From the NCBI GenBank assembly GCA_904418825.1, contig CAJFPU010000004.1, positions 1 to 45,529 on the forward strand: a stretch of DNA of 45,529 nt, given 5' to 3'. The notes beneath the pieces are model-generated. The model ran no database searches. It was not told where the DNA came from and saw only the letters and a program-made list of their open reading frames with translations. A program made the translations under genes and the position numbers. The stretch is from an uncultured Romboutsia sp. (GTDB taxonomy: Bacteria > Bacillota > Clostridia > Peptostreptococcales > Peptostreptococcaceae). This document shows, in pieces, positions 1-45,529 of the stretch (position 1 is its first letter; every line of letters starts with the position of its first letter).

Positions 1-625
1 CCCATGCCATACCAATATTTATTTTAGTAAGATTTATAAGATTACCTATATTTGACGGGATTATAAGTTTAAATAATAGTTGTGATTTAGTAGCGCCAAA
101 GCTTTTTAACATCTTTATTTTTTCTTCATCTACATTTATAAAATAGTTATAAGCTGATAATATAGTAACAACAACTGATATAGTAACAGCAGTAACTACT
201 ATTCCTTCAATTCCAGCACCAGCCCAAACGATTATAATAGGAGCAAGTGCAGTTTTAGGAAGAGCATTTAATACAACTAAGAATGGGTCTAATATTTTTG
301 ATAATTTTTCAGACCACCAAAGAGCTATTGCGATGAGTATACCTAAAACTGTACCTATTACTAATCCAAGTAATGTTTCATATACTGAGATACTAATATG
401 TTTTAGAAGTTCTCCAGTTGATATATATTTTATAAATAGTGTATATATATCAGATGGTTTACTAAATAAAAATGTTTGTATTATCCCATAGTTTGCAAGG
501 ACTTCCCATATAACTAATATTCCAACAAATAATGTTATTTGAATTAATAAAACTTTTATTTTTTCTCTTTTTATGTTTTTTAGATAGTTAGTATATCCTT
601 CTGAGTAGTTATTTTTTGATTTCAT
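1..625 (-). CDS. ABC transporter permease (SsuC/TauC-like), 3'-truncated by window edge
   Basis: Minus-strand frame from ATG at 625: MKSKNNYSEGYTNYLKNIKREK...KPSDIYTLFIKYISTGELLKHISISVYETLLGLVIGTVLGI...; overlaps the ATPase 3' end. Confidence 0.85.
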   Translation of the reverse strand, partial: MKSKNNYSEGYTNYLKNIKREKIKVLLIQITLFVGILVIWEVLANYGIIQTFLFSKPSDIYTLFIKYISTGELLKHISISVYETLLGLVIGTVLGILIAIALWWSEKLSKILDPFLVVLNALPKTALAPIIIVWAGAGIEGIVVTAVTISVVVTILSAYNYFINVDEEKIKMLKSFGATKSQLLFKLIIPSNIGNLINLTKINIGMAW

Positions 626-797
626 AAGAATCCAACTCCTTCCATAGTATGTCAAAGTAGTCCTGAAATTGTGGAACCTTACGAACTTTTAGCGGTGTTT
701 TTTCTCCTTCTGTTATAAGGTTTATTTTATGAAAACTTTTTACAGAAGCTGGTCTTCTTGATAATACTAAAATTCTATCACTCATAGAGATCGCTTC
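609..797 (-). pseudogene. 3' portion of interrupted ABC transporter ATPase gene
   Basis: Reads EAISMSDRILVLSRRPASVKSFHKINLITEG...; continues the N-terminal part at 40293-40861. Confidence 0.9.
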
Positions 798-2418
798 TAC
801 CATCTCTATAGAAGTGCGACCCATCAGACAATGAAACTAAATCATCCATCTTAGCACCCATATAAACAATACTAAGATTACCAGAAGCATCATCCCAGAC
901 AATAGAATCAACAATAGTAGATAACAACAACCTCTTATCATCTAAACTAGCATCATCAACCTCATAATTAAACTTCTTTAAATTACTAACAATAATATCT
1001 AAATTAAGACTAGCACTATTAATATCAACACTACTAGACTCTAACTCACTAACTTTACTCTTTAAAGAATCAATCTCACCATTCAAGCTCTCAATCTGAG
1101 AAATGATATACTCAGAAGCAACACTACCAGTATTTTTCGCAAGCTCCATAACTAAATTACCAATAAGCTTTTCTTTCTCAGAAATACTATTTTTAAATAA
1201 ATCAATTTCAGACCTAACATCACTAAAAACAGTATCAACCTTAGCTTTATTACTATTAAAAGCATTTATAACTGATTCTATATTACAGTTTTTAATTTTA
1301 TCTATAACTAAGTTTTCAACTAAAGGACCATTAAGGTTCTTACAGTTACAACCTTCAACACCAAGAGATCTTTTAGTACCACATACATAGTAGTATTTTA
1401 AATCCTCGTCATTTCTTTTACCCTTATACATAATTCTCATATTAGCACCACATTTATGGCATTTTAAAAGTCCAGATAAAAGAGCAGTTTTTCCAGTTGA
1501 TATTCTAGGAATTTTATCTTTATTTTCATTTAATATACTTTGTACTTCAAGCCAAACATCAGGTTCAATAACTCCATGGTGCTTTGCTATAGCTGCTATT
1601 GAATTAGATGTATTTTTTGCATATGTAAGTATTCCACATTGGCCATCTGGCACACCTACAACTTCCATACCAAGACTTCTAAGGTAATCTAATATATCTT
1701 CATTAGCTTTTACATATGCTGGATTTCTAAGTATACCAGATAATGAGCTAGGATCGAATTTACCACCACGAGGACCTTTTATTCCATTATGATAAACATA
1801 TTTATATAGTTGAGATAATGACCTAAGCTCTAGGTATTTATTAAATATTAATTTTACAATTTCCATTTGCTCATCATTTACTTCAAGTTGATACATACTT
1901 CTTTCTTTCAGATTTTCATCTAAGAATGATATTTTTTTACTAGTAAATCCATGAGGTGTTTTACCACCAAGCCATCTTCCAGAACGGGCAAGTTCATACA
2001 TATTATCTTTTATACGTTCTGCTATTGTTTCTCTTTCAAGTTGTGCAAAGACACTTGATATAAACATCATAGCTCTTCCCATTGGAGTTGATGTGTCAAA
2101 TTGTTCTTTGATAGATATAAATGATATTTCTAGTTTGTTTAACTTTTCTATTAGAGTAGAGAAGTCAGATACATTTCTTGATATTCTATCTAATCTATAG
2201 CAAACAAGGCAATCAAATTTCTTGTCCTTGGCATCTTGCATCATTTTCTTAAATTGTGGTCTATCTATATTACCACCACTAAAACCTTCATCTTCGTATA
2301 TTAAGAATTCTTTTATACCTATAGATTTTGAGTAATCCATACATAGTTGGATTTGGTTTTCTATAGAGTCTCCTTTTCCAGTAAATTTTGATTTTCTTGA
2401 ATAAATTGCAGCCTTCAT
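778..2418 (-). CDS. Large serine recombinase (integrase); C-terminus supplied by host DNA in the integrated state
   Basis: Resolvase catalytic domain (IYSRKSK..., CYRLDRISRN, QLERETIAERI), recombinase domain, zinc ribbon (CHKCGANM...YYVC...C), coiled coil. Last 5 codons (SDLYE*) lie in attachment-site/host sequence. Confidence 0.95.
   Translation of the reverse strand: MKAAIYSRKSKFTGKGDSIENQIQLCMDYSKSIGIKEFLIYEDEGFSGGNIDRPQFKKMMQDAKDKKFDCLVCYRLDRISRNVSDFSTLIEKLNKLEISFISIKEQFDTSTPMGRAMMFISSVFAQLERETIAERIKDNMYELARSGRWLGGKTPHGFTSKKISFLDENLKERSMYQLEVNDEQMEIVKLIFNKYLELRSLSQLYKYVYHNGIKGPRGGKFDPSSLSGILRNPAYVKANEDILDYLRSLGMEVVGVPDGQCGILTYAKNTSNSIAAIAKHHGVIEPDVWLEVQSILNENKDKIPRISTGKTALLSGLLKCHKCGANMRIMYKGKRNDEDLKYYYVCGTKRSLGVEGCNCKNLNGPLVENLVIDKIKNCNIESVINAFNSNKAKVDTVFSDVRSEIDLFKNSISEKEKLIGNLVMELAKNTGSVASEYIISQIESLNGEIDSLKSKVSELESSSVDINSASLNLDIIVSNLKKFNYEVDDASLDDKRLLLSTIVDSIVWDDASGNLSIVYMGAKMDDLVSLSDGSHFYRDGRSDLYE
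784..798 (-). other. Attachment-site core, left junction of the window
   Basis: Minus strand AGAAGCGATCTCTAT; pairs with AGATGCGCTATCTAT at 40281-40295; sits where the ABC ATPase frame is broken. Confidence 0.85.
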
Positions 2419-2593
2419 AAGTCAAACCTCCCTAAGGTTTTATATTAAAAATACCCTTAAATATAGTATTTCCAATATGTAAACACATTACTTATATTTC
2501 AAAAAGTAAAATCTGTATATAAAAATATATGATGCAAATAGAAAATTAATTTTATTTAATGTATCTAAATTGCATCATATATAAGTTACTTTA

Positions 2594-3139
2594 TTAAAGT
2601 CCATGATATCTATAATAATCTTGATAATCTTGGTATGAGCTGTAATCATAATATTCTTGAAAATTTTCACTACATTCATAATCACTATTATCAATATTAA
2701 GATTACTAATTTTAAGCTTAAGTAATTCAACTGAAACACACTCTTTTCTAGCTATATCATATATAGACTCTCCAGGATATTTATCTAAGATATCATCTTC
2801 TAATAAGAATTCTGCAGCAAAAAGATTTGCTTCATTTTCATATCTTGTTAGAGACAGTGGATCAGTTCTTTTTAATTCAAATGTATCTACATCAGGATGC
2901 ATTATAGAATGTCCAAGTTCATGAGTGTAAGTTAGCCTTTTTTCAAAAAAACTTAGACCTGTGTTTATATAAATAAATTGAGTCCCCAAAAACTTTTTAT
3001 AAGCACCTTTAGATACAGATTTTTCATCTAGATAACATAGTACTATATTTCTTTTCTTAATAATCTCTAGTGGGCTATCATCACCGTAAATTATTTTTAA
3101 TCGTCTAACTATTTCTTTTATTCTTGCACCTCTAGACAA
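2594..3139 (-). CDS. ImmA/IrrE-family metallopeptidase
   Basis: HELGH zinc motif, EANLFAAEFLL; adjacent to Xre repressor; Tyr/Asp-rich C-terminal tail. Confidence 0.9.
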   Translation of the reverse strand: MSRGARIKEIVRRLKIIYGDDSPLEIIKKRNIVLCYLDEKSVSKGAYKKFLGTQFIYINTGLSFFEKRLTYTHELGHSIMHPDVDTFELKRTDPLSLTRYENEANLFAAEFLLEDDILDKYPGESIYDIARKECVSVELLKLKISNLNIDNSDYECSENFQEYYDYSSYQDYQDYYRYHGL

Positions 3140-3167
3140 TATATATCTCCCCTTTTATAATGTATAT

Positions 3168-3581
3168 TTATTTTTTGTCCCTTTTTTTCTTTTGTTCTTC
3201 TAGAGCTAAAAGCATACCCATTCTCATTGCTTGTAACATACTATCTATAGCTTCTTGAGTAGCTGGTTCACCGTCAAACATTACAGTACCAGTTGTGAAT
3301 TTTTCTTTAGCTGCTTCATATATTGCTTCAAATTCTTCATCTGATTTATCAGCTAAAGAGTTATTTTGAATTTCCATTTCGTCAGTTAAACCTAATAGGT
3401 AATCTGTAGATACTTTTAGTGCATCTGCTATTTGAACAAGAGCTTGAGCTTTAGGTTCTCTTATATCATTTTCATATCTAGATAAACTACCTTCTGGAAT
3501 ATTAGCCTTTAATGCTAATTCTTTTTGGTTCATGTTCATGTAACGCCTAGCTTTAGATATTCTATATCCTATAGTTTCCAA
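3168..3581 (-). CDS. Xre-family (CI-like) transcriptional repressor
   Basis: HTH ISKARRYMNMNQKELALKANIPEGSLSRYENDIREP; likely TTG start at 3581 with AGGAGG upstream; the ORF track extends it further upstream. Confidence 0.85.
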   Translation of the reverse strand: METIGYRISKARRYMNMNQKELALKANIPEGSLSRYENDIREPKAQALVQIADALKVSTDYLLGLTDEMEIQNNSLADKSDEEFEAIYEAAKEKFTTGTVMFDGEPATQEAIDSMLQAMRMGMLLALEEQKKKRDKK

Positions 3582-3699
3582 TATAAACCCCTCCTTTGAT
3601 TTATATTTATTGTGTAACACAGATAAAATCACTTGTAATAATGGTAAATTTCTATGTGTAAAAATATTTTTAAAAAAATTATTTTGCAATAATTTGGTA

Positions 3700-3895
3700 A
3701 TAAAATAGTAACATAATATTACAGAAAAGTAAATAAAATTATAAAAAGTGTAATTAAAAATACTAAAAACTTACACTTATTTAAAAATAATTGTAAAAAG
3801 TGCAATTGACAATGGTAAAAAATAGTAATATTATGTAATTGTAAAAACGGTAAGAAAAATAAGAACAACATAAATAAAATAAGTATAAGGGGGAA
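3700..3895. promoter_or_regulatory. Divergent lysogeny control region with operator-like repeats
   Basis: Recurrent AAAAAGTG(T/C)AATT and inverted TTACACTT motifs, and a GTAACATAATATTAC/GTAATATTATGTAA inverted pair between divergent Xre and Cro-like genes. Confidence 0.6.
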
Positions 3896-3899
3896 GGAA

Positions 3900-4133
3900 A
3901 TGGAACTTAGGGAACTTAAAGCAAAAAGAATTTTAAATGGATTAACACAAGAGCAACTTGCTAAAAAAATAGGTATAAATACTAAAAGTTACAATATGAA
4001 AGAAAATGGAAAAAATAAGTTTTCATTAGAAGAAGCTGCTAAGGTAAGTGAGGTTTTAAAGCTTAGCCTAAATGAAGTTAATAATATTTTTTTACAAATA
4101 AAGTTACCAAAGGGTAATAAATTTAGGAGGTAG
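3900..4133 (+). CDS. Cro-like Xre-family regulator
   Basis: HTH: LKAKRILNGLTQEQLAKKIGINTKSYNMKENGKNKFS; divergent from repressor; RBS GGGGGAAGG. Confidence 0.85.
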   Translation: MELRELKAKRILNGLTQEQLAKKIGINTKSYNMKENGKNKFSLEEAAKVSEVLKLSLNEVNNIFLQIKLPKGNKFRR

Positions 4134-4138
4134 GTATT

Positions 4139-4945
4139 ATGGCTTTATTAAAGAGATTTGAAAATGCTGAGTTTGGTCAATTAAGTGTAATTGTAAAAGA
4201 CGGCAAAGAATATATGGATGGAATACATGTAGCAACTATGTTAGGGTACTTAAACCCAAGGGATGCAATAGTTAGACATTGTACAGAGGCCGGTGTCGTA
4301 TTTCACGACACAGGGGTAGTAACTGGTAAAAAAGCTGATGGTAGTGATTCTATACAATATTTCAAAAGAAAATATATAAATGAGGGTAATGTATATAGAC
4401 TAATTATGAAATCAAAGTTACCAAGTGCTCAAAGGTTTGAAAAATGGGTTATGGAAGAAGTTCTACCTAATATACGAAAACATGGTGCATATATGAATGA
4501 GGATGTAATAAATCAAACTTTAGAAAATCCAGATTTCTTAATTGAGTTGGCAATGAAGCTAAAAGAAGAAAAGGAAAGAAAGAGATTAGCTGAAGAAAAA
4601 GCTAAAATGCTAGAAAATACAATAGCTATGGATAAACCATACACAGATTTTGGCAAGAGTTTGGCAACTTGTGAAGATGCAATAACTATAGGTCAATTTG
4701 CTAAAATTCTAAGCAATAATGACATAGAGGTAGGTAGAAATAGGCTATTTAGTTGGTTTAGAGATAATGGATACCTTATAAAAAGTGGAAAGGATAAAAA
4801 TATACCTAAGCAAAGCTATATTAAGCAAGGACTGTTTACAGTTGAAGAAAGAGTAGTTAGAACACTTGAGGGAGAAGTTATTTCAACTACGACTTTAATT
4901 ACTGGTAAGGGGCAATTATACTTCATGGATAAGTTCAGCTTTTAA
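4139..4945 (+). CDS. Phage antirepressor (BRO-N / ANT domain)
   Basis: BRO-N-like N-term (VIVKDGKEYMDGIHVATMLGYLNPRDAIVRHC...LPSAQRFEKWVMEEVLPNIRKHGAY) and KilAC-like C-term. Confidence 0.88.
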   Translation: MALLKRFENAEFGQLSVIVKDGKEYMDGIHVATMLGYLNPRDAIVRHCTEAGVVFHDTGVVTGKKADGSDSIQYFKRKYINEGNVYRLIMKSKLPSAQRFEKWVMEEVLPNIRKHGAYMNEDVINQTLENPDFLIELAMKLKEEKERKRLAEEKAKMLENTIAMDKPYTDFGKSLATCEDAITIGQFAKILSNNDIEVGRNRLFSWFRDNGYLIKSGKDKNIPKQSYIKQGLFTVEERVVRTLEGEVISTTTLITGKGQLYFMDKFSF

Positions 4946-5014
4946 TAAAAGTTGTATCAATACAAGCTCTTAATTTCATAGATTAGTATAACAACTTTAT
5001 ATAGGGGGCTTATT

Positions 5015-5191
5015 ATGGAGATTAAAGTTATTGAGGTTTTTCCTACAGATACAGAAAAGCTTAATAATATAGAGATGGCTAAAGCTAAATGGTTTATTAA
5101 TATTTTAAGGAAGAAGTATCCAGAGGAAGCTTTGGAGGAAGCATTTAAAAAGTTAGAATCAAACTTAAAGAGCAGTGAAGCAAAGGCTTAG
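5015..5191 (+). CDS. Small hypothetical protein (58 aa)
   Basis: MEIKVIEVFPTDTEKLNNIEMAKAKWFINILRKKYPEEALEEAFKKLESNLKSSEAKA; GGGGG RBS-like sequence upstream. Confidence 0.7.
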   Translation: MEIKVIEVFPTDTEKLNNIEMAKAKWFINILRKKYPEEALEEAFKKLESNLKSSEAKA

Positions 5192-5235
5192 TATTTTTAA
5201 TAATAAATATTACAAATGAGATAGGGGAGAAACAA

Positions 5236-6219
5236 ATGAGAAAATACTTAGATGCATGCATAGTTTATGAAACTAAAGATATGAGCAAAGAACAGTGGTT
5301 AGAAGCTAGAAAATGTGGAATTGGTGGAAGTGATGCAGCAAGTGTACTTGGACTTAATCCATATAAAAGTTCAGTAAGTGTATATATTGAGAAGGTTGAT
5401 TATATACATGGAGTTAGTATGTCAGAGAAAAATATTAATGGATGCAAAAAAGACAGTTCTAATGAAGAAGTAAATTATAGGATGGAGTTAGGGAATAAGT
5501 TAGAGGATTTTGTTGCTAATGAATTTAGTTTAAAAACAGGTCTAAAAGTTAGAAATGTAAATGGAATTCTTAAAAATGATAAGTATCCTTTTGCAATAGC
5601 AAATATTGATAGAGCAGTTGTAGGAGAAAAAGCTTTTTTAGAATGTAAGGTTACAAATAGTTATTCAAAAAAGGTGTGGCAAATGGGAGTGCCAATACAT
5701 TATCAGATACAAGTAAATCATTATATGGCAGTAACAGGAGCAACTCATTGTTATGTTGCAGCTCTTATTGGAAATGAAGAACTTATAATTCATAGGATAG
5801 ATAGAGATGAAGAAATTATAGATGAAATAATGAAGCTTGAAGCTATGTTTTGGGACAAGTGTATATTAGGTGGAGAAATACCTGCTCCAGATGGAAGTCT
5901 TGATTATTCTATTGTTTTACAAGGATTATATAAAGATAGCAAGGATGAAGAATTGATTTTATTTGAGCAGGAAAAGTTGTTAGATAGATATGATGAAATA
6001 ACAGCGATTTATAAAGAAATTGAAGTTGAGAGAAAAAAGATTGAGCAGTATATACAGGTTCAGATGAAGGAATATGAAGTTGGCTTTATTGGTGATAGAA
6101 GGATTACTTGGAAAAAACAAAGTAGAAATACTATAGATACTAAAAAGTTAAAGAAAGAATATCCAGAGATAGCAGCAGAGTGTATGAAAACTACTACCTC
6201 TAGAGTATTTAGATTATAA
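5236..6219 (+). CDS. YqaJ-family viral recombinase/exonuclease
   Basis: WLEARKCGIGGSDAASVLGLNPYKS...; ANIDRAV...AFLECKVT; adjacent to RecT. Confidence 0.9.
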   Translation: MRKYLDACIVYETKDMSKEQWLEARKCGIGGSDAASVLGLNPYKSSVSVYIEKVDYIHGVSMSEKNINGCKKDSSNEEVNYRMELGNKLEDFVANEFSLKTGLKVRNVNGILKNDKYPFAIANIDRAVVGEKAFLECKVTNSYSKKVWQMGVPIHYQIQVNHYMAVTGATHCYVAALIGNEELIIHRIDRDEEIIDEIMKLEAMFWDKCILGGEIPAPDGSLDYSIVLQGLYKDSKDEELILFEQEKLLDRYDEITAIYKEIEVERKKIEQYIQVQMKEYEVGFIGDRRITWKKQSRNTIDTKKLKKEYPEIAAECMKTTTSRVFRL

Positions 6220-6481
6220 TATAATCAATAATTAAAATTAAAGCTAGTAGAATAAATAGTATAGAACATGATGTCAACATAGTATTGATTTTTCTAGATT
6301 GCTTAAATTCAACAATAGCTTTATATATATCAGGTATCCATGCAATTAAAATGCCAGCAAGTAATAAAGGTGTACCAACATAGAATATGCTTAGAAATAT
6401 AAGTAATAATCCAATTAAAGCAAATATGTTAGATCTATTTTTAGATAATGAAAAAAACTTTTTAAACATAACAACCTCCAA
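6209..6481 (-). CDS. Small membrane protein
   Basis: Two or more hydrophobic stretches; opposite strand between YqaJ and RecT; GGAGG-like sequence before the internal ATG. Confidence 0.55.
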   Translation of the reverse strand: MEVVMFKKFFSLSKNRSNIFALIGLLLIFLSIFYVGTPLLLAGILIAWIPDIYKAIVEFKQSRKINTMLTSCSILFILLALILIIDYIII

Positions 6482-6553
6482 TAGTATTGTATAGGTATTA
6501 TTGTAGGTTTAAATGTTTGAAAATTCAATAATTTTTTAAAGGGGAGAAATATA

Positions 6554-7348
6554 ATGACGAATTTAAAGAAAGCTTTACAAACTAATGAAGCTAAGGGAAA
6601 AGGTGTAACTGTAAGTCCAAGTTATGCTATGAAACAATTAATGATAAAGATGAAAAATGAAATACAAGTAGCTCTTCCAAGTCAACTAGCTAGTGAAAGA
6701 TTTCAAAGAGTAGCACTTACTGCTTTTAACTCAAATCCAAAACTTCAAACTTGTGATCCAATGACTTTTATAGCTGCTATGATGCAGTCAGCTCAACTTG
6801 GACTTGAGCCAAACACACCACTAGGACTTGCCTATTTAATACCATACAAAGTTAAAGGAATAGATAAGGTACAGTTTCAAATAGGGTATAAAGGACTTTT
6901 AGAACTTGCACATAGAAGTGGTAAGATAAAGACCTTATATGCTCATGAAGTTAGGGCAAATGATGAGTTTGATATAGATTATGGACTAGAACAAAAGCTT
7001 ACACATAAGCCATTACTTGTTGGTGATAGAGGTGAAGTTATAGGATATTATGCAGTTTATCATTTAGAGCCAAGTGGATATAGTTTTGTATTTATGACTA
7101 AAGATGAAGTAATGGAGCATGGCAAAAAGTATTCTAAGAGTTTTGAAGGTGGAATATGGGAGAAAGAATTTGATTCTATGGCAAAGAAAACTGTTATAAA
7201 GAAGTTACTTAAATATGCACCACTAAGTATTGAAATGCAAAAGGCAGTTGCTTTTGATGAAAGTGTAAAAAATAGTATTGATAGTGACATGTTATTGGTT
7301 GAATCTATAGATACAGATGAAAGTTTGATACTTGATAGGAATATATAA
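6554..7348 (+). CDS. recT: RecT-family single-strand annealing protein
   Basis: LASERFQRVALTAFNSNPKLQTCDPMTFIAAMMQSAQLGLEPNTPLGLAYLIPY...QFQIGYKGLLELAHRSG; RBS upstream. Confidence 0.95.
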   Translation: MTNLKKALQTNEAKGKGVTVSPSYAMKQLMIKMKNEIQVALPSQLASERFQRVALTAFNSNPKLQTCDPMTFIAAMMQSAQLGLEPNTPLGLAYLIPYKVKGIDKVQFQIGYKGLLELAHRSGKIKTLYAHEVRANDEFDIDYGLEQKLTHKPLLVGDRGEVIGYYAVYHLEPSGYSFVFMTKDEVMEHGKKYSKSFEGGIWEKEFDSMAKKTVIKKLLKYAPLSIEMQKAVAFDESVKNSIDSDMLLVESIDTDESLILDRNI

Positions 7349-7392
7349 GTTGTGACTTATAGGTTCAAAAAATTTAATAGGGGGAAGTGCTA

Positions 7393-8325
7393 ATGGCTGT
7401 ATATAGGCATATTCATATTAATTACTGGCAAGATGGTTTTGTTTTAGATTTAACTCCAGAGGAAAAATATTTCTATATTTATCTTATGACTAATTCTAAG
7501 ACAAGCCAATGTGGAATATATGAGCTTCATAGAAGAATTATAGAAACTGAAACAGGATACAACAGAGAAACTGTTGAGAAGCTATTAAATAGATTTGGTG
7601 AGTATGAAAAAATAGTTTATTGTGAAGAAACACAGGAGATATTTCTAAAGAATTGGATTAAGCATAATAAAGTTGTAAGTCCTAAGGTGAAGAAATGTAT
7701 AGAAAAAGAACTTTCTAATATTAAGAGTAAAGAGCTTATAAATTTGTTTTTAAACGAATGTGATAGGTATGGATACAGTATTGATACTAGTAATATAAAT
7801 TTTGATATGGGTATTGATAGGGTATCTATACCCACACCTATAGTAGATTATACTTTGGAGTATGACTATGGGGAAAAAGAAAAACAAAAAGAAAAAGAAA
7901 AAAAAGAAGAAAAACAAAAAGAAAAAGAAGCTTTTAATAATGTAGGTATGTTTAAAAAATTATATGAACAAAATATTGGTCTTGTAAATGGAGTAGCTGC
8001 TGAGTGGTTAATAGATATATCTGAAACTATAGATTGTGAAATGTTTAAAAGAGCTATAGAGATTGCTACTGATAGAGGAAAGTGCAATAAAGGATATGTA
8101 GCAGGGATTATAAAGCAGTGGTTAGATAATAACATTAGAAGTTATGAAGATTTAAAAGCTTATGAAATAGGGGTTAAGAACAGGAGAGAAGAAAGTGGAG
8201 AGTATAGCCAATATAAATATGCCAATACAAATGAAAGAGAGAATGAAGATATTATATACAGAGCTCCAAGCAAAGAACAACTTGAAGAAATCAGAAATCT
8301 TATCGGACAATCAAGTAACATATAG
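7393..8325 (+). CDS. DnaD-like replication initiation protein
   Basis: N-terminal winged-helix-like phage replication domain; EKEKQKEKEKKEEKQKEKE linker; C-term NVGMFKKLYEQNIGLVNG...AIEIATDRGKCNKGYVAGIIKQWLDNNIRSYEDL. Confidence 0.85.
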   Translation: MAVYRHIHINYWQDGFVLDLTPEEKYFYIYLMTNSKTSQCGIYELHRRIIETETGYNRETVEKLLNRFGEYEKIVYCEETQEIFLKNWIKHNKVVSPKVKKCIEKELSNIKSKELINLFLNECDRYGYSIDTSNINFDMGIDRVSIPTPIVDYTLEYDYGEKEKQKEKEKKEEKQKEKEAFNNVGMFKKLYEQNIGLVNGVAAEWLIDISETIDCEMFKRAIEIATDRGKCNKGYVAGIIKQWLDNNIRSYEDLKAYEIGVKNRREESGEYSQYKYANTNERENEDIIYRAPSKEQLEEIRNLIGQSSNI

Positions 8326-8998
8326 TGAGGAATATAAATGCTATAAGTGTAGGGATATGACTTTTATACTAATAGATAATGAAGCAGTTCCTTGTGAATG
8401 TAGGCAAGTAAGACAAGCTGAAGAGATTTTAAAGAAAAGTGGAATAAGTGAAGAATTTAGAAATAAAAGATTTAATAATTTCAACTATACAATAGAAAAT
8501 CAAATTTATGAGGCTTATAAAGAAGCCTACATGTATGCAAAAAATTTTAAAAGTTTAGAAAAAGAAAGATGTAATTCTATAATGTTTATGGGACAAGTTG
8601 GGGCTGGAAAGTCCCATCTTTCTCTAGCTATTGCTAATGAGCTTATGGAGGATGGGGTAGGTGTAGTTTATATGAGTTATAGGGAGGTTATTACAAGGCT
8701 TAAGCAGAATATTATGGATGAGGTTTATTATCATAGAGTTATGGGCAAGTACAAAAATGCAAGAGTGATTTTAATAGATGATTTATTTAAAGGTAAGGTA
8801 ACTGAAAGTGATATAAATATTATGTTTGAACTTTTGAATTTTAGGTATTTTAATAAGTTACCTGTTATTGTTAGTTGTGAGATGGATGTTGCTAGAATTT
8901 TAAGTGTTGATGAGGCTATTGGAAGTAGGCTTGTAGAGATGTGTAAGTGTGTTGAAGTTAAAGGAAAAAAATTAAATTATAGAATGTATGGAAAATAA
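8195..8998 (+). CDS. DnaC-like helicase loader ATPase
   Basis: Zn motif CYKC...CEC; Walker A MGQVGAGKSHLSLAIANEL; Walker B VILIDDLFKG. GTG start at 8195 or a later ATG. Confidence 0.88.
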   Translation: MESIANINMPIQMKERMKILYTELQAKNNLKKSEILSDNQVTYSEEYKCYKCRDMTFILIDNEAVPCECRQVRQAEEILKKSGISEEFRNKRFNNFNYTIENQIYEAYKEAYMYAKNFKSLEKERCNSIMFMGQVGAGKSHLSLAIANELMEDGVGVVYMSYREVITRLKQNIMDEVYYHRVMGKYKNARVILIDDLFKGKVTESDINIMFELLNFRYFNKLPVIVSCEMDVARILSVDEAIGSRLVEMCKCVEVKGKKLNYRMYGK

Positions 8999-9012
8999 GA
9001 GGGGATTGGTAA

Positions 9013-10014
9013 ATGAAGAAATACACTAATGATGAATTACTAAGGATGGATGCAGTTGAGGTTTATAAATTGAGATTAGATAGAAAGATTCATAGATTTC
9101 CAAGTGGTTTTTGGCAACTGCCAGAAGGTAAAGAAAATGCAAAAAAATGTGTTAGATATCTTTTAGAGGAAGTATTAGAATATAAAAGTGATGAAAGTAT
9201 AAAGAAAAATTTTGGTTCTAATACATTGGAAAAAAATTGTTTAGGTGGAATGTTATCTTCTGAAATTTTTAATTATAGTCCATTTGAAGTTTTAGACAAT
9301 GCATATAAAGGAAGATTTAAACCTTGGCAGTTATCACAATGTCCTGTATATTATTGGAAAGAAAAAGAAAATAGAGATTATGCTTTAAAATATTTGTTTG
9401 AAGAAGTAATAAATATAGAAGATGATGATTTTGTAGAAAGATATGATGTTAATTTATTTATTGAAAATGATTTATTTGGACTATTGAAGAATTATTTTGA
9501 TGGAAGTCCTTATAAGGTATTGGATTATTATTTTGAAGGCAAAATAAAGCCTTGGCATTTAAAGCAAGGTCCAAAGAATTATTTTAAAAGTAAAGAAAAT
9601 AGAATTAATGCTGTTAAATGGTTAATTGAAGAAGAGCTTAAATGGAGTGAAGAGGATGTTATAAAAGGATGGTGTAATGAATTATTACATAAGCATGGAA
9701 TTGATTGGGCTCTTAGATATATAGATGGAAATAGTCATTATTATCTTTTGGATGAAGCTTATCCTGGTATTTATAAACCTTGGCTTGTTTGTAGTGGAGT
9801 AGATGGATTTTGGGAAGAAAAAGAAAACAGAGTTTGGGCAGTTAAATGGTTAGTTGAGGATGTTTTAGGATTTACTAAAGAAGAGTGTTTTTATAAATTA
9901 AAGGCTAAACATTTTATCAAAAATAAACTTAGTGGTTTGTATCGCTATTGGTATAAAGGTGATGTAGATGCAATTATTTCAGATGTTTATCCAGATATGA
10001 TGAGTTTTAGGTGA
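9013..10014 (+). CDS. Repeat-containing hypothetical protein (~4 Trp-rich repeats)
   Basis: Recurring (F/Y)KPWxLxxxPxxY(W/F)K(E/S)KENRxxA(V/L)KxLxEE units. Confidence 0.75.
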   Translation: MKKYTNDELLRMDAVEVYKLRLDRKIHRFPSGFWQLPEGKENAKKCVRYLLEEVLEYKSDESIKKNFGSNTLEKNCLGGMLSSEIFNYSPFEVLDNAYKGRFKPWQLSQCPVYYWKEKENRDYALKYLFEEVINIEDDDFVERYDVNLFIENDLFGLLKNYFDGSPYKVLDYYFEGKIKPWHLKQGPKNYFKSKENRINAVKWLIEEELKWSEEDVIKGWCNELLHKHGIDWALRYIDGNSHYYLLDEAYPGIYKPWLVCSGVDGFWEEKENRVWAVKWLVEDVLGFTKEECFYKLKAKHFIKNKLSGLYRYWYKGDVDAIISDVYPDMMSFR

Positions 10015-10031
10015 ATGAGATAAATATATTA

Positions 10032-10062
10032 TGACCACCTAAGTAATTTAGGTGGTATTTTT
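10032..10062 (+). terminator. Rho-independent terminator
   Basis: ACCACCTAAGTAATTTAGGTGGT followed by T-run. Confidence 0.75.
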
Positions 10063-10183
10063 TGAATAACAACTTATTAATTGTATTATGTTAATTAAGA
10101 AATTTAGAAAATAAGGATTTATATGGAGAAGTTGTAATAAAATTTTAGGCTCTGTTAGCTTACTTCGTGATAATTATAATAAA

Positions 10184-10234
10184 AAACAACCATACCTTAG
10201 TATTTATTGAAATCACTAAGGTATGGTTGTTTAA
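10184..10234. terminator. Bidirectional terminator
   Basis: AAACAACCATACCTTAGT...ACTAAGGTATGGTTGTTT perfect stem with A/T flanks. Confidence 0.75.
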
Positions 10235-10325
10235 TTTGTTTTAAGTAGTTCGTATTATATTAAAATTGTTCACTAATAATCCTTCAAAGCTTACTTTTTT
10301 ACTTTTTAAGTATTTACCTAATAAG

Positions 10326-11300
10326 TTATTGTTTACTAGATTCTTTAATTGAACTTATTTTATCAATTCTATTTGTCCAAATATAACCACAATAACCTTT
10401 TGGTATATCTTTTAGACTTTCTTCATCGTCAAATCCTTCTGACCACTTTCCATTTCCATCTACAATAACAACTTTTGTATTTACATTTTCCATCCTTTGT
10501 ACAAATTTATTAGGCCATCCCCATAATACTTTTGCATACATCAAAGGTATATGAAGCTCCATATTATGTATTTCTTTTGGTATATATCCAGTCCACCCTA
10601 ATAACTCATACTTAATTAATGCTTTCTTTAAAAGGCTTTTAGAAAGAATTCTTATATCACTACTTTGCTTTCTTAAATACATTAATCCATCATCATTTTC
10701 ATATACAGTTATTTGAGATAATCTTTCCTCTGGCATATCTTTCAAATATTCCCATAGTATCTTACCTGTTTCTAAATTTCCATTTTTCATATGTATTAGC
10801 AGTTCTTTATCTTTAAAAGTTTCTAATACTTCACCAAGCTCTGGCATCATACCTACACCCTTACCTCTAAAAGGATATGTTTTTCCACCATCAGCTGTGT
10901 ACCCGTATCCAATATCTAATTTTTTTAGTTCTTCCATGGTATAATCAGATATATTACCCTTACCATCTGTTCTATATCCTAACTCAAAGTCATGAAAAAC
11001 TGCTAACTTTTTATCTTTAGTCAATTGTATATCTAACTCTACTATATCAGCTCCGTATTCAAAAGCTGCCTTCATGGATTCAATTGTATTTTCTAAGTAT
11101 TCATGCTCAGGTTCATATATAATTTCTGCTGTATTAGTGTCCCATTCAACCTTAGAAATATCAAATGTTTGAGCTAATCCTCTATGAGCTAATAATTTAG
11201 GCATTGTATTTTCATTTTTTATAAATATAGAAGTGTTGTTTACCCATATAAATGCTATTAATGTCATTATAAATATAATTCTTTTGTTTTTCTTAATCAT
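10326..11300 (-). CDS. Membrane-anchored glycerophosphodiester phosphodiesterase family protein
   Basis: N-terminal TM; LLAHRG, ENTIESMKAAFEYGADIVELDIQLTKDKKLAVFHD, typical GDPD motifs. Confidence 0.88.
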   Translation of the reverse strand: MIKKNKRIIFIMTLIAFIWVNNTSIFIKNENTMPKLLAHRGLAQTFDISKVEWDTNTAEIIYEPEHEYLENTIESMKAAFEYGADIVELDIQLTKDKKLAVFHDFELGYRTDGKGNISDYTMEELKKLDIGYGYTADGGKTYPFRGKGVGMMPELGEVLETFKDKELLIHMKNGNLETGKILWEYLKDMPEERLSQITVYENDDGLMYLRKQSSDIRILSKSLLKKALIKYELLGWTGYIPKEIHNMELHIPLMYAKVLWGWPNKFVQRMENVNTKVVIVDGNGKWSEGFDDEESLKDIPKGYCGYIWTNRIDKISSIKESSKQ

Positions 11301-11302
11301 AT

Positions 11303-12859
11303 TTAGCTACATTCCTCCATATTAGATTTATTAATTTTATCTATTATAACTTTAGCTTTTCTCTCATTATTTTCTTTTTTGTCAACAAGATCATATTCTT
11401 TTGGATTATCTAAAATAGATATTAATTTAGCAGATTCTTCTTTAGTTAATTCTAAAGGTGTCTTGTTAAAATAAAATTGTGCTGCATCTTTTATTCCTAT
11501 TATATTTCTTCCAAAATATATAACATTAAGATAAGCTTCTATTATTTCATCTTTGCTATAATTTTTTTCTAATTGAATTGCTGAGTATAATTGTGTACGC
11601 TTTTTTTCTAGTACATTAATATTGTTATAATCACATACATTTTTTATTAATTGCATAGTTATTGTAGATGCACCTTGTGTATCTTTTTTTAATATTAAAT
11701 TATTTATACTAGATCTTGCTATTGATATTAAATCTACACCGTTATGATAATAAAATTTTTGGTCCTGACTTAAAACAACAGCTTTTATAATAAATGGTGA
11801 TATATTATCTATATCAATCCATCTTTCTTGTCTATTCTCTTCTAATGATTTCAAATTGATTTGTACTATATTCTTATTAGAATCACTAATAGTCAAAAAT
11901 AAAACACTAAAAAAAATAACAATAGTAGCACTTTTAGCTATAAATTTAGTTTTTTTGTATTTTAATACCCTTTTGATTCGTTTTTTTACATTACTTTCTC
12001 CAAATGCAATTGTTGATGCTGCTATTATATTACTTTTATCTACTGTAAAGCTTAACAAGGCTTCTGCATATTTTTTTTTGAACTTTCCTTTTGTAATCTG
12101 CATTACTTTTTCATCACAAGCTCTTTCCATATCAGTATGATATAATACAAGAGCTATCCATACTATGGGATTGAACCAATGTAAACAAGCTATAAAAATA
12201 GATATTAGTTTAATAAGATTATCTTTTCTTTTTATATGTACTACTTCATGTAAAAGTACTGCTTTTAAGATATCCTTATTTTTGTCTTTTGTAATATAAG
12301 TTGGTATTATAATTTTAGGGTTAAATACACCGCATACTACTGGTGTATCAATCCATTCTACAGTATAAATTCTTATATTTTTACCATTTAATAATTCTAT
12401 AATATTAGCTGTTTCTTTTGTATTATATCTAATAGCTTCTTTAAATTTATTAATGCTAAGTATATAGCTAGTGCTAAGTACTATGATTAAAGCAATAGTT
12501 ATCATTATCCAAATTATCGGAATCAAATTGTTATCAACTTGAGTACCATTACTTACTATGTCATGATTCAACTTATAATAATTTTCTAATTGTATGTTTT
12601 TATTTGAATTTTTGTAAATAATTTGCATATCATTTATACTTGGTAAATAATTAAACATACTTAATTCACTTGCAAAAGTAATTGGTACAATTAATCTAAC
12701 CAATAATAAACTCCACAGTGAATAACTAAAAAAGGCTGACAATTTTTTACCTAATATCAACCTTATTAGCATAATTAACAGCGCAACAAAAGTTGATAAA
12801 AAACTCATATATAATACTATATAAAATATAATACTTATTCCTTTATTCATCTTTATCAA
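11303..12859 (-). CDS. BlaR1-like M56 metallopeptidase fused to a GT51 (peptidoglycan transglycosylase) domain
   Basis: TM-rich N-term, HEVVH zinc motif and ERACDE; C-term SQDQKFYYHNGVD, GASTITMQLIKN, KDEIIEAYLNVIYFGRN as in GT51 proteins. Confidence 0.88.
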   Translation of the reverse strand: MIKMNKGISIIFYIVLYMSFLSTFVALLIMLIRLILGKKLSAFFSYSLWSLLLVRLIVPITFASELSMFNYLPSINDMQIIYKNSNKNIQLENYYKLNHDIVSNGTQVDNNLIPIIWIMITIALIIVLSTSYILSINKFKEAIRYNTKETANIIELLNGKNIRIYTVEWIDTPVVCGVFNPKIIIPTYITKDKNKDILKAVLLHEVVHIKRKDNLIKLISIFIACLHWFNPIVWIALVLYHTDMERACDEKVMQITKGKFKKKYAEALLSFTVDKSNIIAASTIAFGESNVKKRIKRVLKYKKTKFIAKSATIVIFFSVLFLTISDSNKNIVQINLKSLEENRQERWIDIDNISPFIIKAVVLSQDQKFYYHNGVDLISIARSSINNLILKKDTQGASTITMQLIKNVCDYNNINVLEKKRTQLYSAIQLEKNYSKDEIIEAYLNVIYFGRNIIGIKDAAQFYFNKTPLELTKEESAKLISILDNPKEYDLVDKKENNERKAKVIIDKINKSNMEECS

Positions 12860-13211
12860 TATACTCTTCTATCATATTTGCTAATTCTTTAGCTTCTTTT
12901 TTTGAAATTTTGTTTTTGTTTAAAAATGATGCTAAAAACATTTTTATTGAACCACCATATATTTTACCTAAAATTTCATCCCCCTTAGTCTGTTGCACTT
13001 CTTCTCTTTCTACTAAATAAGAAACAACTGCATTTTCATTTTTCAATATTCCTCTTTGGGATAATCTTCTTAATACAGTGTATGTAGTTGATTTTTTCCA
13101 ACCTAAACTAGCTTCGACGATTCTTACCAACTCCGTAGAATTAATTGGAGCATTATCCCAAATTAAATTCATAAACTTCATTTCTGAATCTGATAATTTT
13201 ATTTCTATCAT
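12843..13211 (-). CDS. blaI: BlaI/MecI-family repressor
   Basis: LSDSEMKFMNLIWDNAPINSTELVRIVEASLGWKKSTTYTVLRRLSQRGIL; overlaps the M56 gene by 17 nt. Confidence 0.93.
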   Translation of the reverse strand: MIEIKLSDSEMKFMNLIWDNAPINSTELVRIVEASLGWKKSTTYTVLRRLSQRGILKNENAVVSYLVEREEVQQTKGDEILGKIYGGSIKMFLASFLNKNKISKKEAKELANMIEEYIDKDE

Positions 13212-13227
13212 ATTTTCCTCCTTAGGC

Positions 13228-13264
13228 CTACTATTGTAGATCTGAAATTAGTTTACAATAGTAG
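13228..13264. promoter_or_regulatory. Candidate BlaI operator
   Basis: Perfect 11-bp inverted repeat CTACTATTGTA-N15-TACAATAGTAG just upstream of blaI. Confidence 0.75.
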
Positions 13265-13616
13265 ACCATTTATGTCAAGTTGCAAGTACCTTGTTTTATA
13301 TACAAAAAAGGACTATAGATTAATCTCTATAATCCTCTTTACTATCTACTCACTCCTCTAATTCATTGTAATATTTTTCATTTCCGTTTTTTTAAAAAGT
13401 AGTATATAGTTAAAAGTATATAAATGACGTTAATAATTTGAAATTTAAATAAATATCTAATATCGCTTGGTATATTATTTTTAAGCTATGTTAGATAATT
13501 ATTTGATATTTTTAACATACTTTAATTCACAATATATAACAATTACGAACTTAATTATATTATATATGATTAATCACGAAGTTAGATAACAGAGCCAAAT
13601 TTTAATATAAGTAAGA

Positions 13617-13660
13617 ATTAAACCATCACTTAGCTTATATATCTAATTGATGGTTTAATC
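13617..13660 (-). terminator. Terminator downstream of YvrJ/DUF2922/DUF1659 genes
   Basis: ATTAAACCATCA...TGATGGTTTAAT stem. Confidence 0.65.
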
Positions 13661-13669
13661 CATAAAAAA

Positions 13670-13816
13670 TTATCTCATGCTAATGATATTTTTAGATAAT
13701 TCATTAATACTATCAGATAGAGTTTGTAGCTTACCTTCAATCCTTACAAGTAAATACATACTAAGGGCTATAGGAAAGCCTACAGAAGCTATCAGAGTTT
13801 GTAAATCTGAATTCAT
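13670..13816 (-). CDS. YvrJ-family small protein
   Basis: MNSDLQTLIASVGFPIALSMYLLVRIEGKLQTLSDSINELSKNIISMR. Confidence 0.85.
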   Translation of the reverse strand: MNSDLQTLIASVGFPIALSMYLLVRIEGKLQTLSDSINELSKNIISMR

Positions 13817-13882
13817 AAATACACATCCTTTCAATAAATTTAGATACTAGAAAAGCTATGCCTAAAGCATAGCTTTTAATTT

Positions 13883-14110
13883 TTATAACACTAAGTCATA
13901 AGGTGTAGTATCTGTAACAACAACTTTAGCATCAACAGCTTGTACTATATCATCACCATTTGGAGCAAATATATTTTTAGCAATTACTAAATCCATAGCT
14001 GCTTTTATCTCTGATTCTGAAATATCGTCTCTAGGATCATCAACTACTAAAGATACTTTTTTATCTCCATCAGTTTTAAAAGTCATTACAAGTCTTTTAG
14101 TTTGTTCCAT
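13883..14110 (-). CDS. DUF2922 family protein
   Basis: MEQTKRLVMTFKTDGDKKVSLVVDDPRDDISESEIKAAMDLVI... Confidence 0.85.
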   Translation of the reverse strand: MEQTKRLVMTFKTDGDKKVSLVVDDPRDDISESEIKAAMDLVIAKNIFAPNGDDIVQAVDAKVVVTDTTPYDLVL

Positions 14111-14185
14111 GTTTATACCTCCTTAAATTTAATAATTTTGAGCAACGGACGAAGTCGTTGGCGACATGAACGAAGCGAATTTTTA

Positions 14186-14401
14186 CTAAACTAGAGTAGT
14201 ATTGTCTATCTTAGCTACTTCAATAGTTTGGTATTCTTGAAGTTCCATTAGAGCTTCTGCAACATCATATACATTTTGAGCAGATGCATCATGTTTTACA
14301 TATGAGAAGGTTTTGCTTCTAACCTTTGTTTTACCATCTACCATTCCTAAATCTAATTTTATTCTTAGGCTTGATGGATTTTGCATTTCAGTAACAGCCA
14401 T
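14186..14401 (-). CDS. DUF1659 family protein
   Basis: Small protein adjacent to DUF2922 and YvrJ; typical trio. Confidence 0.8.
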   Translation of the reverse strand: MAVTEMQNPSSLRIKLDLGMVDGKTKVRSKTFSYVKHDASAQNVYDVAEALMELQEYQTIEVAKIDNTTLV

Positions 14402-14512
14402 ATAGCCACCTCCATTTATTTATTTGAAGAGTAATCTCTTCTTGTTATTAAGTATAAAAATAGATGGTTTTGAGATATATTAAAGTTTTTGAATAAAATA
14501 TTTTATAAAGAA

Positions 14513-15169
14513 TTAAATTATATAAGCGTTATTAAAGCCTTTGGATATAGCTGTGTTTTTTAATTGAATAGCATCATTTTTATCTTTGAATTCACCTATA
14601 CAAACTCTATAAAAGATTCCATCATCAACTATAGATTTATTTACAAATGAAAGTATTGATTTTGATATACTATCTGATATGTCTTTTATATATTTATCAG
14701 ATTTTAGTGAAGCTTCTACTGATGAGTTAGATATAAAGTCTATTTCTATTAATAGTGCTGGCATTTTAGTTTTTCTTAGTACTGAGAATGATTTTGAAAT
14801 TTTTACTCCACGATTAGGTGTATTTATTGCTTTTGATAGGTTAGAGCAGATATCTTTTGATAGTGTATATAGTTTACTTTTTTCATCATATACCCATACT
14901 TCAACTCCTTTAGCGGATTTATTAGTTGATGAGTTCATGTGTATACTTATAAAGTAGTCACAGTTTTCTTTGTTTGCTTTTGAGCTTCTATAATCTAGTG
15001 AGTAGTATTTGTCATCTTCTCGTGTGGTTATTACTTTTTCAAATGCTTGTTCAAGATTGTTTTTTATTAGCATTCCTATTTTTAATACTGTGTCGCTTTC
15101 TTTTGTGTTATTTAAAGAGAGTGCTCCAGGATCTTTTCCTCCATGTCCAAAGTCTAGATACCATTTCAT
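14513..15169 (-). CDS. N-acetylmuramoyl-L-alanine amidase (Amidase_3), SPOR-like tail
   Basis: WYLDFGHGGKDPGA...ANKENCDYFISIHMNSS...; YRVCIGEFKDKNDAIQLKNTAISKGF. Confidence 0.92.
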   Translation of the reverse strand: MKWYLDFGHGGKDPGALSLNNTKESDTVLKIGMLIKNNLEQAFEKVITTREDDKYYSLDYRSSKANKENCDYFISIHMNSSTNKSAKGVEVWVYDEKSKLYTLSKDICSNLSKAINTPNRGVKISKSFSVLRKTKMPALLIEIDFISNSSVEASLKSDKYIKDISDSISKSILSFVNKSIVDDGIFYRVCIGEFKDKNDAIQLKNTAISKGFNNAYII

Positions 15170-15326
15170 GATTACTACCTCCTAATATTATTTAGTAAAT
15201 TTGATTTTTATAATAATTTAGTCTATAGTTGTTTAAATGGTATATTAAAAGATTTTATAAATTTAGTAGGATGATTTTATTTTGATATAGAATATATAGT
15301 TATAATGTTTTTGAGGGGGGATTTTA

Positions 15327-15581
15327 GTGTTAGATAGTTTAACTAGGGATGATCTACCTGATGGTGTTATGGATATTGTTGATAGTATAGGGATTGATGC
15401 TTTTAAGGATTTGGTAAGGTTAGCTGGTGGAAGTAATTTGTATATTCCTAATGAGGCAAGTCTTGTTAAGTCTTTTAGGAATAAGAAGATTAGGGAAAGT
15501 TTTGATGGTGATTATAAGGCGATTTCTAGGAAGTTTGGGATTAGTGAAGCTCAGGTTAGAAATATTGTTAATGTTAAGTGA
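15327..15581 (+). CDS. Mor-like HTH transcription regulator
   Basis: LAGGSNLYIPNEASLVKSFRNKKIRESFDGDYKAISRKFGISEAQVRNIV. Confidence 0.75.
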   Translation: MLDSLTRDDLPDGVMDIVDSIGIDAFKDLVRLAGGSNLYIPNEASLVKSFRNKKIRESFDGDYKAISRKFGISEAQVRNIVNVK

Positions 15582-15616
15582 GTTGATTTTTTTATGGTGA
15601 GTTGTCTTTATATACA

Positions 15617-15660
15617 ATGTGTTAAATTATTAGTAAGATATCATAATTTAACACATTATT
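15617..15660 (+). terminator. Terminator hairpin
   Basis: AATGTGTTAAATTAT...ATAATTTAACACATTATTTT. Confidence 0.65.
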
Positions 15661-15788
15661 TTGCTAAATTAAAAGTAGAATAAATAATATTAAGAATTAA
15701 AAGTAATTAAAGTAGAATAAAATTATTAACAAATTAAATTATAGATGATAAAATAACTATACTGACATTAATAAAAGGGAGAGTAAAA

Positions 15789-16286
15789 ATGAATAATTCA
15801 ACAGTACTAAATATAGAAATAGAAAAGTTTGATTTTATAAATTTCTTAAATGAAATAAGAGAAAATCTAAGTGAAGTAATGGACACATCTTTTATACCAA
15901 TGTATATGAGACAAAGTAGCTCAGATAAAAATATATATGTAGATGTATTTGATGAAAAATTTGAATGTCTATCTACAGAAAGTATATTAGAAGATATAAA
16001 AAATAACGATAGAATTTTATACACATCATTTGTATTAGATAAAGCTATTTGCGAAGAAGAAGGATTTATATGTGGGGATGGAACTAAATTAGATGAAGCT
16101 AATTATGGTGATTTTAGACAAGATAATAGTGGATTTATAATAGAAACTAAAGAAAAAATGATTAAGATAAGAAAAGCTACATATGGCTATATAAATCCAG
16201 TACAAGAAGTAGCTAAGATAGTTGACGATGCAGGTGAATTTGAAGAAATAATAAAAGATTTTATAAAAAGATATATAAAAGAGTAA
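15789..16286 (+). CDS. Hypothetical protein
   Basis: Intact 165-aa ORF with RBS, followed by a terminator. Confidence 0.7.
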   Translation: MNNSTVLNIEIEKFDFINFLNEIRENLSEVMDTSFIPMYMRQSSSDKNIYVDVFDEKFECLSTESILEDIKNNDRILYTSFVLDKAICEEEGFICGDGTKLDEANYGDFRQDNSGFIIETKEKMIKIRKATYGYINPVQEVAKIVDDAGEFEEIIKDFIKRYIKE

Positions 16287-16311
16287 CTCTACTTATAGTT
16301 GAAAATACATA

Positions 16312-16347
16312 AGCCTTGCGTATAAATAATAGACGCAAGGTTTTTTG
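16312..16347 (+). terminator. Rho-independent terminator
   Basis: CCTTGCGT...ACGCAAGG TTTTTTG. Confidence 0.85.
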
Positions 16348-16494
16348 TATTAGAAATACTTATTTTTTATATTGACATCCAACTAGCGTATATTAATACA
16401 AATATGACAATAATATTTTTTTTAATACTAATAATGTAGTATAATTAAAGTAATAAAAAATAACTATAAAGTAATAAAATTTGAAAGGGAAAAG

Positions 16495-19400
16495 ATGAAT
16501 TATAATGATTTAACATTTTTTACAAATGAAGAGAATAATACACTTCATGATAGATTTAATAAAATACTAAATAACAATGTACAATTTTTTGATGTATTAG
16601 TTGGATATTTTAGAAGTAGTGGATTTTATAAAATGTATGAATCTATGGAAAAGGTTGAAAAAACTAGAATATTAGTAGGACTTAATTTAGATAAAAAATC
16701 TGTAGAAATGATACATACAGCTTATAATGAAATGCAAGTAGACTTTACATCAAATAAGGAAGCTAAAGAACAGTACTCAAAAGAAGTTAATGAAGATATA
16801 GAGACATCGGAAGATAGCAAAGAAGTAGAAATAGGAATAAAGAAGTTTATAGAGTTTGTAAGAACAGGAAAATTAGAAATAAGAGTATATCCACATCATC
16901 CAATTCACGCAAAAGTATATATAATGAGAAAAGATCAAGAAAAATCAGAAGACTTTGGAAAAGTAATAACTGGATCAAGTAATTTTTCTCAAGCTGGACT
17001 ATTAGGACAATTAGAATTTAATGTGGAATTAAAGGACTCAAGAGATGTTAGATTTGCACTTGATAAATTTGAAGACCTATGGAAAGACTCAGTGGATGTA
17101 ACAGATGAGTATATAGAGCAAGCAGAAAATAGTTGGATAAGAGAAGATATAACTCCATATGAATTATTCTTAAAGTGTTTATATGAATATTTTAAAGAAG
17201 AAATAAATCAAGATAAAGTAGATGCTAAAGCACTTGGATTACCACCAGGATTTATGAAACTTCAATATCAATTACATGCAGTAACAAGAGCAGAAAAGAT
17301 AATTAGTACATATAATGGTGTATTTATATCAGATGTAGTGGGTCTTGGTAAAACATATATAGGTGCGATGTTAGCAAAAAGATTAAGGGGAAGAAAGCTT
17401 ATAATATGTCCACCAGTTCTTAAAGAAAACTGGGAAAGGGTTTTATGGGAGTTTGATGTATCTGCAAAAGTTGAATCCTTAGGTAAACTGGATTCTATAT
17501 TAAAAATGGATGCAGATTCATATGATTATGTATTTATAGATGAAGCACATAGATTTAGAAATGATGATAATGATACATATGCAAAGTTACATGAAATATG
17601 TAATGGGAAAAAAGTAGTATTAATATCAGCTACACCACAAAATAACTATATTAGTGATATTGCTAATCAAATATACTTATTTCAAAATAGGAAGAACTCT
17701 AATATAATACCAAATCAGAAAGATTTAGAGGGATTCTTTAAAAAATTAGAAAAAAAATTAAAAAAATATGACAAAGGAACACCAGAATATTTAGAAGTAT
17801 CTAAAGAAGTATCAACTGAGATAAGAGAAAAGGTACTTAATCATATTATGGTAAGAAGAACTAGAAAAGAAATTATAAAATATTACGATAAAGATTTAAA
17901 GTCACAAGGGTTAACATTCCCAACATTGAATACACCTGAAAAAATAGTGTATGAGTTTGATAATCAGATAGAAGTAGTATTTAATAAAACCTTAGATACA
18001 ATAAAAGTTCTTTCTTATTCAAGATACAAAACATTAACATACTTAAATGAAGTTCCCCCTAAATATAAGTCCTTATTAACAGGTCAACAAAATATGGGTG
18101 GATTTATGAAAGGTATATTATTAAAACGATTAGAAAGTAGTTTCTACGCTTTTAATAAGACTCTTGATAGATTTATAGAATCTTATGAAAACTTCATATC
18201 AATGTATAAATCTGGAGTTGTATATGTTAGTAAAAAATATAATGTATATGAACTAATGAATAATGGAGAAGAAGAAAAATTAGATTTTATTGTTGATAAA
18301 GAAGATGCATTTAAGTTTAAATCAGAGGAATTTAATAGCACATTTATAGAAGATTTAGAATTTGATTTATCTAATTTAAAGCGAATAAGACGAATGTGGG
18401 ATCCTATAGAAAATGATCCTAAATTAGATAAATTTATAGATGATTTAAAGAATAATAAACTTCTTAAAAAATCAAAAATACTTATATTTACTGAATCAAA
18501 AGAAACTGCAGAATATTTAAAGAAAAATATAGACATGCATTTTAAAAACCAAACAATACTATTTACTGGTGGTTCTAAAAATAAAGATAGAGATATTATA
18601 CAAGAAAACTTTAATCCTGATGTTTCTAAAACTAACCAGAAAAATGATTTTAGAATATTAGTAACTACAGATATACTAGCAGAAGGTATAAGTTTGCATA
18701 GAGCAAATGTAATAGTAAACTATGATTTACCTTGGAATCCAACTCGAATAATGCAAAGGGTAGGTAGAATAAATCGTGTTGGAACAAAACATGATAATAT
18801 CTATGTATTTAACTTCTTCCCAAGTGCTCAAGTTGGAGAACATATGTCATTAGAAGAGAATATAACTTCTAAAATACAAGCATTCCATGATACATTAGGA
18901 GAGGATTTTAAGTATCTTAGTGAAGATGAAGAGGTTGATACTTATGGTATATTTGGAAAAACTTTATATGATAAGCTTAATAGTAAAGAAAGTTTAGAAG
19001 AAGAAGACTTTGAAGAAGATTCAACTCTTAAATATTTAAAAATAATAAGAGATTTAAGGGATGAGGATGAAGCTTTATTTATTAAAATAAAGAGTTATCC
19101 TAGAAAAATAAGAAGTGCTAAGTACTTAGATAAAGATGGAACACTCACTTTCTTTAGAAATGGATATATTAAGAGATTCTTTATATCAGATGAAACTGTT
19201 TCAAGAGAAATGACATTCTTAGATGCAATGAAGCTTATGGAGTCAGATAAAGAAGAGAGATGTCATAAGATAAGTAATAATTATTATAAAAACTTAGAAC
19301 AAAATAAAAAAGAACTTATAAAAATTTTACAAGAGGAAAGTATGGATATATCACCAATTAGAAAAGAAGGTAAGAGTCATGATAAGACTATAATAAAAAC

Positions 19401-19665
19401 TCTTAAAGCCTTAAATACATATCCAAAGTTTACAGATAATGAAATAAGTAAAATACATAAATTAATGGATTTATTTGAAGATGGAGCTATACCATCAGTC
19501 ATAGGTAAAGAAATTGTAAAGATGATAAAAGGTATAGGAGATCCTATAGAAATATTTAATACAATATGGGATTTAGTGCCAGATTCATATATTAAGAATT
19601 CAGAGATTAAAGAAGAAATACAAGATTATAACACAGAAGTCGTATTATCTTTAGATTTATTGTAA
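16495..19665 (+). CDS. PLD-nuclease/SNF2-type helicase (restriction/defence-type)
   Basis: PLD-like HAKVYIM...[10 protein letters not shown]; helicase motifs [73 protein letters not shown]. Confidence 0.92.
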   Translation: [1056 protein letters not shown]

Positions 19666-19677
19666 AGGAGATAAATT

Positions 19678-22600
19678 ATGGACAATAAAGATACTATGCT
19701 AAATGAAATATTTAATGAAATGAAAATGTTTGATGAAACTAAATTTTCTAAATTTATTATAAATCTATTAAATTTAGAATCAAAAGATAGAATAAATTCA
19801 ATAGCACAAAAAGAAGATGAAGGTATATATGAAAACTATATAGACTATGTTAAAGATATAGGTAAATATAGAGATGAAAATAGAAAAATAATATTAGCAT
19901 CTATAGTTAAATTAAAGAATTCACCAGAAAAGGCTAGAACTATGCAGAGAAACTTCATAGCTAAGCATTTAAAAGATACAGGTGCAGATGCAGCAGTTGT
20001 AGCACTATATTCAGAAAATACAGATATATGGAGAATATCATTTGTTAAATTAGATTATACATTTGATGTAAATAAGATAACAGGGAACTTACAAACAACA
20101 GAAACTATAACTCCAGCTAAGAGATACTCTTATTTAATTGAACCAAAATTAAGAAACCATACAGCTCAAGAACAACTTAAAAATCTATTATTTGATGACT
20201 CGAAAAAACCATCAGTAGAAGATATAGAAAATGTATTTAGTGTAGAGGTTGTTACTGATGAATTCTTTAAAATGTATAAAGATAAGTATCTAGACCTTAA
20301 AGAATTCTTAGAAACAAATAATGAATTTATAGAAGAAGCTAATAGATTAATGGTAGAAGTAAACGAATTTTCAGAAGAATTTGCTAAAAAGCTTATGGGA
20401 CAAGTTTCATTTTTATATTTCCTACAGAAGAAAGGGTGGCTTGGAGTTCCAATTGTACCATTTGGGCCAGTAGATAGAAATGAGTTTAATCTATTAAAAT
20501 CAAAAGAAAATGAAGATGTTAAAGAAATTATGGACAAGGTGTTTAACCCATCTAATGTAGATAAATCTAAAATGGAATTAGATAGAAAAGCATTAAATGA
20601 TTTATCTAATACAGAAGCTGATTGGTTATCAAATGTATTTAAAGGGAATCCAAAATATGATAAACAATGGGGAGATGGAACAAAAGTATTTATAAGAAGT
20701 TTATTTAATAGCTATAGTAAAAACAATAAAGAAGGAAACTTTTTTAATTCATATTTAGAGCCATTATTCTATGAAGCCTTAAATGAAAGAAGAGGACCTA
20801 ATGAGTACTATAAGAGGTTTAACTGTAAAATACCATTTTTAAATGGAGGATTATTTGAGCCTATTTATAAATATGAGTGGAAAAAAACTAATATAGAAAT
20901 ACCGGATGAATTTTTCTCCAATGATGAGAATACTGGATTACTAGATTTCTTTGATATGTATAACTTTACAATGAATGAAGATGAACCACTTGAAAAAGAG
21001 GTAGCAGTAGATCCAGAAATGCTAGGAAAAATATTTGAGAATTTATTAGATGTAAAAGAAAGAAAATCTAAAGGTGCATTTTATACACCTAGAGAAATAG
21101 TTCATTATATGTGTCAAGAATGTTTAATAAATTACTTAAATAAAGAAACTAATATAGATACTACATCATTAGAAGTTCTTATAAAATACGGAGAAGTAAT
21201 AAAAGACGTTGACTTAAATATAAGAGATAAAAAAGATTATAAAATGCCGAAGTTTATAATCGATAATTTAGAAATTATAGATAAAGCATTAGAAAATGTA
21301 ACAGTAGCAGATCCATCTGTTGGATCAGGAGCATTTCCCTTAGGTATGTTAAATGAAATAGTCAAAGCAAGAAGTATTATTGTTGAATACATGACAAAAG
21401 ATTTAGATAAGTGGGAAAAAGAAGATTTCATAAGGAACAATAAGAAAAGCTTATATGACTTAAAGAAAAATGCTATGAAGAGATCTATATTTGCAGTAGA
21501 TATAGAACCTAGTGCCGTTGACATAACAAAATTAAGACTATGGCTATCACTAGTTGTAGATGCTGATATTAGGACTATAAATACACTACCAAATTTAGAT
21601 TATAATATAATGGTTGGAAATTCACTTATAGAAGAGTTCAATGGAATAAAGCTATTTGATGAAGAGCTTCTTAAAGAAAGACCTAAAAGAAAGAAAAAAG
21701 AAATAAGTAATCAAATATCTATGAATATACAAGGAAGTGAAGCTAATATAGGAATAGAGCAAGAATATCAATTACTTGAAGATATTCAAAGGTTACAAAG
21801 TGAATTATTTGATACAAAGGAAAATAGTGAAAAAGTAAGAATAAAAAAAGATATAGAGGATAAAGAATGGGACTTAATAGAGTATAAGCTAAATAGAGAA
21901 AAAGGACTTTTATTTAAAGACATAGAGGAATTAAAGAAGCAAAAAAAATCAAATAGAAGACCGTATTTCTTATGGAAGCTAGAGTTTTCTAAGATATTTA
22001 AGGAAAAAGGAGGATTTGACATAGTTATAGGCAATCCTCCATATATAGATTCAGAAGATATGATGAAGTATATACCTGAAGTGAGGGAATATTGTAAGAG
22101 AAAATACAATAGTGCTAAAGGTAATTGGGATATATTTATAATATTTATAGAGTTAGGACTAAGATTATTAAGACAAAATGGTAATATGTCATATATAGTT
22201 CCAAATAAATTAATTGGAGCTAAGTATAGTGAAGCACTAAGGGCGTATATTGGTAAATATTCAGTAAAAGAGTTAAGAGACTACTCTAGTGTAGATGTTT
22301 TTAAGGAAGCTGATGTATATCCTGTTGTATTTAGAGTTGAAAAATCAAATGAAAAGAATGATATTCATATAAATATTATGGAAAATAAAGAAGAAGTTAA
22401 AAGTAAAATTATAATTAATAAAGATATGTTTTATAGAGATATTTATTGGGATAGATATTTTGTAGATGATAAAATAAAGATAGATGTAATTGAAAAAATG
22501 ATAAAGTTTGATACTTTAGAAAAAATAGCTAAAGTTAAAGGTGCTGCTACTGTTGGAGAAGCTTATGAAATAAAAGATGTATTAGTTGATATATGCAATT

Positions 22601-23187
22601 TTAATTATAATGAAATGAAAAAATTTATAAATACAGGAAGTATAGATAGATATATTTCTTTATGGGGCATAAAAAATACAAAATATATCAAAGATAATTA
22701 TCTAAAGCCATCTATTTCTAATGAAGATATATATAAGATCAATAAAGTAAGATATGATGAAAGTAAAAGTACAAAGATTATTGTAGGTGGAATGAATAAA
22801 GAGTTAGAGTGTTATCTAGATGAAAAAGGAGAATACTTAGCAGGTAAGTCAACAAGTATAATTTATGATTGTGAGCTAGACTTAAGATATATAATAGGAA
22901 TACTAAATAGCAAGTTAATGACATTTTACTATAGACAATACTTTAGTTCATTATCTTTATCTGGAGGTTACTTAAGAATAGGGCCTCCACAAATAAAAGA
23001 ATTACCGATAGCATTTGATGAAAAAATTTATAAAGCTTTAATTAAAGAAGTTGAGAACATTATTGAGAGTTATGAAAGAAATGATTTATTAAATATAGAA
23101 GAGTGTGAGAAGAATATAAATAACTATGTATATAAATTATACAATATATCTGATGCAGAGATTAATGTAATTGAAGGGATATCATAA
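19678..23187 (+). CDS. Eco57I/PglX-like adenine-specific DNA methyltransferase with specificity region
   Basis: TVADPSVGSGAFPLGML, VDIEPSAVDITKLRLWLSLVVD, FDIVIGNPPYI; 12 bp after the helicase gene. Confidence 0.92.
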   Translation: MDNKDTMLNEIFNEMKMFDETKFSKFIINLLNLESKDRINSIAQKEDEGIYENYIDYVKDIGKYRDENRKIILASIVKLKNSPEKARTMQRNFIAKHLKDTGADAAVVALYSENTDIWRISFVKLDYTFDVNKITGNLQTTETITPAKRYSYLIEPKLRNHTAQEQLKNLLFDDSKKPSVEDIENVFSVEVVTDEFFKMYKDKYLDLKEFLETNNEFIEEANRLMVEVNEFSEEFAKKLMGQVSFLYFLQKKGWLGVPIVPFGPVDRNEFNLLKSKENEDVKEIMDKVFNPSNVDKSKMELDRKALNDLSNTEADWLSNVFKGNPKYDKQWGDGTKVFIRSLFNSYSKNNKEGNFFNSYLEPLFYEALNERRGPNEYYKRFNCKIPFLNGGLFEPIYKYEWKKTNIEIPDEFFSNDENTGLLDFFDMYNFTMNEDEPLEKEVAVDPEMLGKIFENLLDVKERKSKGAFYTPREIVHYMCQECLINYLNKETNIDTTSLEVLIKYGEVIKDVDLNIRDKKDYKMPKFIIDNLEIIDKALENVTVADPSVGSGAFPLGMLNEIVKARSIIVEYMTKDLDKWEKEDFIRNNKKSLYDLKKNAMKRSIFAVDIEPSAVDITKLRLWLSLVVDADIRTINTLPNLDYNIMVGNSLIEEFNGIKLFDEELLKERPKRKKKEISNQISMNIQGSEANIGIEQEYQLLEDIQRLQSELFDTKENSEKVRIKKDIEDKEWDLIEYKLNREKGLLFKDIEELKKQKKSNRRPYFLWKLEFSKIFKEKGGFDIVIGNPPYIDSEDMMKYIPEVREYCKRKYNSAKGNWDIFIIFIELGLRLLRQNGNMSYIVPNKLIGAKYSEALRAYIGKYSVKELRDYSSVDVFKEADVYPVVFRVEKSNEKNDIHINIMENKEEVKSKIIINKDMFYRDIYWDRYFVDDKIKIDVIEKMIKFDTLEKIAKVKGAATVGEAYEIKDVLVDICNFNYNEMKKFINTGSIDRYISLWGIKNTKYIKDNYLKPSISNEDIYKINKVRYDESKSTKIIVGGMNKELECYLDEKGEYLAGKSTSIIYDCELDLRYIIGILNSKLMTFYYRQYFSSLSLSGGYLRIGPPQIKELPIAFDEKIYKALIKEVENIIESYERNDLLNIEECEKNINNYVYKLYNISDAEINVIEGIS

Positions 23188-23249
23188 GGAGTTTTAGTTT
23201 ATTGAAGAATATAAAATAAGCTAAATGAAATTATAACTAGAGAGAACTC

Positions 23250-23300
23250 AAAAGTGTAAGTATTAATTATTAAAGTTAAAACTTGCACTTTTGTTTTAAT
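23250..23300 (+). terminator. Terminator hairpin
   Basis: AAAAGTGTAAG...CTTGCACTTTTGTTTT. Confidence 0.65.
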
Positions 23301-23316
23301 AATTAGGGGTGTCAGA

Positions 23317-24039
23317 ATGAAACTGGGAGATTTAATTAAAAAATCAGGATATATTATAGAATCTGATTTAGATTATAATCTAATGCAATTTATATTAAAT
23401 TTAGATTTAAAAGTGGATATAGTTAAAACTGAAAATATAGAAGTTAAATGCAATAAAAGAAAGTATAACAAAACTTTTTTAGACAAACTATGTAAATATA
23501 AAAAGGGAGATCCAGAAAGAGACTTTATACTTAATATCTTAGAAAATAACTCAAAATATAGCTCATATAAGTATACATATTTAGAGTGGGTTAATTTTAA
23601 TATAAAAGATTATACTAAAGAAATAATCCAATCTTTATCAGATGTATCAGATATAGACATTTATGAAATTACAGATGGAGAAGTAAGTGAGTATGATATT
23701 ATAAATGGAATTGAAGATATTAATAAAATGATAGATGTATTTAAGGAAAAGGTACTTCCACCTGTTGAACTAGATGCAGTATATGAAGAATTTAGCGATA
23801 TATTTGAAAAGATAGTAGGAGAAAAAAGAGGTTTTTTAAGGGATAGAGTTGGTAAATGGCATAAGTTTGGACAAGATTCATATAGAGATGCAGAGTTATT
23901 AGGTATTAAATATCCTTCGCTTGGAGAAGCTATGCAGGATGAAGAACTTATGGAATGTTTTGTTAGTCACTTAATGTATGGAGTAGATGAATATTTGCAT
24001 GATTATAATGAAAAAGAAATAATTAATGGATGGTACTAG
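23317..24039 (+). CDS. Hypothetical protein (240 aa), possibly associated with the methylase/helicase pair
   Basis: Intact ORF with RBS; no recognised motif. Confidence 0.65.
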   Translation: MKLGDLIKKSGYIIESDLDYNLMQFILNLDLKVDIVKTENIEVKCNKRKYNKTFLDKLCKYKKGDPERDFILNILENNSKYSSYKYTYLEWVNFNIKDYTKEIIQSLSDVSDIDIYEITDGEVSEYDIINGIEDINKMIDVFKEKVLPPVELDAVYEEFSDIFEKIVGEKRGFLRDRVGKWHKFGQDSYRDAELLGIKYPSLGEAMQDEELMECFVSHLMYGVDEYLHDYNEKEIINGWY

Positions 24040-24109
24040 AGAAGAGTATAGATATATTTATAATGTATGATTTCATGTACTTTTATAATGTATGCAGAAA
24101 TTGTATAGA

Positions 24110-24235
24110 AATATGTAAAAATGTAAGTATAAATGTCCTTCTAATTCTATAAATAATTACTTATATTATAGATAACATCATAAGGAGGACCCAAATAGGC
24201 AATGTATATAGGAAGGTATTTAAAGAAAAAAGAGA
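24110..24235 (+). pseudogene. Remnant of leader and 5' end of an HTH-TPR regulator gene
   Basis: ATGTCCTTCTAATT...ACATCATAAGGAGGACCCAAATAGGCAATGTATATAGGAAGGTATTTAAAGAAAAAAGAG parallels 27015-27150, then is disrupted by stops. Confidence 0.75.
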
Positions 24236-24315
24236 AGTAAAAGGATATACCTGGAGTTATTATAAGATGATTAGAAAAAATTAACTTAAAGTTATTCAAC
24301 TATAGTTTAATCTCA

Positions 24316-24346
24316 TAGATTGTAGCAAAAAATGCTACAATCTATG
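24316..24346 (-). terminator. Terminator-like hairpin
   Basis: CATAGATTGTAGC aaaaaat GCTACAATCTATG. Confidence 0.6.
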
Positions 24347-24363
24347 ATGACCTTATTTTCATT

Positions 24364-26043
24364 TTAGTGCGCTTTAAGCATATATAATATTTCTTGAGCA
24401 CGAGTGCAACCAACGTATTTTAATTGATCAGTCTTAATATTTTTCACAAAAAAATCTTTATCTATTAGAAATACTAATTTAAATTCTAGTCCTTTAACTG
24501 TATGAACTGTATAAACTTTATTATAGTCAATAATACAATTCTTACATTTTTTGATTTTATCTTTAAGATCTTCTACAACTTTATTTTGAGCTGTTAATAT
24601 TGCATAATTGTCATCTATATCTAATTTTCTCAATTCATTATCTATAAAATTGATTATGCTATTATAATTAATTCTTTTTTTAGTAACATCAATACCAGTA
24701 ACATTTAAAAACTCAATATTTCTATAGCAATCATAATAGTCAGAAGTATTGATTTCTGAATTCAGAAAATCAGAGAAGGTCAACTGATTACATTTAGATA
24801 AATCACATTCATCATATGAAAATTGAGCAATATTCTTAGTATTTCTATAATTTTTATAAAGAGTATCAACTTGTTTTACTATACCTTCTAATGAATAATT
24901 ATTCCCATAAATATTTTGAATAGCATCTAATGCTATTATAAAATGACTTAATTCTGGATTTTTTAAAAGAGATTTCACTAATATTAATTCTTCTTTTTTA
25001 AAGTCTTGAACTTCATCAATAAAAATAGCCTTATATTTAGGACACTTAGAACTAGATAAAATACGATTTTTAAGTAGATTTATATTACTTATATCATTTA
25101 AATTACCTATATCAAAATTAAGATTAGTTATATGAGATAGGTTAATTAAAAAAGATGATTTTGTGCTTACATGAATATTCTTGTGTAACTTTAAATCATC
25201 ATATATATAATCTTTTAATTTATTAGTATGTGTTAAAAATAATATTTCTTCATCTTTATTCTGATCTGCAAAATAATGTGCACGAGATTTTAGTAAAACA
25301 GTTTTACCACTTCCGGAAACTCCTCTAAGTAGTATTTGGCTATTGTTATGCCATTTTTCTACTTTTTCTCTTTGATTGTTATATAGGCTAGCAAGTAGAT
25401 TAGAAAAACTGTGTTCAAATTTTATTTCATTAACTATAAATTTATATATATTACATATTACTTCATTAGTTAAATATTTAGTAGTTTTATACGTAAAGCA
25501 ATTTTTTATTATTGTATCTAAATCATCATAATTATTGGACATTTTAAGGTTATTTATATCTTCTAAAAATAAATAATCTGTACTTAAATGTTTAGATTCA
25601 TCAAAACCTTTTGATATAAAATCTTTTTTACTTATATTTGGAAAGACTACGACTCTGTCCCATCTTATATTTAGTTTCTTGAACTCTGAATTAAAATTTA
25701 ACGTATTAATTAAGTATCTAGAATAATCCTTAGCTTGTCTATATGGATTTGTTTCTACATCTTTATCTATTAATAAAATGCCACTATCATGTGAAAATTT
25801 TTTCATATAACCAATATTCCAATCTTTAATTTCCACAACTAGTACTCCATACTTACTTATAATAACAAAATCTGGATTATATTCTTTACTATCATTATAT
25901 TCACATTTTACAGCGTTTAATTCTGTGTCATATAAAGCTATGTAATCATCATTTAAATATTTAGATAATATTTGATAAAAAGTATATTCACCCTTTTGCA
26001 TATTACAAAGATTATCTAAATTTTCAGGATATATTTTGCCCAT
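24364..26043 (-). CDS. NERD-nuclease domain / UvrD-like SF1 helicase fusion
   Basis: NERD: YNPDFVIISKYGVLVVEIKDWN; helicase LLRGVSGSGKTVLLKSRA, AIFIDEVQDFKKEE, VYTVHTVKGLEFKLVFL, KYVGCTRAQEILYML. Confidence 0.88.
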   Translation of the reverse strand: MGKIYPENLDNLCNMQKGEYTFYQILSKYLNDDYIALYDTELNAVKCEYNDSKEYNPDFVIISKYGVLVVEIKDWNIGYMKKFSHDSGILLIDKDVETNPYRQAKDYSRYLINTLNFNSEFKKLNIRWDRVVVFPNISKKDFISKGFDESKHLSTDYLFLEDINNLKMSNNYDDLDTIIKNCFTYKTTKYLTNEVICNIYKFIVNEIKFEHSFSNLLASLYNNQREKVEKWHNNSQILLRGVSGSGKTVLLKSRAHYFADQNKDEEILFLTHTNKLKDYIYDDLKLHKNIHVSTKSSFLINLSHITNLNFDIGNLNDISNINLLKNRILSSSKCPKYKAIFIDEVQDFKKEELILVKSLLKNPELSHFIIALDAIQNIYGNNYSLEGIVKQVDTLYKNYRNTKNIAQFSYDECDLSKCNQLTFSDFLNSEINTSDYYDCYRNIEFLNVTGIDVTKKRINYNSIINFIDNELRKLDIDDNYAILTAQNKVVEDLKDKIKKCKNCIIDYNKVYTVHTVKGLEFKLVFLIDKDFFVKNIKTDQLKYVGCTRAQEILYMLKAH

Positions 26044-26290
26044 ATATTATAATCCCCCTATAAAATATAAATCTATCTAAATTATATGAGTGATAACTAT
26101 AATAAATAACAATAATTATATATAATATAATATTTCACAAATATAGCTTCAAAAACTTTATCATATATCTTTTTCAACATTCATTTAAAATATACTTCAA
26201 ATAAGAAAAACTTAAATTAAAGATGAGATAATAAAAATTGAATTTTAGCTAATTGACATAACTTAAATATTTAAGAATACTTGAAGAAGT

Positions 26291-26335
26291 TTCCTAATAT
26301 AAATTTAGTCTGGGGTATTAAATTTATATTAGGAA
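26291..26335 (+). promoter_or_regulatory. Perfect inverted repeat upstream of Cys-rich protein gene
   Basis: TTCCTAATATAAATTTA-N11-TAAATTTATATTAGGAA immediately before RBS GGGGGAAG. Confidence 0.7.
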
Positions 26336-26350
26336 TGGGGGAAGTATTAT

Positions 26351-26800
26351 ATGAGTAAGTGCAATATATGTGATGATGAAAAAAATCATTTAGTAAAAGA
26401 ACCATTGGATAAAAAAAAATTTAACAAGCATTTTGATGAATTTAGTAATTATCTAAATCATCAAGAAGCAAGAACAAAGGCATTAGAATTAGTAGGATAT
26501 AAATGGGTAAGATGTAGTAGATGCGAAAAAAATAGAATAGATTACGAAAATATAGATACTATATTTCCTGTAGAAGTATCAAAAAACACAAAGTGTAGAA
26601 AATGTAATAATGATTATAAATGTAGTGTAATTATAAATATGGAAGATATCATAGATAGTTCAACATATGAAAGAAATATGGGTACAGAAGTACAGTTTAA
26701 TTATGAGAAGATTGTAGATTGTAAGTTTTGCTGCAATGAAATACTATTAGAAGGTACAATTGTAGAATATCCTGTAGGAGCTCTAAATTACGTTGATTAA
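26351..26800 (+). CDS. Cys-rich (multiple CxxC) hypothetical protein
   Basis: CNIC, CSRC, CRKC, CKFCC pairs suggest a zinc-binding protein. Confidence 0.7.
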   Translation: MSKCNICDDEKNHLVKEPLDKKKFNKHFDEFSNYLNHQEARTKALELVGYKWVRCSRCEKNRIDYENIDTIFPVEVSKNTKCRKCNNDYKCSVIINMEDIIDSSTYERNMGTEVQFNYEKIVDCKFCCNEILLEGTIVEYPVGALNYVD

Positions 26801-26898
26801 ATTTCTTTTTGGTGTTTATTTGTTGTGTTTTTTAATAATATAAATATAATATAAAAAGTTAACTTATACTTCATAAAATTTAATGATTATAAAGTAAA

Positions 26899-26958
26899 GC
26901 TGCATTTTAATTCATATTACATAGAAGTTTTTAACTATGATATGAGCTAAAATGTAGC
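26899..26958. repeat. Hairpin repeat copy 1
   Basis: GCTGCATTTTAATTCATATTACATAG...CTATGATATGAGCTAAAATGTAGC; near-identical to copy 2. Confidence 0.85.
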
Positions 26959-27114
26959 TTTATTTATATACTACTTATATATGAGTTAATACATTCCGAT
27001 AAATTGTAAAAAAATACATAAAAAATGTAAAAATGTCCGTATAAATGTCCTGTTAATTTAACAAATAATTATTTATACTAAAGATACAACATCACAAGGA
27101 GGGCAAAATAGTCA

Positions 27115-28662
27115 ATGCATATAGGGAAATACTTAAAGAAAAAACGAAAAGAAAAGGGATATAGTCAAGAAAGACTAGCAGAATTAGTAGGAGTAGTGGC
27201 AAAAACCATTGCACGTATAGAAAATAATCCATCGCCAAAATCAAACAAAACATTTGAAGGAATATGCAATGTATTGAATATTCTATTATCTGATGATAAA
27301 AATATAAAAGAATTAGAATTTAACAAAAACGTAGATTATTTAAAACCATCTGAAATATTATCAAAACTAAAATTAGAAAATTCACAGGAATTATATTTTG
27401 AGATAGATAATAAATTGACTGATGCATATAGATTAGCCAAAGAAGGAAATTATAAAGAGGCTTTAGATATATACTTAGCTTTTTCAGTTATACTTCCAAA
27501 AGAGTACATATACATAGCATGTGCTAATATGTACTACATGTTAAATAATTATAATAGCGCAATAGAATATAGCGAAAAAGCATTAGTAATAAATGAAAAA
27601 AGTTATGAAGCACTAACAATAAAAGGGATAAGTTATGGAGTATTAAAAGATTATAATAGCTCAATAGATGTATTACTTAAAGCATTAGAAGTTAATAAAA
27701 CCTATGAGGTATATTATAATATAGGCGTTGCATATCATATGACAGAAAAAATAAATGAAGCAATAAGTTACTATGATAAATGTATAGAAATAAATCCTTA
27801 TTTTGAAAGCGCACATTTAAATATTGGGATATGCTACTTTGCAAAGATAAATTTAGAAAAATCATTATATCATCTTAATAAAGCTATAAAATTAAATCCA
27901 AATATGTATCAGGCATACGCAAGATTAGGAGAACACTATAGATTTATAAGTGAGGATGATAAAGCTATAATGTATTTTAAGAAATGCTTAGAGTTAGATA
28001 AAACAAATAAGCAAGCGCTATTTGGTATTAGTATGAGCTTAATAGCACTAGGAGAAATACATGAAGCAATAATATATTTTGGAGAATTATTTAGATTGTA
28101 TTTAAAAGATTATATTGATATAAATAAAGAATTTGGACGTGACTATGTGGTAGTTGATATTGGATATAAAAAGACACAGATTATTACATACGAATATTAC
28201 GGTGATTACATTATATTATCAATTAAAGGACAATCATATAAAGTAAATTTAAGTACAGATAATGGTTTTGTTTTAATTGGAGCTTTACCAATTTCAGATG
28301 GTATAAGTACAATGTTATATCCAACACTAGGCAAGGTATTTAAAAATAAAAAGGAGTTTAATGATGCTATAGAGCAAATAAAATCATCAGTTAAGTTGAT
28401 GCAATATTTTGATAAACCGATACATATAAATTTTGAACGGGAAATCAGTGCAAATATAATAGAAAGAAAAAAAGATGTATTTATGGAAATTATATTTGCT
28501 AATAAATATAGTATTATTGGAATAACTGATACTAAAGGAGAAGGATTTAAAACTTTTATTAAATTATTCAAAAAATACGGCCAATTTAGAGTTCATTTAG
28601 AGTTTGAGAATGAAGTATTTATTATTGATGCATTAAAAAATATCAATTTAAACTTAATATAA
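27115..28662 (+). CDS. HTH-TPR regulator with novel C-terminal domain
   Basis: Xre HTH (YLKKKRKEKGYSQERLAELVGVVAKTIARIENN) followed by multiple TPR units (e.g. AISYYDKCIEINPYFESAHLNIGICYF) and an ~180-aa unassigned C-term. Confidence 0.85.
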   Translation: MHIGKYLKKKRKEKGYSQERLAELVGVVAKTIARIENNPSPKSNKTFEGICNVLNILLSDDKNIKELEFNKNVDYLKPSEILSKLKLENSQELYFEIDNKLTDAYRLAKEGNYKEALDIYLAFSVILPKEYIYIACANMYYMLNNYNSAIEYSEKALVINEKSYEALTIKGISYGVLKDYNSSIDVLLKALEVNKTYEVYYNIGVAYHMTEKINEAISYYDKCIEINPYFESAHLNIGICYFAKINLEKSLYHLNKAIKLNPNMYQAYARLGEHYRFISEDDKAIMYFKKCLELDKTNKQALFGISMSLIALGEIHEAIIYFGELFRLYLKDYIDINKEFGRDYVVVDIGYKKTQIITYEYYGDYIILSIKGQSYKVNLSTDNGFVLIGALPISDGISTMLYPTLGKVFKNKKEFNDAIEQIKSSVKLMQYFDKPIHINFEREISANIIERKKDVFMEIIFANKYSIIGITDTKGEGFKTFIKLFKKYGQFRVHLEFENEVFIIDALKNINLNLI

Positions 28663-28725
28663 TTTATAATCAAATAGTTAGAATTACTTTGTAATTTAGG
28701 TTTAGATAAAAGGGGATTGTAAATA

Positions 28726-28989
28726 GTGAATAAAACAATAGGTTCAAGGATACAAAAAATAAGAATAAAGAAAAACTTAACAATAAGAGAACTATGCAAT
28801 TTAACTAAAATAGATGAAGTATCACTGTCTACATATGAAAGTGGAATAATAGAGCCAAGTGTTAGAGAAATAGCAATAATATCAAGAGTATTAAATGTAA
28901 CATCAGATTATATATTAGGACGTATAGATGAAGAAACAAATGATTTATATATACTAAATAGATATAAATATTATAATATAAATAGTTAA
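28726..28989 (+). CDS. Small Xre-family regulator
   Basis: IGSRIQKIRIKKNLTIRELCNLTKIDEVSLSTYESGIIEPSVREIAIISRVLNVTSDYILGR. Confidence 0.85.
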   Translation: MNKTIGSRIQKIRIKKNLTIRELCNLTKIDEVSLSTYESGIIEPSVREIAIISRVLNVTSDYILGRIDEETNDLYILNRYKYYNINS

Positions 28990-29079
28990 TAAAATAATAA
29001 AAATAACTTTATCGGATAGTGTAAAAATCATTTAATAGTGAATTGTTTTAACTATATATAAAATGTGGTATAATAAATT

Positions 29080-29172
29080 AGATAGTAAGCAAATAATTGA
29101 AGTTGCCACTAGGGATTATATAAAAGTAAATATTAAGAGCTCTGGAAACTTTATAAGACCAGAGCCTTTTTA
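29080..29172 (+). ncRNA. Candidate short leader/ncRNA with terminator upstream of MNT-HEPN genes
   Basis: TATAAT at 29069-29074; about 90 nt later a GCTCTGG...CCAGAGC TTTTT terminator (29139-29171) ends before the MNT start codon. Confidence 0.5.
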
Positions 29173-29212
29173 GTACTATAAATTTTATAAATATATAAGA
29201 GGTGATTTAGAG

Positions 29213-29593
29213 ATGAGAAATATATCACAGGAAACTAAAGACTCAATAGTAAATATATTTCCTAAAGAAAATACTCTAGCAATTATAATATTTGGTAGTT
29301 TTGGTACAGACAGAGCAACCTATAATAGTGATATAGATATAGCATGGATACCAACTAAAAAAGTACCGATTACAGAACTTGCAGTTAAAACTCAATCTCT
29401 AAGAAATGTATTAGATATTGATGTGGATTTAAAAATTGTTACAGATAATTATACAGTAGAACTTAGAAAAAATATATTCGAAGGTGATATCATATATCAA
29501 TCTAAAGAGTTTCAAGATTATCTAAATAATTTTTATATTGAAAATAGTGATGTTATAGATATATTAAACTGGAGGGATATGCATGGTAGTTAA
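29213..29593 (+). CDS. MNT-type minimal nucleotidyltransferase (antitoxin candidate)
   Basis: IIIFGSFGTDRATYNSDIDIAW...DIDVDLKIV: GSxxx(11)DxD motif. Confidence 0.88.
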   Translation: MRNISQETKDSIVNIFPKENTLAIIIFGSFGTDRATYNSDIDIAWIPTKKVPITELAVKTQSLRNVLDIDVDLKIVTDNYTVELRKNIFEGDIIYQSKEFQDYLNNFYIENSDVIDILNWRDMHGS

Positions 29594-30017
29594 AAATAAA
29601 TTAGCTTGGAGTTCTATAGAAGCTGTAAATAGAGATTTTGGATCATGTTTATATGATTTACAAAACTTTAAAATGTTATATAACAAAGAGGATATGCCAC
29701 CTTTATGGGAGAGATATATTAAGGAAGGTTTTAAAAATTATATGGTTTCTTTCTTGGAATTAACAAAAGCTATGCTATATTATAAGACTATTGATTTAAA
29801 TATAAAATCTAAGAATTTTTATGATTATCTTTTGGCGTGTGAGTATCATAACTTATTGCCTAAAAATTCTGCAATAGTTATAGAAACACTTCGTAAGTTA
29901 AGAAATGATGATTCACATGGTTATGATATACCTGAGTTTGAAGAAATGTATGAGCTGTTTACAGAAAATGAAGATGTGTTTGTTAGTATAAGAAATAGTT
30001 GTAATAGTAATTTATAA
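29583..30017 (+). CDS. HEPN-domain protein (toxin candidate)
   Basis: RNDDSH (Rx4H) HEPN motif in a helical protein; overlaps MNT gene by 11 nt. Confidence 0.82.
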   Translation: MVVKNKLAWSSIEAVNRDFGSCLYDLQNFKMLYNKEDMPPLWERYIKEGFKNYMVSFLELTKAMLYYKTIDLNIKSKNFYDYLLACEYHNLLPKNSAIVIETLRKLRNDDSHGYDIPEFEEMYELFTENEDVFVSIRNSCNSNL

Positions 30018-30224
30018 TAGATTAGAAAAAGATTTAATAAATAGTATGTTAATTAAATTAATCTAGTAATTGGATTAGTAGATATTAAAATTTTAAAGTT
30101 ATATAATATGATATACATAGTATAATATGTACTGGGATCTGCTTCGCATAAATTAACCTTCGGTTATTCAGCCCCGGTATGGTGAAAACTTACACTTCGT
30201 AAAAACTAAGACATACAAGGTGAT

Positions 30225-30284
30225 GCTACATTTTAGCTCATATTACATAGGAAAAATTGACTATGATATGAGCTAAAATGTAGC
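30225..30284. repeat. Hairpin repeat copy 2
   Basis: GCTACATTTTAGCTCATATTACATAG...CTATGATATGAGCTAAAATGTAGC. Confidence 0.85.
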
Positions 30285-30589
30285 TTTATTTGTGTGCTAA
30301 CTATTTACTACATTTCAGCTTTCACCATACTCCCACCGCGCTCTCTGCTCCCCCACCTCCTATCCCTTATATATTAATTAGGGAATTAAAAAATACATTG
30401 AATGAGTTATTATATATAGTATTAATTTATGCTCTTCAATGGTTTTAATTTAGTATCTTCTATTAATTGACAGTTAAATAACAAGATGCTACCATTTATG
30501 ATGATAAAGAATATAATTGTACTTGTATCATTAGAATTAGTACTAAGATATTAACTTGAGTATTAATTTTAACCTAAAATCTTTGATAT

Positions 30590-30791
30590 GAAAGGATGTG
30601 ATGAACGGAAATCCCGATTATTCGGGCTAAACAGAGGGGGAGCGCCCTGTGTTTTGTAAATAACAGCGATGGGAAGCCGTGTTCCGGCGTGAGAGGAAGC
30701 CATTAAGCTTCGACCGATTTTCCATAGAATCTTTATGATTCTATTATGTTATGGAGAACGTTGCTGTTATTGCCGTTCTCACAGATTTTTT
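30590..30791 (+). promoter_or_regulatory. Structured leader with terminator upstream of thiW (candidate riboswitch)
   Basis: Series of GC-rich stems then terminator GAGAACG...CGTTCTC + T-run (30754-30790); AATAACAGC (30659-30667) complements GCTGTTATT (30763-30771) in the terminator loop. Confidence 0.65.
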
Positions 30792-30808
30792 GAAAAGGGG
30801 TTTTAGAG

Positions 30809-31327
30809 ATGAATAATAAAACAAAGAAGTTATGTATTGCGAGTATTTTATGTACTGTAGCTATTATTGGGAGTATGTTTTCAATTCCTGTATTTGGTAG
30901 TAAATGTTCTCCAATTCAGCATATGGTAAATATTCTTTGTGCAGTAGCACTAGGACCATGGTATGGTATTGGAGTAGCTTTTACAGCAAGTTTAATACGT
31001 AATATTTTGGGAATAGGAAGTATAATGGCTTTTCCAGGAAGTATGTTTGGTGCATTATTTTGTGGAATTGCATATTGGAAATATAAAAGCATAACTGTTA
31101 CTTTAATTGCTGAAGTTTTAGCAACCTCTATATTAGGAGGATTTAGTGCTTATCCTATTGCAACTTTGATAATGGGTGTTGATGCAGGAAGTATTGCGTA
31201 TTATGGATATATTTTGCCATTTTTTATTTCAACTTTAGGTGGAGCAATTCTATCAGCATTTATTGTTATAAATTTAGAAAAAGCTGGTGGATTGAGTATA
31301 TTTAAAGAATATAGAGAAGTAAAATAA
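30809..31327 (+). CDS. thiW: ThiW-family ECF transporter S component
   Basis: Membrane protein KLCIASILCTVAIIGSMFSIPVFGSKCSPIQHMVNILCAVALGPWYGIGVAF...; adjacent to thiamin genes. Confidence 0.9.
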   Translation: MNNKTKKLCIASILCTVAIIGSMFSIPVFGSKCSPIQHMVNILCAVALGPWYGIGVAFTASLIRNILGIGSIMAFPGSMFGALFCGIAYWKYKSITVTLIAEVLATSILGGFSAYPIATLIMGVDAGSIAYYGYILPFFISTLGGAILSAFIVINLEKAGGLSIFKEYREVK

Positions 31328-31397
31328 GTAATTTAGAAAAAAATAATAATTGACTTTAGAATAAAATCTACTATAATTAAATTAAAAATAAATAATT

Positions 31398-31482
31398 AAT
31401 GCTAGGGGTGCCATTGGCTGAGAGGTTATAAACCGACCCTTATTACCTGATCTGGTTAGTACCAGCGTAGGAAAGCAACAAT
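31398..31482 (+). promoter_or_regulatory. TPP riboswitch (THI element)
   Basis: GGGGTGCC...GGCTGAGA...GACCCTTATTACCTGATCTGGTTAGTACCAGCGTAGGAAAGC. Confidence 0.97.
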
Positions 31483-31540
31483 AAATATTAATATAATAAT
31501 CTAAGTAATAAAAAGATAATTATAATAAATGTAAATTTGG

Positions 31541-31574
31541 AAGCTATACCTATATCAGGTATAGCTTTTTTATT
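31541..31574 (+). terminator. TPP-riboswitch expression-platform terminator
   Basis: AAGCTATACCTatatcAGGTATAGCTTTTTTATTT. Confidence 0.88.
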
Positions 31575-31603
31575 TGTCAAAATCATTTAAAGGAGTATAA
31601 AAT

Positions 31604-32395
31604 ATGAAAAATTACAAAATACCCACATTAACAATTGCTGGGTCGGATTCATCAGGTGGAGCTGGTATTCAAGCTGACTTAAAAACTTTTTCAGCTATAG
31701 GAACTTATGGAATGAGTGTTATAACAGCTATAACTGCTCAAAATACACAAGGTGTATTTGAGGTAGAGGAACTAAGTTCAAATATAATAAAATCACAGAT
31801 AAAAGTAGTATGTGAGGATATATCACCAAAAGCAATTAAAGTTGGTATGGTATCTTCTCCACAAATTATAAAGGATATAGTAGATACTTTAGACCAATAT
31901 CCTTGTGAATACTTAGTAGTTGACCCAGTTATGATTTCAAAAAGTGGTTACTCATTACTAAGACCAGAGGCAAAACAAAATTTAATAAAATATCTTATAC
32001 CTAAGGCATACATAGTAACACCAAATATTCCAGAGGCAGAAGAAATAACAAATATGAAAATAGAAACTGTTGAAGATATGAAAAAAGCAGGTCAAATAAT
32101 ATTAAATTTAGGTCCAAAGTATGTGCTTATGAAGGGTGGACACTTAAATGGAGATTGTGTAGACATACTTATAGGAAAAGACTTATTTGAAGTTTTTGAA
32201 GGTGAAAGAATAGACAGAAAAAATACTCATGGAACAGGTTGTACAATATCTTCAGCTATAACATCTCATTTAGCATTAGGATATGACATAAAAGAAGCTG
32301 TAAGACTTAGTAAAGAATATATAACAGAAGCTATAAGACATAGTTTTGACATAGGAAAAGGCGTTGGACCAGTACACCATTTTTATAAATTTTAA
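31604..32395 (+). CDS. thiD: Hydroxymethylpyrimidine/phosphomethylpyrimidine kinase
   Basis: TIAGSDSSGGAGIQADLKTFSAIGTYGMSVITAITAQNT...THGTGCTISSAI. Confidence 0.96.
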   Translation: MKNYKIPTLTIAGSDSSGGAGIQADLKTFSAIGTYGMSVITAITAQNTQGVFEVEELSSNIIKSQIKVVCEDISPKAIKVGMVSSPQIIKDIVDTLDQYPCEYLVVDPVMISKSGYSLLRPEAKQNLIKYLIPKAYIVTPNIPEAEEITNMKIETVEDMKKAGQIILNLGPKYVLMKGGHLNGDCVDILIGKDLFEVFEGERIDRKNTHGTGCTISSAITSHLALGYDIKEAVRLSKEYITEAIRHSFDIGKGVGPVHHFYKF

Positions 32396-32423
32396 AAAAT
32401 AATTGGAATATGGAGGGATTAGT

Positions 32424-33227
32424 ATGGTAAAAATATTTGATTTAATAGATAAGGTTAAAAAGATAAACCCATTAATACTACATTATACAAATAACGTAAC
32501 TATAACAGATTGTGCAAATGCAACTTTAGCAATAGGTGCAAGTCCACTTATGAGTTTTTCCTATGAAGAAGTTGATGATATAGTAAAAGTCTCTAGTGCT
32601 GTTGTAATAAATATAGGGACTATGAATAGTCAAATTTTAGATTTATTTGTTTTAGCAGGAAAGACTGCTAATAAATATAACAAGCCAGTTATACTAGACC
32701 CAGTAGGTGTGTTTGCTACTAAAGCTAGAAGTGAATTTACTAATAAGTTACTTAATGAAGTTAAGTTTGATGTTATTAGAGGTAACATATCAGAAATACA
32801 ATTTTTAGGTGGTTTAGATGTAAATGGAAAGGGTGTAGATTCTTTCGATGATGGAAGTGATTCTACACACATAGTTGAATCTGTTGCGAAAAAACTAGAG
32901 TGTGTAGTTGTAGCATCAGGAAAGATAGACTTAATAAGTGATGGTGAAACTACTTATAAAATACAAAATGGTAGCTCAAAATTAAAGTTTATAACTGGTA
33001 CAGGATGTATGAGTACAAGTTTAATAGGAAGTTTCTTACCATGTGCAGACAATATAATTGACGCAGCTGTTATGGGTACGCTTGCAATGAGTATAAGTGG
33101 AGAAATAGCGGATAAAGAAAATCCAGCAATAGGAACATATAAAACTTTGTTATTTGATAATTTATTCTTATTAAATAAAGAAACTTTAGAAACGTATGCA
33201 AGAGTTGATATTAAAGGTATAAATTAA
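32424..33227 (+). CDS. thiM: Hydroxyethylthiazole kinase
   Basis: PLILHYTNNVTITDCANATLAIGASPLMS...KPVILDPVGVFATKAR...ITGTGCMSTSLIG. Confidence 0.95.
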   Translation: MVKIFDLIDKVKKINPLILHYTNNVTITDCANATLAIGASPLMSFSYEEVDDIVKVSSAVVINIGTMNSQILDLFVLAGKTANKYNKPVILDPVGVFATKARSEFTNKLLNEVKFDVIRGNISEIQFLGGLDVNGKGVDSFDDGSDSTHIVESVAKKLECVVVASGKIDLISDGETTYKIQNGSSKLKFITGTGCMSTSLIGSFLPCADNIIDAAVMGTLAMSISGEIADKENPAIGTYKTLLFDNLFLLNKETLETYARVDIKGIN

Positions 33228-33247
33228 CTATTATGGGGGAGAAAGAA

Positions 33248-33910
33248 ATGTTAATTACAGATTATTTATTTGAAAATGTAAAGCCTATATGGGATGCATA
33301 TTTAGAACATGATTTTATAATGGATATGGGAAATGGAAATCTATGCAAGGATAAATTTAAAGATTATTTGATACAAGATTATCTTTATTTAAAAGAGTAT
33401 GCAAAAGTATATGCTATGGCTTTGGTAAAATGTAAAAATATAGAACAAATGAAGTTTTGCCAAAATAGTATAAATGGTATCTTAGAAGATGAAAGTGCAA
33501 CGCATATTTGGTATCTAAAAAACTTTGGAGAGAAAATAGAAGAACTTGAAGACTATAAAATAAAAGAAGCTAATGAAAACTATACAAGTTATATGAAATC
33601 TATAGCTCTTACAGGTGATTTATTAGATACTATGGTAAGTGTTTTACCATGTGCTTGGAGCTATTATTATATAGGTAAAAAATTAAAAGAAACTTATAAA
33701 GAAAATTTAGAAGATAACTTTTATAAAAGCTGGATAGAATCTTATTCCTGTGAAGGTTATGAACAAGTTGCAAGAACTAGTATAGAGTTTGTAAATACAT
33801 TGAGTGAAAATATTGATGAGAATAAAAAAGAAAAATTAAAAGACATATTTACAAAAGCAAGTATTTATGAAATGGAATTTTGGGATATGGCATATGAGGA
33901 GATTAAATAG
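33248..33910 (+). CDS. tenA: TenA-family thiaminase II/aminopyrimidine hydrolase
   Basis: Central YLIQDYLYLKEYAKVYA and VLPCAWSYYYIG motifs. Confidence 0.93.
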   Translation: MLITDYLFENVKPIWDAYLEHDFIMDMGNGNLCKDKFKDYLIQDYLYLKEYAKVYAMALVKCKNIEQMKFCQNSINGILEDESATHIWYLKNFGEKIEELEDYKIKEANENYTSYMKSIALTGDLLDTMVSVLPCAWSYYYIGKKLKETYKENLEDNFYKSWIESYSCEGYEQVARTSIEFVNTLSENIDENKKEKLKDIFTKASIYEMEFWDMAYEEIK

Positions 33911-34542
33911 TGATAAATAAAGAGAAATTAAAGAAAGACCTTAAACTATACTTAGTTACAGATTCAGAAATATTAAAAGATAGAGACTTTTATAAATGTA
34001 TAGAAGATGCCATAAAAAGTGGAGTTACTATGGTACAACTTAGAGAGAAAAATACAGATGGTAAAGAGTTTTTAGAAAAGGCAATAAAACTTAGAGAACT
34101 TACTAATAAGTATAATGTTACATTTGTAATTAATGATAGAATAGATATAGCAATGCTTGTAGATGCAGATGGAGTTCATATAGGACAAAGTGATATAGAT
34201 GCAGTTTCTGCAAGAAAGTTACTTGGAGATAATAAAATTATAGGAGTTTCAGCTAGAAACTTACAAGAAGCTAAGATAGCTAAAGAAAATGGTGCAGATT
34301 ACTTAGGTATTGGAGCGATGTTTTCAACTTCAACTAAAAGTGATGCAAAGTTAGTTTCTTTTAATACATTAGAAGAAATTATAAAAGAAGTAAATTTACC
34401 TTTTGTATTAATTGGAGGTATAACTTTAGATAATGTTAAAAAATTAAAACACTTTAAACCTGATGGATATGCTTTAGTATCAGGTATTTTAGGCACAGAT
34501 GATATAAGTAAACGAGTTGAGAAATGGTATGAAAGAATTTAA
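33910..34542 (+). CDS. thiE: Thiamine phosphate synthase
   Basis: LVTDSEIL...GVTMVQLREKNTDGKEFLEKA...VDADGVHIGQSDI...GADYLGIGAMFSTSTKSDA. Confidence 0.95.
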   Translation: MINKEKLKKDLKLYLVTDSEILKDRDFYKCIEDAIKSGVTMVQLREKNTDGKEFLEKAIKLRELTNKYNVTFVINDRIDIAMLVDADGVHIGQSDIDAVSARKLLGDNKIIGVSARNLQEAKIAKENGADYLGIGAMFSTSTKSDAKLVSFNTLEEIIKEVNLPFVLIGGITLDNVKKLKHFKPDGYALVSGILGTDDISKRVEKWYERI

Positions 34543-35170
34543 AGGAGCAATATTTGATTTAGATGGAACTATTATAGATTCTATGGATGTTTGGGAAACT
34601 ATAGATATTAAGTTTTTTGAAAAAAGAAATATTACTATGCCCAATGATTATATAGAAAAAATAAATTCTATGAGTTTTGAAGAAGTGGCTAAATACACAA
34701 TAGAAAGATTTAATTTAAATGAAAGTGTTGATAGTTTAATAAAAGAATGGAATGACATGGCAATTTATGAATATAGCAATAATATTAAATTAAAGCCTAA
34801 TGTAAAAGAGTATTTAGTTAAACTTAAAAAACATGATATAAAGATAGGCTTAGCTACATCTTCACCAAAAGAACTTTATGAACCAGTACTTAAAAATAAT
34901 AAAGTATATGATTATTTTGATACATTCACATCAGTAGATGATGTTAAAAGAGATAAAAACTATCCAGATATATATTTATATACAGCTAAGAAACTAGGTT
35001 TATATCCAAATGAGTGTATTATATTTGAAGATATACTAATAGCTATAAATACGGCTAAAGAATCTAACTTTAAGGCAATTGGTGTTTATGATAAATCATC
35101 ATATAATGATTTAGATAAAATAAAAGTTAAGAGTGATAAGTTTATATATGATTTTAAAGAATTATTATAG
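34529..35170 (+). CDS. HAD-family phosphatase (candidate thiamin monophosphate phosphatase)
   Basis: GAIFDLDGTIIDSM...LATSSPKE...IIFEDILIAI; overlaps thiE end. Confidence 0.88.
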   Translation: MKEFKGAIFDLDGTIIDSMDVWETIDIKFFEKRNITMPNDYIEKINSMSFEEVAKYTIERFNLNESVDSLIKEWNDMAIYEYSNNIKLKPNVKEYLVKLKKHDIKIGLATSSPKELYEPVLKNNKVYDYFDTFTSVDDVKRDKNYPDIYLYTAKKLGLYPNECIIFEDILIAINTAKESNFKAIGVYDKSSYNDLDKIKVKSDKFIYDFKELL

Positions 35171-35222
35171 ATGATCATAGAATGATGTTTAATTCACAAT
35201 ATTAATATAATGCAAATTAAAA

Positions 35223-35264
35223 TAAAGAGTTATATTTATTCTTATAACTCTTTATTTTTTATTA
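35223..35264 (+). terminator. Terminator after thiamin operon
   Basis: AAAGAGTTAT...ATAACTCTTTATTTTTT. Confidence 0.75.
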
Positions 35265-35424
35265 TTAAAAATAGATATAATTTAAACATTGTATTAAAAT
35301 ATAGAGTTTTATTATAGTTACATTAATTTTTTTATTATATATATTTAACTTATTATATTACTATTAGATATAGTGGCTATTGTTTATGTAGTAGCTAATG
35401 TATGTACATAAGATTTTAATACTT

Positions 35425-35990
35425 ATGGAGTTTGGCTTCGCCACCGCGCTTTACGTTCCAATCTTTTGAGTAAAAACCACTCAAAGTAGTTCGCCCACAC
35501 GTGGCTCAAAAGGATTTCCACTACAATCCCTAACTCAAAACCATGTTTATATATTTTGTTGAGTTATAAACCTTGATGTGGATTTTAAATATGGAGCGTA
35601 GAGTAGATATAAGTTAAGGCCTTCGGCCGTGCCCCTCTGACTAATCCCAAAAGCACTCACACTATTCGCTACTAACATACTTCGCAAACATCATATTTCA
35701 TATCAAGTTTGCTACGTATCTTAGCCGCTCATTTGTGCTCGTAGCTTCTTTGGAATAGCCATTCACTGCCCTAAGCCCAATGCCCAGTTTCTAGGTTTTA
35801 TTGGGTGCATGAACCTTACTTAATTTATTAAGCCTCCACATTTTCTATAAAATACATATCAATAATTTATAGTGCAAGTCTCCTACTATACATATGAGTC
35901 TATTTACCTGGTGTCGGCAATGTATCTTATTGTTTGGTATACCGCATTGGATAAAATCGTTGCTCCGCTATCCAATGCTGGTGTATATAT
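35425..35990. ncRNA. Candidate long structured non-coding RNA (strand uncertain, minus favoured)
   Basis: ~560 nt noncoding island clearly richer in G/C than flanks, several stems including GCATTGGATA...TATCCAATGC (35944-35978), GGCCTTCGGCC and TTTGAGT...ACTCAAA. Confidence 0.45.
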
Positions 35991-36047
35991 AGCTTTTAAA
36001 GCAGATATATTAGCATTTAAAATTATATAGGTTATTAAGAATTTAAA

Positions 36048-36085
36048 ACATAAAAAGCTCCTAATTAATTAGAAGCTTTTTATGT
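36048..36085. terminator. Bidirectional terminator
   Basis: AAAAAGCTCCTAATTAATTAGAAGCTTTTT. Confidence 0.7.
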
Positions 36086-36107
36086 TTGGTATTTTATTTT
36101 ATGATTT

Positions 36108-36626
36108 TTAGTTATTAGAGTAGTAGTATATATTTTCATATTCGTTTTTGGTTATGTTCATTGTCATTTCTAATTTTTTATATAAAGTTTCATAGTCTAT
36201 GCTATATGATATCTCCCAAGGTAGGGCCTCTATTTGGTCAAAGTAGAATTCATATATGAAGTTTTGTGCAAATTCTATATTGTTACTAGCTTCTATTGTA
36301 TATATATTATCTAAATAGTTTTTTAGTGTGTAAGTGTCGGTATTTTTTAAATCTATTCCATAGGCATATTCAAGGTGCTGTATTAAATATTTATTTAAGT
36401 TTAATTCTTGTATAGTGTGGCATATTTCGTTTATTTTTAATGGATTTGTGTATTCATTTATTTCAAATGGCAACTCCCAGTCATGTATTGCGAAGTCGCT
36501 TTGTCCGTTTTGGCTTTGTCTTAGTATTGCATCTTGGATATCATCTTCATCTGTTGGTAGTGGTATCCATTCTCCTTTTAAGTATCCGCTATTATATGCT
36601 TGTAAGTCTGCTATGTATATTTGCAT
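36108..36626 (-). CDS. ardA: ArdA-family antirestriction protein
   Basis: IYIADLQAYNSGYLKGEWIPLPTDEDDIQDAILRQ...FAIHDWELPFEINEYTNPLKINEI; acidic protein. Confidence 0.88.
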   Translation of the reverse strand: MQIYIADLQAYNSGYLKGEWIPLPTDEDDIQDAILRQSQNGQSDFAIHDWELPFEINEYTNPLKINEICHTIQELNLNKYLIQHLEYAYGIDLKNTDTYTLKNYLDNIYTIEASNNIEFAQNFIYEFYFDQIEALPWEISYSIDYETLYKKLEMTMNITKNEYENIYYYSNN

Positions 36627-36810
36627 TTTTGTTTCTCCTTTGGTGTTTTATTTTATGTATATAGTTTGTCCTGTTTGCGGGAAAATATGTATGAAAGTAT
36701 TGGAATTAGTAGGTTTTAGGTTTGTTATGATAGTATGGATTTAGTTAAGATAGGTTTAAAAAGTCACGTTTGCGGTAATAGTAGAGGTATGTTTATAAAG
36801 AGGTGATTTT

Positions 36811-37053
36811 ATGGAAAATGATGATTTAAAATATATTGGATCTTGTGGGAGTTTTGAAGGATTATATACTTTTCTTGAGGCAGCTAAGATTTATGGGGTG
36901 GGGGATTCTTGTTTTAGAAAGCAAGTTGCAAGGAAAAAGCTTGTTGAGGGGGTTGATGTTAAGAAGATGGGTACTACTTGGATTATTACGGAGCAGGCTT
37001 TGGTTAGGAATTTTGGGGTGGAGAAGTTATTGAAGTATAAAGATTTGTTATAA
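36811..37053 (+). CDS. Small HTH-domain protein
   Basis: TFLEAAKIYGVGDSCFRKQVARKKLVEGVDVKKMGTTWIITEQALVRNFG. Confidence 0.7.
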   Translation: MENDDLKYIGSCGSFEGLYTFLEAAKIYGVGDSCFRKQVARKKLVEGVDVKKMGTTWIITEQALVRNFGVEKLLKYKDLL

Positions 37054-37133
37054 ATTTAAAATATTATGTTAAAGTTCGATATATAAATATATAATATAAT
37101 TACATATCGAATTTTAGCATATTAGGAGGGGAC

Positions 37134-39710
37134 ATGAAGGAATATTTAAATGAAATTAAAAGTATAAGCAAGATAGGTAGAATATTAGAAGTATCAATTG
37201 TATCAAGTATAATATTAATATTGTTAGATAGAATCAATATAGTTACTAAATTATTTTCTAATAATTTTACAATAGTTATATCTATTTTAGTCTTAGGATA
37301 TATAATATTAAGAATTATGGAACTAAACGTATTTGATTTGTATAAGTTAAACGTTATAAATGATATAGACTTAGTATTAATATATATGCTTTTTACAAGT
37401 ATTATTTTAGTTATAAGCTCTTCAGTTATATTTAATCAATTTACATATAGGTCAGATGTTTGTATATTTATAATATTAATTTTAATTATATTTATATATG
37501 GTAGGAGTAGAATAATTACTAATAATAGAAGAAATTCAGAGAATGATTTATATAATATATATGATCTTAAAGATTTATTTGAAGATAAAATAGATATACA
37601 GAATAAGGCTATATTAATTGATGAAGAAGCTGTAAATTATGATTTACTAGGAAGAGATATATTTATAAATAATTTATATAATACTATAGTAGATAATAAG
37701 GCAAGGAAAAAGTTTGTTATAGCTCTAGAGGGGCATTGGGGAAGTGGTAAAAGTACCATACTAAATATTGTAAAGAATAAACTAGAACCTCATGATGACA
37801 TAATAATTATAGATGATTTTGATCCCTGGAACTATAATGATCAAAGTAGCATGTTTAGAGCTATGTTTGATTCAATATTAAGAGCATCAAAAATAAGATT
37901 TAGCATGTCAGAGTCGAAAAAGTTTATAGATACAATGTGTGAAATGATATTTGATACTAAATATGGAAAGCAAATAAAAATATTAGATTTAAGAAGACAT
38001 GAAAAGTTTAATGAAATAACAAAAAAAAAAAAAATGATTAATGAATATCTTAATAAAAATAAAAAAAATGTTATTTTTATTATTGATAATATAGACAGAG
38101 CAGATAAAGAAAACGTAGGATTATTATTCAAGTTAGTAGGTAGTGTATTAGATTTTGAAAATATAACCTATATACTATCTTATGATGATACTAGAGTTAA
38201 AAATATTATGAGTGATGACTTAAATATTGATTATGATTATCTAAAAAAGATTATTCAACTTGAAGTGAAAGTACCAATTATTAATGATAATATAAAAATT
38301 AATGTGGTGGATAAATGTATTAAAAACTTATTGGCATTATATGGAACAGATAAGAATGAATTATATAAATATAATTCATTAACAAAAGGTATTTCAGATG
38401 TCATTAAGGATATTAGAGATTTAAAAAGATTTTTAAATTCTGTAATAACATTTTGTTATAGAAGTAATCAAAAGTTAAACCCTATAGATACAATAACTAT
38501 AGAAACAATAAAGATGTACAATATAGAGCTATATCAGTCAATTATAGAAAATAAAAGATATTTTATATCTGAAGATAAAATAAAAGATGCGGACCTGTAT
38601 AAAGATGTTTTTATTGGTTCAGATAAATTTAATACAGAGGGAAAAGATTATTTTGATTCTATATTTATTAAAGAAGAAAATAAAAAATTCCTAAATATAT
38701 TGTCAGAAATATTTCCTTATGTTAATAATTATAAAAACGGAAAAAAATTACGGAACCATGGAAATATAATATATCCATATGATAAAAATGAACAAGCTAG
38801 TAGAGTAAAAGAAAAAAGAATATATAGTGCAAAGTTTTTTGATTTATATTTTACTGAATCATCAAATTATTTTACATACATAAATGATCTGGTAGATAAA
38901 TTTATAGATAAAATTAATAATGGCAATTCAATAGAATTGAGAGAGAGTTTTATAAACAGTATACCAAAAGATATTCATAGTGAATTTTTTAATACATTAT
39001 ATTTATTTATAAGTGAAATTAATAAAGATAAATTAATAGATACTTTAAATATATTATTTGAGAATATTAAATATATTGATAATTATAAAGGATTCAGTGA
39101 ATTAAGTGCTAGAAATAGAACTTGTGTAATAATATCTGATATTTTACTTATTATAGATGAAGAAAATCTTGATAACTTTATAGAAAGTGTTAGATTTGAA
39201 TATTCTAAATTACGAATAATTAGCAATATAGATTATTGGATCGATAAAGATAAAGAAGCAGAAGAATCTCACAAAGAAATTGTGTATAATAAATGGAATA
39301 AGATGTATCAAGGAATGTCTTGTAGTATATATGATAATAATATAAGTATATATGAATCCTACTATATGGAATATAATATTTATGGTCTAGCACAAGGTAT
39401 ACAGGGAACTTCAAGAGATATTAAAAATTATATTAAAAAAGTATTAAATGAACAAAATATTATAAGATTTTTGTTTGATATTATGTCTAAATCAACAGGA
39501 ACTAAAGTTACATACTATATAAAATTAGAGTCTATAAATACATTCACTACAGAAGATGAAATAAATTTAATACTTGATAGGAAAGATAGCTATTCTGAAG
39601 ATGAAAAAATTGTACGAGATATTTATAAAATATCTATGGAACATAAGGGCGAAGAATTTATAGATGATGAAAGATTAACATTTGATCAAGATATAGATTT
39701 TAAAATATAA
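37134..39710 (+). CDS. KAP-family P-loop NTPase with N-terminal TM helices
   Basis: ALEGHWGSGKSTILNIVKNKL, IIIDDFDPWNYND, VIFIIDNIDRADKENV, DIRDLKRFLNSV; hydrophobic N-term. Confidence 0.9.
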   Translation: MKEYLNEIKSISKIGRILEVSIVSSIILILLDRINIVTKLFSNNFTIVISILVLGYIILRIMELNVFDLYKLNVINDIDLVLIYMLFTSIILVISSSVIFNQFTYRSDVCIFIILILIIFIYGRSRIITNNRRNSENDLYNIYDLKDLFEDKIDIQNKAILIDEEAVNYDLLGRDIFINNLYNTIVDNKARKKFVIALEGHWGSGKSTILNIVKNKLEPHDDIIIIDDFDPWNYNDQSSMFRAMFDSILRASKIRFSMSESKKFIDTMCEMIFDTKYGKQIKILDLRRHEKFNEITKKKKMINEYLNKNKKNVIFIIDNIDRADKENVGLLFKLVGSVLDFENITYILSYDDTRVKNIMSDDLNIDYDYLKKIIQLEVKVPIINDNIKINVVDKCIKNLLALYGTDKNELYKYNSLTKGISDVIKDIRDLKRFLNSVITFCYRSNQKLNPIDTITIETIKMYNIELYQSIIENKRYFISEDKIKDADLYKDVFIGSDKFNTEGKDYFDSIFIKEENKKFLNILSEIFPYVNNYKNGKKLRNHGNIIYPYDKNEQASRVKEKRIYSAKFFDLYFTESSNYFTYINDLVDKFIDKINNGNSIELRESFINSIPKDIHSEFFNTLYLFISEINKDKLIDTLNILFENIKYIDNYKGFSELSARNRTCVIISDILLIIDEENLDNFIESVRFEYSKLRIISNIDYWIDKDKEAEESHKEIVYNKWNKMYQGMSCSIYDNNISIYESYYMEYNIYGLAQGIQGTSRDIKNYIKKVLNEQNIIRFLFDIMSKSTGTKVTYYIKLESINTFTTEDEINLILDRKDSYSEDEKIVRDIYKISMEHKGEEFIDDERLTFDQDIDFKI

Positions 39711-39717
39711 TTTATAA

Positions 39718-39756
39718 TAGAGTGTGTATAATTATAAATGGTGCACACTCTATTTA
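39718..39756. terminator. Terminator between KAP gene and recombinase 3' part
   Basis: AGAGTGTG...CACACTCT stem with T-rich tail. Confidence 0.7.
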
Positions 39757-39767
39757 TATTTAATTGG

Positions 39768-40295
39768 TTATATTAAATTATATTTTTCCAAATTATTTTT
39801 AATCTTTTCATATAAACTTACTCTAACAATACCACCATTAAACCAATATCTAAATAAACCACGAGAGATTCCAAGTTTATTAGCTGCTACTTCTAGAGTA
39901 TAATTATTTTCTTTTATCCATAATTTAAGCTTATCCAAAAATTTATCAAAGTTATATATGAGTTTTGTATAACCTTCAATACATAGGTATTCTATATCAA
40001 ATTTAGATGCGAGTAGATTAAGTACTTCCTTAGTAGGATAATATCTATTACACTCATAACCACTTATAATAGAATTTGTAACATTGCATAGCTTAGCAAC
40101 TTCAGGAATAGATAATCCTAACTCGATACGAGACTTTCTAAGTCTATCTCCAAATGTATCTTCTTTAAACTTAGGAGATAAGCTTATATCTACAGAATCA
40201 ATGTCTTTTAGTTCATGAGTGATAGTTGTATCTAACTTAGGTAAATCTACAATAGTATTATCTTCTAAAGTAGCACTTTTATAGATAGCGCATCT
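39768..40295 (-). CDS. Orphaned C-terminal extension of the serine recombinase (two HTH domains), no start codon in integrated form
   Basis: Open frame of 175 codons: RCAIYKSATLEDNTIVDLPK...FGDRLRKSRIELGLSIPEVAKLCNVTNSIISGYECNRYYPTKEVLNLLASKFDIEYL...YTLEVAANKLGISRGLFRYWFNGG...NLEKYNLI*. Contains no Met and joins the recombinase frame across the reconstructed attP. Confidence 0.85.
   Translation of the reverse strand, partial: RCAIYKSATLEDNTIVDLPKLDTTITHELKDIDSVDISLSPKFKEDTFGDRLRKSRIELGLSIPEVAKLCNVTNSIISGYECNRYYPTKEVLNLLASKFDIEYLCIEGYTKLIYNFDKFLDKLKLWIKENNYTLEVAANKLGISRGLFRYWFNGGIVRVSLYEKIKNNLEKYNLI
40281..40295 (-). other. Attachment-site core, right junction of the window
   Basis: Minus strand AGATGCGCTATCTAT; the ABC ATPase frame hits a stop 8 codons into the element (40265). 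Confidence 0.85.
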
Positions 40296-40861
40296 GAAAT
40301 ATCGTGCGTTACGAGAATTGCAGATTTACCTTCATTTTTAATTATTCTATAAACATCATCACTAACTAAAATCCTTGTCTGATAATCAAGTGCTGAGAAT
40401 GGTTCATCAAGTAAAAGTATATCAGGATCTACCGCAAGTGTACGGATAAGTGCAACTCTTTGTCTCATACCACCTGATAACTCTTTAGGATACATATTTC
40501 TAAAATCCCATAAATCATAAGTTTTTAATAGTCTTTCAACTCTTTTCATTGCTTCATCAGTTTTTTGATTTTGGATTTCAAGACCAATAGTTATATTGTC
40601 CATAATATTTCTCCAATCTAGTAAGTGATCTTTTTGAAACATGTATCCAATTTTTCCATTTATAATTACATCTCCACTAGTAGGTTTTAAAAGATTAGTT
40701 AGTATGTTTAGTATTGTTGATTTTCCAGAACCACTAGGACCAAGAAGAGTTAATATTTCCCCTTCAATTAAGTTAAAGGTTATGTTTTTTAAGACTTCAA
40801 GCTCTCCATCTTTGGTATAAAATGTTTGAGAAAGGTCTGAAATTTTGACCATTTCTTTCAT
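40293..40861 (-). pseudogene. 5' portion of interrupted ABC transporter ATPase gene
   Basis: MKEMVKISDLSQTFYTKDG...LLGPSGSGKST (Walker A)...LSGGMRQRVALIRTLAVDPDILLLDEPFSALD...ILVTHDIS, then premature stop at 40265. RBS GGGGGTGA upstream of the ATG at 40861. Confidence 0.92.
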
Positions 40862-41025
40862 ATTAGTCACCCCCAAGAAGTTTTTGGTATATATTATTGT
40901 ATTAATTTGAGGAGGGATTTGTACCATTTTTTAAAATTTAATGTGTAAAATATACTATACAATGGGTAAATGGTATAAGAGCTATTTTTTTAGGCGAGGT
41001 CGTGTTTTATAACGTGGGGGTATAA

Positions 41026-41600
41026 ATCTCCATAGTAAAAATATTTCTATATTTACTTTATGACAAATTTTAAGACAAGCTAATATATAATTTATGAGAC
41101 TCATAGAAGGATTATAGAAACTTAAATAGGTTATAACATAGAAACTGTTAAATCTATTTTAGAAATATTTAAAGACAGTTTATGTTAGGAAAAAATCATT
41201 ATATTAGATAAAGCATAGCAAGATTGTAAGAATTAATGTAAAAAAAGTGTATAGAAAAAGAGCTTTTAAATGTTAAGAGTAGATAAGTTATAGAATTATT
41301 TCAACTTTGAGAACCTCTATGGGGAAAAAGAAAAATATAAAGAAAATAATTCTAGGTATGTTGATAAAAAATCTTTTTAATGAAAAGCTTAAATAATATA
41401 AGTAAGTTTAAAGCTTTGTATGATCAAGATGTATGACTTATAAATATAATTGTTGGATAGTTGTTAATAGATATTTTATAAAGTATTGATTATGAAATGT
41501 TTAAAATGACTATAGAAATTGATAATGATAAAGGTAATACTCAACTTAGTATAGATATTGATTTAACTAGTACAACGTTCTATGTTAATATAAAGTTAAA
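41026..41600 (+). pseudogene. Decayed copy of the DnaD-like replication gene
   Basis: AAAAATATTTCTATATTTACTTTATGACAAATTTTAAGACAAGC...GTGTATAGAAAAAGAGC...GATTATGAAATGTTTAAAATGACTATAGAAATTGATAATGATAAAGG tracks 7460-8090 with many stops and indels. Confidence 0.88.
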
Positions 41601-41921
41601 ATAAAAAATGATAATAATATAAAATTTAAATAAAATATTCGTATTTGTATGTACTATAATAAGGTATTTAATTAAATTTTAAAAAAAATTATTGATATAT
41701 ACTAAATAGATAAAAAAACTATATTTAAAAAAATAAAGAATATAAAGTCTAAAAAATACCACTAATTTATATAAAATGAATTAAAAATACAATAGAATTG
41801 AAAAAAAATAATAAAATAGTATACATTATTTGTAAAAATATGTTATTATATAAAAAACATAAATACGAACTATTTAAATATGTTCGGAAATGTTTAAAAA
41901 AATACTTGGGGGAAAAATATA

Positions 41922-44900
41922 ATGATAAAGAGAAATGGACAACGTATAGCAGCCATAGCTATGACAGTAGCATTAATGGGACAAAATGTATCACCAATTT
42001 TTTCATTAGAAAGCTTAAAGGGCATAGAAACTGTAACAAGTGAAAATGAAGCTAAAGCAGAAGAACTTGCACCGCAAGATCAATATGAAGAAACTGAAAA
42101 ATCTGAATTAGAAGAAACAGAATTTGAAGAATCATCAGAAACTGAAATTGAAAAATCAGAGACTGAAGAAATAAAATCTAAAGAAGTACAAGCTATTGAA
42201 GAAGCAGCTGATAAAACAAATACTGATAAAGCAACAATAGACTTTAAAGTATTAGCAACAAGTGATTTACATGCAAACTTAATGAACTATGATTACTATA
42301 CTGGTTCAGAAACAAATAATTCAGGGTTAGTTAAGGCTGCAACAGTTATAAAAGAACAAAAAGAACAAGCTAATAAATCAAAAAAATCATCAGTAGATAA
42401 TGTATTATTAGTAGATAATGGAGATACAATACAAGGAACTCCGCTAGCTAACTTATATGCTATAAAACAACCAGTAAAACCTGGTCAAAAATATCCAGTA
42501 TATGAAGCCTTAGAATCTTTAGGATATGATATGACAACTATAGGTAACCATGAAGTTAACTATGGTATGGATTTTATAAAGCAAATAACAGCTGCAAACA
42601 CTAGTATGGGAATGGTTTGTGCAAATCTTAAAGATGCTAAATCTGGAAAGTTAGTATTTGATCCATACAAAATATTAACTGAAAAAGTTGTAGACTCTAA
42701 TGGACAAGAAAGAGAGTTAAAAATAGGTATAACTGGAGTTGTTCCAACACAAATTTTAAACTGGGACAAAGTTATATTAAATGGTGAAGTGGCAGTTGAT
42801 GAAATGGATGAAGCTGTAAAAAAATATACTAAAGAAATGAAAGATAATGGTGCTGATATAGTTGTTGTACTTGCTCATACAGGATATGGTGATAAAACAA
42901 CAAATGTAACAGGTGCAGAAAATGCAGGATATGCATTATCTATGATAGAAGATGTAGACGTAGTTGTTGGTGGACACGTACACAAAAGTGAAAAATACAA
43001 TGTTCAAAAAGATAATGGAGATATAACTCAATATGTTCAACCACTTAATAATGGTAAAGAGGTTGGGGTAGTTGACCTTAAAATAGATGTAACAGAAGAA
43101 AATGGTAAAGTTACATATAAAATAAATGACTCAGAAAGTAAAATAAATAACGTAAGTACAAAAGATAAAAAAAATGATGAAGCAACAGAAGCTGTTGTTA
43201 AAGAATATCACAAAGCTACAGATGCATATGTAAATGAAAAATCAGGAGAAGTTACAAAAGACTTAAATAGTTTCTTTACATTAGTAGCAGATGATCCATC
43301 AGTACAAATAGTATCTGATGCACAAAAAGCTTATGTTGAAAAATTAATAAAAGATAATGATCCAAGTTTAGCTAAGTATGCTGACCTTCCAATATTATCA
43401 GCAGCAGCTCCATTTAAAGCAGGAAGCAGTGCGGACAATTATGTTGATATAAAAGCAGGAGGTCTTGCTATAAGAGACTTATCTAACTTATATAAATATG
43501 ATAATACAGTATCAGTTATAAAATTAACTGGTTCAGATGTAAAAGAATGGTTAGAGTTCTGTGCTAATATGTTTAATACAATAAATCCTAACTCAACTAA
43601 AGAGCAAGACTTAATAAACAGAGATTTCCCTACATTCAACTTTGACGTATTAGATGGAGTTGAATATGAAATAGATGTAACTAAAGCTCCTAAGTATGAT
43701 AAAAATGGACAAGTAATAAATCCTAATTCTTCAAGAATATACAACTTAACTTATAATGGACAACCTATAGACTTAGACCAAGAATTCTTAATAGCTACTA
43801 ATAACTATAGAGCTGGTGGAAATAGCTTCCCATGGCAAGGTAGACAAGAAATAGTTTATAATAGTACAGATGAAAGTAGAGATGTATTAAAGCAATATAT
43901 AGAAGATGCTGGAAGATTAGAGCCAAGCGTAGATAACAACTGGAAATTTAAAGCTGTAAATACAAATGCTAAAGTATACTTTACTTCTCATGAAAATGGA
44001 GCAAATTACTTAGCAAACTATCCTGCAATATCAACAGAAAAAGAAGTAGCAGGAGATAGATTATACAAATATTACTATGATTTATCAAACACTCAAGAAA
44101 AAGAAGAGTCAAATAAAATAACAATATTACATACAAACGATACTCATGGTAGATTAAAAGCTGATAGTAAAGTAATAGGTATAGATACTGTTGCTGCAAT
44201 AAAAAATAATACTAAAAACTCAATATTAATTGATGCAGGGGATACTATACACGGTTTACCATTTGTAACATTAAGTAAAGGTCAAGATGCAGTTGATTTA
44301 TTAAATGCAGCTGGATATGAATATATAGTTCCTGGTAACCATGACTTTAACTATGGATACTCAAGATTAATGGAATTATTTAAAAATAGTGTAACATTAA
44401 AAAGCGGTGAAAATAAACTTAGATTATTAGCTTCTAATATAAATAAAGATGGAAAATCTGTGTTTGAAGCTAATCACATAAAAGAAATGGAAGTTAACGG
44501 AAAAACTGTTAAAGTTGGATTCTTTGGTATAGCTACACAAGAAACAGCTTACAAAACTAATCCAAACAATGTTAAAGGGATAGAATTTACTAGTCCAGTA
44601 GATGCAGCTAAAGAACAAGTTGAAGAGTTAGAAAAACAAGGTGCAGATGTAATAGTAGCTTTATCACATGTTGGTACTGATGAAAGTAGTGATCCTACAG
44701 CATATGATGTTATAAAAGCTGTTGATGGTATAGATGTATATGTTGATGGACACAGTCATACAACATTTAAAAATGGTGAAAAAGTAAATGATACTTTATT
44801 AGTAAGTACAGGAGAATATTTATCAAACCTTGGTAAAGTTGAAATAGAATTAGATGAAAATAATGAAGTAGTAAATGCTACTGCAAGCCTTATAACTAAA

Positions 44901-45529
44901 GAAGAAGCTTCAAAAGTAACTCCAGATGCAAAAGTTGCTGCTAAAATAGCTGAAATAGATAAAGCACAAGGTGAAGTATTATCTGAAGTAATAGGAAAAA
45001 ATACTATAGAATTAGATGGAGAAAGAAACAGCGTAAGATTTGGAGAAACAAACTTAGGGAACTTAATAACTGATGCTATGATGGATGAAACTGGTGCAGA
45101 CTTAGCTATAACAAATGGTGGTGGAATCCGTGCTAGTATAAAAGTAGGAGATATCACAAAAGGTGATATAGTAAGTGTTTTACCATTTGGTAACTTTGTA
45201 GTTACAAAACAACTTACAGGAGCTCAAATAAAAGAAGTTCTTGAATTTGGTGTAAGAAGCTATGGAGAATCTTTAGGTGGATTCCCACATGTAGCAGGTA
45301 TAAAATTTGTAGTAGATCCAAGCAAGCCAGTTGGAGATAGAATAATATCTTTAACTATAAATGGTGAAGCTTTAGATATGAACAAAACTTATACAGTAGC
45401 AACAAATGACTTTACTGCAGCAGGTGGAGATGATTACCCATGCTTTGCTGATGTTCCAACAATAAACGAATACTCTTCATTAGAAGAAATATTAGCAAAC
45501 TTTATAAAAACTTTAGGAACTGTTAGCTA
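41922..45529 (+). CDS. Secreted tandem bifunctional 2',3'-cyclic-nucleotide phosphodiesterase / 5'-nucleotidase, truncated by window edge
   Basis: Signal peptide MIKRNGQRIAAIAMTVALMGQN; two metallophosphoesterase units (VLATSDLHANLMNYDYYTG...GNHEVNYG; ILHTNDTHGRL...GNHDFNYG) and 5'-nucleotidase C-terminal regions; RBS GGGGG upstream. Confidence 0.95.
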   Translation, partial: MIKRNGQRIAAIAMTVALMGQNVSPIFSLESLKGIETVTSENEAKAEELAPQDQYEETEKSELEETEFEESSETEIEKSETEEIKSKEVQAIEEAADKTNTDKATIDFKVLATSDLHANLMNYDYYTGSETNNSGLVKAATVIKEQKEQANKSKKSSVDNVLLVDNGDTIQGTPLANLYAIKQPVKPGQKYPVYEALESLGYDMTTIGNHEVNYGMDFIKQITAANTSMGMVCANLKDAKSGKLVFDPYKILTEKVVDSNGQERELKIGITGVVPTQILNWDKVILNGEVAVDEMDEAVKKYTKEMKDNGADIVVVLAHTGYGDKTTNVTGAENAGYALSMIEDVDVVVGGHVHKSEKYNVQKDNGDITQYVQPLNNGKEVGVVDLKIDVTEENGKVTYKINDSESKINNVSTKDKKNDEATEAVVKEYHKATDAYVNEKSGEVTKDLNSFFTLVADDPSVQIVSDAQKAYVEKLIKDNDPSLAKYADLPILSAAAPFKAGSSADNYVDIKAGGLAIRDLSNLYKYDNTVSVIKLTGSDVKEWLEFCANMFNTINPNSTKEQDLINRDFPTFNFDVLDGVEYEIDVTKAPKYDKNGQVINPNSSRIYNLTYNGQPIDLDQEFLIATNNYRAGGNSFPWQGRQEIVYNSTDESRDVLKQYIEDAGRLEPSVDNNWKFKAVNTNAKVYFTSHENGANYLANYPAISTEKEVAGDRLYKYYYDLSNTQEKEESNKITILHTNDTHGRLKADSKVIGIDTVAAIKNNTKNSILIDAGDTIHGLPFVTLSKGQDAVDLLNAAGYEYIVPGNHDFNYGYSRLMELFKNSVTLKSGENKLRLLASNINKDGKSVFEANHIKEMEVNGKTVKVGFFGIATQETAYKTNPNNVKGIEFTSPVDAAKEQVEELEKQGADVIVALSHVGTDESSDPTAYDVIKAVDGIDVYVDGHSHTTFKNGEKVNDTLLVSTGEYLSNLGKVEIELDENNEVVNATASLITKEEASKVTPDAKVAAKIAEIDKAQGEVLSEVIGKNTIELDGERNSVRFGETNLGNLITDAMMDETGADLAITNGGGIRASIKVGDITKGDIVSVLPFGNFVVTKQLTGAQIKEVLEFGVRSYGESLGGFPHVAGIKFVVDPSKPVGDRIISLTINGEALDMNKTYTVATNDFTAAGGDDYPCFADVPTINEYSSLEEILANFIKTLGTVS

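Follow-up and report, generated by a model that had tools for sequence, protein, structure and literature searches.

A conserved leader RNA of thiW, probably descended from one half of the TPP riboswitch, as a candidate sensor of HMP-bearing compounds

The window, the whole stretch of 45,529 nt analysed here from an uncultured Romboutsia sp., carries a structured leader of about 185 nt (30598-30782) upstream of thiW, a gene identified by both Pfam and NCBIfam; after thiW come a TPP riboswitch of its own and the genes thiD, thiM, tenA and thiE (Table 1). The original prediction had described an unassigned structured leader of thiW, with a control separate from that of the downstream thi genes. 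This was supported: the leader is specific to thiW and distinct from the TPP riboswitch at 31394-31490 ahead of thiD-thiM-tenA-thiE. The four stems that it named lay where it had placed them (CCCGATTATTCGGG, 30613-30626; ACAGAGGGGGAGCGCCCTGT, 30631-30650; GCCGTGTTCCGGC, 30676-30688; GAAGCCATTAAGCTTC, 30696-30711), and the exact complementarity that it noticed between AATAACAGC (30659-30667) and GCTGTTATT (30763-30771) was borne out. These stems and the long-range complement were conserved, with covariation. The 207-nt leader folded at -73.4 kcal/mol compared with -53.5 ± 4.4 kcal/mol for shuffled sequences (z -4.55), and 0 of 200 shuffles equalled it. The proposed search of Rfam 15 with covariance models gave the leader no family match at gathering thresholds; at E-values up to 10, only rli62 and STnc410 appeared (E 0.9-2.2), both by chance, and RF00059 produced zero TPP matches within 30400-30900. 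The whole window yielded two Rfam matches only, namely the TPP riboswitch (31394-31490) and, on the minus strand, a Flavo-1 RNA of borderline score (35438-35539; 43.6 bits against a cut-off of 42), which, in a Clostridia genome, may be spurious. The stems, the complement and the unassigned status of the leader in the original prediction stood, its terminator did not, and its statement that the TPP core motifs were lacking proved half wrong. The supposed terminator, GAGAACG..CGTTCTC at 30754-30780 (hairpin D in Table 1), is followed by ACAGA before the T run, and the T run is missing after hairpin D in most homologs. An intrinsic terminator was rejected, because the terminator scan called none and the feature was not conserved.

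Table 1. Position and basis of the features of the thiW leader and its surroundings in the window
Feature	Position	Strand	Basis
Possible sigma-70 promoter (TTGACA, 17 nt, TACCAT, extended TG)	30467..30495	+	Predicted by consensus scan, 10/12; number of such sites near chance
P0 5' strand GUGAUGAACGG, partner 30773-30782	30598..30608	+	In the MFE structure; swap test
Hairpin 0 (CCCGA-UUAU-UCGGG)	30613..30626	+	Fold; hairpin at the equivalent place in many members
Hairpin A, hexaloop GGAGCG (30639-30644), not in TPP riboswitches	30631..30652	+	Covariation in 100 members
P1 5' strand AAUAACAGC	30659..30667	+	Covariation with the 3' strand
GAU joint and P2 5' strand GGG (TPP G17-G19 equivalents), then AA	30668..30675	+	Alignment; numbering of PMC3764141
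P3 hairpin, 4 bp, conserved UGUUY loop	30676..30688	+	Covariation in 100 members
J3-2 UGAGAG, equivalent of the TPP pyrimidine-binding T-loop U39-A43	30690..30695	+	100/100 members; TPP alignment
P3a-like hairpin (GAAGC-CAUUAA-GCUUC)	30696..30711	+	Covariation in 100 members
GACCG, P2 3' strand (TPP A47-C48-C49 equivalents)	30712..30716	+	Near-invariant in 100 members
Variable hairpin X, between P2 and the P1 3' strand, at the place of TPP P4/P5	30721..30755	+	Fold; differs or missing in other members
Hairpin D (GAGAACG..CGUUCUC), alternative to P0; loop contains the P1 3' strand	30754..30780	+	Swap test
P1 3' strand GCUGUUAUU	30763..30771	+	Swap test
P0 3' strand, overlaps the hairpin D 3' arm	30773..30782	+	Fold; swap test
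Putative thiW ribosome-binding site AAAAGGGG	30793..30800	+	Sequence; 8 nt before ATG
thiW, ECF S component ThiW (thiamin-precursor transporter)	30809..31327	+	Pfam PF09512, 148.8 bits; NCBIfam TIGR02359, 132.6 bits (cut-off 84.35)
Ordinary TPP riboswitch, before thiD-thiM-tenA-thiE	31394..31490	+	Rfam RF00059, 74.4 bits

When 199 related genomes were searched with blastn, nine of them, from seven genera, had the leader, each copy preceding thiW or, at L005, thiM. The leader of L002 (genome G016, another genus) is 98% identical and also accompanied by thiW; such identity across genera suggests a recent transfer. The covariance model R1, built from nine motif sequences only, was searched over 392 genomes of the class and matched 20 of them at 65-111 bits, the matches below these members scoring 25-47 bits. 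A model built from 100 members left a gap in scores too (94-108 against 20-39 bits). Furthermore, an exact 30-nt core pattern (P2-P3-J3-2), whose chance expectation in the window is zero, was searched in the GTDB species-representative genomes and occurred in at least 120 contigs, and 80 of these loci were retrieved. With at least 120 contigs from the exact pattern alone, the class is not rare. The hosts among the matches listed were mostly Oscillospiraceae, Lachnospiraceae and Ruminococcus-type Clostridia, together with Faecalibacterium, Veillonella, Erysipelotrichia (Floccifex and Faecalibacillus) and Fructobacillus.

In the alignment of nine sequences, 96.7% of the cells were paired and 10 of 17 pairs had two-sided changes; in that of 100 members, the values rose to 98.2% and 15 of 17, with 383 two-sided cells compared with 103 in shuffles, and the signal was lost when the partners were slid. 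Among the 100 members, 73 were picked by an exact pattern including GCGANGGGAA, GTGTT and GTGAGAG, so that the selection itself imposes part of the invariance at these places; variation was free in hairpin A, three P3 pairs, the P3a hairpin and GACCG. Two-sided changes occurred in all eight pairs of hairpin A (96.4% of cells paired), in three of the four P3 pairs (100%) and in four of the five pairs of the P3a hairpin (99.8%). The GAGC of the hairpin A loop was present in 99-100% of the members, and in GACCG, outside the search pattern, the A, both Cs and the last G were invariant while the first G was found in 99. J3-2 UGAGAG occurred in 100 of 100 members, 73 of which had been selected by a pattern that contains it. 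We judge the thiW leader to be almost certainly a conserved cis-regulatory RNA. A kissing contact between the loops of hairpin A (GGAGC) and P3 (GUUYC), which are complementary in most members, was left as an idea, because both loops are nearly invariant and the exceptions, L004 (GUUGC) and L026, L027 and L113 (CGAGC), lack compensation.

The long-range complement of the original prediction corresponds to a closing helix, P1. Its strands covary among members (CAGAAAAAAGC/GCTTTTTTCTG in L117, GTGAAAACAGC/GCTGTTTTCAC in L111, GACGCAGC/GCTGCGTC in L080 and AACTAAATAGC/GCTATTTAGTT in L007), and the mean helix score was 15.8 compared with 12.5 ± 0.30 when partners were swapped between members, though the 3' strand was not recognisable in some of them, for example L005, L006, L077 and L109. 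Hairpin D, formed by the bases that flank the P1 3' strand, had a z of 10 in the swap test on the 51 members with a clear P1. Its 3' arm may also pair with the far 5' end as the outer helix P0, for which support was moderate (z 4.0 compared with 2.0 for an arbitrary region pair as negative control). Because one arm is common to both, P0 and hairpin D are mutually exclusive, and in the window the most favourable structure containing hairpin D was 13 kcal/mol poorer than the one with P0 and P1. P1 and hairpin D are possibly exclusive alternatives, or may coexist as a loop pseudoknot. The mutually exclusive pairing of the original prediction was right in spirit, its complement being the closing helix and hairpin D the alternative. 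The expression platform varies between lineages.

The first gene downstream of the motif was thiW in 91 of the 100 members and thiM in five, and was unreadable in four. In the 392-genome census, where thiW occurred in 80 genomes, 19 of the 20 copies lay directly before thiW (Fisher p 2e-13) and the twentieth before thiM. A TPP riboswitch was present within about 400 nt upstream in 36 of the 49 member leaders scanned with Rfam, some of which had two, while the window copy, with no TPP riboswitch upstream, stands alone. Apparent TPP-TPP-motif triple leaders were observed at L049 and L070 (confirmed by Rfam) and at L060, L100, L105, L107 and L118 (model hits); at L076, a TPP-like sequence lies between the motif and thiW, in addition to a TPP-like match upstream, and at L114 the motif and thiW are separated by a gene for a Thiamine_BP protein (PF01910). 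The presence of thiC without thiG was rejected as a pointer to the ligand: it was enriched among genomes with the motif (9/20 compared with 52/372, p 0.001), and the enrichment was gone among thiW genomes (9/19 compared with 31/61). Among thiW genomes, carrying the motif made no difference to the presence of thiC or thiG, so that host gene content is no guide to the ligand.

The lower-scoring R1 matches pointed to the origin of the motif. All 30 that were checked were TPP riboswitches: nine of the ten at L031-L040 by Rfam and the tenth, L039, by eye, and 20 of 20 further matches, down to an E-value of about 0.01, by Rfam. The TPP riboswitch at L039 (1501-1640) precedes a thiS-like ORF, has GCGGAGAGG instead of GCUGAGAGG in J3-2 and gave no Rfam match at gathering. 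The block common to the motif and the TPP riboswitch (RF00059) comprises the P2 GGG, P3, J3-2 (UGAGAGG), the P3a hairpin and GACC, with the same order, sequence and structure. The TPP aptamer holds the pyrimidine through the T-loop U39-A43 of J3-2, A41 on G18-C48 and a triple of G19, G42 and A47, and pyrophosphate and metal binding fall to U59, G60, C77, G78 and A80 in P4/P5 (PMC3764141). The pyrimidine-sensor feature (UGAGA and GGG..GACC, with the equivalents of G18-C48, G19 and A47) was present in 100 of 100 members. The pyrophosphate arm was missing: beyond GACCG the members run into P1 or into a hairpin that varies, and CUGAUC..CCAGCGNAGGG is not there. The claim that the leader lacks TPP core motifs thus held for the P4/P5 half and failed for the other, in which GGG, UGAGAG and GACC stand at the TPP positions. 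As this half is homologous to the TPP pyrimidine-sensor domain, the leader is not unrelated to TPP riboswitches and very probably shares ancestry with half of one.

The motif and the TPP riboswitch also have in common the thi genes downstream, the hosts and, often, a single leader. Unlike the TPP riboswitch, the motif has no P4/P5 arm and no Rfam match, carries on its 5' side an additional hairpin A, whose GGAGCG loop is near-invariant, has a P3 fixed at 4 bp with a UGUUY loop and A-G/G-A instead of the G21-C38 pair, and precedes only thiW or thiM. Neither the window leader nor the motif at 48 other member loci reached the RF00059 gathering score of 54.3 bits. Because the P4/P5 arm is missing and this threshold was not reached, the motif was classed as a TPP-derived variant rather than a TPP riboswitch. 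A circular permutation of the TPP aptamer, with AGCGAUGGGAA as the TPP 3' end, was rejected, because the AGC strand pairs with the downstream P1 strand and no upstream partner for P4/P5 was seen.

We propose the following mechanism. As a cis-regulatory element, the leader very probably goes back to half of a TPP riboswitch: it has kept the pyrimidine-sensor domain (P2 GGG/ACC, P3, the J3-2 UGAGA T-loop and the P3a hairpin), lost the P4/P5 arm and gained the 5' hairpin with the GGAGCG loop. Its ligand would carry the HMP pyrimidine, with HMP-PP as the first choice, followed by HMP-P or HMP and, last, thiamin. Ligand binding would favour P2/P1 and the outer helix P0 at the expense of hairpin D and thereby set the expression of thiW or thiM, whose products take up and phosphorylate HET, the thiazole half. 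In most hosts the switch would act as a second input after a TPP riboswitch, and in the window as the sole control of thiW. Taken jointly, the kept pyrimidine pocket, the lost pyrophosphate arm, the control of the genes for HET uptake and phosphorylation and the location in tandem behind TPP riboswitches speak for a sensor of an HMP-bearing compound, and we give a probability of roughly 0.6 to the motif being a riboswitch for such a ligand that controls thiazole salvage, where we infer both the ligand and the direction of switching. HMP-PP was placed first because the thiS motif, which occupies the same niche, is an HMP-PP ON riboswitch (PMC6478431); with that motif as a guide, HMP-PP would turn expression on. 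HMP-PP in particular is nevertheless a tentative assignment; the probabilities given here were judged rather than computed. We hold at about even odds the fuller proposal of an undescribed riboswitch class, common in gut Bacillota, in which the retained pocket and the new hairpin, standing in for the pyrophosphate arm, would sense HMP-PP (or HMP-P/HMP). Such a class would weigh the salvage of thiazole against the supply of pyrimidine, mostly as the second input downstream of a TPP riboswitch.

The genes under control, for HET uptake and phosphorylation, would suit a riboswitch for the thiazole side, sensing HET or HET-P, the direct substrate or product of ThiW and ThiM, with the TPP-like half as a scaffold and the new, highly conserved hairpin A possibly making a new pocket. 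However, the TPP positions that hold the HMP ring are retained, and a thiazole sensor would not need them, which makes this reading rather unlikely. Tandems of the TPP-motif and TPP-TPP-motif types are common, tandem TPP riboswitches are known on thi operons (PMC12452182), and the AGCGAUGGGAA that precedes P3 looks similar to AGCGUAGGGAA, with which the TPP riboswitch ends 3'; the motif might thus be a rearranged second TPP aptamer that still senses TPP or thiamin. Against this, P4/P5 with the pyrophosphate- and metal-binding U59, G60, C77, G78 and A80 (PMC3764141) is missing, the TPP model found no match at E-values up to 10, and AGCG lies in or beside P1 and is paired elsewhere, so that we consider it unlikely.

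The readings without a ligand fared worse. A protein-bound leader, or a purely structural or RNA-stability element, would agree with the variable expression platforms and with the conserved GGAGCG hairpin loop, which can be a protein site, but it accounts poorly for descent from an aptamer with the ligand-contacting residues kept, for alternative helices and for an association exclusive to one metabolic step, and we regard it as very unlikely. That the motif stands next to TPP riboswitches that are intact and has only half of the aptamer might suggest a decayed, functionless TPP riboswitch, an explanation hardly credible in view of the strong covariation and the near-invariant positions over several classes, which include an element foreign to TPP riboswitches. 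The sensor of an HMP-bearing compound remains our preferred reading, and the description of the leader as a candidate riboswitch for a thiamin-related ligand was supported.

The thiS motif, the HMP-PP riboswitch (PMC6478431, PMC6429828), is associated with HET-related genes, thiW among them, and often lies directly downstream of a TPP riboswitch. The present motif shares this association. By its description, the thiS motif is a small aptamer within a terminator stem, whereas the present motif is about 185 nt long, TPP-like and without a clear intrinsic terminator; no terminator was found at 30754-30780, and the conserved core is located 40-110 nt ahead of hairpin D. Variant classes with a changed ligand are known, for spermidine from a SAM aptamer (PMC10853860) and among guanine-class variants (PMC9295807). 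In the proposal made here, too, the scaffold of an established aptamer would serve for another, related ligand; unlike those variants, which are described as close to their parent, the motif has lost and replaced half of it. In the open-licence literature we found neither an RNA motif of thiW or thiM of this kind, nor a riboswitch for HET, nor a second class for HMP-PP. The RNA switch candidate is real and widespread, and apparently undescribed. If the proposal is true, a two-armed aptamer lost one arm, kept the pocket for half of its ligand and became a precursor sensor, providing a second RNA solution to the task of the terminator-embedded HMP-PP riboswitch. This would explain the control of uptake of the thiazole half of vitamin B1 in many gut Bacillota, as well as two-input logic in single leaders, and may let bacteria sense one B1 building block before deciding to fetch the other.

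Some minor features were observed around the leader. A long AT-rich inverted repeat (GCTACATTTTAGCTCATAT..ATATGAGCTAAAATGTAGC) lies upstream of it at 30220-30286 of the window, and an ORF for a HAD-like hydrolase, a family assigned by eye only, follows the thi genes in several motif operons (34517-35170 in the window, and L005, L092 and L119). On the 5' side of the motif, at 30590-30602, the window has GAAAGGATGTGA, an RBS-like sequence followed by an AUG-UGA start-stop. For the possible start-stop upstream ORF AAAGGATGTGA, GGATGTGA occurred upstream of the motif in only 7 of 100 members, and AAAGGA was found within 50 nt upstream of the motif in 41 of 100 members, compared with 1.6 in shuffles.
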